Source of the DNA: Candidatus Hydrogenedentota bacterium | GTDB taxonomy: Bacteria; Hydrogenedentota; Hydrogenedentia; Hydrogenedentales; CAITNO01 | NCBI GenBank assembly: GCA_012730105.1 | Contig: JAAYBJ010000055.1 | Location: 1 to 54,377 of the forward strand | Length of the DNA: 54,377 nucleotides | Direction: 5' to 3' | Part shown: positions 1-54,377 of the stretch, piece after piece | Position numbering within the stretch: position 1 is the first letter of the stretch | How the letters are laid out: each line of letters starts with the position of its first letter | Program-made: the position numbers and the translations under genes | Notes under the pieces: model-generated | Databases searched by the model: none | What the model was told of the DNA's origin: nothing | What the model saw: the letters and a program-made list of their open reading frames with translations, nothing else

Positions 1-516
1 GAAGGCGAAGGCGAGATACCACTTGAAGGCGAAGGTGAAACGCCTGTAGAAGGTGAGGGAGAAATCCAAGCAGCATCGTTAACCCTGGACAAAACCGCGG
101 ATGTGGAACTCTTTAGCGCGGCAGGAGATCTGATCACCTATACCCTTACCATAACCAATACGGGAGATACGGTCATCACCAATATTGTGATTAAAGACCC
201 GCTTACAAATCTTGAGGCCACCATGGAAGATCTCGTGCCGGGCGAGCACAAGTTGCTTGTCACGGAATACCTGGTTACCGAAGCGGATGTCTCTGCGGCA
301 CAAGTACGCAATACCGCCACGGTTTCCGGAAAAGGTCCGGGCGCGTCGGTACTGGAAGATAGTGCGGAATGCACGGTTCCCTGGGAAAAGGAAAGCTGCT
401 GCAGCAGGTTTTCGATCCTGAACCCGGCAAATCTATTTGTGGGCGCACTGGCATTGCTTGCCCTGATCATCGCGGCGCTGTTCATGAGCAACGGGGATCT
501 TGTATCGGGCCTGTAA
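1..516 (+). CDS. C-terminal part of a secreted EGE-repeat surface protein with DUF11-like domain (5' end missing)
   Basis: The frame is open from base 1, so the start lies outside the window; 171 residues remain. The visible part begins with about 2.5 units of an acidic octapeptide repeat (EGEGE-x-P type). A domain of about 85 residues follows (visible residues 28-112) whose pattern, including YTLTITNTGD, matches the DUF11/conserved-repeat beta-sandwich seen in bacterial surface proteins. A Cys-Cys pair (residues 133-134) precedes one membrane segment (about 144-162) and a short tail. The layout resembles the tails of the two EGE-repeat proteins at the other end of the window, although the sequence after the cysteines differs and the tail is not basic. 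I infer a cell-surface protein anchored or processed at its C-terminus. A strong terminator follows the stop. Function is unknown. Confidence 0.8.
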   Translation, partial: EGEGEIPLEGEGETPVEGEGEIQAASLTLDKTADVELFSAAGDLITYTLTITNTGDTVITNIVIKDPLTNLEATMEDLVPGEHKLLVTEYLVTEADVSAAQVRNTATVSGKGPGASVLEDSAECTVPWEKESCCSRFSILNPANLFVGALALLALIIAALFMSNGDLVSGL

Positions 517-552
517 ACCGAATAAATCAAAACATATCAACCAGCGGTATTC

Positions 553-590
553 AAGCCTGTGAGATTACGAAGTCTCACAGGCTTTTTTTT
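553..590 (+). terminator. Rho-independent terminator of the EGE-repeat gene
   Basis: Two perfect 12-base arms (553-564 and 573-584, core AAGCCTGTGAGA) surround an 8-base loop and run into eight T residues. It lies 36 bases after the stop codon at 514-516. Confidence 0.92.
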
Positions 591-884
591 ACCCGGGAAA
601 ATTGCTGCCGTCAAGGAAGGGTTTTGAACTCCCTGGACGCGTTTGAATGGCACTAATTTGAGCCCGCAAAGAGGGGACAGACACCCCAAAAATACTGTTG
701 TTATTAATCATGATAAGGCCTGAATGCGTTTTTGGGGAGTCAGTCCCTCCTTTGCTTCGTCTTCTATTATGATTCTAGATTGTGAAATGCTTTATGTTAA
801 TGCCATCCGAAAATATCCTCGGAATTCAATGAGCGTCCCAGAGGCTCACAGGCATTTTCCCCTAGTGAAAATTGTTGCCGTCAA
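574..884. repeat. Imperfect direct repeat bracketing a REP-like palindrome
   Basis: CTCACAGGC followed about 14 bases later by GAAAATTG-C/T-TGCCGTCAA occurs at 574-614 and again at 845-884, in the same order and with nearly the same spacing. The two copies flank the palindrome at 671-750. This may be a duplicated terminator flank or a trace of an insertion. The copies differ at several bases, so the event would be old. Confidence 0.5.
671..750. repeat. REP-like palindrome with 22-base imperfect arms
   Basis: The left arm (671-692, GAGGGGACAGACACCCC then A5) and right arm (729-750, T5 then GGGGAGTCAGTCCCTCC) are imperfect inverted copies around a 36-base AT-richer centre. Palindromes with GGGACAGACACC-type ends are typical of REP elements mobilised by IS200-like RAYT transposases. 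No transposase gene is present here, so mobility would have to be in trans. A related end-like fragment (GGGTCAGTCCCTGC) occurs near 21158-21171. Confidence 0.65.
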
Positions 885-988
885 AAGGGGCTTTTAGAAA
901 AGACGGGAAATCACCCCCTCCCGAAGGATAAAATAAACGACCTGAAATGAACTCTCCTCCCCTGGTAGGATCTGAGATGGAATAAACG

Positions 989-2308
989 ATGATACAAACG
1001 CTGAAAAGACTCGCATTCCTTTTGTTGGCGACGGCCTGCCTCGCGGCGGCGGCACTGCTCTTTCTGCCCGCCTTCCGGGAAGGGGAACACGCGGCCGACC
1101 CGCAGGAAAGATGCCTGCACCACAATGACGCAGAAACAGGCAGCACGCATCACACCGAAAGCGCCAACACGGCCGCACTGGCCACGGCGATTCCGATGAC
1201 GGCAGAAACGCCAGCACCCCCTGTTCCCGCTGGAGAATGGAACACCTATCACGGGGATGGTATGCTGACCGGTGCGGTAGGCACCTTGTTCCCCCCGGCT
1301 CTCGTCCAATCTTGGCAGGCGCTGGTTGGCGGTCCGGTGGAACAGACGCCTGTCGCGGGGCGCGGCCGCATTTATGCCGTCACCGACCGGGCAACGGTCG
1401 TCGCTCTCAACGGGGAAGGCCGGGAGGTTTGGAAGCGTGTCATCACCCCGGAAATCGCCACCGGCGGCCAGGCATTGCCTTTGTACGTGGATGCCCCCCT
1501 CGCCTGTTTTGAGGACAAGATTTTTGTGGGCACGGATGACGGCATCTTGACGGCCCTGAACGCTGACACCGGCGAAACCGCCTGGCGCGTTCCGGTGGAC
1601 GGATTTATGCACGGAACCGTAATCTATCAGAAAGAATCCGGCAGCCTGTTCGTAGTGGAACAGGAGACCGGGGCCTTGCTGTGTCTCGACATAAACACCG
1701 GCGTTTTGCGCTGGCGCTCCGAGGGGGTGGACCGGGCTGACGGATCGCCGTCGATAACGGCCGATACGGTGGTATACGGCAGCTGTGCCTCCGCCATGCA
1801 TGTGGTTTCCACAAAGGACGGCTCCCGTTTGCGGGACATCAAAATAGAAGGGGGCGGAGGACAGGTGGCAGGGGGTGTTGCCGTGGCGGACGGATTCGCC
1901 TACGCGGGATGCCGGGACGGCCGGGTCATGGGGGCCAAGATTAATGACGCCTCATTGGCCTGGATCCAAACGGTGAGTAAAACCGAGGTCTTTTCCACGC
2001 CTGCCGTCAAGGGGGAGTGGGTGGTGGTCACCTCCCTGGACGGCATGCTGCATGCCCTGGACCGCGACACCGGCGAGCCGCGCTGGCGGCATGAACTCGG
2101 CGGCGAACCCAAGTCGCCCGTCATCGCCGGCGACAAGGTCGTGGTTACTTCCGATGACGGCTTGTTCCTGGTTAATCTTGAGGACGGCGCGCGCGTCTGG
2201 GAAACGCGCATGGCCGGGTTCCTCAGCAGCCCGGCGGTTGTGGGCGCAATGATCGTTGTGGGATGCGAGGACGGAACGGTAACCGCCTTCACCGCATCCT
2301 CTGAATGA
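989..2308 (+). CDS. Secreted or membrane-anchored PQQ-type beta-propeller protein (BamB-like)
   Basis: The 439-residue product starts with a hydrophobic segment (about residues 8-27) that acts as signal peptide or anchor, then a low-complexity stretch to about residue 75. The rest is a run of propeller blades of the PQQ/quinoprotein type, each with a G-x-(L/V)-x-A-L-(N/D)-x-(D/N)-T-G-x-x-x-W pattern, for example ALNADTGETAWR and ALDRDTGEPRWR. This fold is that of BamB, but PQQ-dependent dehydrogenases are larger and carry other motifs, so no enzyme activity is claimed. The next gene begins 17 bases later and encodes an ABC ATPase, followed at once by its permease, so the propeller is probably the periplasmic partner of that exporter. 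The start is followed by a plausible signal sequence; the ribosome-binding site is weak. Confidence 0.85.
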   Translation: MIQTLKRLAFLLLATACLAAAALLFLPAFREGEHAADPQERCLHHNDAETGSTHHTESANTAALATAIPMTAETPAPPVPAGEWNTYHGDGMLTGAVGTLFPPALVQSWQALVGGPVEQTPVAGRGRIYAVTDRATVVALNGEGREVWKRVITPEIATGGQALPLYVDAPLACFEDKIFVGTDDGILTALNADTGETAWRVPVDGFMHGTVIYQKESGSLFVVEQETGALLCLDINTGVLRWRSEGVDRADGSPSITADTVVYGSCASAMHVVSTKDGSRLRDIKIEGGGGQVAGGVAVADGFAYAGCRDGRVMGAKINDASLAWIQTVSKTEVFSTPAVKGEWVVVTSLDGMLHALDRDTGEPRWRHELGGEPKSPVIAGDKVVVTSDDGLFLVNLEDGARVWETRMAGFLSSPAVVGAMIVVGCEDGTVTAFTASSE

Positions 2309-2311
2309 CAT

Positions 2312-2317
2312 AAGGAG
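2312..2317 (+). promoter_or_regulatory. Ribosome-binding site that fixes a TTG start
   Basis: AAGGAG lies 8 bases before TTG at 2326, which is the first possible start giving the full ABC ATPase N-terminus. No ATG is available near it. Confidence 0.75.
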
Positions 2318-2325
2318 CCCTGATT

Positions 2326-3012
2326 TTGGACCATCCATTGCTTGAGATATGCGGGGTTGTCAAAGAATACCCCGCCCGTCCCGCGCCGTTGCGGGTGCTG
2401 GACGGTATCGATTTTTCCCTGGATGCGGGGGAGTCCGCCGCCGTTGTGGGGCCTTCGGGCTGCGGCAAGAGCACCCTGCTCAACCTGATGGGCACCCTCG
2501 ACCATCCCGACTCGGGTTCGGTGCGTCTTCTGGGCGAGGATACCGCCGTCATGGACGCCCGCGCACTGGCCCGGCTGCGCAATGAACGCCTTGGTTTTGT
2601 ATTTCAACTGCACCATCTCCTTCCCCAATGCACCGTGCTCGAGAACATCCTGATCCCCGTCCTGCCACGCGGCCGGGCGGCGCGGGAGCAGGCACAGGAG
2701 CGGGCCCTCGCCCTGATACAACGCATGGGCCTGTCCGGCCGCGAGAACCACCGGCCCGGTGAATTGTCCGGTGGCGAATGTCAGCGCACGGCGGTAGCGC
2801 GGGCGCTGATCAATGATCCGGCCCTGTTGCTGGCCGATGAACCGACGGGCGCCCTGAACGAAGAGGCGGCCGACGCCCTGGCCGGGCTTTTGCTGGAACT
2901 GCGCGATGAGCGCCACATGGCGGTGGTCATTGTGACCCACGCACGAGCCATAGCCCGGCGTTTCGGCAGGGTCTGCACCCTCAACCATGGACGGCTGACA
3001 CGGGAGGAGTAA
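2326..3012 (+). CDS. ABC transporter ATP-binding protein, LolD/MacB type
   Basis: The 228-residue protein has a complete set of nucleotide-binding motifs: Walker A GPSGCGKST (42-50), Q-loop glutamine at 94, signature LSGGE (147-151), Walker B LLLADEPTG (167-175) and the switch histidine (about 205). The length and the LLPQCTVLENI stretch after the Q-loop place it in the LolD/MacB/FtsE group, which powers lipoprotein release or export rather than solute uptake. It starts with TTG preceded by AAGGAG. The permease gene begins two bases after its stop, and the propeller gene lies just upstream, so the three form one operon. The substrate cannot be read from the sequence. The signature glutamine is replaced (LSGGECQR), with the usual Q one position later, which I read as ordinary variation. 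Confidence 0.93.
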   Translation: MDHPLLEICGVVKEYPARPAPLRVLDGIDFSLDAGESAAVVGPSGCGKSTLLNLMGTLDHPDSGSVRLLGEDTAVMDARALARLRNERLGFVFQLHHLLPQCTVLENILIPVLPRGRAAREQAQERALALIQRMGLSGRENHRPGELSGGECQRTAVARALINDPALLLADEPTGALNEEAADALAGLLLELRDERHMAVVIVTHARAIARRFGRVCTLNHGRLTREE

Positions 3013-3013
3013 T

Positions 3014-6000
3014 ATGACGACCTTGGCCGGATTGGTTTTTCGGGGCATCCAGTATCATCGGCGGCTCCATCTCGGGCTGGCGGCAGGCGCCCTGATCGCC
3101 TGCGCCGTGCTTACCGGATCCCTCCTGGTCGGCCATTCCGTAAAAAAGACCTTGTATGATATCGCCACCGCCCGGCTCGGCCTCGTATCGTACGCGATCG
3201 ACTGGGGAAGCCGTTATTTTGACGCGCGCTTGGGAGACGGGCTGCGTTCGGCGCTCCCCGCCGACACTACGGGGGAGCAGGCTCCCTCCCTTACGGCGGT
3301 GCTCGCCCTGCGGGGTGTCGCGGAATCCCCGCCGGAACAGGGAGACAAAATCAACCGCGTCAACCACGCCCGGTTATACGGTGTTGACGAACATTTCGGC
3401 GGGCTGGCATCCCTGGAAGAACCCTTCCGGCAGCCGGGCCCGCAGGAGGCCTACCTGAACGAGGCCGCCGCGCGCCTGCTGGGGGCGACGGCCGGAACCA
3501 GCATAATCCTGCGCATCCCGAAGCCTTCGCAAATACCGGCGGAGGCACCCCTGGCCGCCGGCGGAGAACGGGACACGGCGGTTGCCCGGGTGCGCGTATT
3601 GGGCGTATTGACCGATACACAAGGCGGGCGCTTTTCCCTTTCCGCCGACCAGTCCATGCCTGTGAATATCTATGTGAATCGAGACTGGCTCGGGGAATTG
3701 TCGGAACTCCCCGGCAAAGCGAACCTGCTGTTGAGCGGTGCCGGGAACACCGCGGAAGAACTCCGCCGGGCGCTGTCCAACTGCTGGCGTCCGGAACAAC
3801 TCGGTTTCCGCATCGTTTCCCATCCCTCGGGCATCCTGCAGTTGGAGTCGGAGCGCCTCTTCATTGAGGACAGCGTGGCAGAGGCCGTCCTGCGGACGGT
3901 CGAGGCCCGCCCCGTGCTGACCTACCTGGTCAACCACATCGGTCTGGGAGACCGGGCCACCCCCTATTCCTTTGTGGTCGCGGGCGCCGCACCACCGGAC
4001 ACGCCGGAAGGTTCCGTATGCGTCAACCAATGGCTGGCGGACCTGCTCGGCGCCGGGGAAGGCGACACGGTCAGCCTGTCCTGGTATGAACCCCTTGCCT
4101 CTGGCGGTTTTAAAGAACGCCGCGGGGAGGCGCCGGTCCACAAAATCCTGCCCATGGAATCCATCACGGTGGAGCGCGACCTTTCCCCGCGTTTTCCGGG
4201 GCTTAGCGATGTGAACAGCTGCCAGGACTGGGACATCGGCCTGCCGCTGGAAGAAGAGTTGCTTGCGGACCAGTCAAATGAGGCCTACTGGAAAGCCTAT
4301 GGGCAGACACCAAAGTTGCTGACCACCTTCGAAACAGGCCAGGACTGGTGGGGCAGCCGGTATGGAACCGTCACGGCGCTCCGCTTTCCGACGGATGCAA
4401 TGGACGAGACCAGGCTGTCGGCGGTTTTGAAGGACACGCTCGACCCGGCGTTGCTTGGCCTGAGTTTTATGCCTGTGCGCGAAGACGCCCTGGAGGCGGT
4501 CGCACACGCCATTGATTTCGGCGCGCTGTTCACCGGCATGAGCCTGTTTCTCATCGCCGCGGCGCTGCTGCTGCTGTCCCTGCTCTATGCCCACGGCTTG
4601 CAGCAGCGCGCCTGGGAAACGGGCATCCTGCTGGCATCGGGCTGGACACCCGCGCGGGTGCGCACCTGGCTGCTGCTCGAGTCCTTGCCCGGCTGCATGG
4701 TCGGATCCATTGCCGGCGCGGCCTGCGGCGCGGCCTATGCACGCTTGCTCCTTTACGGGCTTTCCCGGTTCTGGCCGGGCGCGGTTGCCGGAACCCCCGT
4801 GCTGTATCATACCGCCCCGCCCGCCCTCCTGGCACAGGGCGCCCTCATCACGGTGTGCGCCGTGTTCGCGGTCTTCACGACCTGCGCGCTGCGCGCGGGG
4901 CGACGGCCGATACGGGAGTTGCTGCAGCGCGACTTTGGCGCCGTGGCGACGACACGTAAAGGAGCGGACCTGCTCTTTGCGGCCTTGGGAGTGTTGGCGG
5001 CCTTGCTCGCGGCCTATGCCTGGCGCACCGCGTTCCTCGGACAGGCCCTCGATCTGACACCCGCCTTTTTCACTTCGGGCATGGGGTTGTTGATTATGCT
5101 CTTGTGTGCCTATGGACTGATTCTGGGTTATTGGGCGCGCCGCGCCGCGCCGGCCTCTCTCTCTACGGCCGGACTGCTCTCGCGCCAGTTGGCCCGGCGC
5201 CGCAGCCGCAGCCTGGGCATGGCCGCCATTATCGGGAGCGGCCTGTTCATGGTCCAGTCGGTCGTATCCATGCAGGCGGCCATGACCCGGCAACCGGAAC
5301 AACGCGACTCGGGCGCGGGCGGCTTTACCGTTTTCGCCACCACCACATTGCCCGTTACCGTCGAAGGCGAAAGCATCCTGGGTTTACCGAAGGAGAACGT
5401 GGTGCCGCTGCGCGTCAAAGACGGTGACGATGCGGGCTGCCTGAACCTGAACCGGGCGAGGGAACCCCGTCTATACGGGGTGGACCCGGACGCGCTGATA
5501 TCTCGGAACGCCTTCGCCGCACCGGGTGCCGCGGCGGCGCTTTGGGCCTTGATGACGTATCCCCTGGAGGCGGGCGTCTATCCGGCGCTGGTCGGGGATG
5601 CGGACACGGCCATGTGGGGATTGCAGGCGCGGACCGATCCGCAGGAAGGCACGGAGTTCGCCTATGGCGACAGCAACGGGTCGCCCTTCACGCTGCGTGC
5701 GGCGGGCAACCTGCCCATGCGCCTCTCCCTGTTCCAGGGGAGCCTGCTCCTGTCGGAAGAAAACTTCGTGCGCCTCTTTCCCCATGAAAGCGGCTACCGC
5801 GCCTTTTTGATCGAATCCGCAGACGCCGCGGCGACTGCCGCTGAACTAAACCGCACGCACGGCAGGCTCGGCATGGAGGCCGTACCGTCCGCCAAGCGGT
5901 TGGAAGGGTTCTATGCCGTGGAGCGGGCCTATCTCGCCATGTTCCTCGTGCTCGGCGGCCTGGGCATGATGCTGGGCGCGGGCGGCGCCGCCGTCATGAC

Positions 6001-6307
6001 GGCGCGCGGCCTGGCGGAACGCCGCGCGGAATTCGCGCTGTTCCTGGCCGTGGGATTCACGCCCGGCGCCATACGCCGCGCCGCCATGCTTGAAAATACC
6101 GGACTGGTCGGCGCGGGCCTGTTTATCGGCTTCCTGGCTGCTGCTATGGCCACGCTTCCCCTGCTCCTGAAGTCGGGACAGGCCTTCGATTTTACAAACC
6201 TTGCCATCATTCTTGCCGCCATTGTATTCGCGTACCTGGTTTCGGTTCTTTTCGTCACCGCGCTTTTCCTCAGAACCATTCCCCTGTCGGCCCTGCGCAG
6301 GGAATGA
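3014..6307 (+). CDS. Large FtsX-type ABC transporter permease
   Basis: The 1097-residue membrane protein has a first membrane helix at about residues 18-40, a periplasmic region of roughly 450 residues, a first block of helices (about 505-725) and a second FtsX-like block at the C-terminus (about 970-1090). Four-helix FtsX repeats separated by extracytoplasmic domains are the pattern of MacB/LolC-type permeases. This one is longer than the usual 400-800 residues because both halves and two large external domains sit in one chain. Starting two bases after the ATPase gene with GGGAGGAG ahead of its ATG, it is clearly co-expressed with it. Likely roles are lipoprotein trafficking or export of a peptide or lipid; no substrate is assigned. 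Confidence 0.88.
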   Translation: MTTLAGLVFRGIQYHRRLHLGLAAGALIACAVLTGSLLVGHSVKKTLYDIATARLGLVSYAIDWGSRYFDARLGDGLRSALPADTTGEQAPSLTAVLALRGVAESPPEQGDKINRVNHARLYGVDEHFGGLASLEEPFRQPGPQEAYLNEAAARLLGATAGTSIILRIPKPSQIPAEAPLAAGGERDTAVARVRVLGVLTDTQGGRFSLSADQSMPVNIYVNRDWLGELSELPGKANLLLSGAGNTAEELRRALSNCWRPEQLGFRIVSHPSGILQLESERLFIEDSVAEAVLRTVEARPVLTYLVNHIGLGDRATPYSFVVAGAAPPDTPEGSVCVNQWLADLLGAGEGDTVSLSWYEPLASGGFKERRGEAPVHKILPMESITVERDLSPRFPGLSDVNSCQDWDIGLPLEEELLADQSNEAYWKAYGQTPKLLTTFETGQDWWGSRYGTVTALRFPTDAMDETRLSAVLKDTLDPALLGLSFMPVREDALEAVAHAIDFGALFTGMSLFLIAAALLLLSLLYAHGLQQRAWETGILLASGWTPARVRTWLLLESLPGCMVGSIAGAACGAAYARLLLYGLSRFWPGAVAGTPVLYHTAPPALLAQGALITVCAVFAVFTTCALRAGRRPIRELLQRDFGAVATTRKGADLLFAALGVLAALLAAYAWRTAFLGQALDLTPAFFTSGMGLLIMLLCAYGLILGYWARRAAPASLSTAGLLSRQLARRRSRSLGMAAIIGSGLFMVQSVVSMQAAMTRQPEQRDSGAGGFTVFATTTLPVTVEGESILGLPKENVVPLRVKDGDDAGCLNLNRAREPRLYGVDPDALISRNAFAAPGAAAALWALMTYPLEAGVYPALVGDADTAMWGLQARTDPQEGTEFAYGDSNGSPFTLRAAGNLPMRLSLFQGSLLLSEENFVRLFPHESGYRAFLIESADAAATAAELNRTHGRLGMEAVPSAKRLEGFYAVERAYLAMFLVLGGLGMMLGAGGAAVMTARGLAERRAEFALFLAVGFTPGAIRRAAMLENTGLVGAGLFIGFLAAAMATLPLLLKSGQAFDFTNLAIILAAIVFAYLVSVLFVTALFLRTIPLSALRRE

Positions 6308-6427
6308 AGGTGGAATACCTTCCAAAGCAAGGGAGGGGATACTGAACGCAGCGGCGCGGAAGATGCAGCAAGGCAGCGCAAAGACAGAAAAGCTTGCGAA
6401 AGTAAGTGACAGACCCAACGCAACGTC

Positions 6428-6497
6428 ATTCCGGTTTTTCGCGGTGGAGAAAGGGCCTATTTCGAAGGGCTTAACCAGGCCGCAAAAAGACCGGAAT
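6428..6497 (+). repeat. Palindromic dispersed repeat, copy A
   Basis: The left arm ATTCCGGTTTTTCGCGG (6428-6444) is the inverted counterpart of the right arm CCGCAAAAAGACCGGAAT (6480-6497), with a 35-base centre. The same arms occur at 6582-6651 in inverted orientation and at 38846-38914 in direct orientation, which defines a three-member family in this window. Confidence 0.8.
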
Positions 6498-6581
6498 CCA
6501 TCTTCGGAAGCTGTGGGCAAGGACAAGATGGGTCATAAAATGTTACATGAAAGCCCCTTTTCTTGCGTGGTAATAGTCTGG

Positions 6582-6651
6582 ATTCCGGTCTTTTTCGCGT
6601 TATCCGGCAGCGCACTTTGATGCATGCCATGAGCCGCGAAAAAACCGGAAT
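6582..6651 (-). repeat. Palindromic dispersed repeat, copy B (inverted relative to copy A)
   Basis: The arms are ATTCCGGTCTTTTTCGCG (6582-6599) and CCGCGAAAAAACCGGAAT (6634-6651). The C/T variants in the arms show that copy B matches copy A only when reversed, so A and B together can fold into a hairpin spanning 6428-6651. The centre sequences have diverged. Confidence 0.78.
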
Positions 6652-6898
6652 GACATTCAGTGGGTTATTATCACCAAAAACGTGATCCCCTTTGAAACGA
6701 GTCTGTTACCATGCCTTCCTTGTTTCTCCCCACCGGTGTCATCGAAGTGTTCAGGTTGTTCTCTATCTTCTTCTTGTCATGTCGATTCGGTCCGCCTGAG
6801 AGGTTTTATTTATTCCGCCCATTGCGCTTAAGTATCACATCTGTTAGAATATGGCGGTTACAGGCTGCGGGTGTGCAACCGGCGCAAGGAGTGTGCGA

Positions 6899-7093
6899 AT
6901 GCCTACCTATGAGTATCACGCGATACGCGCGGAGGGCGCGGAGGATAAGTCGTTCATAGGGGGAATCGTTGTCGCGAAAGACCGGCATGACGCCAAGGAA
7001 AAACTGCGGGAACAGGGACTGAAAGCCACCATGCTCAAGCGGGCGCGGGGCATCATGGCCGTCATCAAATGGCTGGACGCGGACATCCGCTGA
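6899..7093 (+). CDS. 64-residue orphan protein resembling the N-terminal subdomain of GspF/PilC
   Basis: The start is ATG at 6899, preceded 7 bases upstream by AAGGAG; an in-frame ATG at 6851 has no such site. The protein begins MPTYEYHAIRAEG and continues with a G-x-I-V-A...A...L-R-E-Q-G-L pattern, which matches the short beta-alpha-beta segment that opens type II secretion F/type IV pilus PilC inner-membrane proteins. In those proteins some 340 more residues with membrane helices follow. Here the frame stops after a basic, moderately hydrophobic tail. It could be a true small cytoplasmic protein or the remnant of a decayed gspF. No other secretion genes are next to it. The convergent neighbour ends 14 bases away. 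Confidence 0.6.
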   Translation: MPTYEYHAIRAEGAEDKSFIGGIVVAKDRHDAKEKLREQGLKATMLKRARGIMAVIKWLDADIR

Positions 7094-7107
7094 TTCGGAG
7101 GCAACGG

Positions 7108-7863
7108 CTATTCTTTGTCCAATATTCGGTTAAGCCACTGCAGTATGTACTGCATGGACTCCGGGTGTACCGCGAACAGATCCGTTCCGTGGGCCGCGCC
7201 CGGCCAGCTGCGCAACTCGGCGAATACCGGCGCTGCGGCCTTTAGTGCCGAAGCGGACATGGCCCCGTAGGCGTCCCCCTCGCAAACCGCCAGCAGCGCG
7301 GGACAATCCTTCAGCTGCTTTATCGCCTCTTCCGTGGTAATCCCGTTATAGTCCAGACCGGGTGACACCATCACCACGGCCTGGATATCGGGGGATTGAA
7401 GGGCGTACCGCAACGCCAGGTTGGCCCCCAGCCCCTCTCCCGCAACCGCGAGGTTCTCCGGATGCGCACCCGCGTCAAGCAGGCAACGCTTCGCGGCATC
7501 GATATCACCCAGGGAGGCCAGAAGTTCCTCCGTGGTCAGGCGAGAATAGTGTATGGTTTCACCGTCCCTGGTGCGGCTGCCGCCATGGCCGCGCAGGTCC
7601 ACGGCTGCCACAAGCATGCCCGCGTCCCGCGCCGCCTGCGCGAAGCCCCCCCATACGACGCGGTCGGCGCCGTAACGATGCACCAGGATCAGCCCGGGCG
7701 GCCGCGACGCGTGTGCCGGCGCGTACAGGGAAATCGCGACGGACACGCCGTCGCCGCTGGTGACCTTGATTTCTCCGCCGTCTTGCACCCGTTCAGAGCG
7801 GGAACAACACCATAGTACTGGTATCGCGAGCAGCGTTATGAAAAATACTTTTCCGTACATCAT
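7108..7863 (-). CDS. Lipoprotein-like alpha/beta hydrolase fold protein without nucleophile serine
   Basis: The 251-residue chain has an N-terminal hydrophobic segment ending in cysteines (VLWCCS, 17-21), consistent with a lipoprotein signal. The core has the alpha/beta hydrolase order: strand plus LVHRYG, the VDLRGHGGS segment (88-96), then the nucleophile elbow, an acid (D197 in CEGDAYG) and a histidine (H225 in GAAHG). The elbow reads AGEGLGAN, so the usual G-x-S-x-G serine is glycine 144 (codon GGG on the minus strand). I infer an inactive or non-hydrolytic member, for example a binding protein. The start codon pair at 7858-7863 touches the U-tract of the terminator of the upstream SCP2 gene and has no ribosome-binding site, so it depends on readthrough, a leaderless message or a start I cannot see. 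Confidence 0.8.
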   Translation of the reverse strand: MMYGKVFFITLLAIPVLWCCSRSERVQDGGEIKVTSGDGVSVAISLYAPAHASRPPGLILVHRYGADRVVWGGFAQAARDAGMLVAAVDLRGHGGSRTRDGETIHYSRLTTEELLASLGDIDAAKRCLLDAGAHPENLAVAGEGLGANLALRYALQSPDIQAVVMVSPGLDYNGITTEEAIKQLKDCPALLAVCEGDAYGAMSASALKAAAPVFAELRSWPGAAHGTDLFAVHPESMQYILQWLNRILDKE

Positions 7864-7892
7864 AAAAAAAGGCGCCCCGGAACGGGGCGGCC
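7864..7892 (-). terminator. Rho-independent terminator after the SCP2 gene
   Basis: Read on the minus strand, GGCCGCCCCG pairs with CGGGGCGCC around a tiny loop and is followed by seven U residues. The U-tract ends exactly at the first start codon of the next minus-strand gene. Confidence 0.88.
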
Positions 7893-7911
7893 TTGAATGG
7901 ATAAAACAGGA

Positions 7912-8226
7912 TCAACCAAGGTTGAAAATGGTCTGCAGTTTCAGCGCCAGCTGCATGTCGCCCTTGATTTTCAGCTTGCCCGTCAGGAAAGCCTGCTGGG
8001 AATTCAGCGAACCGCCCACCAGGGCCAGGAAATCTTCCGGGGTCATGGTCAACTGAATGTTCGCGCCCTCCATGGCGCCTTCACTCACGGCAACCGCGCC
8101 GTCGGCAACCTTCACGGCATACACTTCCTCGCCGAGGTTGAACTGAAAGATGGAGTTCATGCCGGCGATTTTGCCCGCATCCACACGACTTTCAAGACCG
8201 TCAAAAAAGGATTTCACATCAGACAT
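7912..8226 (-). CDS. SCP2 sterol-carrier-like lipid-binding protein
   Basis: The 104-residue protein matches a stand-alone SCP2 domain: the start MSDVKSFFDGLESRVD, the central GEEVYAVKVADGAVAV strands, and the conserved end in which PEDFLALVGGSLN is followed by FLTGKLKIKGDMQLALKL. Bacterial single-domain SCP2 proteins bind lipids or fatty acyl groups in a hydrophobic tunnel; the ligand here is unknown. The ATG at 8226 is chosen over an in-frame upstream one because GGGAGG lies 8 bases before it and the domain starts there. A promoter (8358-8386) and two operator-like palindromes lie upstream, and a strong terminator lies 19 bases after the stop, so it is mainly a single-gene unit. No signal peptide is seen, so it is cytoplasmic. 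Confidence 0.9.
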   Translation of the reverse strand: MSDVKSFFDGLESRVDAGKIAGMNSIFQFNLGEEVYAVKVADGAVAVSEGAMEGANIQLTMTPEDFLALVGGSLNSQQAFLTGKLKIKGDMQLALKLQTIFNLG

Positions 8227-8307
8227 GTCAACTACCTCCCATAACTGGTAACCGTTGCAACCTGCCCGTACCGCATACAACGGCCGGGCGCCTTACTTAC
8301 CTAACCG

Positions 8308-8350
8308 TCGGTATACAACCGAACGGCATCCAATATCGGTTAAGAACCGA
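8308..8350 (-). promoter_or_regulatory. Paired operator-like sites, TCGGT-N5-ACCGA
   Basis: Two inverted repeats with identical half-sites and identical 5-base spacing lie at 8308-8322 and 8336-8350. The second extends to a perfect 8-base arm palindrome (8334-8352). Their centres are 28 bases apart and the promoter-proximal one covers the expected transcription start of the SCP2 promoter. This is the geometry of a dimeric repressor site; the regulator is not identified. Confidence 0.6.
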
Positions 8351-8357
8351 TAGCCCT

Positions 8358-8386
8358 ATCATACAAAAAACAACGGGGTCATGCAA
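8358..8386 (-). promoter_or_regulatory. Sigma-70-like promoter for the SCP2 gene
   Basis: On the minus strand TTGCAT (8381-8386) and TATGAT (8358-8363) are 17 bases apart. Transcription would begin near 8350, leaving a leader of about 125 bases. Confidence 0.6.
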
Positions 8387-8432
8387 ACAAAGTTCGGATT
8401 AAAACCCTATCAGGACTTATGCCGTGCCAGTC

Positions 8433-8441
8433 TGATATACT
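8433..8441 (+). promoter_or_regulatory. Extended -10 promoter for the TPR gene
   Basis: TG-A-TATACT forms an extended -10 element 35 bases before the start codon at 8476. No good -35 is visible. It is divergent from the SCP2 promoter. Confidence 0.45.
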
Positions 8442-8475
8442 GATCTGGTAATTTTACCGAATACAGGAAGAACCC

Positions 8476-8961
8476 ATGGGCAACATCGTAGTACTTGTAG
8501 CGGCCGCCTCCCTTGTTCTCGGCATACAGCTGGGCACGCGGTATTGGCGCACCCGGCGCATCAAGCGCTGGTTTCAGCTGGGTATGGACGCGTACAAGGA
8601 AAAACGTTATGAGGAATCGTTGGCCGGTTTCCGCAAGTGCGTGCGCCTTGCCCCGGAATGGCTGTACGCGCGCACGCTGATGGGCATCAGCCTCGCGCAT
8701 ACGGGGCATGCCGAGGAGGCGCTCAAGGAAATAGAGATGGTGGAGGCGCTGCAGCCCCGGGAAGCGGAAACCTGGACGCTCATCATCACCTTCTTCCTGG
8801 TCTGCATGCCCGAGAACGAATCCCGGCTCTTCGAGGCGCTGGAACGCCTCACAACGCTGGACGCCGCGGCGGCGCGGACATTCATCAGCCAGCCCGTCTT
8901 CGCCCGGTACAGCGCTTCGCCGCGCCTGCGCGCGCTGAAACAACAACTGGCCGTGCCGTGA
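8476..8961 (+). CDS. Membrane-anchored TPR protein
   Basis: The 161-residue protein has one N-terminal hydrophobic segment (about 3-20) followed by a basic stretch (RYWRTRRIKRW), which favours a membrane anchor with the rest in the cytoplasm. Residues about 30-98 contain two tetratricopeptide repeats; GMDAYKEKRYEESLAGFRKC and the following MGISLAHTGHAEEALKEIE show the W/L-G-Y-A-P spacing of TPR helices. The rest is helical without a recognised motif. GGAAG precedes the ATG. It stands 62 bases before glnE, with which it may be co-transcribed. A scaffold role is likely but the partner is unknown. Confidence 0.75.
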   Translation: MGNIVVLVAAASLVLGIQLGTRYWRTRRIKRWFQLGMDAYKEKRYEESLAGFRKCVRLAPEWLYARTLMGISLAHTGHAEEALKEIEMVEALQPREAETWTLIITFFLVCMPENESRLFEALERLTTLDAAAARTFISQPVFARYSASPRLRALKQQLAVP

Positions 8962-9023
8962 TCTATGGTCGCGTTCCCGGTTGCCCGCTTGTATAAATCA
9001 TCCACAATGGAATCCACGCCTGC

Positions 9024-12011
9024 ATGGAAGCGACAGAACACCCTTACACCTGCGACCCCGCAACACTACGGGCTTGTGAGGAACTTTTACGGAACCGCGG
9101 CGCGGAGTCCCTGCTGCCCCGGTTAAAAATCGCGCTGGACAACTCGGCGGATCCGGAACACGCGCTGGTCAGCCTGACCCGCTTTTTGGAGGCGGAAACC
9201 GGCGCCCCGCACGAGATCCTGCGCACCGGCGATGCCCCGGGCTACCTCGAAATGCTGGTGGAATTGTTTTCCCAGGGCTCGCTCCTGTCCGACACGCTTT
9301 GCGCCAACCCCGCGTGGGGGGCCTGGCTCTGGCAGCATGTCACGCCTGACCGCCCGCCCTCCCGGGCGGACCTGATCGACGCCGTGACACAGGCATTTAC
9401 GGAACACCCCGGGTTTGAGGGGCGGCTGCGCTGGATGCGCCGTTTCACCCGGCAGCACATGCTGCGCATTGCGATGCGCGAGGCCTATCTGCACGCACCC
9501 TTTGAATCGGTGGCGGCCGACATCTCTCACCTGGCAGACGCCATGATAGCAGGGGCGCTGCTCGCGTCCACCCGGGAACTGTCCGAACGCTACGGGACGC
9601 TGGTTTCCGACGAAGACCCGGCCCATGAAGTCACCTTTTGCGTCCTTGCCATGGGCAAACTGGGCGGCTGCGAACTGAATTACAGTTCCGACATCGACCT
9701 GACCTTTTTATACAGCGCCAACGGCCATACCCGCGATGATTCGCCCCGTTCGGCAACGGCGGAGGAATATTACCGCAAACTCTGCGAATTGATCATCAAG
9801 GCCCTTTCGGGCCAGACCAGCGAAGGCCACGTCTTCCGGGTGGACACCCGGCTGCGTCCCTTCGGCAACAGCGGACCGCTGGCCTGCTCGCTGGACGGCG
9901 CGGTGGACTATTACAGCAATTTCGGCCGGGCCTGGGAACGGCAGGCCCTGATCAAGGCCAGGCCCTGCGCGGGCGATCTCGTGCTCGGTGAAACCATGCT
10001 CGAACGGCTACGCCCCTTCGTGTACCCCCGCTATTTTGACGATGCGACCCTGGAGGACATACGCAACGTCAAGCAACAGACGGAAACAGTCATCGCCTCC
10101 AAAACCCAGACGGACCGCGAGGTAAAACTGGGGCGCGGCGGCATCCGCGACATCGAGTTCACGGTGCAGATGCTCCAGATGCTCCATGGGGGGCGCTGGC
10201 CCGATTCCCGGACCCCGAATACGCTGGAGGCGCTGCGCGCGCTGGGCGAGCGACAACGGATACGGCCGCTCCAGGCCAAGACCCTGGAACGGAACTACAT
10301 CTTCCTGCGCGGGATCGAACACCGGCTGCAGATCCAGGGGGGACGCCAGACCCATATCCTGCCCGAGTCACCTGAGGAACTGGAACTGCTGGCGCGCCGA
10401 CTGGGTTATTCCAGCGGCGGCGCTTTTATGAACGTATACCGGGAACGCTGCCAGGAAACGCGGGCGATCCTGGAACAGTTCCTGGCGACCAAGGGTGACG
10501 GCAACCTGTGGGTGAATGAACTGCTGTCTCCGGAATCCGACTGCGCGGCCGGCCTGGAGAAACTGCACTCCATCGGCTTCACCAACGCGGAACGGGCCCG
10601 CGAGGAAATTTTGGTCATGGCGAACGGCCCTGTGGATGCGCCCTACACGCGTGAAACCGCCCAGCAGTTCGCCGCCATCGCGCCATTCCTGCTTTCCGCG
10701 CTGGGCCAGACGCCCGACCCGGACACAGCGCTCGTCCGCCTGAGCCAGATCCTGTCGCTGCTGCCCGTGCCGGCGACCCTGTACAACCTGCTGAAATACC
10801 AGCCCAGGCTCTCCCGGTATCTTATCGCGCTGATCTCCAACAGCGATTATTTCAGTGAGATGCTCGTGCGCGACATCAGCCTGCTTGACCTTATCGGCAC
10901 GCCGGGACATATCGAAAACCCCTCGGACCGGGAAGAACTGGAGCAAACGCTCGCCGATCTGCAACACGCGGTCAATTCCGCGCCCGCCCTGTACCGCCTG
11001 CGGGACGGCGAAGTGCTCAAAATAGCGCTGCGCGATCTGATCCTCGGCATTTCCGTGGCCTCCGTGGGCGATGAACTATCCCAACTGGCGGAAGTCGTCA
11101 TCGCCAATTCGCTGCAGCGTGCGCGCATTGAAACAGCGCGCCGTTTCGGGGAAACTTCCGCCTCCTTCGCCGTGCTGGCGCTGGGCAAATTCGGCGGACG
11201 CGAATTGGGCTACGGCAGCGACCTGGACCTGGTCTTTGTATATGAAGACGAGGACGAAACCAATTTTACCGTCACCACCTCACCCATTGAATACTTTTCG
11301 GGAATCGCCTCCCAGGTATTGAAGCAACTCAAGGAACCCACACGCTACGGGATCCTCTACGACGTCGACGCGCGGCTGCGTCCCGACGGCAGCAAAGGGG
11401 TTCTGGCCATTCCGGCGCAACGTCTGCGCCAGTACTACCAGGAAGAGGCCTATCCCTGGGAAAAATTCGCGCTGATGAAAGTCCGCGGCGTCTCGGGAGA
11501 CGAGCCGTTTGCCACCCGCACCGCTTCGGAAGCGCGCCACATGGCCTTTTCCATGGGCCTGGACCGGAAGGCGCTGGAAGACCTCGAACATATGCGCGCA
11601 AAACTGGCGGCGTCGGCCCAGCGCCTTGACCTGAAACGCCGCGAAGGGGGCATTGCCGAGATTGAATTCGCCACGCGCATCCTGCAGCTGCGCCATGTGA
11701 AAGGGCACCCGGAGCTCGAACGGGGCGGCGTGTTCGGCGCGCTGGACACGCTCCGAAAAGAGGCGCTTATAAACGAGGAGTCATATGCCGCCCTCCGGGA
11801 CGGGTACGCCTTCTTCCGCCACCTGCTCAACCGTGCCCGTATGATGCGGGGCAGTTCCTCCGCCTGCATCTCCGACACCCCGGAAACCCTGAAACGCCTG
11901 ACCCTGGGCCTGGACCTGGAAGAGGATTTGCCCGGTCTGGTGGATGCCCAAGCCAAGGCCATACACCGGGCTTATACGCATATCTACAGGTCCGTGTATG
12001 AAGAACTGTGA
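9024..12011 (+). CDS. glnE: Bifunctional glutamine synthetase adenylyltransferase/adenylyl-removing enzyme
   Basis: The 995-residue chain has the tandem architecture of GlnE: two nucleotidyltransferase domains, each with the G-K-x-G-G-x-E-L-x-x-x-S-D-x-D-L signature. The first (MGKLGGCELNYSSDIDL, near residue 210) belongs to the adenylyl-removing half and the second (LGKFGGRELGYGSDLDL, near residue 720) to the adenylylating half. Both Asp-x-Asp metal pairs are intact, and the helical GlnD_UR_UTase-like segments after each half are present (RGGIRDIEFTVQMLQ; REGGIAEIEFATRILQ). GlnE attaches and removes AMP on a tyrosine of glutamine synthetase according to the PII protein state, and so sets nitrogen assimilation. 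Length is close to the usual 930-1000. No glnA, glnB or glnD is in the window. The ATG at 9024 has only a weak ribosome-binding site, so the exact start is uncertain. Confidence 0.95.
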   Translation: MEATEHPYTCDPATLRACEELLRNRGAESLLPRLKIALDNSADPEHALVSLTRFLEAETGAPHEILRTGDAPGYLEMLVELFSQGSLLSDTLCANPAWGAWLWQHVTPDRPPSRADLIDAVTQAFTEHPGFEGRLRWMRRFTRQHMLRIAMREAYLHAPFESVAADISHLADAMIAGALLASTRELSERYGTLVSDEDPAHEVTFCVLAMGKLGGCELNYSSDIDLTFLYSANGHTRDDSPRSATAEEYYRKLCELIIKALSGQTSEGHVFRVDTRLRPFGNSGPLACSLDGAVDYYSNFGRAWERQALIKARPCAGDLVLGETMLERLRPFVYPRYFDDATLEDIRNVKQQTETVIASKTQTDREVKLGRGGIRDIEFTVQMLQMLHGGRWPDSRTPNTLEALRALGERQRIRPLQAKTLERNYIFLRGIEHRLQIQGGRQTHILPESPEELELLARRLGYSSGGAFMNVYRERCQETRAILEQFLATKGDGNLWVNELLSPESDCAAGLEKLHSIGFTNAERAREEILVMANGPVDAPYTRETAQQFAAIAPFLLSALGQTPDPDTALVRLSQILSLLPVPATLYNLLKYQPRLSRYLIALISNSDYFSEMLVRDISLLDLIGTPGHIENPSDREELEQTLADLQHAVNSAPALYRLRDGEVLKIALRDLILGISVASVGDELSQLAEVVIANSLQRARIETARRFGETSASFAVLALGKFGGRELGYGSDLDLVFVYEDEDETNFTVTTSPIEYFSGIASQVLKQLKEPTRYGILYDVDARLRPDGSKGVLAIPAQRLRQYYQEEAYPWEKFALMKVRGVSGDEPFATRTASEARHMAFSMGLDRKALEDLEHMRAKLAASAQRLDLKRREGGIAEIEFATRILQLRHVKGHPELERGGVFGALDTLRKEALINEESYAALRDGYAFFRHLLNRARMMRGSSSACISDTPETLKRLTLGLDLEEDLPGLVDAQAKAIHRAYTHIYRSVYEEL

Positions 12012-12529
12012 ACCCTGTCCGTCCTGTCGTGTATCCGGGAAAATGGGCTTGAAGGCGGGTTACGCTTGGATCAATTCATGCCTTCGGCGAAGTATGTTTA
12101 CCTTGTGCGTCTGTGACATGAACGTTTGAAGCTAAAAACGGCAGTTGAATTCTGAAGCCGTTTTCAACCCAAAGGACTTAAAGGACATAAACGACCAAAA
12201 GGACAGTAAAACGTTCTCCCGGTTGGTGCGTCCTTTAAGTCCTTTCGGTCCTTTCTTTTAAGAGGTTTTCCCGGCGTTAAAAGCCGTTTTTAGGTTGAAT
12301 TATTGAGTACCGCTCCACCCGGCCGATTGGTGGATGCGGCCATAAAAAAAACAATATCTTCGGTAGGTTATTTATCGTAATCGGATTCCTCTTGCATGTT
12401 TTCGATTACGAGCACGAGGTACGAGCACGAAATACTATGGAAATCTGGGTTCTGGACAAGGCCTACGTTCGGCAGCACCCTTTCAATCATAGGGTGTGTT
12501 CGAACATTGAAAAGAAAGACAACAAACAA
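12012..12529. other. Gene-free stretch with a 162-bp terminal-inverted-repeat element
   Basis: The gap between glnE and the first glycoside hydrolase holds the element at 12132-12293. Between 12402 and 12432 a short degenerate tandem of GATTACGAGCACGAG-like words occurs. An open frame from 12392 runs into the next gene, but its first 46 codons lack signal-peptide character and are best read as upstream sequence. Confidence 0.55.
12132..12293. repeat. 162-bp MITE-like element, copy 1
   Basis: The element is bounded by perfect 11-base inverted ends (CTAAAAACGGC and GCCGTTTTTAG). Inside, AAAGGACTTAAAGGAC (12171-12186) is exactly complementary to GTCCTTTAAGTCCTTT (12230-12245), so the whole element folds on itself. 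A second copy of identical length lies at 38962-39123. It has no coding capacity, and no clear target-site duplication is seen. Confidence 0.85.
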
Positions 12530-14635
12530 ATGAACATAGCACGAAGCCTTCTTTTGTCGCTGACACTCTTCGCCGCTGTCGCCATATACGGCGGCGCGGA
12601 AACAATAGGCCAGGACAAGGTGCTTGTGGATTTCAATACGGAACCGCTGCCCGAATTCATCCAGTTCCACAATACACAAGCCCTTGAAAAAAGTGTGGAC
12701 CACGGCCTTGTCATACGCTTTCACAAAACACCGTGGCCCAATGTCTATTTCAAGGCCCCCGAAGGCGGCTGGGACTGGTCGGCCCACGGGGGCATTGGCA
12801 TCATCCTGTACAACCCCGGCGAGACAGCGGTGGATGTGGCCCTGCGCCTGGACAATGCAGGCGCCGACGGCACGCATTTTTGCAATACCCTGTCAGGTTC
12901 CGTGCCGCCAAGCCAGGAACTGGATTTCAGGATGGCATTCAAGCGGAAAGGCGGCGACACGTTATGGGGCATGCGTGGCCTGCCACCGACGGACGCGCCC
13001 GCAGGTCAGGGCGACCCTCTGGATCTGAGCGCCATCACGGCGTTTCAGCTGTTTCTGCCCCGCCCGGAACAGGAACAGGTGCTGCAGGTAAAAGAAGCGT
13101 ATCTGTTCGGCAGCGGGAAACCGGACGCAACGCGGACACCCTTACCCTTCGTGGACCGTTTCGGCCAGTACAAACACGCCACCTGGCCGGGAAAGCTGGA
13201 ATCGGAACAGGACTTTGAAACAAGACTGCGCGATGAAAAAGAGGCGCGGAAACCTGAACCCGAACTGCCTGAACGGGACCGTTTCGGGGGCTGGGCCGCC
13301 GGGCCGCGCCTGGACGCCACCGGCTGGTTCCGCACGGAAGAGGTGAACGGAAAGTGGTGGCTGGTCACGCCTGACGGCACCCTGTTTCTTTCCTTCGGGC
13401 TGAATTGCGTGGGCACAGGCGAATATACCTTCGTGGAGCAACGGGACGCCTGGTTCGACTGGCTCCCGGCCCGGGATGATCCTCTTTTCGGCGGCATCTT
13501 TTCCCAAGGCCGGAACGCGCACAGCATGGCGGATGTCATCGGCGGCGCAGGCGCCACGTTTAGTTTTTACACCGCGAACCTGGTCCGGAAATACGGCGCG
13601 TCCTGGCGCGACCCGTGGCGCGAGAACAGCTATCAGCGGCTGCGCCACTGGGGCTTCAACACCCTGGGCAACTGGAGCCAGGCTGACATGATGGACAACA
13701 GCCCGCTTCCTTTCACGGCCTGCGCCCATATCGGCAACGTGAAGCGGGTGGAAACCGCCCATGGGTACTGGGGCAAAATCATCGATGTTTATGACGACTC
13801 TTTCGCGCAAAACGTGGACCCCGCGATTGCGTATGTCGCGGGAAAATACGCGGCGAATCCCCTGTGCATCGGGTATTTCGTGGACAACGAACTTGCCTGG
13901 GAGGGTGTGGTCAACGGCGTGCTGACCAGCGCCCCGGACCAGCTGGCCCGCAAAGCGCTGATCCAATTCCTGACGGAACAGTACGGGACCATTGACGCGT
14001 TGAACCTGGCCTGGGAAACAGACTTTGACTCCTGGGAATCGTTGTGCCGCCCCAAAAGGCGCAACGAGGCCGCCAAGAAGGACCTTGACGCTTACCTGCA
14101 GCGCTTTGCCCTCCGCTATTTCTCGGTGATACGGGACGCAATCCGGCGGCATGCCCCGAAGCAGTTGTACCTGGGCTGCCGCTTCTCGATGGCGCCTGAG
14201 CCCGTGGTGCGCGCTTGTGCGGAAATTGCCGATGTGGTATCCTTCAACCTCTATTATCGCGTCCTACCCGTGGACAAGTGGACCGGCGACCAGGCATTGG
14301 GCAAGCCGATGCTCATCGGCGAGTTTCACTTCGGCGCCCTCGACCGGGGCATGTTTCACACAGGCCTGGTCAGCACGGAAAACCAGGCAGCCCGGGCCGC
14401 GCAGTATGTAACGTATGTCCAGAGTGTTGTGGAGCATCCCGCCTTCGTCGGGTGCCATTGGTTTCAATATGTGGATGAACCGGTCACGGGACGCTGGTAT
14501 GACGGTGAGAACTATAATATCGGTTTTGTGGATGTCACGGACACGCCCTATCCGGAACTGACCGGGGCGGCCCGCGATATACACCGTCGGGCGTATGCGC
14601 TGCGTTACGGCGCCTCACAGGCACTCGATCAATGA
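12530..14635 (+). CDS. Secreted clan GH-A glycoside hydrolase, GH50/agarase-like
   Basis: I place the start at ATG 12530, where MNIARSLLLSLTLFAAVA opens a clear signal peptide; the product is then 701 residues. Residues about 25-190 form a carbohydrate-binding-like beta-sandwich. The catalytic barrel opens with NGKWWLVTPDGTLFLSFGLN and the WFDWLPARDDPLFG segment, a pattern I associate with GH50 agarases and related GH-A enzymes. The acid/base would be E454 (VDNELAW) and the nucleophile E598 (MLIGEFHFGA), on barrel strands 4 and 7 as in clan GH-A. The substrate is probably a galactan-like or other marine-type polysaccharide, but family and substrate are inference. A GH31 enzyme gene follows after 88 bases and is likely to act on the same material. 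Confidence 0.8.
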   Translation: MNIARSLLLSLTLFAAVAIYGGAETIGQDKVLVDFNTEPLPEFIQFHNTQALEKSVDHGLVIRFHKTPWPNVYFKAPEGGWDWSAHGGIGIILYNPGETAVDVALRLDNAGADGTHFCNTLSGSVPPSQELDFRMAFKRKGGDTLWGMRGLPPTDAPAGQGDPLDLSAITAFQLFLPRPEQEQVLQVKEAYLFGSGKPDATRTPLPFVDRFGQYKHATWPGKLESEQDFETRLRDEKEARKPEPELPERDRFGGWAAGPRLDATGWFRTEEVNGKWWLVTPDGTLFLSFGLNCVGTGEYTFVEQRDAWFDWLPARDDPLFGGIFSQGRNAHSMADVIGGAGATFSFYTANLVRKYGASWRDPWRENSYQRLRHWGFNTLGNWSQADMMDNSPLPFTACAHIGNVKRVETAHGYWGKIIDVYDDSFAQNVDPAIAYVAGKYAANPLCIGYFVDNELAWEGVVNGVLTSAPDQLARKALIQFLTEQYGTIDALNLAWETDFDSWESLCRPKRRNEAAKKDLDAYLQRFALRYFSVIRDAIRRHAPKQLYLGCRFSMAPEPVVRACAEIADVVSFNLYYRVLPVDKWTGDQALGKPMLIGEFHFGALDRGMFHTGLVSTENQAARAAQYVTYVQSVVEHPAFVGCHWFQYVDEPVTGRWYDGENYNIGFVDVTDTPYPELTGAARDIHRRAYALRYGASQALDQ

Positions 14636-14723
14636 CAGGCAAAGCTTCACTCCTGTGAACAATTTTGTTTCCATGATGGTTGTGGTTTAGCAAAAGGCTT
14701 TTGTCCATTAAAGGAAATATTCC

Positions 14724-16532
14724 ATGCCGCGATTCTTAAAACTCTTTTTGAAAATTGCCGCCGCGCTCCTGGTGCTTCTGGCCCTGTTCGTTTATTTTTA
14801 TATTGCGTTTCCCTTGTGGGGAATGCCTTTCAACAAGCAGCGCCATGTGAACCCGCCCCTTACCCCCGCGTGGGCGCTGGAGCCCTGGATCTGGGAGGAT
14901 GACGTGCTGACGGGGGCGTTCATGGAAGAGATGATTGACGGCTATCTCGAACACGACTTTCCGGTCGGCGCCTACCTTGTGGATTCGCCCTGGGCATTGA
15001 TCAACAACAATTTCACCATCGATGAAACCCGCTATCCGAACGCGAAAGAACTTTTCCAGCGTTACCGGGACCGGGGCATACGCATCGCCCTCTGGATGAC
15101 CTGCATGGTCAACAGTGAAAGCGACGCGACGCCGATTAAGGACTCCCAAGCCTTCTATGAAGAGGCAAAGAACAAGGGCTACCTGGTCGGCAACGGGCAA
15201 CAGTTCAAATGGTGGCAGGGCCGGGGCGGGCTGATCGATTATACCAATCCGGAAGCCATGGCCTGGTGGCGCTCCATGCAACAGCAGGCCTTTGATTTGG
15301 GAGTGGATGCATGGAAACTGGACGACACGGCAAGTTACTTTTCCACGAGCCTGTTTGGCAAGATCCCCGCCTTTTACCAGCGCACCCACCAAGGCTGGAT
15401 GACCACGCGGGGGTATATGGACCATTTTTACCGTGACGAACTGCAACACGGCCTGACACAAAACCCCGAATTTGTGACCATGAGCCGGTCCTTCGACAGC
15501 GTGCTGCCCTGGATCCATCCCGAAGGCTTTTCGCCGGTGGATGCGGCCACGTTGAACTGGGTCGGAGACAACAAACACACCTGGTCGTATGAAGAGCGCG
15601 GTCTGGAACGCGCCCTCTGGTGCATCCTGCGCAGCGCCAAGTACGGATACAGCCTGCCGGGTTCCGACATCGCCGGGTACCACGGGGGCACGGAAATCCA
15701 GCCGGAACTCTATATCCGCTGGACCCAGTTTTCCACCTTCTGCGGGTTCTTCCTGAACGGCGGTCACGGCGAGCGGCGCATGTGGAAACGGACGCAGCAG
15801 GAGCTGGAACTAGTGCGGGAATACTCGTGGCTGCGCTCCGAACTGGTGCCGTACATATACTGCTACGTGGTCCAGGCGCACCGGGGCGGACGGGTGTTGA
15901 TGAAACCCGTGGAGGGCAAGTACCAGTATCTGTTCGGCGATGATTTTCTCGTTGCCCCCATTTACCAGGATTCCCCCACCCGGACCGTGAGCTTCCCTCC
16001 CGGGCAATGGCGCTATTGGTTCAACGACACCGAGCTCATTGAGGGCGGCATTACGATTACCCGCGATTTCCCCCTGGACGAATATCCCGTGTATGTCCGC
16101 GACGGCGCCATCATTCCCATGAAGATATCCAGGCCTTACACCGGCATCGGCGACGACAGCTGGGCGCCTTACCTCACCTTGAACATCTACCCCCATGGCA
16201 ACTCCGAATTTACCGTACATCACACGGACAACAGCGGCGAACTGCGCGTGAAGGTTGAAGAGGGCAACCCCATGTATGTCACCCTGGAAGGAACGGCGAA
16301 ACCCCACCTGCTGCGCATCCGCATGAAAGGCGGGTCACCGCGCTTTACCCGCGAGGCCCTGAGCAGGGCCCGGGACAACAAACCCGTCCGCATCAACTCC
16401 GGCCCGGTGCGCATCACCCGGAATGACACGGCGCTGGACCCCGGTTCCTGGACTTGGCTGCCTGACCAGCAGCGCCTCCTGGTTCGCAGCGAGACGGCCG
16501 TATCCGGCAAGTACGCCATTTTCTTTGAATGA
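14724..16532 (+). CDS. Membrane-anchored GH31-family alpha-glycosidase
   Basis: The 602-residue protein has an N-terminal membrane helix (about 8-29) and then goes almost directly into the GH31 barrel. The nucleophile is D200 in WKLDDT and the acid/base is D282 in VGDNKHTWSYEERGL. The following SLPGSDIAGYHGG is the typical GH31 strand with the conserved D-x-x-G. A C-terminal beta-sandwich occupies about 390-602 (LFGDDFLVAPIYQ onward). Most GH31 enzymes carry an extra N-terminal beta-sandwich of about 200 residues; it is missing here and the sequence starts at the barrel. Activity could be alpha-glucosidase, alpha-xylosidase or sulfoquinovosidase-like; I cannot choose. AAGGAAAT precedes the ATG. 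Confidence 0.88.
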   Translation: MPRFLKLFLKIAAALLVLLALFVYFYIAFPLWGMPFNKQRHVNPPLTPAWALEPWIWEDDVLTGAFMEEMIDGYLEHDFPVGAYLVDSPWALINNNFTIDETRYPNAKELFQRYRDRGIRIALWMTCMVNSESDATPIKDSQAFYEEAKNKGYLVGNGQQFKWWQGRGGLIDYTNPEAMAWWRSMQQQAFDLGVDAWKLDDTASYFSTSLFGKIPAFYQRTHQGWMTTRGYMDHFYRDELQHGLTQNPEFVTMSRSFDSVLPWIHPEGFSPVDAATLNWVGDNKHTWSYEERGLERALWCILRSAKYGYSLPGSDIAGYHGGTEIQPELYIRWTQFSTFCGFFLNGGHGERRMWKRTQQELELVREYSWLRSELVPYIYCYVVQAHRGGRVLMKPVEGKYQYLFGDDFLVAPIYQDSPTRTVSFPPGQWRYWFNDTELIEGGITITRDFPLDEYPVYVRDGAIIPMKISRPYTGIGDDSWAPYLTLNIYPHGNSEFTVHHTDNSGELRVKVEEGNPMYVTLEGTAKPHLLRIRMKGGSPRFTREALSRARDNKPVRINSGPVRITRNDTALDPGSWTWLPDQQRLLVRSETAVSGKYAIFFE

Positions 16533-16549
16533 AGGCGCCGATATAATCC

Positions 16550-16578
16550 TTGCCCGACGCCATGAAATGCGGTATACT
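16550..16578 (+). promoter_or_regulatory. Sigma-70-like promoter of the zinc-ribbon/SPOR operon
   Basis: TTGCCC (16550-16555) and TATACT (16573-16578) are separated by 17 bases. The leader contains a possible stem (TGGTGCC at 16584-16590 with GGCACCA at 16612-16618) whose role is unknown. Confidence 0.55.
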
Positions 16579-16713
16579 ATTTATGGTGCCTGAAAGGATA
16601 AGAATGTCTTTGGCACCACAACGCATTGTGTTTTGCAGCCTTCTATTCCCATAACCATAAGAATTCATTCCTACGGCGCCCCAAGCCCGTACCAGCAACG
16701 ATAACGGAACCCG

Positions 16714-17316
16714 ATGGAAATTAAAATCAGTAAATGCGCGGCCAAATGCCATGGGTGCGAACAGGAGTTCGTTCACGAACAGAAAGTGCATTCCGCCGCA
16801 AGAATCGAGGACGATTCCCTGGAACGCCGGGACTATTGCGCGGATTGTGTTCCGAAGGACAAAGACCCGGCCCTGTTTTGTTCCTGGGAAACCCAGTTTA
16901 ACGACCCGAAAGTGCTCGAGGCGGAACGTCAGGAAACGTTGTCTCCCTTGCGACGCCTGTTTTATGACTTTGCCGATTCCAGTGCCCGGGCAGATATGGC
17001 ACAGGCCTTTCTTGCCGCCCAACTGTTGAAGCGGCAGAAGGCGTTCCGGCAGATTCGTGAATCGGAAGGAAGCGAGGATACCGGCCGGGTCACCTTGTTT
17101 CTGGACAGGGCGACAGGGCGGCTCATTGAAACACGGGACCTGAATTTCAGTTATACGGAACTGGACGAAGCGCGCGTGTTGCTCCTGGAAAAGCTGCGCC
17201 TGCTTGAATCACCGGAACCGGAGCAGCCTTCCGCGGAGGTCACGGACGAGGAAGCACCGCCCCCGGAGAAGGAGCCGGAAACCGCCGTGGAGGAACCTGG
17301 GGATGAAGACCAATGA
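16714..17316 (+). CDS. Zinc-ribbon protein of unknown function
   Basis: The 200-residue protein opens with a likely zinc-binding site made of two CxxC pairs (C12/C15 and C42/C45), with extra cysteines at 8 and 56. The middle (about 70-165) is predicted mixed alpha/beta with no motif that I recognise, and the last 40 residues are a Glu/Pro-rich disordered tail. There is no signal peptide, so it is cytoplasmic. Its stop overlaps the start of the SPOR gene by four bases (ATGA), so the two are translationally coupled and probably function together at the envelope or division site. A promoter lies at 16550-16578. Confidence 0.75.
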   Translation: MEIKISKCAAKCHGCEQEFVHEQKVHSAARIEDDSLERRDYCADCVPKDKDPALFCSWETQFNDPKVLEAERQETLSPLRRLFYDFADSSARADMAQAFLAAQLLKRQKAFRQIRESEGSEDTGRVTLFLDRATGRLIETRDLNFSYTELDEARVLLLEKLRLLESPEPEQPSAEVTDEEAPPPEKEPETAVEEPGDEDQ

Positions 17317-18338
17317 GTAAGTATCAACGAGGTCACAACGAGTATCAGACAAAAGTGCATGTGGCGGAGGCCACCACAGGCCAGCTCATTCTCTACACCT
17401 GCGGCGTGCTCGGGCTTATGGCGTTCGTCTTCGGCGCCGGTGTCCTGGTAGGCCGCGTGGACCATTCCGTGAATCCGCCGGCAGGCGAGACGGCTGCGAC
17501 GGAAGCCGCAGAAACACCGCCCGCACCCCCCGTCGCATCCGCCACGGAAACCTATACCGTGCCCGCGTTCGCATCACAGGAGGGCGAGGTGCCCGGAACA
17601 CCGGAAGGCGAGAAGGCGCTAACACAGAGCAGTCCGTCGGTGGTCACAGCCGGAACTGCCGCAACGCCCGCCACAGAAGGTGAAAGCGGCCGAAACGCCA
17701 ATGCCGTTGTCACGCCCGACCCGGATATGCCGAAGCCCAAGAACATTTTTATGGCCACGACACCGCGAAAAACCTCCATGGATCCACTTCCTTCCAACCG
17801 CTCGAAACCCATCCAGGTCGAAGCGCCCGGCCGGGAACCGAAGCCGGATCCGGCCACCGCCCGGGAAGGTGAAGATCTGACGCAACCACCGGCCGGGACG
17901 CCGTCCACAGTGGTTCAGGCCGCCCCGCCCCCCCCACAGCCGGCGGTACAACCACCCGCTGCGCCTGCCCCGGCAGCATCGCAACAGCCACCGGAACTGA
18001 CGCCCGTGGAAGCGCCCATCGAAGACCTGCCCCTGGAACCGCTTGACCCGCCACAGTCTGAAAAAACAGCGGCGGCAAACGTTCCCGCCACAGGCGGTCA
18101 CAAGTTCGGCATTCAGCTGGGCGCCCTCAGCGGCGCTGACCGCCGCGCCAAGGCGGAGGCGCTATGCCGGAAGGTGCAAAAAGACAGCGGTCTGCAGGCG
18201 GCCATTATTCCTTCGGAGGATGACGCATATTACCGCGTCGTCGTGGTCGGGTATGCCGATCGCGCGAGCGCGGACAAGGCGCTGGGCGAAGTCCGCGCAA
18301 AAACGGGTTTCAAGGATGCTTTCGTCAAGCCCCTGTAA
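17313..18338 (+). CDS. SPOR-domain membrane protein
   Basis: The 341-residue protein has a short cytoplasmic head, one membrane helix (about 25-46), a long Pro/Ala/Glu-rich linker (about 50-260) and a C-terminal SPOR domain (about 262-341) starting HKFGIQLGALSG and ending with the RVVVVGYADRASADKAL strand-helix. This is the layout of FtsN/DedD-type proteins, in which SPOR binds denuded glycan strands at division sites. The linker would span the periplasm. It overlaps the upstream zinc-ribbon gene by four bases and lies 21 bases before panE. No FtsN-specific essential motif can be recognised, so I do not call it FtsN. Confidence 0.9.
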   Translation: MSKYQRGHNEYQTKVHVAEATTGQLILYTCGVLGLMAFVFGAGVLVGRVDHSVNPPAGETAATEAAETPPAPPVASATETYTVPAFASQEGEVPGTPEGEKALTQSSPSVVTAGTAATPATEGESGRNANAVVTPDPDMPKPKNIFMATTPRKTSMDPLPSNRSKPIQVEAPGREPKPDPATAREGEDLTQPPAGTPSTVVQAAPPPPQPAVQPPAAPAPAASQQPPELTPVEAPIEDLPLEPLDPPQSEKTAAANVPATGGHKFGIQLGALSGADRRAKAEALCRKVQKDSGLQAAIIPSEDDAYYRVVVVGYADRASADKALGEVRAKTGFKDAFVKPL

Positions 18339-18359
18339 ACCGGCATTGCGGAGAACACC

Positions 18360-19238
18360 ATGACTGAGGTTGCGGTAATCGGGCCCGGCGCGCTGGGCTG
18401 CCTGTTCGCAGCCCGGCTTGCCCGTTCGGGCGTACCCACGCGCCTCATTGATTATGACGACGATCGGGCGAAACTGCTCCGGCAACAGGGGCTCCTTGTT
18501 GAGGAGAATGAAGAAATTCTGGAAGCGCACCCGGAAATAGGAATAGACTTTCCTGTCCCTCCCCGGCTGGTGCTGGTATTGACCAAAGCCCATGCCACCG
18601 GCAGAATCGCCCTTCCACCGGAATCGCCGGTATTGACCCTGCAAAACGGGCTGGGCAATGCGGAAACGCTTGCGGAACGTTGCGGAGAGGGGAGGATGCT
18701 TGCCGGCGCCACCACCGAAGCGGTCACCTGGCTGGCCCCCGGACGGATACGCCACGCCGCACGCGGCACGACCTGTTTCGGCAGTTGGACCAGTTGTCCG
18801 GCGGACGATGCCCTGGCCCTGCTGCAGCAAGCCGGCTTTGACGTCGCCCTCACGGACAACCCGCGACAGGTCATTTGGGAAAAAGCGGTGGTCAACGCGG
18901 CCATCAATCCGTTGACAGCGCTTTCGAACCTGGAAAACGGGGCCTTGCTCGACAAGCCGGAAATTCGGAACTTGCTGCACCTGCTGGCGGAAGAGGCGGC
19001 GGCCGTGGCCCTGGCGGAAGGATTCCCTATTGGGGGCAGCGCCGCGGAACGCGCGGAAAAGGCCTGTGAAGCCAGCCGGCACAATATTTCGTCCATGCTC
19101 CAGGACATCCGCAAAAACAAGCAAACCGAAATCGAAGCCATTAGCGGAGAAATACTCCGGCGAGCGGCAAAAGCGCGCGTGCCCGCGCCGCAAACCGCAC
19201 TCGTCTACCATCTCGTCCGCGCACTGGAATCCTTATGA
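18360..19238 (+). CDS. panE: 2-dehydropantoate 2-reductase
   Basis: The 292-residue enzyme reduces ketopantoate to pantoate with NADPH in coenzyme A synthesis. It shows the dinucleotide-binding start VAVIGPGALG (4-13), the catalytic lysine K175 in WEKAVVNAAINPLTAL with the conserved asparagines, and the substrate glutamate E259 in TEIEAISGEI, at spacings close to the E. coli enzyme. The length is normal. Its stop overlaps the start of the next gene by four bases. Pantothenate genes panB, panC and panD are not nearby, and members of the ApbA/PanE family can act on other 2-keto acids, so the precise substrate rests on family membership. Confidence 0.9.
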   Translation: MTEVAVIGPGALGCLFAARLARSGVPTRLIDYDDDRAKLLRQQGLLVEENEEILEAHPEIGIDFPVPPRLVLVLTKAHATGRIALPPESPVLTLQNGLGNAETLAERCGEGRMLAGATTEAVTWLAPGRIRHAARGTTCFGSWTSCPADDALALLQQAGFDVALTDNPRQVIWEKAVVNAAINPLTALSNLENGALLDKPEIRNLLHLLAEEAAAVALAEGFPIGGSAAERAEKACEASRHNISSMLQDIRKNKQTEIEAISGEILRRAAKARVPAPQTALVYHLVRALESL

Positions 19239-19933
19239 GCAAGCCCATATCCCCTGACACCTCGACACGCCGCTTCACCCTGGGACAGCGGATCCAGCTG
19301 GCCGTGCTCCCCTGGATAGTCGCGAAACTTTTCGAGTGGCTCTTCCGCTCGTGCACCGTGGAAATGCGGGGCGGCGACCTGTATCAGAAGACCCTGAATG
19401 AAAACGGACGCTGCCTGGTCGCCATATGGCATGAGAGCATGATCATGGCCTGTTGTCACAACCGGGGCAAAGGCTATGTCGGCCTTGCCAGTTTGAGCTT
19501 TGACGGGGAATTCGGCGCCCGCGTGATGCGACACTGGCACATCCATTCGGCGCGGGGTTCCTCCTCCCGCGGCGGTCATGAAGCCATGGCAGCCTTGGTT
19601 CAGGCGGCAAACACGGTGCCCATCACCGGCTTCACCCTGGACGGACCCCGCGGCCCCCGGCGCGCGGCAAAACCCGGCATCAGCATCCTGGCGGCCCGCA
19701 CGCAACTACCGATCATACCCAACGCGTTTGTCGTTGACCGCGCCTGGCGGATGCGCTCCTGGGACCGCCTGCCCATACAGAAGCCCTTCAGCCGCATCAT
19801 CTGCGCCTATGCCCCCCCCATTCCCCCGCCGCCCGACGACAGCCCGGAAGCGGTGGAAAAAACACGGCTCGCCGTGGAGAAAAGTCTGAACGCCCTTCAT
19901 GAACAGATTGAAGCGGAACTGGGGATACAGTGA
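19235..19933 (+). CDS. DUF374-type lysophospholipid acyltransferase family protein
   Basis: The 232-residue protein matches the DUF374 branch of the LPLAT superfamily: the H-x4 box histidine (H66 in AIWHESMIM), the following GLASLSFDGEF segment, and the diagnostic TLDGPRGPRR near 133-142. It has one amphipathic or membrane segment near the N-terminus and no signal peptide. Some DUF374 proteins handle lipid A or other acyl-sugar lipids; the substrate is not determined here. It overlaps panE by four bases and is the last gene of the 16714-19933 operon. Confidence 0.87.
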   Translation: MSKPISPDTSTRRFTLGQRIQLAVLPWIVAKLFEWLFRSCTVEMRGGDLYQKTLNENGRCLVAIWHESMIMACCHNRGKGYVGLASLSFDGEFGARVMRHWHIHSARGSSSRGGHEAMAALVQAANTVPITGFTLDGPRGPRRAAKPGISILAARTQLPIIPNAFVVDRAWRMRSWDRLPIQKPFSRIICAYAPPIPPPPDDSPEAVEKTRLAVEKSLNALHEQIEAELGIQ

Positions 19934-20029
19934 TCGGGACAGCCTCTTTGCCGTAAGCTGCGCAGGAGCCGCGCATTCAACCACAAGACGCCTATGGTCA
20001 GGAAGCAACGGTAAACATGAAAACGGTTG

Positions 20030-20100
20030 TTGGCTTTGGAATTGTCCCTATAGCAAAGGACCTAAAGGACAGAAAGGATGAAAAGGACAGTACCGAAAAC
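20030..20100. repeat. Degenerate fragment related to the 162-bp element
   Basis: The stretch AAAGGACCTAAAGGACAGAAAGG near the centre and AAAAGGACAGTACC share the AAAGGAC-word pattern of the left half of the elements at 12132 and 38962. The terminal inverted ends are missing, so this is at best a decayed copy. Confidence 0.4.
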
Positions 20101-20101
20101 T

Positions 20102-20130
20102 TTGTCAATGCGGAGGCAAGACATTATAAT
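20102..20130 (+). promoter_or_regulatory. Strong sigma-70-like promoter of ppnP
   Basis: TTGTCA (20102-20107) and the consensus TATAAT (20125-20130) are separated by 17 bases, about 70 bases before the ppnP start. Confidence 0.72.
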
Positions 20131-20198
20131 GCGTTTGTTCTGCTGGATATTATCTCCAACTTACAACATTCAACCCGAAAAGAAAGAAAGTATTCCTT

Positions 20199-20522
20199 AT
20201 GGCCATTCCAGAAAAATTTGAAAACGTGACCGTGCGTTGCAAAGCGAACGTGTATTTTGACGGCAAGGTGGTCAGCCATGCCATCGTACTGCCTGACGGT
20301 TCGGAAAAGACCATCGGCCTGATCTATCCGGGCGACTATCATTTCAACACCAACGCGCCGGAACGCATGGAGGTCATCGCGGGCGCCTGCCGGGTGCAAC
20401 TCGCAGGATCTTCGGAACAGCAGTGCTATGGTGCGGGAACGTATTTCGATGTTCCGGGGAAATCCGGTTTTGACATTACCGTTGAAGACGGTATTATGGA
20501 ATATGTCTGTTCCTATCGCTGA
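20199..20522 (+). CDS. ppnP: Pyrimidine/purine nucleoside phosphorylase PpnP
   Basis: The 107-residue protein is a single cupin-like domain matching PpnP (YaiE, DUF1255): VYFDGKVVSHAI, PGDYHFNTNAPERMEVIAG and FDVPGKSGFDITV are the family blocks. PpnP splits several nucleosides with phosphate to the free base and (deoxy)ribose 1-phosphate. The length is slightly above the usual 94 residues because of a short N-terminal extension. It has its own promoter at 20102-20130. The only upstream translation signal is an A/G-rich AAAGAAAG stretch, which also precedes the genes at 12530 and 22119. Confidence 0.92.
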   Translation: MAIPEKFENVTVRCKANVYFDGKVVSHAIVLPDGSEKTIGLIYPGDYHFNTNAPERMEVIAGACRVQLAGSSEQQCYGAGTYFDVPGKSGFDITVEDGIMEYVCSYR

Positions 20523-21340
20523 GGATAGCGTGTTTTTTTGCGACCGGCAGCGGGTTTCTATCCAGTCCCGTAGGGACGATTAAGGATAGTCCACTTCTTT
20601 AGAGGCGGGAACTTCGGGGTAAGGTTTTTATCAGTCCTGTTGGGACGGTTGAACGGGAAACGGATTCAATCGTACCTACGGGACTCCATACGGAGACGAA
20701 CGTCCACTACCCGCCACTGAAGTGGCGGGCTATCCTCAATCGTCCCTACGGGACTTTGTTTTGGGTATGTGTATTCCTGCCGCCGCAAGATTAGCGGACT
20801 ACCACCAATCGTCCTCACGGGACCTTGTTTTGGGTGTGTGTATTCCTTCCGCCGCGAGACTAACGGACTACTATCAATCATCCCATGAGTCTAACACCCA
20901 TCGTACCGGGTTCCGACCTTGTTGAAGTATCTTTGATTTCTTAACGTGTGAACTGTAAACTAATCTCAGCAGTCGGGTTGATTTGGGGAGTTAAATCCGG
21001 TTCTTTTGTCAACGTTTTTTCGGGCTTGCATGTTTGGACCGCCCCAAAACTGGAGGCGGTCCGTCATGAGCCTTGCGGCGCTACTACAAACGATGGAAAC
21101 AGGTTCGTTAGGAAGCCCGGGACAGGCCCGTCTCATCCGCCAGGGTAGATTCTCTTGGGTCAGTCCCTGCTTTTCGAACTTATTTTCAGCGCAGCAACCG
21201 GGGTGGTCAACGTGCGAGCGGGCTGTTTCGGGCCTTTGGCGCTTCGGTTACAGTGTTTTTTTTCTCAGTCTATTTGAACGGCCCTGGGATGCGGGCAATG
21301 CCCGTTTTGGTATATTCACCGGTATTAAAGGAGAACGGTA
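20523..21340. other. Gene-free stretch dominated by short dispersed repeats
   Basis: This 818-base gap contains a cluster of palindromic words between about 20560 and 20890 and, near 21158, a fragment resembling one end of the REP-like palindrome at 671-750. Frames such as the one across 20722-20925 merely translate the repeats. A small hairpin (CGGGC-AAT-GCCCG, 21292-21304) and a possible -10 (TATATT, 21311-21316) precede the next gene. Confidence 0.6.
20560..20890. repeat. Cluster of CGTCCCTACGGGAC-type repeats with a 69-bp tandem
   Basis: The word AATCGTCCCTACGGGACT or variants appears at least five times, twice inverted (around 20564 and 20632) and three times direct (20670, 20738, 20807), with a further partial copy at 20876. 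The copies at 20738, 20807 and 20876 are spaced exactly 69 bases apart, giving two full tandem units. A perfect 9-base hairpin (CCCGCCACT/AGTGGCGGG, 20710-20729) sits among them. Similar words occur widely as intergenic repeats in environmental bacteria. Confidence 0.75.
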
Positions 21341-22060
21341 ATGAATGAGCAGATCTATGAAGGGAATGGTATTCCCGACGCGTGGTACGTGGCGCTAAAC
21401 AACCAACAGTTGGGGCCTTATCCGCTGGAAACGTTACGCCAGATGGCCGCCGCAGGCACTCTGGGACCGGCTACCCTGGTGTGGCGCTCCGACCTGCCCG
21501 GCTGGCGGCCCGCGTCCAGCCTTCCCGCGTTCTCAGATTTCTGGCCGCTCCAGGTAGCCCCGCCGCCCTTTATGCCTGCCGCCGCTCCACAGGCCTACCC
21601 CTACTATGCCGGTCCCGCGATGCCTCTGTACGCGGGATTCTGGAAACGGTTTGCCGCCAGCCTGATTGACGGGGTTCTTTTGACAATCGCGGGAACGATT
21701 ATTGGCGGAATTTTGGGCTTTTTCATGGGTGCTGTCATGGCAACCGGTGGTTCCGATATGGCCTCAGTACAACTCGCAACGGGTGTTGTAGGGTATATCA
21801 TCGGCATCATTATCAACTGGCTGTACTATACTCTTTTTGAGTCCTCGTCAAAGCAGGCCACGCCGGGCAAACTGCTGCTGGGCATTAAGGTAACCGATCT
21901 GTCCGGACAGCCTATCGGCTTCGGCCGGGCAAACGGCCGGTACTGGGGGAAAATCATCTCCGGGCTCACCTTGTGCATCGGCTTTATCATGGCCGGATTC
22001 ACGGAGAAGAAGCAGTGCCTCCATGACATGATGGCAGGCTGCCTGGTAATCAACAAATAA
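21341..22060 (+). CDS. GYF_2 plus RDD-family membrane protein
   Basis: The 239-residue protein starts with a GYF_2-type domain (about 14-64: WYVALNNQQLGPYPLETLRQM, then WRSDLPGWRPASSLPAF), a peptide-binding module common in bacteria. A Pro/Ala linker leads to an RDD membrane domain (about 97-238), whose helices include FWKRFAASLIDGVLLTIAG, with the family's R-x3-S-x-I-D pattern, and the TPGKLLLGIKVTD loop. RDD proteins are thought to act as small ion/proton exchangers or membrane scaffolds. AAAGGAGA lies 8 bases before the ATG. The next gene starts 58 bases downstream but is of a different kind. Confidence 0.9.
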   Translation: MNEQIYEGNGIPDAWYVALNNQQLGPYPLETLRQMAAAGTLGPATLVWRSDLPGWRPASSLPAFSDFWPLQVAPPPFMPAAAPQAYPYYAGPAMPLYAGFWKRFAASLIDGVLLTIAGTIIGGILGFFMGAVMATGGSDMASVQLATGVVGYIIGIIINWLYYTLFESSSKQATPGKLLLGIKVTDLSGQPIGFGRANGRYWGKIISGLTLCIGFIMAGFTEKKQCLHDMMAGCLVINK

Positions 22061-22118
22061 TCTGCCGGGCATCTCAATCCGTTTTACTTCGTCGCATCGC
22101 GTAGAGAAGAAAGAAAGT

Positions 22119-24224
22119 ATGAGACTATCCATGGCCTTTTTCGTGGCGGCGTTGTTGTGCAGTATCCCGGCTTTGGCCGCGCCGCCCACCGCACCCACCT
22201 TTCAGGAGTTGATGGACCCGGCCGTGTTTCCACATCCGCAGCGGGGCCTCGAGGTGGAATCCGTGGAGGATATCCCCGGCGAGATCCGCATACGCACGAC
22301 AGGCGCGGATATCCATTTTGACCTGGCATCAGGCATCATAACATTCCACCAGCGCATCGGCCATGAACGTCCCCTTGCCGAAATAAGGCTCGGCACTCCC
22401 CTGGCGGGAGGTCATATCAGCCACCGGGAACCCGGCTTCGCCCGCCTGTCCTTTGAACATCCGAACATCACCATTCGTGTTAACGGTGATTCCCTGTTCA
22501 TGGTGCATGCGCACGAGGCGCTGGCCGTGCCGGTCGCCAGCAGGATTGACACCGCCTGGCATGCCTCCTTCGAAAACAACCATCTCATCGCCGATGAGTG
22601 GGGCGCCTTCGGGCTTTATACTTCCATGCAGGAATGCAACGACCAGTTTGCCCCCTATGCCCCCGTTGCGGCAACCTATCCCCTTACTCCCGACGCCGTG
22701 CTCTGGGTGGGCGTCTGTCCGCCCAAGCCCTATGACTGGGACCGTTCGTTCCGCGACAACGTGGTCTGGCATTGGTCGAACACACTCGGCTATCCCGACG
22801 ATGCCACGCTCGCCCGCTGGAAGCAGGCAGGCAATATTGTGTTGCTCCAGTCGGAAGTCATGCTCTGGAAGGACTGGAACCTGGATTTTGTGCCCCGCCT
22901 GGGCGCGGATGAATTCGCGCGGGTCCGTGAAACCCTGCACAGTCAGGGCATGCGGTTTATCGTGTACACGAGCCCCTATTATTTTCTGCGGGGAACCGCA
23001 CTGGAACCGAAGGCATTCAACAGTTTCGAAGGCTTCACCAACTGGCCGCCGGGCACACCCACAGGCGAGAACATGGGACTTTTTTTGGACGCCATCCGCC
23101 GGGTCATGACCGAACATAAGCCGGACGGCTTGTATTTTGACGGGCAGTATATCGAAAATCCGGCGGCCCTCTACGCTCTCGCGCGCAGCGCCCGGGAAGT
23201 TGTCGGCGAATCGGGCCTTCTGGAATGGCACTCCACCTGGGCGCTTGGTCCGCACGGGTGTTATCTGCCGCAGGCGGATGCCTACGTGGACTTCATCCTG
23301 CGGGGCGAAGGCGAAGATAAACACTATGAGGACACCGATTATCTCCGCTTTTTTGTGTCCGGTTATAACATCAACAACTGTATCGGCGTACTCTGCAACA
23401 ACGGGGCGGCAAAACCCACACAGGCCCTTGTGGAACGGGTGCTCGGGGTGAACGCGCGCTTTCACACCATTGCCGGCTGGCTGGACAATCCGGAAGTAAT
23501 GGTTGTGCTCGGGGAGCACTACGCTGCCCGGCTGAACCCGGCATACCAGCAGAAAATGGAAACGGTCATAAATGAACGCCAGGGCGGGGTTGCGGCCAAA
23601 GCGGCCGTAATGCGGGAGGAACTGGCGCGCCTGAACGCTCCCCCTGAAAGGGAAACGCCCGTTTTTTCCTTTATGTTCTCCACCCTGCCCGCAGCGGAGG
23701 CCAAGATTTCTCCCCTTAACAGCACCCCCTTTGCCATCATTGAGGACACGCTTGAAATCACGGCACGGGCAAGCACGCACGCCTATTATTCCTTCCCCTG
23801 TTCCCGCCCCCTGAACAGCCTTACTGTCAAGTTGCGACAGGGTTCGGACGGAGGCATGTCCTGGGGCCCCGGCGCGCTGCTGCACTGGCCCGACGGTTCC
23901 GTGCTTCGCATCGGTTCGCGCAGTGACGGAGCGCTTCAGTATGACATCCTCGGAAAGCAGTATCTGGGGAAAGAACTGGCGCCCAATACGTGGTTATGGC
24001 TGCGTGCCCGGTGGGGCGCCCGTTTCGGCATCATTGAATACAGCCTCGACGGTGAACACTATACCCGGGCGTGGGACTTCGAGCATAAAGGCCGGTTCAC
24101 TCCGGCGCCAAGCGAACTGCTCGTCGGCAAGGTGCCTTTCCACGGCATGCCGGAGGATTTTTCCGAACCTGGGCCTGAAGGTTCCTGCAGGATCGCATTT
24201 GTCGAAATCCACGGTTCGGAATAG
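22119..24224 (+). CDS. Secreted TIM-barrel glycoside-hydrolase-like protein
   Basis: The 701-residue protein has a signal peptide (MRLSMAFFVAALLCSIPALA). Residues about 30-225 form a beta-sandwich like the supersandwich that precedes GH31/GH36 barrels. The barrel (about 235-470) carries MRFIVYTSPYYFLRG and DGLYFDGQYI, where the aspartate after the hydrophobic strand is placed like the nucleophile of GH-D/GH31-type enzymes, followed by LLEWHSTWAL and YVDFILRGEGED. A C-terminal jelly-roll-like domain (about 545-700) contains YSLDGEHYTRAWDF, reminiscent of concanavalin-type lectin folds. I cannot assign a numbered family. It is probably exported to degrade a polysaccharide or host glycan. Confidence 0.7.
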   Translation: MRLSMAFFVAALLCSIPALAAPPTAPTFQELMDPAVFPHPQRGLEVESVEDIPGEIRIRTTGADIHFDLASGIITFHQRIGHERPLAEIRLGTPLAGGHISHREPGFARLSFEHPNITIRVNGDSLFMVHAHEALAVPVASRIDTAWHASFENNHLIADEWGAFGLYTSMQECNDQFAPYAPVAATYPLTPDAVLWVGVCPPKPYDWDRSFRDNVVWHWSNTLGYPDDATLARWKQAGNIVLLQSEVMLWKDWNLDFVPRLGADEFARVRETLHSQGMRFIVYTSPYYFLRGTALEPKAFNSFEGFTNWPPGTPTGENMGLFLDAIRRVMTEHKPDGLYFDGQYIENPAALYALARSAREVVGESGLLEWHSTWALGPHGCYLPQADAYVDFILRGEGEDKHYEDTDYLRFFVSGYNINNCIGVLCNNGAAKPTQALVERVLGVNARFHTIAGWLDNPEVMVVLGEHYAARLNPAYQQKMETVINERQGGVAAKAAVMREELARLNAPPERETPVFSFMFSTLPAAEAKISPLNSTPFAIIEDTLEITARASTHAYYSFPCSRPLNSLTVKLRQGSDGGMSWGPGALLHWPDGSVLRIGSRSDGALQYDILGKQYLGKELAPNTWLWLRARWGARFGIIEYSLDGEHYTRAWDFEHKGRFTPAPSELLVGKVPFHGMPEDFSEPGPEGSCRIAFVEIHGSE

Positions 24225-24261
24225 CCCGCAGACGTGAAGCGCCCTCTTTTTCCGGCGCGAG

Positions 24262-25080
24262 TTATCCCGCAGTGCCTCCTGTCCGATAGCCCGACAGGTC
24301 GAGGGTAATATGGCGATACCCCAATTCCCCGAAGGCTTTCATAATCCGGGTGCGATTGGCCGCATCCGTCAAAAGAGGCATATCCTTCGGTTCCACCTCG
24401 ATGCGGCACAAATCGCCGTGATGGCGGACCCGATACTGGCGGCAGCCCAATTCCCGCAGCAGTGCCTCGGCCTTCTCAATTTTACCCAGGGTTTCCAAAG
24501 TAATGGGCGTACCGGAGGGCAGGCGCGACGCAAGGCAGGCAAAAGAGGCTTTCTCCGCGGTAGGAAGGTTGCGGGCGCGGCTGCGTTCGCGAATGTCCTC
24601 TTTGGTAAATCCCGCCTCCGCGAGAGGAGCGCGAACCCCCGCTTCCCGGGCCGCCCGCACCCCCACCCGGGTCTGGTCGAAACCATCCCCGGCGTTTTCC
24701 CCGTGCAGCAGCACCGTGATCCCTTTATCCCGGGCATGCTCCGCCATTACGCGAAACAGTTCCTGCTTGCAATAATAACAGCGCAGCGGATCGTTCCTGA
24801 GGAAGGCTTCGTTCTTGAATTCAGCGGGATGGATGATTTCGATCTGCCAGCCCCGTTCCCGGGCATATTCCAGGGCCTGGTCCAATTCCCGGCGCGGCAT
24901 GCTGGGCGTATCCGCGATAAACAGCCAGACCGCACGGCCCAGCACTTCATCAGCGATTTCGGCGAGATAGGTGGAATCCACGCCCCCTGAATAGGCCACC
25001 GCGACCGCCCCGTACCCTTCCAGCAACGCTTTCAGACAGGCTTCCTTACTCAGGGACGTTTCTTCCACGCCAGACATCAT
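24262..25080 (-). CDS. larE: LarE-type ATP-dependent sacrificial sulfur transferase
   Basis: The 272-residue PP-loop enzyme shows the ATP-pyrophosphatase motif SGGVDS (31-36), a CYYC pair (C101, C104) in NDPLRCYYCKQELF, and C182 in ASFACLASRLPSG, the position of the sulfur-donating cysteine in LarE. LarE adds sulfur to pyridinium bis-carboxylate mononucleotide during synthesis of the nickel-pincer cofactor of lactate racemase-like enzymes. Three conserved cysteines also fit LarE forms reported to hold a 4Fe-4S cluster. LarA, LarB and LarC are not in the window. It follows a small membrane-protein gene by 24 bases and is probably co-transcribed. Two adjacent ATG codons (25080, 25077) are possible starts. 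Confidence 0.9.
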   Translation of the reverse strand: MMSGVEETSLSKEACLKALLEGYGAVAVAYSGGVDSTYLAEIADEVLGRAVWLFIADTPSMPRRELDQALEYARERGWQIEIIHPAEFKNEAFLRNDPLRCYYCKQELFRVMAEHARDKGITVLLHGENAGDGFDQTRVGVRAAREAGVRAPLAEAGFTKEDIRERSRARNLPTAEKASFACLASRLPSGTPITLETLGKIEKAEALLRELGCRQYRVRHHGDLCRIEVEPKDMPLLTDAANRTRIMKAFGELGYRHITLDLSGYRTGGTAG

Positions 25081-25104
25081 AGGAGTATCCTGTCATCCGC
25101 GACC

Positions 25105-25539
25105 TTATTGAACGCGCTTAATTTCCCGGTCCTGATAGTAAATCTTATCCCCGATAATATCACAGGCCACTTCGTACCCTTTCCCCTGAAACTCCACCTT
25201 GGCAAGCAATTTAGCGCCCTGCACCGACCAATTCCCGGTAAGCGTATCCGTACCTATTTTCTGAATGGCAATTTGAGAAAACAGGGCCGGAACCTTTGCC
25301 ACCGCCTGACCGCCACTGCCCAATGTAATGCTTACGGCAATGGGCATTTCCGGGGTTTTAACGTTCCAAACGGAACCAACCAGATTAGTTTCATTCAGCA
25401 GGGGCGCCGCCTTGGGGCCCGCCGGCGGCGGACCGCCCATTTCCCCGCCGGAGGTGGAACGGATCACCTGCGCCACAATGGGAAGCAACAGGAAAATAGC
25501 CAATAAAACAATAAAAACTATCAGTACAGTTTTGTTCAT
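25105..25539 (-). CDS. Small membrane-anchored protein of unknown function
   Basis: The 144-residue protein begins MNKTVLIVFIVLLAIFLLLP, a single membrane helix or uncleaved signal, followed by a Gly/Pro-rich linker and a beta-rich domain (about 52-144) that starts NLVGSVWNVK, reminiscent of small lipocalin-like or DUF domains. The ATG at 25539 is preferred to one 33 bases upstream because AAGGGG lies 9 bases ahead and the hydrophobic segment begins there. It is placed just before larE on the same strand with a promoter at 25596-25625. I do not recognise the family. Confidence 0.7.
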   Translation of the reverse strand: MNKTVLIVFIVLLAIFLLLPIVAQVIRSTSGGEMGGPPPAGPKAAPLLNETNLVGSVWNVKTPEMPIAVSITLGSGGQAVAKVPALFSQIAIQKIGTDTLTGNWSVQGAKLLAKVEFQGKGYEVACDIIGDKIYYQDREIKRVQ

Positions 25540-25595
25540 AAATGAACCCCTTAGAAATACACATTGGAACAAGAAATCAGCCTGAAACCACTATT

Positions 25596-25625
25596 AGTGT
25601 ATCGAAATCGGCTGATATCAGTCAA
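25596..25625 (-). promoter_or_regulatory. Promoter of the small membrane protein/larE unit
   Basis: On the minus strand TTGACT (25620-25625) and TACACT (25596-25601) are 18 bases apart. A perfect palindrome CTGATATCAG (25612-25621) overlaps the -35 and spacer and could be an operator. Confidence 0.55.
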
Positions 25626-25730
25626 ATCCGGGGTGTGGCGCTATTCCCTCTTGAAAAAGGGTTTGGAGACAAAAAACAGGATTGTCATCGTGTACGCAAA
25701 GCGGCGGATTCCCGCTTCATATCCGATTCC

Positions 25731-25754
25731 CCCGCACAAGATCAGTCGTGCGGG
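25731..25754 (-). other. Hairpin at the end of the dehydrogenase gene
   Basis: CCCGCAC (25731-25737) pairs with GTGCGGG (25748-25754) around a 10-base loop that includes the stop codon of the gene ending at 25742. No U-tract follows, so it is a weak terminator candidate at most. Confidence 0.35.
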
Positions 25755-26785
25755 TGAATCATTATTTTCATCCCCTTGCGGGACTCCATGACTTCAAAGG
25801 CCTCGTGAATTCCAGATAAGGGGAAGGTGTGGGTAATCACGGGCCTGACGCGCACCTTTCCCGTATGAATGAGGGAAACGGCCAATTCGTGCTGGCGCGG
25901 CACGCTTCCATGAGAACCCGTAACGAAGCATTCCTTGTAGTGGATGGTGTTGGAGGGGATGCTGGCGGGCCGCGCGTCCTTCGGCAGGCCCCCAAAGAGA
26001 TTTACATAACCCCGGTGAGCCACCATGTCAATGGCCTGTTCGTGGGCCTCAACGGTGCCGCAGGTGGTGATGACCACGTCAGGGCCGCAGCCGCCGGTTT
26101 CTTCCAAGCAACGCGCCACGACATCCTGCTCTTCGGATGCGATATACACATCGGCCTTGTAGGCGCGGGCTATTTCCATACGTTTTCTGCTACGTTGCAC
26201 CCCGATGACCTTGAGCGCGCCCATGGCGCGCGCCAAGTCGATCATCATGCATCCGATAGGCCCCAGGCCTAGCAATACTACGGTTTTCCCAAGAGACATG
26301 TTCACGATTTCGAGGCCATTGACGGCGCAGGCGAGGGGCTCCGCCAGCGCGGCCTCGTCATAGGCGAGCCCGTCGGGAATGGGTGTCACGGGCCCTTCTT
26401 CAAGCAGCAGCTGCGGCAGTTTCATGTACTGGGTAAAGGCGCCTGAAATCTGATAGCCGACCGCATAATTCACGGCACAATTATTGCCGAGCCCGTTCCG
26501 GCACCAGGAGCATTGTCCGCACGGCACATCCGCACCAAGGGCGATACGGTCGCCTTCTTTCAGGCGGGTGACCTTCCGGCCGACTTTTTCTATGACGCCG
26601 GCGGCCTCATGCCCCATGATCGCGGGTGGCGTCACGCGGGGATTCCCGTGATGCAGGATGCGGCTGTCCGATCCGCAGATCGCCACGGACTCCACCCGCA
26701 TCAAGGCGGAATAATCATCGATTTCGGGAAGATTCATTTCCCGGAGGACAAGATCTCCGGGACTCTCCAGTACGGCTGCAAGCAC
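25742..26785 (-). CDS. Zinc-dependent medium-chain dehydrogenase (sorbitol/threonine dehydrogenase-like)
   Basis: The 347-residue enzyme has all zinc MDR motifs: catalytic C37 in AICGSD, H59-E60 in MGHEAAG, four structural-zinc cysteines (C89, C92, C95, C103), and the nucleotide-binding GLGPIG near 173-178. It would oxidise a secondary alcohol of a polyol or sugar with NAD(P). GTG at 26785 is the start: AAGGAG sits 7 bases upstream and the MDR N-terminus begins there. It is the third gene of a minus-strand operon, 25 bases after a second MDR and behind an isomerase-epimerase fusion, so a sugar alcohol is the likely substrate class. The exact substrate is unknown. Confidence 0.88.
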   Translation of the reverse strand: MLAAVLESPGDLVLREMNLPEIDDYSALMRVESVAICGSDSRILHHGNPRVTPPAIMGHEAAGVIEKVGRKVTRLKEGDRIALGADVPCGQCSWCRNGLGNNCAVNYAVGYQISGAFTQYMKLPQLLLEEGPVTPIPDGLAYDEAALAEPLACAVNGLEIVNMSLGKTVVLLGLGPIGCMMIDLARAMGALKVIGVQRSRKRMEIARAYKADVYIASEEQDVVARCLEETGGCGPDVVITTCGTVEAHEQAIDMVAHRGYVNLFGGLPKDARPASIPSNTIHYKECFVTGSHGSVPRQHELAVSLIHTGKVRVRPVITHTFPLSGIHEAFEVMESRKGMKIMIHPHD

Positions 26786-26792
26786 AAGGGGG

Positions 26793-26798
26793 CTCCTT
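26793..26798 (-). promoter_or_regulatory. Ribosome-binding site that fixes a GTG start
   Basis: On the minus strand AAGGAG is followed by 7 bases and GTG at 26785, the only start that gives an intact dehydrogenase N-terminus. Confidence 0.7.
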
Positions 26799-26810
26799 CA
26801 AGGATGGTTG

Positions 26811-27866
26811 TCATCCAAGTATGGGCTGAATGATGACTTTCATGGTTGTTTGCGTCTTCTCATAAACCGTGCGAAGCATTCCCGGGGCATGCGCCAGGGT
26901 GACACGGTGGCTGATCAGGGGATTCAAGAGCAGCGCGCTCGCCGCCATGGACTGAAGCACAACCTGCCACTCGTCACGGTTGCCCGAAGCGCTATAGACG
27001 GAATTCCAGCTGCCGACAATGGAAATCTCACGGCGCATGGTCTGGGACAACAGGGAGGCAGGCATCAATACATCGGCGGAGGGATTGCCCAGCAGCACCA
27101 CACGCCCGCCTATGCCCGCGGCTTCCAGGCATCCCGTTAACGTATCCGGCACACCGGCAGCATCAATGGCGATATCCACGCCCAGACCGTCGGTCAGATT
27201 ATCGACCACCTCGCGGGTCAGCGTTTCGGACGCATTAAAACAATAGCGGAATCCGAGCTGGCGGGCCAGCGCGCATTTGTCCGGCGCCACGTCAAACAGG
27301 ATCACCTTCCCCGCACCCGATATTTCCGCCCACTGCGCCACCATGAGTCCGACGGGCCCGGCACCGAAAACCGCAACCACCTCGCCCGCAGAGAGGCCAC
27401 CCGCGCGGCGCAGCGCATGCAAGGCGACGGCGGCCGGCTCGGCCATGGCCGCCACTTCCATGGAAACCCCTTCCGGCACCCGCAATACATTCCGGCGCGG
27501 CACCTTCACATATTCCGCAAACGCACCATGGCAGCGGGAGCCCAGGTAATCGTAGTCCAGGCACTGGGCATAACGGCCGCGTTCGCAGGAGGGGCACTTC
27601 CCGCACCATAGGAGAGGAAAAGCCGTGACATGGGCGCCCTTTTCCAGGTCGTCCACGCCCTCGCCACACTCGGTGACCAGTCCGGAAAATTCATGGCCGC
27701 ATATCAGGGGGTAACGATGCGCCCCCTTGGTGAAAATACGCGGAATATCCGAACCGCACACCCCGCATGCCACGACTTGGATCAGCACTTCCCCGGGGCC
27801 GGGTTCAGGCACGGGCATATCCTCCAGCCTGAGATCGTCAATTCCATGCAGTACCAGTGCTCTCAT
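26811..27866 (-). CDS. Zinc-dependent medium-chain dehydrogenase, galactitol-1-phosphate dehydrogenase-like
   Basis: The 351-residue protein carries C37 in CGVCGSD, H58-E59 in CGHEFSG, structural cysteines C88, C91, C94 and C102, and the Rossmann motif GAGPVG near 169-174. The CGSDIPRIFTKGAH-x-YP stretch closely resembles E. coli galactitol-1-phosphate 5-dehydrogenase (GatD). No phosphotransferase genes are nearby, so the substrate may be a free or differently phosphorylated polyol. It lies 18 bases after the epimerase fusion and 25 bases before the second dehydrogenase. Two successive dehydrogenases in one operon suggest two oxidation steps or two related polyols. Confidence 0.88.
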   Translation of the reverse strand: MRALVLHGIDDLRLEDMPVPEPGPGEVLIQVVACGVCGSDIPRIFTKGAHRYPLICGHEFSGLVTECGEGVDDLEKGAHVTAFPLLWCGKCPSCERGRYAQCLDYDYLGSRCHGAFAEYVKVPRRNVLRVPEGVSMEVAAMAEPAAVALHALRRAGGLSAGEVVAVFGAGPVGLMVAQWAEISGAGKVILFDVAPDKCALARQLGFRYCFNASETLTREVVDNLTDGLGVDIAIDAAGVPDTLTGCLEAAGIGGRVVLLGNPSADVLMPASLLSQTMRREISIVGSWNSVYSASGNRDEWQVVLQSMAASALLLNPLISHRVTLAHAPGMLRTVYEKTQTTMKVIIQPILG

Positions 27867-27884
27867 CGCTTCATGATCTCCTGT

Positions 27885-29570
27885 TCACCTGCCGCCCTCC
27901 GGCGCATGCCTTCGCGCAAGCCCCGCGCGAATGGCGGTCTTCATTTCCGCCATGTTTTCACTCCGCGTCCCTCCAGCATGGAAAAGGCTGCTGGAGCCGG
28001 CCACCAGACAGTCCGCCCCCGCCGCAACCATGTCCGGAATATTCAAAAAACTCACATGGCCGTCCACCTGGATGGGGATATCGACGCCCCGGGATGCCAG
28101 GTAATGATGGCAATCTTTAATTTTGCGCAGGCCCGCGGGCACCATCTGCTGCCCTGCGAATCCGGGGTTCACCGTCATGATAAGCACGAAATCCAGTCGC
28201 TCCAATACATACTCAAGCGCTTGCAGGGGCGTACCCGGATTCAAGGCCACACCCGCGCGGACTCCGGCATCCCGAATGGCCGCCAGGGTGCGGTCCAGAT
28301 GCCGGCCGGACTCCACGTGCACGGAAATTTGTTCCACGCCAATCTTGAGCAGTTCTCGTACAAAAAACTCATGGTCCATGACCATCAGGTGGGCGTCAAA
28401 AGGCAGTGTCGTTATCGGACGCAGCTGCCGGAGTACCTCAAATCCAATGGGCATGTTGGGCGTAAACCGGCCATCCATGATATCCAGATGCAGCCAGTCC
28501 GCGCCAAGCCGATCCAGTTCTTTAACCGCATCCTCGAGCCGGCAGAAATCCGCACACATCAAGGACGGCGCGATTTCAACAGGCTTTGTAGTCTCGTTTG
28601 CTAAAATTACACATTCCGGTGCGGCGGGGACGGAAGGTGTGGAAGACCCTCTGGAGAAAACCGCTTTGATATACCTGAGGGATTCACGCAGATCCTCCTC
28701 AAGGAGGGGGTCGCTGTAATCCCGGCCCAATTTCGGTCCACCGATTTCGAGGTAAGCCACAAGGTTGTTCCCGGGAGGCATGCCCTCATGGGCGAAAAGT
28801 AAATCCCGCACTTCGGCGAGATCGATGATGCCCCGTTCCAGGTCATTGGCTGTAAATCCAAAGGTGGAATGATACCGGGCATCGGTATTTTTCAGATGCA
28901 GTTCCCGCAGCCACGGCAGCGAGGCTTTCAGCAGTTCCAGGTGCGTATGGACCACCGCGCCGTGCCGGTCCACATAGCCGTGCGAGATGTCCGCGCAGTA
29001 GCCGATTCCCGCAGTACCGGGATGGTCCGCATGGTAGGCCGACAGCGCTTCCGCCATGGCCGTAATTTCATCGGGGAGGGAGGGCGGTTCCGCCAGGCAG
29101 GACATGGGTTCCATGGTCAGGCAGGAAATGCCACGGCCATGGGCGACATGCATGAGTTCCCGCATATGCTTCAGGTAACGCGCCGTTCCCGCATCCTTAT
29201 GGCACATCCGGTCACGAAGCAGCGCACCGGGATTGGAGCCCACCGACCGGACGCCCAAAAGCCCCCCCACTTCAATCAGCCGCTCATAGTGTTTTCGCGC
29301 CACCGCCTCCCAGCCGGGTTCCTCCCGAAAGAATCCGCCGAGCTCACGATGGGCGGTGAACATGCTGGTAATCGAAAGACCATATTCATCGGCTTGTCTG
29401 CGTAATTCGGTAAAAAATACGTCGGGCAGGGAATAGAGTTCAAAAAAGGTTCCGATCTGCACATGGAGAATCCCCTCCTCCGCCAGCAGGCGAAAAAGCC
29501 AAGGATAGGAATAGCGGTATTCAACAGGATCGGTCTTGACACCGATTTCTATGTGCAGCGTATTACTCAA
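27885..29570 (-). CDS. Fusion of sugar isomerase/epimerase (xylose isomerase-like TIM barrel) and ribulose-phosphate 3-epimerase
   Basis: With the TTG start at 29570, preceded 5 bases upstream by AGGAAGGA, the protein has 561 residues. Residues about 1-305 are an AP-endonuclease-2/xylose-isomerase-like barrel with metal-ligand type residues (LEIGG, E in LTMEPMSC, the H in ELHLKNTD). After a linker of about 25 residues, a complete ribulose-phosphate 3-epimerase follows: IAPSLMCADF (near 332), HLDIMDGRFTPN, DAHLMVMD, MTVNPGFAGQ and IQVDGHVSF, so both catalytic aspartates and the metal histidines are kept. The two enzymes normally come from separate genes. A fused chain at the head of a polyol dehydrogenase operon suggests that a ketose or ketose phosphate is passed on toward the pentose phosphate pathway. 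An upstream ATG (29687) adds 39 residues unlike either family. Confidence 0.86.
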   Translation of the reverse strand: MSNTLHIEIGVKTDPVEYRYSYPWLFRLLAEEGILHVQIGTFFELYSLPDVFFTELRRQADEYGLSITSMFTAHRELGGFFREEPGWEAVARKHYERLIEVGGLLGVRSVGSNPGALLRDRMCHKDAGTARYLKHMRELMHVAHGRGISCLTMEPMSCLAEPPSLPDEITAMAEALSAYHADHPGTAGIGYCADISHGYVDRHGAVVHTHLELLKASLPWLRELHLKNTDARYHSTFGFTANDLERGIIDLAEVRDLLFAHEGMPPGNNLVAYLEIGGPKLGRDYSDPLLEEDLRESLRYIKAVFSRGSSTPSVPAAPECVILANETTKPVEIAPSLMCADFCRLEDAVKELDRLGADWLHLDIMDGRFTPNMPIGFEVLRQLRPITTLPFDAHLMVMDHEFFVRELLKIGVEQISVHVESGRHLDRTLAAIRDAGVRAGVALNPGTPLQALEYVLERLDFVLIMTVNPGFAGQQMVPAGLRKIKDCHHYLASRGVDIPIQVDGHVSFLNIPDMVAAGADCLVAGSSSLFHAGGTRSENMAEMKTAIRAGLARRHAPEGGR

Positions 29571-29575
29571 AAGAA

Positions 29576-29583
29576 TCCTTCCT
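29576..29583 (-). promoter_or_regulatory. Ribosome-binding site that fixes a TTG start
   Basis: AGGAAGGA on the minus strand is 5 bases before TTG at 29570, where the isomerase domain begins. Confidence 0.65.
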
Positions 29584-29835
29584 GCTGTTACCGAGATACG
29601 ATTCACGTCAGGCGCTATTGTATACCGAAGGCTTTTCTCAACAGAAATGAATTTCCCCTCTACATCACGAACGCCATTGCACCCCAAAAACTGTCTCCCG
29701 TTACAATCAAGTTTGTCCTGTGATCAGGTACTTTACATATTCAAAAGAATGTACATTTGCCCGTGTCTTTCGTGGCCATCTCTGCTTCATTATGCAGGCC
29801 CGTAGTGATTCCCGTAAATCCAAGGATATCAGGAG

Positions 29836-29865
29836 TTGACTTAGCGTTCGCTTCTTGGCTATACT
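29836..29865 (+). promoter_or_regulatory. arsR promoter
   Basis: TTGACT (29836-29841) and TATACT (29860-29865) are separated by 18 bases. The -10 hexamer overlaps the operator at 29855-29878, as expected for repression by ArsR. Confidence 0.78.
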
Positions 29866-29878
29866 ACCAAATAGCCAA
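29855..29878 (+). promoter_or_regulatory. ArsR operator, site 1
   Basis: TTGGCTA and TAGCCAA form perfect 7-base inverted half-sites around 10 bases and cover the arsR -10 element. A site of the same total length and spacing recurs at 30264-30287. Confidence 0.78.
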
Positions 29879-29894
29879 TCATAGGAGACGCAGC

Positions 29895-30218
29895 ATGGAC
29901 GCCAAAACGCAGCTTCAGTTTGACGCCCGGGCCAAAATCATCAAGGCCCTCGCTCATCCCTCACGCCTGTTTATTGTGGACGTACTGGCGAAGGGCGAAC
30001 GGTGCGTATGTGAACTGCGCGAGGGCGTCGGCGCGGACATGTCCACCGTTTCCAAACACCTTTCGATTTTAAAGAACGCCGGAATTGTGGAGGATGACAA
30101 GCGGGGACTCCAGGTCTTCTACCGTCTGCGTTGCCCCTGCGTCCTGAATTTCATCGGATGTATTGAGAATGTGATTCAGGCAAACGCGCAGCACCACAAG
30201 GCGCTTGCCGCACGATAG
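29895..30218 (+). CDS. arsR: ArsR/SmtB-family arsenic-responsive repressor
   Basis: The 107-residue winged-helix protein has the ArsR helix pair KALAHPSRLFIVDVLAKGE and the recognition segment STVSKHLSILKNAGIV. The E-R-C-V-C-E-L motif (C37, C39) at the start of the third helix corresponds to the arsenite-binding CxC of classical ArsR; further cysteines at 80, 82 and 89 could complete a three-sulfur site as in variant ArsR proteins. Binding of As(III) would release it from the operators at 29855-29878 and 30264-30287. The ATG at 29895 is chosen because AGGAG lies 7 bases upstream; a longer frame from 29757 runs through the promoter. Confidence 0.93.
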   Translation: MDAKTQLQFDARAKIIKALAHPSRLFIVDVLAKGERCVCELREGVGADMSTVSKHLSILKNAGIVEDDKRGLQVFYRLRCPCVLNFIGCIENVIQANAQHHKALAAR

Positions 30219-30263
30219 GCATCATTTCTATCAGACTTTCAAGATATTGCTTTTGCCCAGTAA

Positions 30264-30287
30264 TTGGCAGATTTGCCAAGTAGCCAA
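30264..30287 (+). promoter_or_regulatory. ArsR operator-like site 2
   Basis: TTGGCAG-N10-TAGCCAA has the same 24-base geometry as site 1 and shares its right half (CCAA-n-TAGCCAA). It also contains an inner palindrome TTGGCA-N4-TGCCAA. It lies between arsR and the permease gene, so it may give the downstream genes separate arsenic control, although no strong promoter is seen next to it. Confidence 0.65.
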
Positions 30288-30309
30288 CAGACAGGGATTG
30301 TGGAAATAT

Positions 30310-31608
30310 ATGAACTGGAAACATGAGTGGAAGGCGCTGGCCGTAATTATAGTGGTATTTCTGGCCTGCTTTTATCTGCCGGTGGGCCTTCCCCGCTTTG
30401 ACAGTGCGATCATGGAGGCGCTTCACCTGGTCAAATGGTATGCGCAGGAACATGTACTCCTCTGCCTGATCCCGGCGTTTTTTATTGCGGGCGCCATTTC
30501 GGTATTTATCAGCCAGGCTTCCGTGATGAAATACCTCGGCGCCAACGCGCCCAAGGTTCTTGCCTATGGGGTTGCCTCCGTTTCAGGAAGCATCTTGGCC
30601 GTGTGTTCCTGCACGGTGCTGCCCCTGTTCAGCGGCATTTGGCGCATGGGCGCGGGCCTGGGACCAGCCACAACATTCCTGTATTCCGGTCCCGCGATCA
30701 ATGTCCTTGCCATTGTCCTAACGGCACGGGTTCTGGGCATGCAACTGGGCATCGCCCGCGCTGTGGGCGCCATCGTGTTCAGCATCCTCATCGGGCTGCT
30801 GATGCATCTCATCTTTCGCAAGGAAGAACAGGAGAAAGCCATCGCCCAGGCATCCCTGCCGGAGCCGGAAGTCGGCCGGCCATTGTGGAAGACAGCAGCG
30901 TATTTCGCCTCCATGGTGGGCATTCTCGTTTTTGCCAACTGGGGCAAGCCGGAATCCGATGCCGGGCTGTGGTATGCCCTGTATAACGCCAAATGGGCTA
31001 TTACGGCCGTCTTCGGACTGGGCTTCGGCATCCTCCTGACCGTGTGGTTCCAAATGCCCTGGTGGAAGACGGTTCTTGCCGCGGTGCCGGCCATCGTGCT
31101 TGCCGTCCTGTTCCCCCACCAACCCGTCTTGTCCTTTGCGGCGGCTTCCATCGGACTCTCGGTCATTACCAGCACCAGCGACGGCGAGATGGGCGAATGG
31201 TTCGGGGTAAGCTGGGGCTTTGCCAAGCAAATCCTGCCGCTGTTGCTGGGTGGCGTGCTGGTGGCCGGCGCGTTGCTGGGCAGACCGGGCAATGAGGGGC
31301 TGATTCCCAACGCCTGGGTCACGTGGGCGGTGGGCGGTAATTCTCTGACATCCAATTTTTTGGCCTCCATCCTGGGCGCCTTCATGTATTTCGCCACCCT
31401 GACGGAGGTTCCCATACTCCAAGGGCTGATCGGTTCGGGCATGGGAAAGGGGCCCGCGCTGGCATTGCTGCTTGCCGGTCCGGCGCTCTCCCTGCCCAGC
31501 ATGCTGGTCATTTACAGTGTCATGGGATTTAAAAAGACTTTTGTGTACTGTTCCCTGGTGGTGGTGATGTCGACCATCGCCGGCATTCTTTTCGGTATGT
31601 TTGCGTAA
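30310..31608 (+). CDS. ArsP_1/DUF318-type permease, probable organoarsenical exporter
   Basis: The start is ATG 30310; the longer frame from 30205 would translate the operator. The 432-residue protein has about ten membrane helices and the family signature in which CSCTVLPLFSGIWRMGAGLG (residues 99-118) is followed by PATTFLYSGPAIN, with cysteines 99 and 101 in a C-x-C pair. DUF318 members include ArsP, which exports trivalent methylarsenite and aromatic arsenicals. Because ArsM in the same island would make methylated arsenicals, that role fits; the family also has members with other or unknown substrates. The cytoplasmic loop near 180 is charged and variable. A thiol-redox gene follows 18 bases later. 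Confidence 0.85.
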   Translation: MNWKHEWKALAVIIVVFLACFYLPVGLPRFDSAIMEALHLVKWYAQEHVLLCLIPAFFIAGAISVFISQASVMKYLGANAPKVLAYGVASVSGSILAVCSCTVLPLFSGIWRMGAGLGPATTFLYSGPAINVLAIVLTARVLGMQLGIARAVGAIVFSILIGLLMHLIFRKEEQEKAIAQASLPEPEVGRPLWKTAAYFASMVGILVFANWGKPESDAGLWYALYNAKWAITAVFGLGFGILLTVWFQMPWWKTVLAAVPAIVLAVLFPHQPVLSFAAASIGLSVITSTSDGEMGEWFGVSWGFAKQILPLLLGGVLVAGALLGRPGNEGLIPNAWVTWAVGGNSLTSNFLASILGAFMYFATLTEVPILQGLIGSGMGKGPALALLLAGPALSLPSMLVIYSVMGFKKTFVYCSLVVVMSTIAGILFGMFA

Positions 31609-31626
31609 CCTTAAGGAGCATCGAGC

Positions 31627-31860
31627 ATGAAAAAGTTGCAAATACTGGGCACCGGTTGTCCCAAGTGCAAAAAACTGGCGGAAAACACCGAAGCTGCCGC
31701 CAACGAACTGGGTATTGCGTATGAACTGGAAAAGGTCACGGATATCAACGCCATCATGGGCTTCGGAGTAATGATGACGCCCGCCCTTGCGGTGGACGGC
31801 CAGGTCAAGGTAGTGGGCAAGGTGCCTTCTCCGGATGAAATCAAGCCGTGGCTGGCATGA
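31627..31860 (+). CDS. Small redox-active disulfide (thioredoxin-like) protein
   Basis: The 77-residue thioredoxin-fold protein has the active pair C11-x-x-C14 in LGTGCPKCKK and the cis-proline region MMTPALAVDGQVKVVGK. Such redox-active disulfide protein 2 relatives are regularly found next to DUF318 permeases and probably exchange thiols or bind a soft metal for them. It has no signal peptide. AAGGAG precedes the ATG. Confidence 0.88.
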   Translation: MKKLQILGTGCPKCKKLAENTEAAANELGIAYELEKVTDINAIMGFGVMMTPALAVDGQVKVVGKVPSPDEIKPWLA

Positions 31861-31892
31861 CATCGCGCCACGAACCATAAGGAACCACTACC

Positions 31893-32288
31893 ATGACTGC
31901 AACCAACTCCTGTGGATGCGGCACCGCCCCGAAACTGATCTATGCGTGTTCGGGGGCCGCCGACGTGGGCGGGCTCTGTGATCAGGCCGCCCGCACGCTC
32001 GCCCGCGAGGGCGTTGGAAGGCTGTATTGTCTCGCCGGCATCGGCGCCGAGATTGACGTAATGGTCGCCAACGCCCGTTCCGCGTCCGCCAGCCTGGCGC
32101 TGGACGGGTGCGCGATGGACTGTGCCAAAAAGACGCTGGAGAAGGCGGGGGTGGAAAACATCGCCCATTTTCGCGCGTCCGATCACGGTTTTGAAAAGGG
32201 AAAGTCGCCCGTTACCCCGGAAAACGTGGAGCGTCTGGCATCACTGGCGCGCCCGCTGTTGAACTGTCGGGCGGGAGAGGTCTTATGA
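31893..32288 (+). CDS. DGC-domain putative zinc-binding protein
   Basis: The 131-residue protein shows the DGC domain: a cysteine early in YACSGAADVG (C19), C46 in RLYCLAGIG, and the naming motif LDGCAMDCAKK (C73, C77). Four conserved cysteines suggest a zinc or other soft-metal site. Members are often linked to metal or arsenic loci, but their function is not established. An N-terminal NSCGCG extension adds cysteines 7 and 9. The end overlaps the next gene by four bases. Confidence 0.85.
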   Translation: MTATNSCGCGTAPKLIYACSGAADVGGLCDQAARTLAREGVGRLYCLAGIGAEIDVMVANARSASASLALDGCAMDCAKKTLEKAGVENIAHFRASDHGFEKGKSPVTPENVERLASLARPLLNCRAGEVL

Positions 32289-32731
32289 AAAACGCCGCCT
32301 TCCTGGTGTTTTTGGCCACAGCTTTCTTCGGCGCCCTGTCAAGTTGTGGCACGGAGGCTGCGCCGTCAGCGCAACCCCCGAAAACCGCGCCCGATAAAGA
32401 GGTGCGCGTGTACTATTTTCACAGGACCGCGCGCTGTTCCGGTTGCCTGAAGATTGAGTCGCTGGCCCATGAGACGGTGAAGACCTTCTTTCCTGTCGAA
32501 CTGGAAAGCGGCGCAGTGCAGTGGCATGCCGTCAATGTGGATGATGAAGACAAGAAGCATTTCGTAGACGACTACGAGTTGTCCACGCAAACGTTAATTG
32601 TGGCGGAGTTTTCCGGCGGGAAGCAGTCCCGCTGGAAGAACCTTGACAAGGTTTGGGAACTTCTGGATAACGATGTCGATTTCGGCCGGTATGTGGAAAC
32701 GGAAATTCGCGCGTGGTTATCCGGCGATTAA
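32285..32731 (+). CDS. ArsF-like thioredoxin-fold lipoprotein
   Basis: The 148-residue protein starts with a lipoprotein signal (hydrophobic stretch, then LSSC with C21). The mature part has a thioredoxin-like strand VRVYYFHRTARCSGC with a C51-x-x-C54 pair. This matches a family that databases label ArsF or nitrophenyl compound nitroreductase subunit, which recurs in arsenic islands. I infer an extracytoplasmic thiol-redox lipoprotein. It overlaps the DGC gene by four bases (ATGA), so translation is coupled. Confidence 0.78.
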   Translation: MKNAAFLVFLATAFFGALSSCGTEAAPSAQPPKTAPDKEVRVYYFHRTARCSGCLKIESLAHETVKTFFPVELESGAVQWHAVNVDDEDKKHFVDDYELSTQTLIVAEFSGGKQSRWKNLDKVWELLDNDVDFGRYVETEIRAWLSGD

Positions 32732-32776
32732 GGTTTTCCGCCCTTCCGGAACAGGCAAAAAGAAAGGATTTCGATC

Positions 32777-33310
32777 ATGACGGACAGCGATACCACGGTT
32801 CAGACGACGGGGCGGGGATCCATCCTGCTCAAACTGGCCGCTGTGGCCTTACTGGCGGCGGCAGTAGGCGCCACCCTGTATGCCAGGAAAACAGCCGAAA
32901 TGAAAGCGACGCCGGATGAAGGGGCTGAAGCCGCCACCAACCGGGTCCCGGAGCCTTCCGATCCGCCCGCCGAGGCATTGGCGACCATCGCGGCATCCGC
33001 CGGAGACTCCCCCGCGGTCATGCTACCGACGCTGCTGGACCTGGGCGCGACAAAGTGTATTCCCTGCAAGATGATGGCCCCGATCCTTGAAGAACTGAAA
33101 GTGGAATACGCGAACCAACTCAAGGTTGTCTTTATAGACGTTTGGCAGAACCCGGAGGCTTCGAAGGCGCACAACATCAACCTGATTCCGACGCAGATTT
33201 TTCTGGACGCGGAAGGAAAAGAGTTATACCGGCATGAAGGATTCTTTGCCAAGGCGGACATTCTCGCCAAGTGGAAGGAACTGGGCGTTGATCTTGCCGC
33301 GGGAAAATAA
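32777..33310 (+). CDS. Membrane-anchored extracytoplasmic thioredoxin
   Basis: The 177-residue protein has one membrane helix (about 17-36), an Ala/Pro/Glu-rich linker to about 80 and a thioredoxin domain with C94-I-P-C97 in TKCIPCKMMAPIL and the cis-proline IPTQIFLD. The helix places the domain outside the cytoplasm. It would receive electrons from the CcdA-type protein encoded 14 bases downstream and pass them to the other exported redox proteins of the island. Confidence 0.88.
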   Translation: MTDSDTTVQTTGRGSILLKLAAVALLAAAVGATLYARKTAEMKATPDEGAEAATNRVPEPSDPPAEALATIAASAGDSPAVMLPTLLDLGATKCIPCKMMAPILEELKVEYANQLKVVFIDVWQNPEASKAHNINLIPTQIFLDAEGKELYRHEGFFAKADILAKWKELGVDLAAGK

Positions 33311-33324
33311 ACCAGGAGAATGTC

Positions 33325-34023
33325 ATGTACCAGATATTTAACACGCTGGGCTATGCCGTGGAAGGGTCGCCGGCCATCGCCGTGAGCGCCGCGGTTGTCT
33401 GGGGCATTCTCAGTATCCTCCTGAGTCCATGCCATCTCGCCAGCCTTCCCTTAATTGTCGGATTCATTGACAACCAGGGCCGCATGTCCACGAAACGGGC
33501 TTTTTTGATTTCCCTGGTCTTTGCCCTGGGCATCCTGATAACCATTGGCATTATCGGCGTCCTCACCGCCGGGGCCGGACGCATCATGGGCGACATCGGT
33601 TCTTATGGCAACTATATTGTGGCCGCCATCTTTTTCCTGGTGGGGCTGCACCTGCTGGATGTAATACCTATGCCCTTTTCAGGGCCGGGCCAGGTCGGCA
33701 TGAAGCGGAAAGGCGTGCTCGCCGCCTTAATCCTCGGACTGGTCTTCGGCATCGCTCTGGGGCCCTGCACCTTCGCCTTTATGGCACCCATGCTCGGAGT
33801 CACCTTCCGGCTCGGCGCGACCAATCCCGCCTACGGAGCGTTACTGCTGTTGGCCTACGGCATCGGCCATTGCGGTGTGATCGTGGCGGCGGGCACCTCC
33901 ACCGAGATCGTTCAGCGTTTTCTGGACTGGAATGAACACTCCAAGGGAACCGTGTGGGTAAAGCGGATTTGCGGTTTATTGGTGATTTTAGGCGGCCTGT
34001 GGATGATTTATACGGCCCACTGA
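33325..34023 (+). CDS. CcdA/DsbD-type transmembrane thiol transporter
   Basis: The 232-residue membrane protein has six helices and the two CcdA cysteines in SPCHLASLP (C36) and GPCTFAF (C148), each in helix 1 or 4 next to proline. CcdA carries electrons from cytoplasmic thioredoxin to extracytoplasmic thiol proteins. No cytochrome c maturation genes are present, so the partner is most likely the thioredoxin gene 14 bases upstream. The ATG has AGGAG at 7 bases. Confidence 0.9.
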   Translation: MYQIFNTLGYAVEGSPAIAVSAAVVWGILSILLSPCHLASLPLIVGFIDNQGRMSTKRAFLISLVFALGILITIGIIGVLTAGAGRIMGDIGSYGNYIVAAIFFLVGLHLLDVIPMPFSGPGQVGMKRKGVLAALILGLVFGIALGPCTFAFMAPMLGVTFRLGATNPAYGALLLLAYGIGHCGVIVAAGTSTEIVQRFLDWNEHSKGTVWVKRICGLLVILGGLWMIYTAH

Positions 34024-34102
34024 ACTCAAAAAGAAGGGCCCGTTTGCCTGACAGGCGCTTAAATTAAAAAGGTAAAGCAACCACATAGAAAGGAGACGTA
34101 CC

Positions 34103-34792
34103 ATGTCCAAAGAATTGACTAGACGCGCGTTATTGGCGTCAGCGGCACTGGGTGTGGCCGGAACGGCCGCCGCGCAGGATGCCGCGACGAAGGAAGCGGA
34201 CAAGATTCTGGTCGTCGGCGTTTCGTGCAGCCCGCGCAAAGGCAAAACCACGGCCACGGCCATGGCGGCCGCACTTGAGGCCGCGAAAGGCGTGGACCCG
34301 CGAATCACAACAGAATTAATCGACCTGGGAAGCAAGACCATTGCCGGTTCCGACGGCAGCAGTTCCTCCGGTGGCGCGGCGGGTGTTGAAGACGACTTCA
34401 ATGCGATAGTGCCGCTGTTGCAGTCGCCCAACCTGGGTGGCATGATGATCGGCTCCCCCTCCTATTTCCGGTCCATGAGTTCGCTGTGCAAAGCCTTCTT
34501 AGAACGTCTGGCTGTCCTGCGCGAACCGAAACTTCTGCTGGCGGACCTGCCGGTGGGCGCCCTGTCCGTGGGGTCCTACCGCAACGGGGGCCAGGAACTG
34601 GTCATCGAACAGATCCTGACGGTCATGCTTTGCCATGAGGCCATGCTGGTCGGCGGCAAACCCAAGGCGCACCAGGGCGCCACGCTCTGGAACGCCTATA
34701 AGGATGACATCACCCAGGATGAGTTTGGCATGGAATCGGCAAAGAACCTCGGCATTCGTGTCGCCGAGGCGGCGTTGAAGCACAAGGGATAA
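34103..34792 (+). CDS. Tat-exported flavodoxin-like NAD(P)H-dependent oxidoreductase
   Basis: The 229-residue protein begins with a twin-arginine signal (LTRRALLASAALGVAGTAAA) and then an NADPH-dependent FMN reductase/flavodoxin-like domain: VVGVSCSPRKGKTTATA for FMN phosphate, GGMMIGSPSYFRSMSSLCKA and GALSVGSYRNGGQE for the isoalloxazine ring. Tat export fits a protein that folds with its flavin before transport. NAD(P)H is absent outside the cytoplasm, so electrons would have to come from another donor such as the island's thiol relay; that is inference. Related enzymes in arsenic loci include ArsH, but this one lacks its typical N-terminal part. A 79-base gap separates it from the CcdA gene. 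Confidence 0.82.
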   Translation: MSKELTRRALLASAALGVAGTAAAQDAATKEADKILVVGVSCSPRKGKTTATAMAAALEAAKGVDPRITTELIDLGSKTIAGSDGSSSSGGAAGVEDDFNAIVPLLQSPNLGGMMIGSPSYFRSMSSLCKAFLERLAVLREPKLLLADLPVGALSVGSYRNGGQELVIEQILTVMLCHEAMLVGGKPKAHQGATLWNAYKDDITQDEFGMESAKNLGIRVAEAALKHKG

Positions 34793-34857
34793 AGAACAAG
34801 CGAGTTGCCAGGAAAAGGGTCCTGGTAATACGCCAGAACGGAGTCGGGATCAGATCA

Positions 34858-35310
34858 ATGAAATCTCCGCTGAAAATACTTTTTTTATGCACCGGCAATT
34901 CCTGCCGCAGCCAGATGGCGGAGGGATGGGCCCGGCATTTGAAAAGCGATACGATCGAGGCCTGGTCCGCCGGCATCGAGACCCACGGTCTGAATCCCTA
35001 TGCCGTACAGGTCATGGCGGAAGCCGGCGTGGACATCTCCGGACATGCCTCCAAAAACGTGAAGGAACTCATGGATATCCCTTTTGATTACGTTATCACT
35101 GTGTGCGGCCATGCCCATGAAAACTGTCCTGTCTTTCTCGGCAAGGCCAAGGTGATTCATGTCGGTTTTGAGGATCCGCCGGCGCTGGCGGTCCTGATGG
35201 AAGATGAAGAGGGAAAACTGGCGTGTTACCGCCGGGTGCGGAATGAAATACGCGCCTTTGTGGAAACATTACCCGAAGCAATACAACAAGAGGACACGAT
35301 AGCCCAATGA
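34858..35310 (+). CDS. arsC: Thioredoxin-coupled arsenate reductase
   Basis: The 150-residue enzyme is of the low-molecular-weight phosphatase-like type. The P-loop is C11-T-G-N-S-C16-R-S, and the redox pair C83 and C90 lies in VCGHAHENC, which matches the three-cysteine relay of S. aureus ArsC (10, 82, 89). It reduces arsenate to arsenite, regenerated by thioredoxin. Its stop overlaps the arsM start by four bases. It is cytoplasmic. Confidence 0.95.
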   Translation: MKSPLKILFLCTGNSCRSQMAEGWARHLKSDTIEAWSAGIETHGLNPYAVQVMAEAGVDISGHASKNVKELMDIPFDYVITVCGHAHENCPVFLGKAKVIHVGFEDPPALAVLMEDEEGKLACYRRVRNEIRAFVETLPEAIQQEDTIAQ

Positions 35311-36125
35311 AACCAAAAGAATCCGACACGCTGCGCGATACCGTACGCTCCCGCTATGCACAGGTGGCCCGTACCGGGGGAAGTTGTTGTGGGGCGGTAA
35401 ACAGCTGCTGTACACCGGACCCGTTACTCCGCCCCGAGTTATCCCGAAACCTCGGTTACTCCGAAGTGGAATGCAACGCGGTTCCCGAAGGAGCCAACAT
35501 GGGCCTGGGTTGCGGCAACCCGCAGGCTATCGCGGCCCTCAGTCCGGGCGAAACCGTGCTTGACCTGGGCTGTGGCGGCGGCTTTGACTGTTTTCTCGCG
35601 GCCCGGCAGGTGGGCGAGGCCGGCAGAGTCATCGGCGTGGACATGACGCCGGAAATGATTGCCAAGGCCCGGGAAAACGCCCGCCAAGGCAACTATGCCA
35701 ACGTTGAATTTCGCCTGGGTGAAATCGAGCATCTCCCCGCGGCCGACGCGTCCGTGGATGTCATCATCTCAAACTGCGTCATCAACCTTTCGCCCTGCAA
35801 GGAACAGGTGTTTGCCGACGCCTTCCGCGTGCTGCGTCCCGGCGGCCGACTCGCCATCTCCGACGTGGTCATGACTGGAAACATACCAGAACAATTCCGG
35901 GGAAATCCCGAGGCCTACTGCGGATGCGTGGCCGGCGCCGCACCCGTCGAGGCGTTGCAACAGATGCTTGAGGAAGCGGGTTTCATCGAGGTAGCCCTTG
36001 AAATAAAGCCGGAGAGCCGGGAGATTATCGCGGGGTGGTTCCCGGGAAGCGGCGTGGAAAACTACGTGGCTTCGGCAACCATTCAGGCGACCAAAAAAGG
36101 GGGTTGCTGCTGTGGACAAAAATAG
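35307..36125 (+). CDS. arsM: Arsenite S-adenosylmethionine methyltransferase
   Basis: The 272-residue protein has the SAM motif [10 protein letters not shown] (85-94) and the three arsenic-binding cysteines of ArsM: C56 in [10 protein letters not shown]157 in ISNCVINLS and C207 in YCGCVAGA. It methylates As(III) stepwise. Extra cysteines near both ends (SCCG, SCC, and a C-terminal GGCCCGQK) are common in bacterial ArsM and may bind arsenic. It overlaps arsC by four bases and the ACR3 gene by 14 bases. Confidence 0.95.
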
Positions 36126-37296
36126 CTGTGCCACTAACGACCGCAGGATGACCAGCATCTTTGAACGCTATCTGACCGTGTGGGTGGGATTATGCATCGT
36201 CGGCGGCATTCTGCTGGGCAAGGCCGCGCCCGGACTGGCCCAAACGCTGGACGGCTTGGCCCTATATGTCAAAGGCGCGCCCGTAGTGTCCATCCCCATC
36301 GCAATCTGCCTGTTTTTCATGATGTATCCCATCATGGTGAAGATTGATTTTGCCAGTGTTATCAAGGCAGGAAAAAGCGGCAAGCCCGTGCTGCTCACCC
36401 TGTTCGTGAACTGGTGCGTCAAGCCCTTTACCATGTATGGCATCGCGTTGCTGTTCCTGGGCGTTCTTTTCAGGGGCTTTATCGGCACGGACGCGGTGGA
36501 CCTGGTGAAGATGCCCTTCGGGCTGGACCTGCCCGTGGGTGCGCAGCACGGCGCGGGGGTCGTGGTCCTGCTGGACGGCGTGAAGATGCTGCAGGTGCCC
36601 CTGTGGCGCAGTTACCTGGCGGGCTGCATTCTGCTGGGCATCGCGCCCTGCACCGCCATGGTGCTGGTCTGGGGCTATCTCGCGCGCGGCAATGACGGGC
36701 TGACCCTGGTCATGGTCGCCATCAATTCGCTGACCATGCTGGTGCTGTACGGCGTGCTCGGCGGTTTTCTGCTTGGCGTCGGCCGTCTGCCGGTGCCGTG
36801 GCAGGCGCTGCTGCTGTCCATCGCCGTGTACGTGGCGCTGCCGCTGGTCGCCGGGTATTTCAGCCGCAAGTGGCTTATTGCCTCCAGGGGCGAGGCCTGG
36901 TTCACTGAAAAATTCCTTCATGTGCTCACACCCATAACGATCATCGCCCTGCTTACCACGCTGGTCCTGCTGTTCAGTTTCAAGGGCGAGGTGATCCTGG
37001 CCAATCCCCTGACCATCCTGTGGATCGCCGTGCCGCTGTTCCTGCAAACCTGCCTCATCTTCGGGCTGGGGTATGGGCTGGCGAAGCTGCTGCGGCTGCG
37101 CTACGAAGACGCGGCCCCTGCCGCCATGATCGGGGCTTCAAACCATTTCGAGGTCGCCATCGCCACGGCGGTCATGCTCTTCGGCCTGTCCTCCGGCGCC
37201 GCGCTGGCTACCGTAGTAGGCGTGCTTATTGAAGTGCCCGTCATGCTGATGCTGGTCGGTTTCTGCAAGCGAACACAGGGGTGGTTCACCGCGTAA
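36112..37296 (+). CDS. acr3: ACR3-family arsenite efflux permease
   Basis: The 394-residue protein has about ten membrane helices and the ACR3 signature [12 protein letters not shown] with the conserved cysteine C180, plus [14 protein letters not shown] near 340. ACR3 exports arsenite driven by proton motive force. GTG at 36112 is preceded by AGGGGG and overlaps arsM by 14 bases; an ATG at 36148 is an alternative that would keep all helices. It closes the arsenic operon. Confidence 0.93.
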
Positions 37297-37411
37297 AACG
37301 CTTCTGCCGTGAACAGGAGGAATCGTAGAGATTGAGTACCGCAAGATTATCCTGTCCATCCTATTCATAACCTCCGCTCTCATTCCACGGTGCGTCTCTC
37401 TTTCCACGGTG

Positions 37412-37440
37412 TTTACAAAACAGCAACCTTGCTTTATACT
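37412..37440 (+). promoter_or_regulatory. Strong sigma-70-like promoter of the ferredoxin-like gene
   Basis: TTTACA (37412-37417) and TATACT (37435-37440) are 17 bases apart, 22 bases before the start codon. The next gene therefore has its own promoter despite following the arsenic operon. No ArsR-type site overlaps it. Confidence 0.72.
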
Positions 37441-37461
37441 ATAAGCAGGAAGGTAAACCCC

Positions 37462-38757
37462 ATGGCACACCACACCGTAAAATCCGGGCATGCCGCCCTG
37501 ACGGAACGGTTGAACCGCTTTCCGCAGGGGGCGCCGCCCTCGGAGTTGCTGCTGAAGATACTCCGCATCCTGTTCCAGGAACGGGAGGCCGAGTTGGTGT
37601 CCCTGCTGCCAATACGCCCCTTCACCGTTGAAAAGGCGGCTTCGCTCTGGAAGGTACCTGTCGTCGAGGCGGAGCGAACGCTGAACGCGCTGGCGGACAA
37701 GGCGTTGCTGCTTGATATTGAAAGAGACGGGACAATCCAATATCTGCTGCCGCCGCCCATGGCCGGGTTCTTTGAGTTCTCCATGATGCGTATCCGGGAG
37801 GACGTGGACCAGAAAGCGCTGGGCGAACTTTTCTATCAGTATCTGACGGTGGAGGAGGATTTCATCAAGGCCCTTTCCACGGACGGTGAAACGCAGCTGG
37901 GACGGGCATTCGTGGATGAAACGGCGCTGACGCCGGAAAACAGTCTGGAGGTGCTCGACTACGAACGGGCCAGCGAGGTCATCCGCACCGCCACGCACCG
38001 GGGCATCGGCCTGTGCTACTGCCGGCATAAGATGGAACACATCGGACGGGCCTGCGACGCGCCCAGGGACATTTGCATGACTTTTAACATGGCAGCCGCC
38101 TCGCTGATCCGCCACGGTTTCGCCCGTGAAGTGGATGTTGCGGAAGGCCTGGACCTGTTGCAGGAAGCGCGGGACCGCGGCCTGGTCCAGTTCGGTGAAA
38201 ACCAGCAGCACCAGGTCAACTTTATCTGCAACTGCTGCGGCTGCTGCTGCGAGGCCATGATCGCGGCGCGCCGCTTCGGCATGCTCCACCCAGTACATAC
38301 CGCCAATTTTCTGCCGCGTATTGACACGGAGGCCTGTACGGGCTGCGGCAAGTGTGTTCAAGCCTGTCCGGTGGAGGCCATGGCCCTGGTTTCCGCCAAC
38401 GATCCCCGTCAGCCCAAAAAACAAAAGGCGGTCCTGCGCGAAGATATTTGTTTGGGCTGTGGCGTGTGCGTCCGGGCCTGCAACGTGGGGTGTATCGATC
38501 TGGTGTCCCGGCCGCAACGGGTTATCACGCCCGTGGACTCGGCACATCGTGTCGTGCTTATGGCCGTCGAGCGGGGCAAACTGCAGCATCTGATTTTTGA
38601 CACCCATGCCCTTGCCAGCCACCGCGCCATGGCGGCCATCCTCGGCGTGATTCTGAAACTACCGCCCCTTAAACAGGCCCTGGCAAGCAAACAGATGAAA
38701 TCCCGCTATCTCGGCGCGCTGATTTCCAAGGTGTCCGGCATAAAAATGGGAACTTAA
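37462..38757 (+). CDS. Cysteine-rich 2x[4Fe-4S] ferredoxin-like protein with N-terminal winged helix
   Basis: The start is ATG 37462 with AGGAAGG upstream, giving 431 residues. Residues about 25-110 look like a winged-helix module (SLWKVPVVEAERTLNALADK). A middle region has a C-x-C-R...C-x6-C pattern (CYCRHKMEHIGRACDAPRDI begins it) and then an unusual knot of six cysteines in eight positions (C256, 258, 259, 261, 262, 263). Two classical clusters follow (C292/295/298/302 and C330/333/336/340). The C-terminal 80 residues are helical. I infer a cytoplasmic multi-cluster electron carrier, perhaps for a reductive dehydrogenation; partners are unknown. It could supply electrons to the neighbouring arsenic island, but its own promoter argues for separate control. 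Confidence 0.85.
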   Translation: MAHHTVKSGHAALTERLNRFPQGAPPSELLLKILRILFQEREAELVSLLPIRPFTVEKAASLWKVPVVEAERTLNALADKALLLDIERDGTIQYLLPPPMAGFFEFSMMRIREDVDQKALGELFYQYLTVEEDFIKALSTDGETQLGRAFVDETALTPENSLEVLDYERASEVIRTATHRGIGLCYCRHKMEHIGRACDAPRDICMTFNMAAASLIRHGFAREVDVAEGLDLLQEARDRGLVQFGENQQHQVNFICNCCGCCCEAMIAARRFGMLHPVHTANFLPRIDTEACTGCGKCVQACPVEAMALVSANDPRQPKKQKAVLREDICLGCGVCVRACNVGCIDLVSRPQRVITPVDSAHRVVLMAVERGKLQHLIFDTHALASHRAMAAILGVILKLPPLKQALASKQMKSRYLGALISKVSGIKMGT

Positions 38758-38845
38758 GACGTGTAATGGATGTAGGCGCTGACTTGCTTAACGCTGGGTT
38801 TCGGACAACGCCTACATGCGTTCAAGTATCCAGAGACGATGCGTC

Positions 38846-38914
38846 TTTCCGGTTTTTCGCGGCGGAAAAAGGACGTGTATCGAAGAGGAGGCCGGGCCGC
38901 GAAAAGACCGGAAT
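38846..38914 (+). repeat. Palindromic dispersed repeat, copy C
   Basis: The arms TTTCCGGTTTTTCGCGG (38846-38862) and CCGCGAAAAGACCGGAAT (38897-38914) match copy A at 6428-6497 in direct orientation. The flank after the right arm (CCAGTTCCTGAAGCCGTGG) also resembles the flank of copy A, so the repeat unit is slightly longer than the palindrome. Confidence 0.78.
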
Positions 38915-38961
38915 CCAGTTCCTGAAGCCGTGGAAGAGGGACAGCCCGCGTTCGTTTTATC

Positions 38962-39123
38962 CTAAAAACGGCAGTTGGGTTCAGGAGCGGTTTCCAAACC
39001 AAAGGACATAAAGGACATAAACGACTAAAAGGACAGTAAAACGCTCTCCCGATTGATGCGTCCTTTACGTCCTTTCGGTCCTTTCTTTTAAAAGGTTTTC
39101 CCAGCGGCAACCGCCGTTTTTAG
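38962..39123. repeat. 162-bp MITE-like element, copy 2
   Basis: It has the same length, the same perfect 11-base inverted ends and most of the same interior as the element at 12132-12293. Differences in the internal arms are partly compatible with pairing. ATC occurs on both sides (38959-38961 and 39124-39126) and could be a 3-base target duplication, but copy 1 has none. Confidence 0.85.
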
Positions 39124-39215
39124 ATCATGCTTTGTAAAACCCTGCGTTGCCGTTTTGGTTTTTCATGCAGCTGCGTTTCATAATAGGCTGTGGTATGTAA
39201 CCAAGGAATATACAC

Positions 39216-40475
39216 ATGAAAAAATATTGGAAAGGCGGTCTCTTGCTGCTATGCGGCACCCTGCCGTTTCTTGCCGTATATGCCAGCAGGTTTCTTCCGG
39301 CCGAGGAGCCGGGATATGAAAAGGCATTGGCGCTTCTAAAAGAACACTCCCCGGAAGTGCCCGCTGAATTAAGAGCGTTGATTCCTGAATATCCGGGGGC
39401 CACGGCGACAACAGCGACCGATGTCCAGGGGGCTTTCTCCATTTATTCCGAGGTAACCGATACGGCGGAACAAGTATTCCGGTTTTATGCAAAGGAACTT
39501 GCGGCGCTGGGGTGGCAGGCAACTCCCTGTAAGGAAGACGAAAAAAAGGGTGCTTGTTATACAAGGGGTTCTGTGGAAGTATATGTGTATACAACGCCGA
39601 GTTTGTTTTCTGCCGCACGCACAGGGGTTGTGTTGTATATTGAGGACGCGGCCCGTCAATTTCACCCGTCGAAAGAAAATGACCCTGCAGCCGAAACCAT
39701 TATCACTGCTGTTGCGGAAACCTACCGCACTTGCACCACGTACCGCGATGAATGCTATGAGGTCATGCGTTTCCATAATTCGGGAAGTGGTGTTGCGTTT
39801 ATCGATACGATTCGGGAGTATAAAACCGCTTTTGTCCGGCCTGCTCAATTTCGCTTGTCAGTGCAGGACAGTATGCACAAATCATTCGGTTCCACTAAGG
39901 TGATCCATGCCGATGGGTACGGCATCCGGGAGTATGAGCACGGCGAGGTTTCGGAACTGGAATCTTTACCAGACAGCCTTGAATACATGCAGCAGGGCGT
40001 GCCGCGCTTGTTGTTCAGTGAGGAACTTCTTGCGCCGCTGAATCTGAGTGAATTGGAACATCCGGAAGAGGAGGTGGTAGACGGGGTGTCCTGCCATCGA
40101 ATCCGTGGAAAAGATGCCTATGGTCAGGAAGTAACCCTGTGGATCGACAAGAACCAAACCCTCATAAAGCAAGTGAAGAGGACGGAAAAAGTAAATATCG
40201 ATCTCACAGAAATCACCGCAACCTGGAAGGCCCAGGTCGATGTTCCCATCGAGGCGGAGGAACTGGCATTTCGTCCTTTCGGAAGGATACCCATTCCCAT
40301 AGGGCTGACCCTCAGAGACTTTCAGGCCACCTGGCATTGGACACCGCTATGGATAAAGATCGCTTATCTTACGGGAGGCTCCCTGCTGCTTGCAGGAATC
40401 CTGGCAATACTTCTCACTTGGCGCCGTGTGCGGAGAGAAAGACCGGTGACCGTGGCGGATACTACTGTCGGTTGA
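39216..40475 (+). CDS. Two-helix membrane protein of unknown function with LolA/DUF-like external domain
   Basis: The 419-residue protein has an N-terminal membrane helix (about 6-24) and a second near the C-terminus (about 377-398) followed by a basic tail, so the middle lies outside the cytoplasm. Residues about 55-150 form one small domain (YPGATATTATDVQGAFSIYS onward). Residues about 165-370 resemble the LolA/outer-membrane-lipoprotein-sorting-like beta fold, with DGVSCHRIRGKDAYGQEVTL followed by WIDKNQTLIKQV as the typical strand pair. AAGGAATA lies ahead of the ATG. Its last 14 bases overlap the end of the convergent gene. I do not assign a function. Confidence 0.7.
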   Translation: MKKYWKGGLLLLCGTLPFLAVYASRFLPAEEPGYEKALALLKEHSPEVPAELRALIPEYPGATATTATDVQGAFSIYSEVTDTAEQVFRFYAKELAALGWQATPCKEDEKKGACYTRGSVEVYVYTTPSLFSAARTGVVLYIEDAARQFHPSKENDPAAETIITAVAETYRTCTTYRDECYEVMRFHNSGSGVAFIDTIREYKTAFVRPAQFRLSVQDSMHKSFGSTKVIHADGYGIREYEHGEVSELESLPDSLEYMQQGVPRLLFSEELLAPLNLSELEHPEEEVVDGVSCHRIRGKDAYGQEVTLWIDKNQTLIKQVKRTEKVNIDLTEITATWKAQVDVPIEAEELAFRPFGRIPIPIGLTLRDFQATWHWTPLWIKIAYLTGGSLLLAGILAILLTWRRVRRERPVTVADTTVG

Positions 40476-43140
40476 ACATGATTTCCTCGATGCAGATTTC
40501 CGCGCCGCTGAAGTTGCAGGGGTCGAAGCGCAGGGACGTGATGGTTCCGCGCCAACGTGGGTGGGCGGCGAGCTCCAAGGTATACTCGTGTAAGGCACCG
40601 TCGCGCTCCAGGACAAAGGGAAGGCTTTTCGCCTCAGAGGTGCCCCCGCCGCCGGTAGTCCAGAACAGCTGCGCGTTGGCCTGCGCAGGCAGTTCGCCAG
40701 CGACGCGCATACGAATGCGCAATTTTCCGTACCGCGCGGCGCGCAGGCCACCGGTGGAAACCGTTACCGCCGGGTCATTTGACGCGGTGACAAAGCAGAG
40801 ACTGCCCTCCTCCGCGCGGAACTGGTCAACACACATGAATGCCGCCCAGCCGTCCGTCCCAGTGTCAAAGTTCCATTGAAACGCCGCCGGCATCGGCGGA
40901 AATTCGTAGGGACCCAGGCCCGCGTCGCGGGGCCCGAAGTTCTGGGGCCAGTCTTTGGGGTCGCCCTTCGCAAACACTTCGCGGATAGCCTCATACATGC
41001 CAAAGCCATATTCCAGGTTGGGCTCGATGTAGCTGCCCTCGCCCCACTCGTTTAACGGGCCCAGGATAATTTCCCGCTCCCCGTGCCGTTCGCAGTAGGC
41101 CTTAGCCACTTCCAGCAGCGCCTTGAACCCTTCCACAGTACGACCGTGAAAAGCGGTGGCGTTCTCCCCGTGCCAGGGACGCGAGTCCCAGCCGGTGTCC
41201 ACCACGGGAATGTAGTTCAGCGGTTCGGAAAGAGAGCGCCGCTTCTCCCACGCCTCCGGCACGGTCGCGACCATGTCGTCATAGCGGCCTTGCGTGGGCG
41301 CGGGCGCCATGGACGCGGCATCGCCCCACTCGTGGTAACTCGTCTGCCCGTCATAGCCTTCCCGGGCGAGCAGCGCTATTTCCGCTTCCGTCATCTTATG
41401 ACGCAGGGCGATGAAGGTGATGCCGTCATGCCCGGCGGCGCGAGCCATTTCCCGGGATTCGGCGAAGGCGGCGGCCACCTCGTCGCTGCCACCCAGATCT
41501 TCACGAATGCCCGCCGCATTCCAGATATACACGGCCGGTTTTCCGTTCACGTGATAATAGGTGTCCAGGGTGAAGTACTTGTCTATCCATTCCCGGGTGA
41601 CGGCGCGCCAGTCATCGCGCGAATGTGTTTTCGGCGGGTTGTGGTTGGCCCACATGAGGGCCACCTTGAGCCTGTCCCGGTAGCGGGCGGCGCGGTAGGC
41701 GTCAAACCACTGCAGCAAATGCTGCCGGCCTTCGCACCAGTACCAGTCGACGAGAAAACAGGAGATGCCGTTTTCAACGGCCCACTTGATCTGCCAGTCC
41801 ACGCACGCGACATTCCCCTCGTCATAATAGCCGAGCAACGGGCGCCGCACAGGCGCGGTGTTGCGGATACAGTCCCACTTTGCGGCGTTATTCCAACCGG
41901 GGAAATAATAGGCCAGGACGTCGTGCGTTGTCTTGACAGGGCGCGGCTCCGGCACATACCCGGCGGTGACCGAAAGGGGTGGTTCAAAGGTCAGATCCGC
42001 CACGGCAAGTTCCGTTCCCGACGCATCCTGCAGGGTGACGCGGAAGTCGCCTGCCTGCTCCGCCTCTATCGTCCAGCGGCCCTCCATAAGTTCCCCATGC
42101 AACAGCCCGTCCGTTGAGGAATAGACCGGCCCTTCCAACACTTTCAGGCCTTCCGGCAAAACCAGACGCATATCCCCCGGCATCGCCTTGCCCGCGCCGC
42201 GATTGGTAAACTGGGCCATCAGCGATTCCGGCCGTCCGGCGCGGTTAAGCGCCTGGTCAAATCCAAAATACGCCGTCGCGATGTCCGGCGGTCCTTCGGG
42301 CTCCGCCGCCAATAGGATGTTGCCTATCTTGACTTTTTCCGGCTCGGGCACCTCCAGGTAGAAACCCACGAGACGTCCGTCCCAGTGCGGATTTCCCTGC
42401 AATTCAATATGATGAAAACGGGGAGTAGTGTTCCCGGACAGGCGCACCGTTTCCCCGTGGCTGCCGGTCATTTCCGTGGTGGACCAATACAGGGTGATAC
42501 TCGTATCCTCGGAAGCGCCCGCCTCAACCGACACCCATCCGATGGTGTCCACGGGAATGTCGAGGGGCGGCGCGGCCAGGATACGGCCCCCATTCAGACC
42601 GCTCCACCCTGTCTGCTCCAGACCGGAAGTAAAATCCCAGCGTAAGGACGGCTCCCGGGGAGTGCCATCGGCATGGTCTAATACGGCAATGGATTCTATT
42701 TCAAAGGAGGCGCCTTCGTACAGGTCCAGGCGCAACTGGCGGACCATTTGTTCTTTGTGCCAGCAGGGGAAAAGATAGATATCCTCCACGCCGCCTTCGC
42801 GCACGGTAAAATCCGTCACTTTGTGAGGGTCGAAACCGCCGTACTGTCCCGTGGTCTGCCCCGACCAGAACAGCTGACCCTTGCCCCCCGCGGAAGCGCG
42901 CAGGCGCAGGCGGACACACTGGGAGGCTTTGGCTGGAATTTCGAGGCCGCCACAGGTAAAGAAAGGATCCCAGTCCACCGTGCGACCTTTAAGCACTCCC
43001 TCCCCGCAGGACACTTCCGCCATGTGGCTGTTGGCCTGCCAGGCGCCGCAAACGGCAGAATCAGAAAACTGCCACGATTGCCGGACCATATACCCGTCCA
43101 CAGGAGCCGCCGCAATGAACGCACAAAGCAATATCAACAT
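40462..43140 (-). CDS. Secreted GH99-like (WbsX-type) glycan-active protein
   Basis: The 892-residue protein has a short signal peptide (MLILLCAFIAAAPVDG). Residues about 20-400 are beta-sandwich domains of carbohydrate-binding type. The catalytic part (about 405-740) matches the glycoside hydrolase 99-like/WbsX domain: VLAYYFPGWNNAAKWD, GISCFLVDWYWCEGRQHLL, WANHNPPKTHSRDDW, GKPAVYIWN and LGPLNEWGEGSYIEPN. A further beta-sandwich closes the chain (about 770-892). Family members act on mannose- or heparan-like glycans or are built into polysaccharide gene clusters. GGGAGG precedes the ATG by 8 bases. Confidence 0.85.
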   Translation of the reverse strand: MLILLCAFIAAAPVDGYMVRQSWQFSDSAVCGAWQANSHMAEVSCGEGVLKGRTVDWDPFFTCGGLEIPAKASQCVRLRLRASAGGKGQLFWSGQTTGQYGGFDPHKVTDFTVREGGVEDIYLFPCWHKEQMVRQLRLDLYEGASFEIESIAVLDHADGTPREPSLRWDFTSGLEQTGWSGLNGGRILAAPPLDIPVDTIGWVSVEAGASEDTSITLYWSTTEMTGSHGETVRLSGNTTPRFHHIELQGNPHWDGRLVGFYLEVPEPEKVKIGNILLAAEPEGPPDIATAYFGFDQALNRAGRPESLMAQFTNRGAGKAMPGDMRLVLPEGLKVLEGPVYSSTDGLLHGELMEGRWTIEAEQAGDFRVTLQDASGTELAVADLTFEPPLSVTAGYVPEPRPVKTTHDVLAYYFPGWNNAAKWDCIRNTAPVRRPLLGYYDEGNVACVDWQIKWAVENGISCFLVDWYWCEGRQHLLQWFDAYRAARYRDRLKVALMWANHNPPKTHSRDDWRAVTREWIDKYFTLDTYYHVNGKPAVYIWNAAGIREDLGGSDEVAAAFAESREMARAAGHDGITFIALRHKMTEAEIALLAREGYDGQTSYHEWGDAASMAPAPTQGRYDDMVATVPEAWEKRRSLSEPLNYIPVVDTGWDSRPWHGENATAFHGRTVEGFKALLEVAKAYCERHGEREIILGPLNEWGEGSYIEPNLEYGFGMYEAIREVFAKGDPKDWPQNFGPRDAGLGPYEFPPMPAAFQWNFDTGTDGWAAFMCVDQFRAEEGSLCFVTASNDPAVTVSTGGLRAARYGKLRIRMRVAGELPAQANAQLFWTTGGGGTSEAKSLPFVLERDGALHEYTLELAAHPRWRGTITSLRFDPCNFSGAEICIEEIMFNRQ

Positions 43141-43223
43141 CCGAGAAACCTCCCGGGGAAACCCTGTGTTCCAACCAATTTGGTTTGTGTGACCTGGCGC
43201 TTGTCAAACCGTCCCTTAGGCAA

Positions 43224-44903
43224 TCACTGTGCCACAGGCGCCGGTGCAGGCGCGGGAGCGGGAGCGGCTCCACCTTGCTGGGCCTGCTGGGCCTGTTGGA
43301 CTGCCAGGGCCTGTTCATAGCGGAGTTTCTCCACCCGGGCCTCTTCAATTTTCTTTTCGGACAAGGCAATTACATCCTGCACTTCCCTGCCCACCGTCGG
43401 CGATTCATCGGCTGGAATAACGGCGACTACGCTCGGCACGCGCTGGTAGTGTCCAATGGCTTCGTCAAACTGTTTATTATCCCGGGCCCGATCGCCTTCA
43501 TCAATAGCCTGGCTGGCGGCATTCAGCACCTCATTGATCACGTCGGAGATTTCACGGCGCAGACGCCGGATATTTTCACGGGCCGTATCGGCATGCACCT
43601 TGAATTCGTCACTAACGGCTTCAAAGAAACCGATTGCCTGGCGGTAGGTGCTGATGGCGTTGGCGAAATCCTGCGCCTCGCGGAAGCGGTTGGCTTCTTC
43701 ATGCACACGTTCACCGGTGGCGATAATGCTCAAGGTGAGTTCCAGGCGCTCATTGCGTTCCCGAATCGCCACATTGGTATTCTGAATGAATTTTGCCGCC
43801 TCGTCGCTGGACCGGTCATAATCAAGGGCATTCATAAATCCCTGCAACGCATTGTTCAGGTCGGTCTCCTCCGCGATGGGCTGGCTGGCACGGTCAAGAT
43901 AAAATTTGCCTTCCTTCATGTAGTGTTGGGACAACTTGGTCCCTATGCGACGACGTTCCGCATCACCGAAATCATAGGCTTTCTTCCATTCCGACACACC
44001 CCTGAGTTTAACGTCTTCATCCTCATTCGCGTAAAAGATATCACCTAGGCGTTCATAGGCCGCCGTCATTTGTGGATTTACTTCATCAAAATTGGCATAT
44101 ACCTTTTCAACCTGGGCCATGTTGTCCTTTTCATTGAGCAAATATTCCATTTCACTGACAAAATACCAGGTAAGCGTGCGCGGTGAAGGTTTCACCAGCA
44201 CGAAGTCTTCAATATTAACATCGGTCTGCAAAACGGTATACCAGACATCCGCCACGGCGGCCACCGCACGCAGATAATAGGCGCGCCCGCCCTGCTTAAG
44301 AAAACCGTTATAATTCAAGCCTGTCCTATAGTCGTGCGCTATCAGCCGCATATCCTCAGTCTGGTAACTACGCTTCTGGCTGAAATAGGATTTTGCATCC
44401 CGTATAAAGACGCGATTTTCCTGAATAGATTCAAAGCCATATTTGTCTATATTCGCTTCGATATCGGAAATAATCTGACGCCGTAGTTCATGCTCTGATT
44501 CGGACCAGGTGAAGCCATAGGGCAGCATGGCATGCGCCGTAAGGGAGGCGAGCACCCCCATGCGGTAGGCGAAGTAAGCGGTAGGCACATAATGCTGAAC
44601 ATCCCGTAGCAGAAGGATTTGCGCTGCGATCGCGTCTATCACTTCCTGGTCATTGTTCATGGGAACCGTCGGCGCCAGCACCTGCCAGCCGGCACTTGCT
44701 CCTGACATGACATCGCGCTCGAAATTAGTACCCACGACACCGCCCGGCCGGAAAGTAGTTGGAAAATTGTCGTTAATGACCTGAAGCGACATGGCGGCAA
44801 TACTACGCATTGCGCGGGGCCCCCATGCATGGGCGTCGGAAGTCTGCAGGACAAAAATCATCAGAAGGACCAGGATTAGGTGACAAAGGCCATGTTTACG
44901 CAT
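43224..44903 (-). CDS. Secreted protein with N-terminal helical domain and TPR-like repeats
   Basis: The 559-residue protein has a signal peptide ending AHA-WG. Residues about 28-270 begin HAWGPRAMRSIAAMSL and include MGVLASLTAHAMLPYG; the spacing recalls zinc-dependent phospholipase C/S1 nuclease proteins, but the first metal histidine is not seen, so I do not claim activity. Residues about 290-520 contain TPR-like helices (FDEVNPQMTAAYERLGDIFY; AQDFANAISTYRQAIGFFEA; KQFDEAIGHYQRV). The end is a Gln/Ala/Pro-rich tail. It is probably a periplasmic scaffold or adaptor. No gene overlaps it; 83 bases separate it from the GH99-like gene, which lies downstream on the same strand. Confidence 0.72.
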   Translation of the reverse strand: MRKHGLCHLILVLLMIFVLQTSDAHAWGPRAMRSIAAMSLQVINDNFPTTFRPGGVVGTNFERDVMSGASAGWQVLAPTVPMNNDQEVIDAIAAQILLLRDVQHYVPTAYFAYRMGVLASLTAHAMLPYGFTWSESEHELRRQIISDIEANIDKYGFESIQENRVFIRDAKSYFSQKRSYQTEDMRLIAHDYRTGLNYNGFLKQGGRAYYLRAVAAVADVWYTVLQTDVNIEDFVLVKPSPRTLTWYFVSEMEYLLNEKDNMAQVEKVYANFDEVNPQMTAAYERLGDIFYANEDEDVKLRGVSEWKKAYDFGDAERRRIGTKLSQHYMKEGKFYLDRASQPIAEETDLNNALQGFMNALDYDRSSDEAAKFIQNTNVAIRERNERLELTLSIIATGERVHEEANRFREAQDFANAISTYRQAIGFFEAVSDEFKVHADTARENIRRLRREISDVINEVLNAASQAIDEGDRARDNKQFDEAIGHYQRVPSVVAVIPADESPTVGREVQDVIALSEKKIEEARVEKLRYEQALAVQQAQQAQQGGAAPAPAPAPAPVAQ

Positions 44904-45106
44904 GACAGCAGTTCCTCATGGCGCGGGGCACGCGCTGGTAAGGTTCATTCTTTACTTCAATACAATAACGGCGCCGCAAGTACCAATACGATGCAGATTA
45001 CTATTTTTCACTTATATATAATCCATGCCAGGAGCCACTACCTCCTGAGAACTATCCCTACGATACAGGGCGCGTCCTAAAAAATATCACAAAATGCGCC
45101 AAAGTG

Positions 45107-47422
45107 TCAATTGTTTTTTCTTGGGGAATCGTCATTCTTTTCGGGTTTCGGATCGGAGACGCCGTAAAAAAAACGCAGGAGGCGCATACAGTTGTGTGAA
45201 ATCATCTGTCCAAACCGCCTCCCCATCAGCCAATACCGCCGGGAATGGGCCCTGCGCGCGGTCTGCATCAGGAAATGTTCGACTTGCGCAAATACTTCCG
45301 GACTGCCCTCGCCGTTAATAATACCATGGCGTTCCCGTTCAAACAGGGAAAACTGCTTCTGGCGAGCGCCCATACGGGCAAAGATGTCGGGACCGCTAGA
45401 GGGGTTCACCGTTGGATCTTTGGATGCCTGAACCACCAACGCGGGTATTTCCACTTCAGGCAATGCTTCGGCTGTGGCGTTCATGACGGCCGTTAACTGG
45501 CGCACGCCGGTCAACGGGTTCCTCGTATAATTGATATGCTTGTTTTCCGGGTCATTCTCCACAAAGTCCCAGGCATAGTGACTCTGGCCAAAACGTTTCA
45601 GCAGCGAATTAATAGAAATGATGGAAGGCACCAGTCGAATGGAATAGTTGCGCACATACAAGGGGGCGCAAATGGAAACCACGGCGCCCAGACAGGTTTT
45701 CTTCCTTGCCGCGGCAATCAGGGCGAGGCAGCCACCGGTAGAAAAACCGGTGACCACAATGTTATCGCTCAGTGTCCGCAAGATGGCATACCCCCGATTG
45801 ACGGAATCGTACCAGTCCTGCCATTCCCGCCGGGCGAGGTCCTCCGGGGCGGTTCCATGGCCGCGCAGCCGGACGGCGTAGACGGCAAAACCGCGCCGAT
45901 AGAGATGCTCCGCCAGGGCGCGCACTTCGAGGGGAGCGGCCATATACCCATGTGCCAGCACGACGCCGCCCCGGATACGCCAAGGACACAGAAGAAACGG
46001 CCGGCCTACCCAGGGCGGTTTGCAGTCGTGGGGATTATAGAAACGCGCGTATTCCTCTTCGTATTCACGCATATCCCGCTGCACCAGGTACCGGCGCAGG
46101 AAGGCCTTTACCACGAAATCAGGCGCCCAGGCGGCATAACGGGTGATGTTGGACTGGACCTGTGACGCTTCGAATTCATTGGCAATCACTTCCGGCGTCG
46201 CCTCTTCCGGCATGGCGTGGAACTCCGGCAGGGGCCGGAATTGTTTCTGTGTTTTTCGATACCCCCATTCGGTCGCAACCAGGTAGTGTTTTTCCACGGC
46301 CATTTCCAGGAAACCGCGGAACGGGGCGTGGGGTTCATCATGCAGCAGGGTTTCGCACTGCCGCACCAGATCAGGGTGAAGATGAAGGGCTTTCTTGCGC
46401 ACTTGAAGCAGGCTTAAGAAGATGCGTTCGCGGTATCCCCGTTCCGTAAAGAGCCGTCCCTCGGGCTGATAATGAATAATCCCCGCAAAGAGGTGGTCAA
46501 AATTGACGGTGACACCGGCATACACGGCGCGCATGCTCCTGTCCGTAATCACGCGCGCCGCTTCCTGGAACAGGTCGCGCGGATTGGATTCCAGGGCTTC
46601 CAGATCATGAAGTCCGCAGGCCATAATCCGCCCGTATTCCGGGGCCTCCAGGAACGCACCCACATCGAGGGGTTCTCCCAGCGTTATATCGATATCGGTA
46701 TCCTCGGCAAGTACCGTTCCCTCCACGGACAGTTCCGCCAGGGCCCGTTCGCTCAGGTCCGGCTCCATGCGCTTCGCCGCTCGCAGAAAAATATTTTCCC
46801 GCGCCCGAATCGGGTAGTAGGTGATATTCACCGGGATAATGACCGTTCGCACGGCCTTGACCTCGTCCGCCGACTCGAGATCAAAAAGTTTAAGAGCCTG
46901 CTGCAGCTGTTCCTGCTTGCCTTGCTCCCGAAGACAGCGAAACTTTGCCCGGTAGTAGGCGGTCCGCAAGGCCAGCGCCGCCGCGCCCGTACGAGGGGGC
47001 CGCCGGCGCACCCCGTCAAACACCTCGTATTGTCCGGCATTGTTGATGGCGCGCTTGTCTTTTATCATCGCCCCTTCAGGAAAAATAATCCAGGGATGAT
47101 CGCCTCGCAGGAGTGAGCGGATGATAATCTTGTCGCGGTCGGGATCCTCCGTAGAAATGGACCCTGTGGCCTTAAGATACTGGCCGATGCGTCCATGGAA
47201 CAGGTTTGCGGCGGCAAGGGACCATGGCTCGGAACGGGTGTGTTTATGAAGCAAATAGGGAAGGAGAAGCGTTTCCAGGCGGGTAAAATGGTTGGCCACG
47301 AAAATGACGGCCATGTCAGGCTCGATAACATCCGCGTTATGCAGACGGACCTTTGCCTTTACCAGTTTTGAAGCCAGATCGAGCAGCCACTTTGTCAATT
47401 GCAGCGCAATGGAAGCGGCCAT
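45107..47422 (-). CDS. Fusion of PlsC-like acyltransferase and alpha/beta hydrolase
   Basis: With ATG 47422 as start, the protein has 771 residues. The N-terminal third is a glycerophospholipid acyltransferase-type domain: H45-x4-E in VANHFTRLE and IIFPEGAM near 112-119, the substrate-binding block. The middle (about 280-460) is helical and unrecognised. The C-terminal part (about 475-740) is a serine hydrolase of the lysophospholipase/carboxylesterase kind, with VLAHGYMAAP, VRLRGHG, the nucleophile S561 in GFSTGG, the acid in QASKDPTV and the histidine in ERERHGI, so the triad is intact. A chain that both transfers and cleaves acyl groups suggests lipid remodelling. The upstream GTG at 47428 is disfavoured by the ribosome-binding site position. 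Confidence 0.87.
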   Translation of the reverse strand: MAASIALQLTKWLLDLASKLVKAKVRLHNADVIEPDMAVIFVANHFTRLETLLLPYLLHKHTRSEPWSLAAANLFHGRIGQYLKATGSISTEDPDRDKIIIRSLLRGDHPWIIFPEGAMIKDKRAINNAGQYEVFDGVRRRPPRTGAAALALRTAYYRAKFRCLREQGKQEQLQQALKLFDLESADEVKAVRTVIIPVNITYYPIRARENIFLRAAKRMEPDLSERALAELSVEGTVLAEDTDIDITLGEPLDVGAFLEAPEYGRIMACGLHDLEALESNPRDLFQEAARVITDRSMRAVYAGVTVNFDHLFAGIIHYQPEGRLFTERGYRERIFLSLLQVRKKALHLHPDLVRQCETLLHDEPHAPFRGFLEMAVEKHYLVATEWGYRKTQKQFRPLPEFHAMPEEATPEVIANEFEASQVQSNITRYAAWAPDFVVKAFLRRYLVQRDMREYEEEYARFYNPHDCKPPWVGRPFLLCPWRIRGGVVLAHGYMAAPLEVRALAEHLYRRGFAVYAVRLRGHGTAPEDLARREWQDWYDSVNRGYAILRTLSDNIVVTGFSTGGCLALIAAARKKTCLGAVVSICAPLYVRNYSIRLVPSIISINSLLKRFGQSHYAWDFVENDPENKHINYTRNPLTGVRQLTAVMNATAEALPEVEIPALVVQASKDPTVNPSSGPDIFARMGARQKQFSLFERERHGIINGEGSPEVFAQVEHFLMQTARRAHSRRYWLMGRRFGQMISHNCMRLLRFFYGVSDPKPEKNDDSPRKNN

Positions 47423-47430
47423 CAGCACGC

Positions 47431-47437
47431 CACCTTT
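47431..47437 (-). promoter_or_regulatory. Ribosome-binding site that favours ATG 47422 over GTG 47428
   Basis: AAAGGTG on the minus strand is 8 bases before ATG 47422 but only 2 before the GTG. Confidence 0.6.
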
Positions 47438-47542
47438 ATCACGTCAACACGACTCCTTTAATCCTCCGGGCACTTACACCTGAACACGCACCCCTTCCCG
47501 CACTCTTATGCCTTCACCGCTTTTGTCCGGGGATGACCCGAT

Positions 47543-47881
47543 TCACGCCACCGGCACGTCCGACACAGTATACCGTATGTACCGGTACAAAGTCTCCACA
47601 TGCTCAGACTGCACCTGATCGAAAGCGATGGCGACCCCCCAGTCGTCCAGGCGGGAGACTTCCCCCCTGCACATGATATGTTCATGGGGCAGGCTCTCAG
47701 GAGTCAGATAGACACGCACACGGGTGCCCAAAGGCAGGGAGCGTTCCGTCTCAAAAAGAAGCCCGTTCAGGCTCACATTCACCGTATTGCCTTCCACCAA
47801 AACACCGCTTTCCAAACGTACCTCAACATGCATGGGAACGGGTTTGCGCTCTTGTTTGCGCCGCTCAACATAACTTGCCAT
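47543..47881 (-). CDS. PilZ-domain protein
   Basis: The 112-residue protein is a single PilZ domain. The R-R-K-x-E-R-K-P motif (7-14) and N-V-S-L-N-G-L-L-F-E (34-43, the D/N-x-S-x-x-G motif) are the cyclic-di-GMP-binding elements. Cytoplasmic PilZ proteins control motility, polysaccharide synthesis or regulation by c-di-GMP. AAGGAG lies ahead of the start. It lies upstream of the fusion gene on the same strand with 120 bases between them, so they may be co-transcribed. Confidence 0.9.
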   Translation of the reverse strand: MASYVERRKQERKPVPMHVEVRLESGVLVEGNTVNVSLNGLLFETERSLPLGTRVRVYLTPESLPHEHIMCRGEVSRLDDWGVAIAFDQVQSEHVETLYRYIRYTVSDVPVA

Positions 47882-48190
47882 AATCCTTTACTCCTTGCAC
47901 AGTATGCGCCCAAACCATACCCCAAAGAGTACCGCAAGCAACTACCGACTAGATTACACCCTTTATGATAAACCTATTCCCGCCAAAAGTCCAGATCTTT
48001 CCACGGGTTTGTGGCGGACCCGGAATGAAGACTCTTCCCGGCCGTTTCCGGTCCAGCGCCGTGTTGTGCTTTGCGGTTTGTAACCTGACAGGAAACGAAG
48101 CCCGCAATAGGGGTAAAATCAGCGGAAGCCCCGTTCATAGGGGGAAATTGTCCACCCCGGTTCTGACACAGGAAAACGAGGAAAGCGTCC
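47882..48190. other. Divergent intergenic region
   Basis: These 309 bases separate the PilZ gene (minus) and the GT-C gene (plus) and must contain both promoters. I did not find well-spaced -35/-10 pairs and see no repeat or gene. Confidence 0.5.
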
Positions 48191-50143
48191 ATGAGATTAA
48201 AAAAGAAGCACTTGATTACCGCAGGGCTTCTGGTCCTTGTAGTGTGCGCTTTTTCCTGGATTCTCTATCGGACCGCATGGTTATGCGATGATGCCTACAT
48301 CACCTTTCGTACGGTGGACAACTTCACGCACGGGTACGGCATGCGATGGAACATTGGTGAACGGGTTCAGTCATTTACCCATCCTCTTTGGTTCTTTCTA
48401 TTGTCCGCATGTTCCTGGTTTAGCGGCGAACTTTATTACACCTCGCTTTTTCTTTCCATAGTCCTGACGCTTGTCATGCTAATCCTTTTCTGCTTATCCG
48501 GGCGTGACGAAATCCTAAAGACGGCGCCGCTTCTTGCCGTATTGCTTTTCTCCCGCGCGTTCATTGATTACAGCACCTCGGGGCTGGAAAACCCGTTATC
48601 CCATCTGCTCATCCTTGTTTTTCTTACGCTCTATTCCCGCGGGGAAGGGGGATATCTCAGGCTGTTTTTAATTGCGCTGACGTCGGCACTTGGTATTCTG
48701 ACACGTCCGGATCTCGCGCTTTTTTTCTTTCCCTGTCTGCTCCATGCGTGGTATGGATACCGCGACAAGAAGGCAGTCGCCGCCCTTGCCGCGGGCTTTG
48801 TGCCCCTGGCAGCATGGCTCGTCTTTTCGCTGCTGTACTACGGGTTTCTTTTCCCCAACACGGCCTATGCCAAGCTGGGTACGGGCATTCCGGCAGGTGA
48901 ACTCTGGATACAGGGTCTGCGCTACCTGCAAAACTCTGTTTCCCGCGACCCGCTAACATTGACGGCTATTATTCTTGCCGGGGTATTACCCTTCGCCCTG
49001 AGACAATTTCAACTCTTCCCCGCGGCATTGGGAATCATCCTTTATCTCCTCTATATTGTCCGAATAGGAGGCGATTTCATGAGCGGCCGGTTCCTGACGC
49101 CGCCCCTGGTTTTCGGCCTTGTACTGTTGGCGAGGATGCCGTTCCGGGTCGGCCCGAAACTGGGTGCGGGCCTCTTGCTGCTTACGGTAGCGCTCGGCAC
49201 GATGACTCCCCGGCCGACTGTCTTGAGCGGATCCCAGTATGGAAAAGACACAAGCGCAATACTTGACTCCTTCCTCATCGCCGATGAACGGGCCTTCTAT
49301 TATCGGAAAACAGGATTGGCGGCACCGGAATCTTCAAAGCCGGGAAGTGACAGAACCGTCATTGGTAAGAAGCGCGCGGAGGCTGAAAGGGCTCCTCTGC
49401 AGGTTGTTGAACGTGACACCACAGGCATGTCCGGATATATGGCCGGACCCACAACGCACATTATTGACCTGTATGCCCTGAGCGACCCGTTGCTGGCGAG
49501 GCTGCCTGCCCTGTATGCCCCGAAATGGCGTATCGGTCATTTCTGGCGCCATGTGCCCGAGGGGTATAACGATAGTCTGTCAACGGGTCGGAACGTAATT
49601 ACGGATCCGGGTCTCGCCGCCTATTACGACCGCCTGTCGCTCGTGGTGCGGGGCCCCCTGCTCTCCCTTGAACGTTGGAAAACCATCGCCCATTTCCACC
49701 TGGGTTCTTACGACCACCTTATCGATAAAGACCTCTGCCGCTTCCCAAATTTGAAGCGTCTCTCCGCAGCCCAGGTTGGAAACGGCCCTGAAGCAGTTCT
49801 TCTTTCAGCACCGGAGGATGCGGACAAAGGGGGCGTCGAAATTGCTTGGGGCCACCTGCGCCATGATGCGGCCCTCCATCTGGAAGTTGAAAGCGGCCCC
49901 TATTATGTACTTTTTATGAAGGATGCCGATATTGCCGGCCTGCTTCCGAAAATGCCCGCCTCTATTCTCGACGCACGGGGAATTGAACCGGGAGTAACGC
50001 GCCTGGAAGTCCCCGTAAAGACACAAGAAAACGGGTTTAACGCCCTTCGCGTCATGCCGCTCAATGCTTCCGGCACACTCAGGATACTACAGGCCGGATT
50101 GTCACAGGAAACATCAGCCTTCTTGCCTTTCGATGGAAAATAA
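48191..50143 (+). CDS. GT-C glycosyltransferase, AftB-like
   Basis: The 650-residue integral membrane protein has about ten helices in its first 330 residues. The first external loop carries the GT-C aspartates D33-D34 in LCDDAYITFR, followed by GYGMRWNIGERVQSFTHPLW, a pattern shared with AftB-type arabinofuranosyltransferases and related Gram-negative enzymes. GGDFMSGRFLTPPL near 295-308 is another family block. The C-terminal 300 residues are soluble and external. Such enzymes transfer sugars from polyprenyl-phosphate donors to envelope glycans. Acceptor and sugar are unknown. Confidence 0.87.
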   Translation: MRLKKKHLITAGLLVLVVCAFSWILYRTAWLCDDAYITFRTVDNFTHGYGMRWNIGERVQSFTHPLWFFLLSACSWFSGELYYTSLFLSIVLTLVMLILFCLSGRDEILKTAPLLAVLLFSRAFIDYSTSGLENPLSHLLILVFLTLYSRGEGGYLRLFLIALTSALGILTRPDLALFFFPCLLHAWYGYRDKKAVAALAAGFVPLAAWLVFSLLYYGFLFPNTAYAKLGTGIPAGELWIQGLRYLQNSVSRDPLTLTAIILAGVLPFALRQFQLFPAALGIILYLLYIVRIGGDFMSGRFLTPPLVFGLVLLARMPFRVGPKLGAGLLLLTVALGTMTPRPTVLSGSQYGKDTSAILDSFLIADERAFYYRKTGLAAPESSKPGSDRTVIGKKRAEAERAPLQVVERDTTGMSGYMAGPTTHIIDLYALSDPLLARLPALYAPKWRIGHFWRHVPEGYNDSLSTGRNVITDPGLAAYYDRLSLVVRGPLLSLERWKTIAHFHLGSYDHLIDKDLCRFPNLKRLSAAQVGNGPEAVLLSAPEDADKGGVEIAWGHLRHDAALHLEVESGPYYVLFMKDADIAGLLPKMPASILDARGIEPGVTRLEVPVKTQENGFNALRVMPLNASGTLRILQAGLSQETSAFLPFDGK

Positions 50144-50280
50144 CTGGGCCACCCGCATCCTTCAGCGCAAGAAAAGAGCGAGGCCGCGATGACCCGCTTT
50201 TCACGCTTCACCGCGGCCCCGTACTTCTTCATCTACATGCCACATCTATTTCGGCAAACAAACACAGTCTTATGGGTGCT

Positions 50281-51030
50281 TTATAGAGAGCCTCTGGTTG
50301 ACTGTATGCTGAACAGGGAAACCACGGCCACGCCCAACAGCAGGAAATCGCCCAGTTGCCGTTTGATACCCTCCGGAATACTTTGGCTCTTGTTGCACCC
50401 GCATCCGCAGGCATCTTCTTCGCCTTCGCCTTCAGCGGGCACTTCGCCTTCGCCTTCAGCGGGCACTTCGCCCTCGCCTTCAGCAGGTACTTCGCCTTCG
50501 CCTTCAGCAGGTACTTCGCCTTCGCCTTCAGCGGGCACTTCGCCTTCGCCTTCAGCGGGCACTTCGCCCTCGCCTTCAGCAGGCATTTCGCCCTCGCCTT
50601 CAACGGGCATTTCGCCCTCGCCTTCAGCAGGTACTTCGCCCTCGCCCTCAGCGGGTACTTCGCCTTCGCCTTCAGCGGGCACTTCGCCCTCGCCCTCAGC
50701 GGGCACTTCGCCTTCGCCTTCGGCAGGTAATTCACCTTCGCCTTCGGCGGGTGCTTCGCCTTCACCTTCAGCGGCAGGTTCATAGGTCACCACTGGGGAG
50801 AGGGTTAATCGGGCGCCGTCCGGATTCCAGAAATCACCACCCGTGTAATACATACCCAACAAACGAATCGCATTTCCATCCATATTCGTAAGGGCCCCAC
50901 CAGACCATGTATCCGCCGAGGGCAGCACTAAAAGCGCGCCGTCCGCATTGGTGGTGTCGGCAGAGGCCATACAAACAGCCGGGATCGTTAACAACGCCAC
51001 AAGCAGGAGAACGAACTTGTTCGTTATCAT
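50281..51030 (-). CDS. EGE-repeat surface protein with cysteine-rich C-terminal tail
   Basis: The 249-residue protein has a signal peptide (MITNKFVLLLVALLTIPAVCMASA), a short mature head of about 60 residues, and then about 15 copies of an octapeptide (V/A/L/M-P-A-E-G-E-G-E) encoded by a 24-base repeat. After the repeats come CGCGC-NK (C at about 206, 208, 210), a conserved I-K-R-x-L-G-D-F-L-L-L-G block that starts a membrane helix, and a short basic end. The tail matches that of the gene at 53841 closely. I infer a surface-exposed or stalk-like protein whose C-terminus is a sorting or anchoring signal. The head has no recognised domain. AAGGAG precedes the ATG at 8 bases. Confidence 0.85.
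   Translation of the reverse strand: MITNKFVLLLVALLTIPAVCMASADTTNADGALLVLPSADTWSGGALTNMDGNAIRLLGMYYTGGDFWNPDGARLTLSPVVTYEPAAEGEGEAPAEGEGELPAEGEGEVPAEGEGEVPAEGEGEVPAEGEGEVPAEGEGEMPVEGEGEMPAEGEGEVPAEGEGEVPAEGEGEVPAEGEGEVPAEGEGEVPAEGEGEVPAEGEGEEDACGCGCNKSQSIPEGIKRQLGDFLLLGVAVVSLFSIQSTRGSL
50410..50785. repeat. 24-base tandem repeat coding the EGE octapeptides
   Basis: About 15 near-identical 24-base units follow one another without spacers. Length variation between strains is expected from such an array. Because the period is a multiple of three, long open frames appear in several frames here and should not be annotated. Confidence 0.9.
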
Positions 51031-51261
51031 GAATCTGACTCCTTACGTAACACTATTCAAAATTGAGTTAGCGCATGCCCCACGGCACAGACGCCGGTGA
51101 CAGGGGAAGGATACGCAAATCTCATGGCGGACATAGGCAAGCCGATCCGCCAAGGTGATTTCTGCATACTTTCCTCTCCGCGTTTCGTATATCCTGTCAG
51201 CCGCTGGATGTTTTAAGTTCACACGTTCATGCCTTATTGATTATTACGTCCGCATAAGAGA

Positions 51262-53415
51262 TCACGGCCAGGCCACGTTGTCCCGGACGCAATACAGATG
51301 CATCGGCGCCGGCGCCCCGGCGGTTGCAAAGCTGTTAGCGCCGCCGACACAATAGTAGAACTTGCCGCCATCCGCAGAGCCACTGGCGCCGCCAAAGGCG
51401 TTATCACCGCCCCTACAATTGGTGAAGGTGCCGCTCGCAACGAGTCCGAAGGAGTCATTACCGCCAACGCAGTTAGTAAAAGCACCGCTAGCCGTGCCAT
51501 TGTAGCCAAAGGAAAAATCCCCGCCTGTGCAGTTAACAAAGGTGCCGCTGGCCACGCCCACACTGCCGAAGGCGTAAACGCCACCCTTGCAGTTGATAAA
51601 CGTACCGCTCGCGATGCCGCTGGCGTTACCGCCGAAGGTATAGGCGCCCTCGGCCGTGCAATTTTCATAGGTACCCGCGTATTCCACGCTTTCCCGCATA
51701 CTTGCGATGTTAGCCCGGAATTTACAGTTGCGGATGCGTGTGGCTGCGGGCGAACCGGTATGGGGCATCCCGTCGTCCCAATTCGCACCGGGTTGATAGG
51801 CGAACACAGCACCAGACCATCCGGTATAGTGAAACACCAGATTTTCAATATGGACATCCTGGGCGGTCTGAACCAGCACATGGAAGTCGCGGCAGATATA
51901 TTGGTCGTCACTGGCGGTGGACAGGCCGACGAGATCCACGTATTCCGTATCCATCGTAAGCGGCCCGTCGACAAGATTGTATTTTCCCGGGGGCACCAGC
52001 ACGACGGCCCGGTTGGTCGGGCCCAGCGCAATGCCATACGGCCGTAACGCCGAAGCTTCCTCATAGGCGGCGAGCAGGTTTGTACCGTTTACCGCAGCAT
52101 CGGAGGTTACCTTGACGACGACACAGTTTTCAGAAACGCGGGGCAGTTTTTCGTCCAGGGCGGCCTGAGCCGCGATACTGACAGGCTTGTCCGCATCAGA
52201 AGTATCATCCACATTCGCCAGGCCCACCTGCTCCTTCGTTACCCCGTGGGGATTCGACATATCATCCGTATGGGTTGTCAGCGCTGCGCTGTCGGCATCC
52301 AATGCCGTCTGGACTGCCGTGCTCACCGGTTTATCCAAGTCCGCCGTATTATCCACATTTTCGAGGCCCAGTTGTTGTTTGGTTACCCCGTGGGGATTCG
52401 ACAGATTGTCCGTATGCGATGTCAAAGCCTCGTCGTCGGCTTTCGTATCCAAAGCTGCCTGGGCAGCCGTGCTCACCGGCTTGTCCATATCGGACGTATT
52501 GTCTACATCACCCAGGCCCACCTGCGCCTTGGTCACGGCGTGGGGATTGGTCACATTGCCTGTATGCGACGTCAGGGCTGCCGCATTCGCCTTGGCATTC
52601 AAAGCGGCCTGGGTGGCCGTGCTCACCGGCTTAGCCAGGTCTGACGTGTTATCCACCTCGCCCAGGCCCACCTGCGCCTTCGTCACCCCGTGGGGGTTGG
52701 CCAGGTCGTCAGCATGCGCCGTCAATGCAGCCACGTCGGCTTTGGCATTTAAGGCCTCCTGAGCGGCCAGACTTACCGGTTTGGCCAAGTCGGACGTGTT
52801 ATCCACAGCCCCCAGGCCCACCTGCGCCTTCGTCACCCCATGGGGGTTGGACAGGTCGTCGGCATGCGCCGTCAACGCCGCCGCATCAGCCTTGGTGTCG
52901 ATAGCGCTTTGAATGGGCGCCGTTACGCCGTCAAGACGGCCATATTCATCATTGTCCACCATGCCGTTGCCGATAGTACCCGCGTCCACTTGCAACACCG
53001 TGCCGGCTTCGAGCGCGAAGGGAACGCTGTGCACCCGGATGCGCCCGGGAAACAGGTCATCCGTTGCATCCCCATCCGGCGGCACATCGGTGTCAATGGC
53101 GAGTTCATACCATAGCTCCGCGGCGGCCAGGGCTTCCGGCGGCAGCACCATGGGCAGGCTGAACAGGCCTTCAGCGGAAAGTTCCACTGTTCCGGCCAGG
53201 TCCGCGCCTAATTGAGTGCCTTCCGTTTCCGCATCGAACATGCGGACCTGGAACACTCGGGCGCCTGTTAAAGGTATTCCCCCGGCATCCGCGAGGGAAC
53301 CGTTCACGTTCACCGTTTCCGGCGGATTTGCCCAAACGGCCATGCCCGTCACAAGCACCACCGTCAGAATAAGGGACACCGCGTGTTTGTTACCTCGACA
53401 GACTGGACCTGCCAT
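51262..53415 (-). CDS. Secreted protein with phage tail-fibre repeats and a C-terminal beta-helix
   Basis: With ATG 53415, preceded by AGGAGG, the protein has 717 residues and a signal peptide (hydrophobic about 13-30, then AVWA-NPP). Residues about 30-170 are a beta-domain often found before repeat regions in secreted proteins. Five repeats of 48-50 residues follow (about 175-425), each with NPHGVTKAQVGLG-x-VDNTSD-x-x-KPVS, the signature of phage T4/lambda-type tail-fibre repeats that trimerise. The C-terminal part (about 430-717) is a pectate-lyase-like right-handed beta-helix with VVLVPPGKYNLVDGPLT and many F-x-N-C-x-G-G coils. No other phage genes are near. I infer a secreted trimeric adhesin or glycan-binding fibre. 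Confidence 0.82.
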   Translation of the reverse strand: MAGPVCRGNKHAVSLILTVVLVTGMAVWANPPETVNVNGSLADAGGIPLTGARVFQVRMFDAETEGTQLGADLAGTVELSAEGLFSLPMVLPPEALAAAELWYELAIDTDVPPDGDATDDLFPGRIRVHSVPFALEAGTVLQVDAGTIGNGMVDNDEYGRLDGVTAPIQSAIDTKADAAALTAHADDLSNPHGVTKAQVGLGAVDNTSDLAKPVSLAAQEALNAKADVAALTAHADDLANPHGVTKAQVGLGEVDNTSDLAKPVSTATQAALNAKANAAALTSHTGNVTNPHAVTKAQVGLGDVDNTSDMDKPVSTAAQAALDTKADDEALTSHTDNLSNPHGVTKQQLGLENVDNTADLDKPVSTAVQTALDADSAALTTHTDDMSNPHGVTKEQVGLANVDDTSDADKPVSIAAQAALDEKLPRVSENCVVVKVTSDAAVNGTNLLAAYEEASALRPYGIALGPTNRAVVLVPPGKYNLVDGPLTMDTEYVDLVGLSTASDDQYICRDFHVLVQTAQDVHIENLVFHYTGWSGAVFAYQPGANWDDGMPHTGSPAATRIRNCKFRANIASMRESVEYAGTYENCTAEGAYTFGGNASGIASGTFINCKGGVYAFGSVGVASGTFVNCTGGDFSFGYNGTASGAFTNCVGGNDSFGLVASGTFTNCRGGDNAFGGASGSADGGKFYYCVGGANSFATAGAPAPMHLYCVRDNVAWP
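52140..52890. repeat. Five tandem tail-fibre repeats of about 150 bases
   Basis: The NPHG-VTK blocks recur at 150-base spacing for the first four copies and 144 for the last. The units differ by many synonymous and some replacement changes, so the array is older than the EGE repeats. Confidence 0.8.
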
Positions 53416-53495
53416 GATTGAATCCTCCTGAAGCGTTTGCATTACCTTTTTCCCACTCACTACAAAATAGACCCGTGCGTATACACACTGTACAG

Positions 53496-53524
53496 ATTAT
53501 ACCACGCTTCACTATACCTAAAAA
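53496..53524 (-). promoter_or_regulatory. Promoter candidate of the fibre gene
   Basis: A consensus TATAAT lies at 53496-53501 on the minus strand, about 80 bases before the start. The -35 (TTTTTA, 53519-53524) at 17 bases is poor. Confidence 0.45.
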
Positions 53525-53799
53525 TGGGGAAAACGTCAAGACATTCTCAGTACCGTATTTTTTTTGCGCCACCCAAAAGAACGAGAAGACGAAAGCATAC
53601 ACTGAGAAAAACGGGCGGGTCCTGTGGCGGGACCTTGCATGGATTTGCTGTTGACAAAAGGGCAAACACATGCCTGAATGAAGTGCTTCCGAGTTATAGA
53701 AGAAACACCGTTGCTTCTCTGTGCTGGGCCAAAACATCTGCCGGGCCGCGATGATTCTGCTCATGCAAATCACCGTGACCCGGCACTTTTTTCAAGAAT

Positions 53800-53829
53800 G
53801 GCTGCGACTTATGGGTTAAAGTCGCAGCC
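53800..53829 (-). terminator. Hairpin after the EGE-repeat gene
   Basis: A perfect 11-base stem (GGCTGCGACTT with AAGTCGCAGCC) around 8 bases starts 11 bases beyond the stop codon. On the minus strand it is followed by ATTCTTG and A residues rather than a clear U-tract, so termination is likely but not certain. Confidence 0.55.
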
Positions 53830-53840
53830 TGATATACGGT

Positions 53841-54377
53841 TTAGCCTCGGCTTGTGGTCGACCACACACCGAACAGGACGGCCAAGGTGACGCCCAGCAG
53901 CAGGAAATCGCCCAGTGTTCGCTTGATGGCGTTCGGGAAAGGCGCATTTTTGTTGCATCCACATCCACAGCCGTCGTCTTCCTCTTCGCCTTCACTTTCG
54001 CCTTCAGGCAGAATCTCTCCCTCACCTTCGGGCAGAATTTCACCCTCGCCTTCGGGCAGGACTTCACCTTCACCTTCGGGCAGGACTTCACCTTCGCCTT
54101 CGGGTAGAACTTCACCTTCTCCTTCGACAGGCGCTTCGCCTTCACCTTCGGCGGGTATCTCGCCCTCGCCTTCGGCGGGTACTTCGCCTTCACCTTCCAC
54201 AGGCGTTTCACCTTCACCCTCGGCGGGAATTTCACCTTCGCCTTCGGCAGGAATTTCACCTTCGCCTTCCAAAGGCGTTTCGCCCTCGCCCTCGGCTGGG
54301 ATTTCACCCTCGCCTTCGACAGACGCTTCGCCTTCACCTTCGGCGGGTATCTCGCCCTCGCCTTCGGCGGGTACTTC
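53841..54377 (-). CDS. C-terminal part of a second EGE-repeat surface protein (5' end missing)
   Basis: The frame is open to the window edge on the minus strand, leaving 178 residues. The visible part is mostly octapeptide repeats (EGEGE-I/V-P-A, -A-P-V, -V-L-P), more varied than in the gene at 50281. It ends in an acidic stretch, GCGCGCNK, a conserved IKR-x-LGDFLLLGV block that opens a membrane helix and a short STTSRG end. The tail is nearly the same as in the gene at 50281, so they are paralogous surface proteins with a shared C-terminal signal. A hairpin lies after the stop. The N-terminal domain and the signal peptide are outside the window. Confidence 0.85.
   Translation of the reverse strand, partial: EVPAEGEGEIPAEGEGEASVEGEGEIPAEGEGETPLEGEGEIPAEGEGEIPAEGEGETPVEGEGEVPAEGEGEIPAEGEGEAPVEGEGEVLPEGEGEVLPEGEGEVLPEGEGEILPEGEGEILPEGESEGEEEDDGCGCGCNKNAPFPNAIKRTLGDFLLLGVTLAVLFGVWSTTSRG

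Follow-up and report, generated by a model that had tools for sequence, protein, structure and literature searches.

A candidate two-gene surface-display cassette with phage-type receptor-binding parts in a Candidatus Hydrogenedentota bacterium

Introduction

A fibre gene and its downstream neighbour in a Candidatus Hydrogenedentota bacterium are interpreted here, with modest confidence, as a two-gene surface-display cassette with phage-type receptor-binding parts. The cassette probably serves glycan or surface binding. The first gene would encode an exported fibre, composed of an N-terminal docking module (N-module), a stalk of phage repeats and a tailspike-like beta-helix head. The second gene, located downstream on the same strand, would provide a membrane-anchored partner with a small domain, a long EGE spacer and a C-terminal membrane helix. 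As a tentative extension of this reading, the constant pair of N-module and partner may have been repeatedly loaded with heads and stalks from the phage repertoire, in a plug-and-play manner.

Organization of the fibre gene

The window (the whole stretch of DNA analysed, 54,377 nucleotides) makes up one entire contig, C342; the genome measures 5.63 Mb and is split into 343 contigs. The fibre open reading frame (ORF; 51262-53415, (-) strand) runs from an ATG at 53415 to a stop at 51262 and encodes 717 aa. From the N- to the C-terminus, the following parts are recognized:

53326..53415, (-) strand: putative Sec signal peptide of the fibre, aa 1-30 (sequence, hydropathy)
52996..53322, (-) strand: N-module, aa 32-140, ~110 aa, the constant part of the family (alignment of 12 members, genome searches, AF2)
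52876..52995, (-) strand: connector, aa 141-180 (alignment of 12 family members)
52147..52875, (-) strand: stalk of five ~50-aa NPHGVTK/VDNTSD repeats, aa 181-423 (repeat, PHROGs and viral searches)
51262..52146, (-) strand: head, predicted right-handed beta-helix, aa 424-717 plus the stop codon (AF2, viral relatives)

The N-terminus resembles a Sec signal peptide in sequence and hydropathy (best 15-residue Kyte-Doolittle mean 2.5, from residue 13). The connector is of the type '..L[DS]GVxxxIQxxxDxK..', which is common, with variations, to the 12 aligned family members.

A stalk of phage-type repeats

The repeat unit, NPH[GA]VTK..[VL]GL..VD[ND]T[SA]D..KPVS, is 48-50 aa long. Five units start at aa 190, 240, 290, 340 and 388 (spacing 50, 50, 50 and 48) and share 64-86% pairwise protein identity; at the DNA level, identity to the reference copies is 70-73%. 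The repeats are read as an old tandem duplication and not as chance.

Searches of PHROGs returned 38 families, headed by 'tail fiber protein' (E 1.6e-50), and among the 25 families listed the best stretch lies inside residues 168-450, in or close to the stalk. The stalk region is matched in 206 of 50,697 phage records. Among the 25 phage rows listed, 19 partly cover residues 189-424, and six from Klebsiella and Serratia phages (~300 kb) extend to residue 556 at 30% identity. Moreover, the repeat is encoded in at least 548 viral stretches (548 of 600 among the matches listed), and its identity to the 80 viral loci listed is 56-79%. Judged by these matches, the stalk is of phage type. Sequence searches of Pfam, NCBIfam and the PDB with the N-module, the repeat and the head gave nothing useful. 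PF22500, a sub-threshold Pfam match to the repeat, is taken as incidental.

Within the host order, the repeat occurs in three of 68 genomes, namely in the window, in its orthologue in genome G026 (two copies) and in genome G028 (single copy). The G028 contig (C12; locus L033, 1-20000) has PHROGs matches for terminase, major head and tape-measure proteins and encodes a one-repeat NPHSVTK fibre. Since this contig is phage, the G028 copy belongs to a phage fibre, either resident or binned there. As for other phyla, two Bacteroidota loci (L004, 5913-12716; L015, 7515-8159) encode proteins with signal-peptide-like starts and DNTSD-type repeats, and no phage genes were evident there by eye.

The beta-helix head

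The C-terminal 294 aa are predicted by AF2 to form a right-handed beta-helix (mean pLDDT 89.3, pTM 0.88; single chain, fed with 39 viral rows). The coils are short and Cys-bearing ('GTFxNCxGGxxSFGG'). The original prediction of five phage-type NPHGVTK/VDNTSD repeats, preceded by a signal peptide and followed by a beta-helix, was thus borne out by the similarity of the units, the PHROGs and viral matches, the hydropathy of the start and the AF2 model of the head.

Of 320 candidate viral stretches searched with a profile built from five heads, 132 encode relatives; 80 were kept. The terminase family phrog_2 was matched in 14 of the 40 records tested among these 80; its lack in the other 26 is compatible with fragments and other terminases. 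Because phrog_2 also matches in 11 of 14 named cellular genomes taken as a control, it shows phage genes and does not prove each record viral. In cells, the head was found in four of 386 genomes, all four within the host order (68 genomes). The best structural match in BFVD is an uncharacterised protein of an uncultured Caudovirales (E 7.9e-15, TM 0.74). The head is of phage type. Neither the NPH nor the VDNTSD motif is present in the head ORFs of the 80 viral loci (one examined per locus), so that stalk and head have not been seen together in a phage. A head of the same kind lies behind a lipoprotein-like start in a further genome (L022, 877-2331; G014 C374), where N-module, stalk and partner gave no match.

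Among solved structures, Foldseek ranked pectin methylesterases first (E 2.8e-4, TM 0.45). The 50 rows returned by VIA-align (Z 20.5 to 16.6) include the pneumococcal adhesin PfbA as well as alginate epimerases, phi29 gp12 and several tailspikes, that of Sf6 among them. With pectin methylesterases, alginate epimerases and enzymatic tailspikes as structural neighbours, at Z up to 20.5, the protein could be a secreted or surface carbohydrate-active enzyme, i.e., a beta-helix lyase, epimerase or hydrolase for which the stalk is a mere spacer, comparable to WceF. This is considered rather unlikely. The VIA-align matches share 6-16% identity with the head, and fold similarity at this level shows no activity. 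Furthermore, in 40 aligned heads, all acidic, basic or His columns of the coils (from residue 581) stay below 60%. The only fully invariant charged residues, R469 and D494, are located before the coils, and the conserved columns are mostly structural. Given these low values for charged and His columns in the coils, our guess is that the head binds rather than catalyses.

A tree was built from the part of the head before the coils with five cellular and 23 viral rows (34 of the 80 viral proteins covered this part well enough, and 23 of them differ). It is poorly resolved, base included. Four cellular heads group together at 90/91, and the viral locus L112 and the fifth cellular head stand beside them at 90/92; the cellular heads are kept on one side in 24% of the bootstrap trees. 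The tree does not give the direction of head transfer. The base of the tree and the position of L112 would suit a reverse transfer, in which phages took their heads from bacteria; this is quite improbable, as the viral heads found are far more numerous and cellular ones were found in four of 386 genomes. On the reading preferred here, transfer would have gone from phage to bacterium. On L112, some ORFs look terminase- and portal-like by eye, and neither PHROGs nor Pfam returned a match for them.

The N-module and the fibre family

In a weak AF2 model, the N-module is rich in beta-strands, with pLDDT 60-76 across them. Over N-module plus stalk, the model is poor (mean pLDDT 65.6, pTM 0.32), and its sole Foldseek match at E <=0.001, Lig v 1 (E 1.2e-4), was set aside for this reason.

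No relatives of the N-module were found among 78 viral stretches. In the host order, there are 17 matches among 68 genomes, 12 of them strong (241-264 bits, in 8 genomes) and five weak (37-52 bits, in 3 genomes). Most of these weak matches belong to the 'YQGRLTDAAGNP' type, and some are followed by fibre-like repeats. When 386 genomes were searched, the strong form was found only in the same 8 genomes, and distant forms outside the host order occurred in 9 genomes (43-56 bits). The N-module looks bacterial. In the Chitinophagaceae protein of L015, the start aligns with the N-module and is followed by a DNTSD repeat; hence, the joining of export modules to such stalks may be more widespread.

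Several stalks and heads are combined with the N-module. The fibres of the window and of G026 carry NPH repeats and the beta-helix head. In genome G040, two tandem fibre proteins combine the same head with an 'NTTAIATN' stalk. Five family members have 'VYT'-type stalks (one VYL) and BNR heads, whose aligned identity is 41-51%; one of the five is a paralogue encoded on contig C121 of the source genome, and both members of this kind that were scanned are matched by BNR or sortilin models. Another N-module protein (L301, 861-3911; G036 C6) adjoins a partner gene and is matched by the Peptidase_S74 chaperone at 29.6 bits (the cut-off being 22). Such a chaperone fits trimeric fibres of the phage kind. 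By eye, the head of this protein is YadA-like; in Pfam, it gave S74 and a sub-threshold beta-roll. Two members (G030 and G035) have other heads with no Pfam match.

In the N-module tree, the window and G026 group with these two members at 98/97, away from G040, and monophyly of the four beta-helix carriers is rejected (p-AU 0.0065). The heads do not follow the N-module tree. Since the heads of the beta-helix carriers group and their N-modules do not, heads were exchanged or acquired more than once.

BNR heads have viral relatives as well. An alignment-based profile matched 29 of 91 viral stretches, corresponding to 25 loci, whereas a single BNR-head sequence as query found no viral relative. 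In 18 of these loci the match covers the BNR part, and in 7 it is restricted to the first ~78 residues. A viral contig (L134, 599-4897) encodes a protein of 1433 aa in which a BNR part is combined with a beta-helix head; both head kinds are present in the fibres of the source genome.

The EGE partner gene

The protein encoded downstream of the fibre gene spans 50281-51030 on the (-) strand. Its parts, and a second EGE protein, are as follows:

50770..51030, (-) strand: N-terminal part of the partner, signal-peptide-like start and ~60-aa domain (NADGAxLxLPxADxWSG...)
50410..50769, (-) strand: EGEGE spacer of the partner
50281..50409, (-) strand: C-terminus of the partner, with CGCGCNK motif, membrane helix and short tail
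53841..54377, (-) strand: second EGE protein with similar C-terminus, upstream of the fibre gene, cut by the contig end

In the window, G026 and G040, the gene behind the fibre gene encodes a ~60-aa domain between a signal-peptide-like start and an EGE spacer. These three sequences, picked for their adjacency to fibre genes, were the seeds of a partner profile. At E up to 0.01, it gave 12 matches in 9 of 68 genomes: the three seeds, eight new real partners and one match in G061 that was dropped, being out of frame with stops. Ten of the 11 partner genes adjoin a fibre gene on the same strand, nine downstream and one upstream (G015). For the nine downstream partners, the gap between the fibre stop and the partner open frame is -53 to 219 nt. 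In the remaining case (G026 C28), the contig begins with sequence for the end of a BNR head, and the partner gene follows. The fibre on G026 C183 shows no partner because its gene is cut by the contig end in BNR-head-type repeats. The middle of the partner varies and consists of an EGE spacer, a PKD domain or an Ig-like part with EF-hand. Eight complete partners end, by eye, in a hydrophobic helix; those of G026 C39, G040 and G019 are cut by contig ends within the EGE code.

The fibre and the EGE protein could be mere neighbours in a surface-protein island, the N-module being generic and either self-anchoring or not anchoring at all. The distant N-module relatives in 9 genomes outside the host order agree with this, as do the five weak matches inside it, since their contigs gave no partner match. 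Such an arrangement is unlikely in view of the co-occurrence. The strong N-module form and the partner domain are found in the same 8 of 68 genomes, adjacent and on one strand, with varying spacers and heads. The corresponding chance of 1 in C(68,8), or 1.4e-10, assumes independent genomes and unselected seeds, neither of which is true, as genomes of one order are not independent samples. With a stricter threshold (E 1e-4) in 386 genomes, nine partner matches were found in 7 genomes, all in the host order. On this genomic evidence, the downstream EGE protein is a conserved partner of the fibre.

In the window, 219 nt separate the fibre stop from the partner open frame (~230 nt to the ATG), and a terminator-like stem lies at the fibre stop (51277-51263). 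Because of this gap and this stem, co-transcription of the two genes is uncertain. A promoter and terminator scan found 1 and 4 sites, compared with 1.6 and 3.9 in shuffles; terminators are no commoner than expected by chance.

The C-terminus with a Cys-Gly motif, membrane helix and short tail recurs in the window (50284-50421, 53853-53981) and is a candidate sorting signal. In the source genome, it has 29 matches at E up to 0.1; for 18 of these, E is <0.001. No CTERM model matched the window partner at E up to 1, apart from the sub-threshold NF045523 (MYXO-CTERM-anchored family; E 0.013, 14 bits against 500, over the EGE stretch), and none matched at E 0.01 among eight proteins scanned.

Genomic surroundings

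Both contig ends (1-513 and 53841-54377) lie within EGE-coding repeats; the assembly probably broke there for this reason. Elsewhere in the window, one protein (45107-47428) is a fusion of an acyltransferase domain and an alpha/beta hydrolase.

PHROGs searches with 11 other ORFs of the window returned an esterase, a PAPS-reductase-type family, two unknown families and weak EGE matches, and no convincing virion gene was among them. For the EGE protein, there were two weak matches, both within the EGE stretch. One of these, 'baseplate assembly protein' (E 6.4e-4, no stretch passing alone), is taken as low complexity. For the G026 (L034, four ORFs) and G040 (L035, one ORF) loci, both at contig ends, PHROGs gave no match. 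Just upstream of the G026 fibre gene, an ORF (L034, 6442-7719; C39) is transposase-like by eye and has no match in Pfam or PHROGs. A prophage or tailocin remnant was rejected on the basis of the PHROGs-scanned neighbours and the ORFs read by eye.

A fibre still mounted on a tail, as part of a prophage, a tailocin or an extracellular contractile injection system, would account for the phage-type repeats and head, and a phage contig with the same repeat does exist in the host order. It is nonetheless highly improbable. The signal-peptide-like start and the lack of viral N-module relatives argue against it, together with the absence of convincing virion genes from the 11 window ORFs and the five ORFs of the G026 and G040 loci. 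Moreover, what is conserved next to the fibre gene is a membrane-anchored protein of EGE, PKD or Ig-like type.

The original prediction had located the protein away from phage genes, which agrees with the 11 ORFs scanned, and no complete prophage was seen around the locus in G026 and G040 (five ORFs, at contig ends). It had also suggested a search for paralogs with other C-terminal heads, and BNR, other and, by eye, YadA-like heads were found in the family. As for the proposed domesticated fibre, stalk and head are indeed of phage type, but they form a mosaic on a bacterial-looking N-module and not a whole captured fibre. The latter was rejected, with no N-module relative among the 78 viral stretches and no repeat motif in the head ORFs from the 80 viral loci. 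Flanking EGE proteins are present on both sides as described, but the downstream one appears to be a conserved partner and not a mere neighbour.

Proposed mechanism and comparison with known systems

According to the cassette model, the fibre would be exported by Sec and would probably form trimers by way of its stalk and head, as other such fibres do. The N-module would bind the partner domain, and the fibre would thereby be held at the cell surface, on its outer side. The spacer would lift the partner domain off the membrane, and the head would contact a glycan or another surface. Heads and stalks from the phage repertoire would change on a constant N-module and partner.

Parts of this design are known from other systems. 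Phage NPHGVTK/VDNTSD tail fibres (PHROG 35419 and others) have the same repeat, with the stalk followed by further C-terminal parts. In contrast to these, the fibre described here has a signal-peptide-like start, an N-module without viral relatives among the stretches searched and a membrane-protein partner, and no tail cluster was seen in its surroundings. The Sf6 and phi29 gp12 tailspikes resemble the predicted head fold (Z 17.9-19.4), but identity to the head is ~9-12%, the head coils are short and regular (GTFxNC), and no active site was recognised.

Precedents exist for tailspike-like proteins in bacteria and for phage-encoded adhesins. WceF of Pantoea stewartii, a glycosidase of an EPS cluster, is a trimeric tailspike-like beta-helix outside phage; unlike for the cassette here, the parts of the source consulted mention no fibre repeats, N-module or partner gene (PMC7949094). 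PblB of streptococci is a phage-encoded protein that acts as a surface adhesin (PMC4508584; PMC5241397). Whereas PblB is described as phage-encoded (PMC4508584), the fibre here would belong to a stand-alone cassette with a putative export signal and a partner.

With its Cys motif, membrane helix and short tail, the C-terminus of the partner has a parallel in MYXO-CTERM proteins (PMC11980579), and many C-termini of this type occur in the genome. The window partner differs in that its match to NF045523 is far below threshold and lies over the EGE stretch.

Trimeric autotransporter adhesins of the YadA type are stalk-and-head surface fibres. They share this general layout with the fibre, and the head of one relative looks YadA-like by eye. 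No YadA-type membrane anchor was found in the window fibre (Pfam, E up to 1), which ends in the beta-helix head. Unlike in the YadA type, anchoring seems to come from a second gene.

Literature searches found no description of such a cassette, which is no proof of its absence from print. What seems new is the combination in one cassette: the N-module stays constant, phage-type stalks and heads change on it, and an anchored partner is dedicated to it.

Conclusion

If plug-and-play display is true, cells would obtain phage-like grips for glycans or other cells without a phage tail. It would show how bacteria reuse receptor-binding parts of phages outside any phage particle. Furthermore, it would name a small partner domain that seems to hold fibres, and would provide a natural scaffold with changed heads. 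Binding of the N-module to the partner domain would become testable, as would the idea that the heads keep the ligands of their phage relatives.
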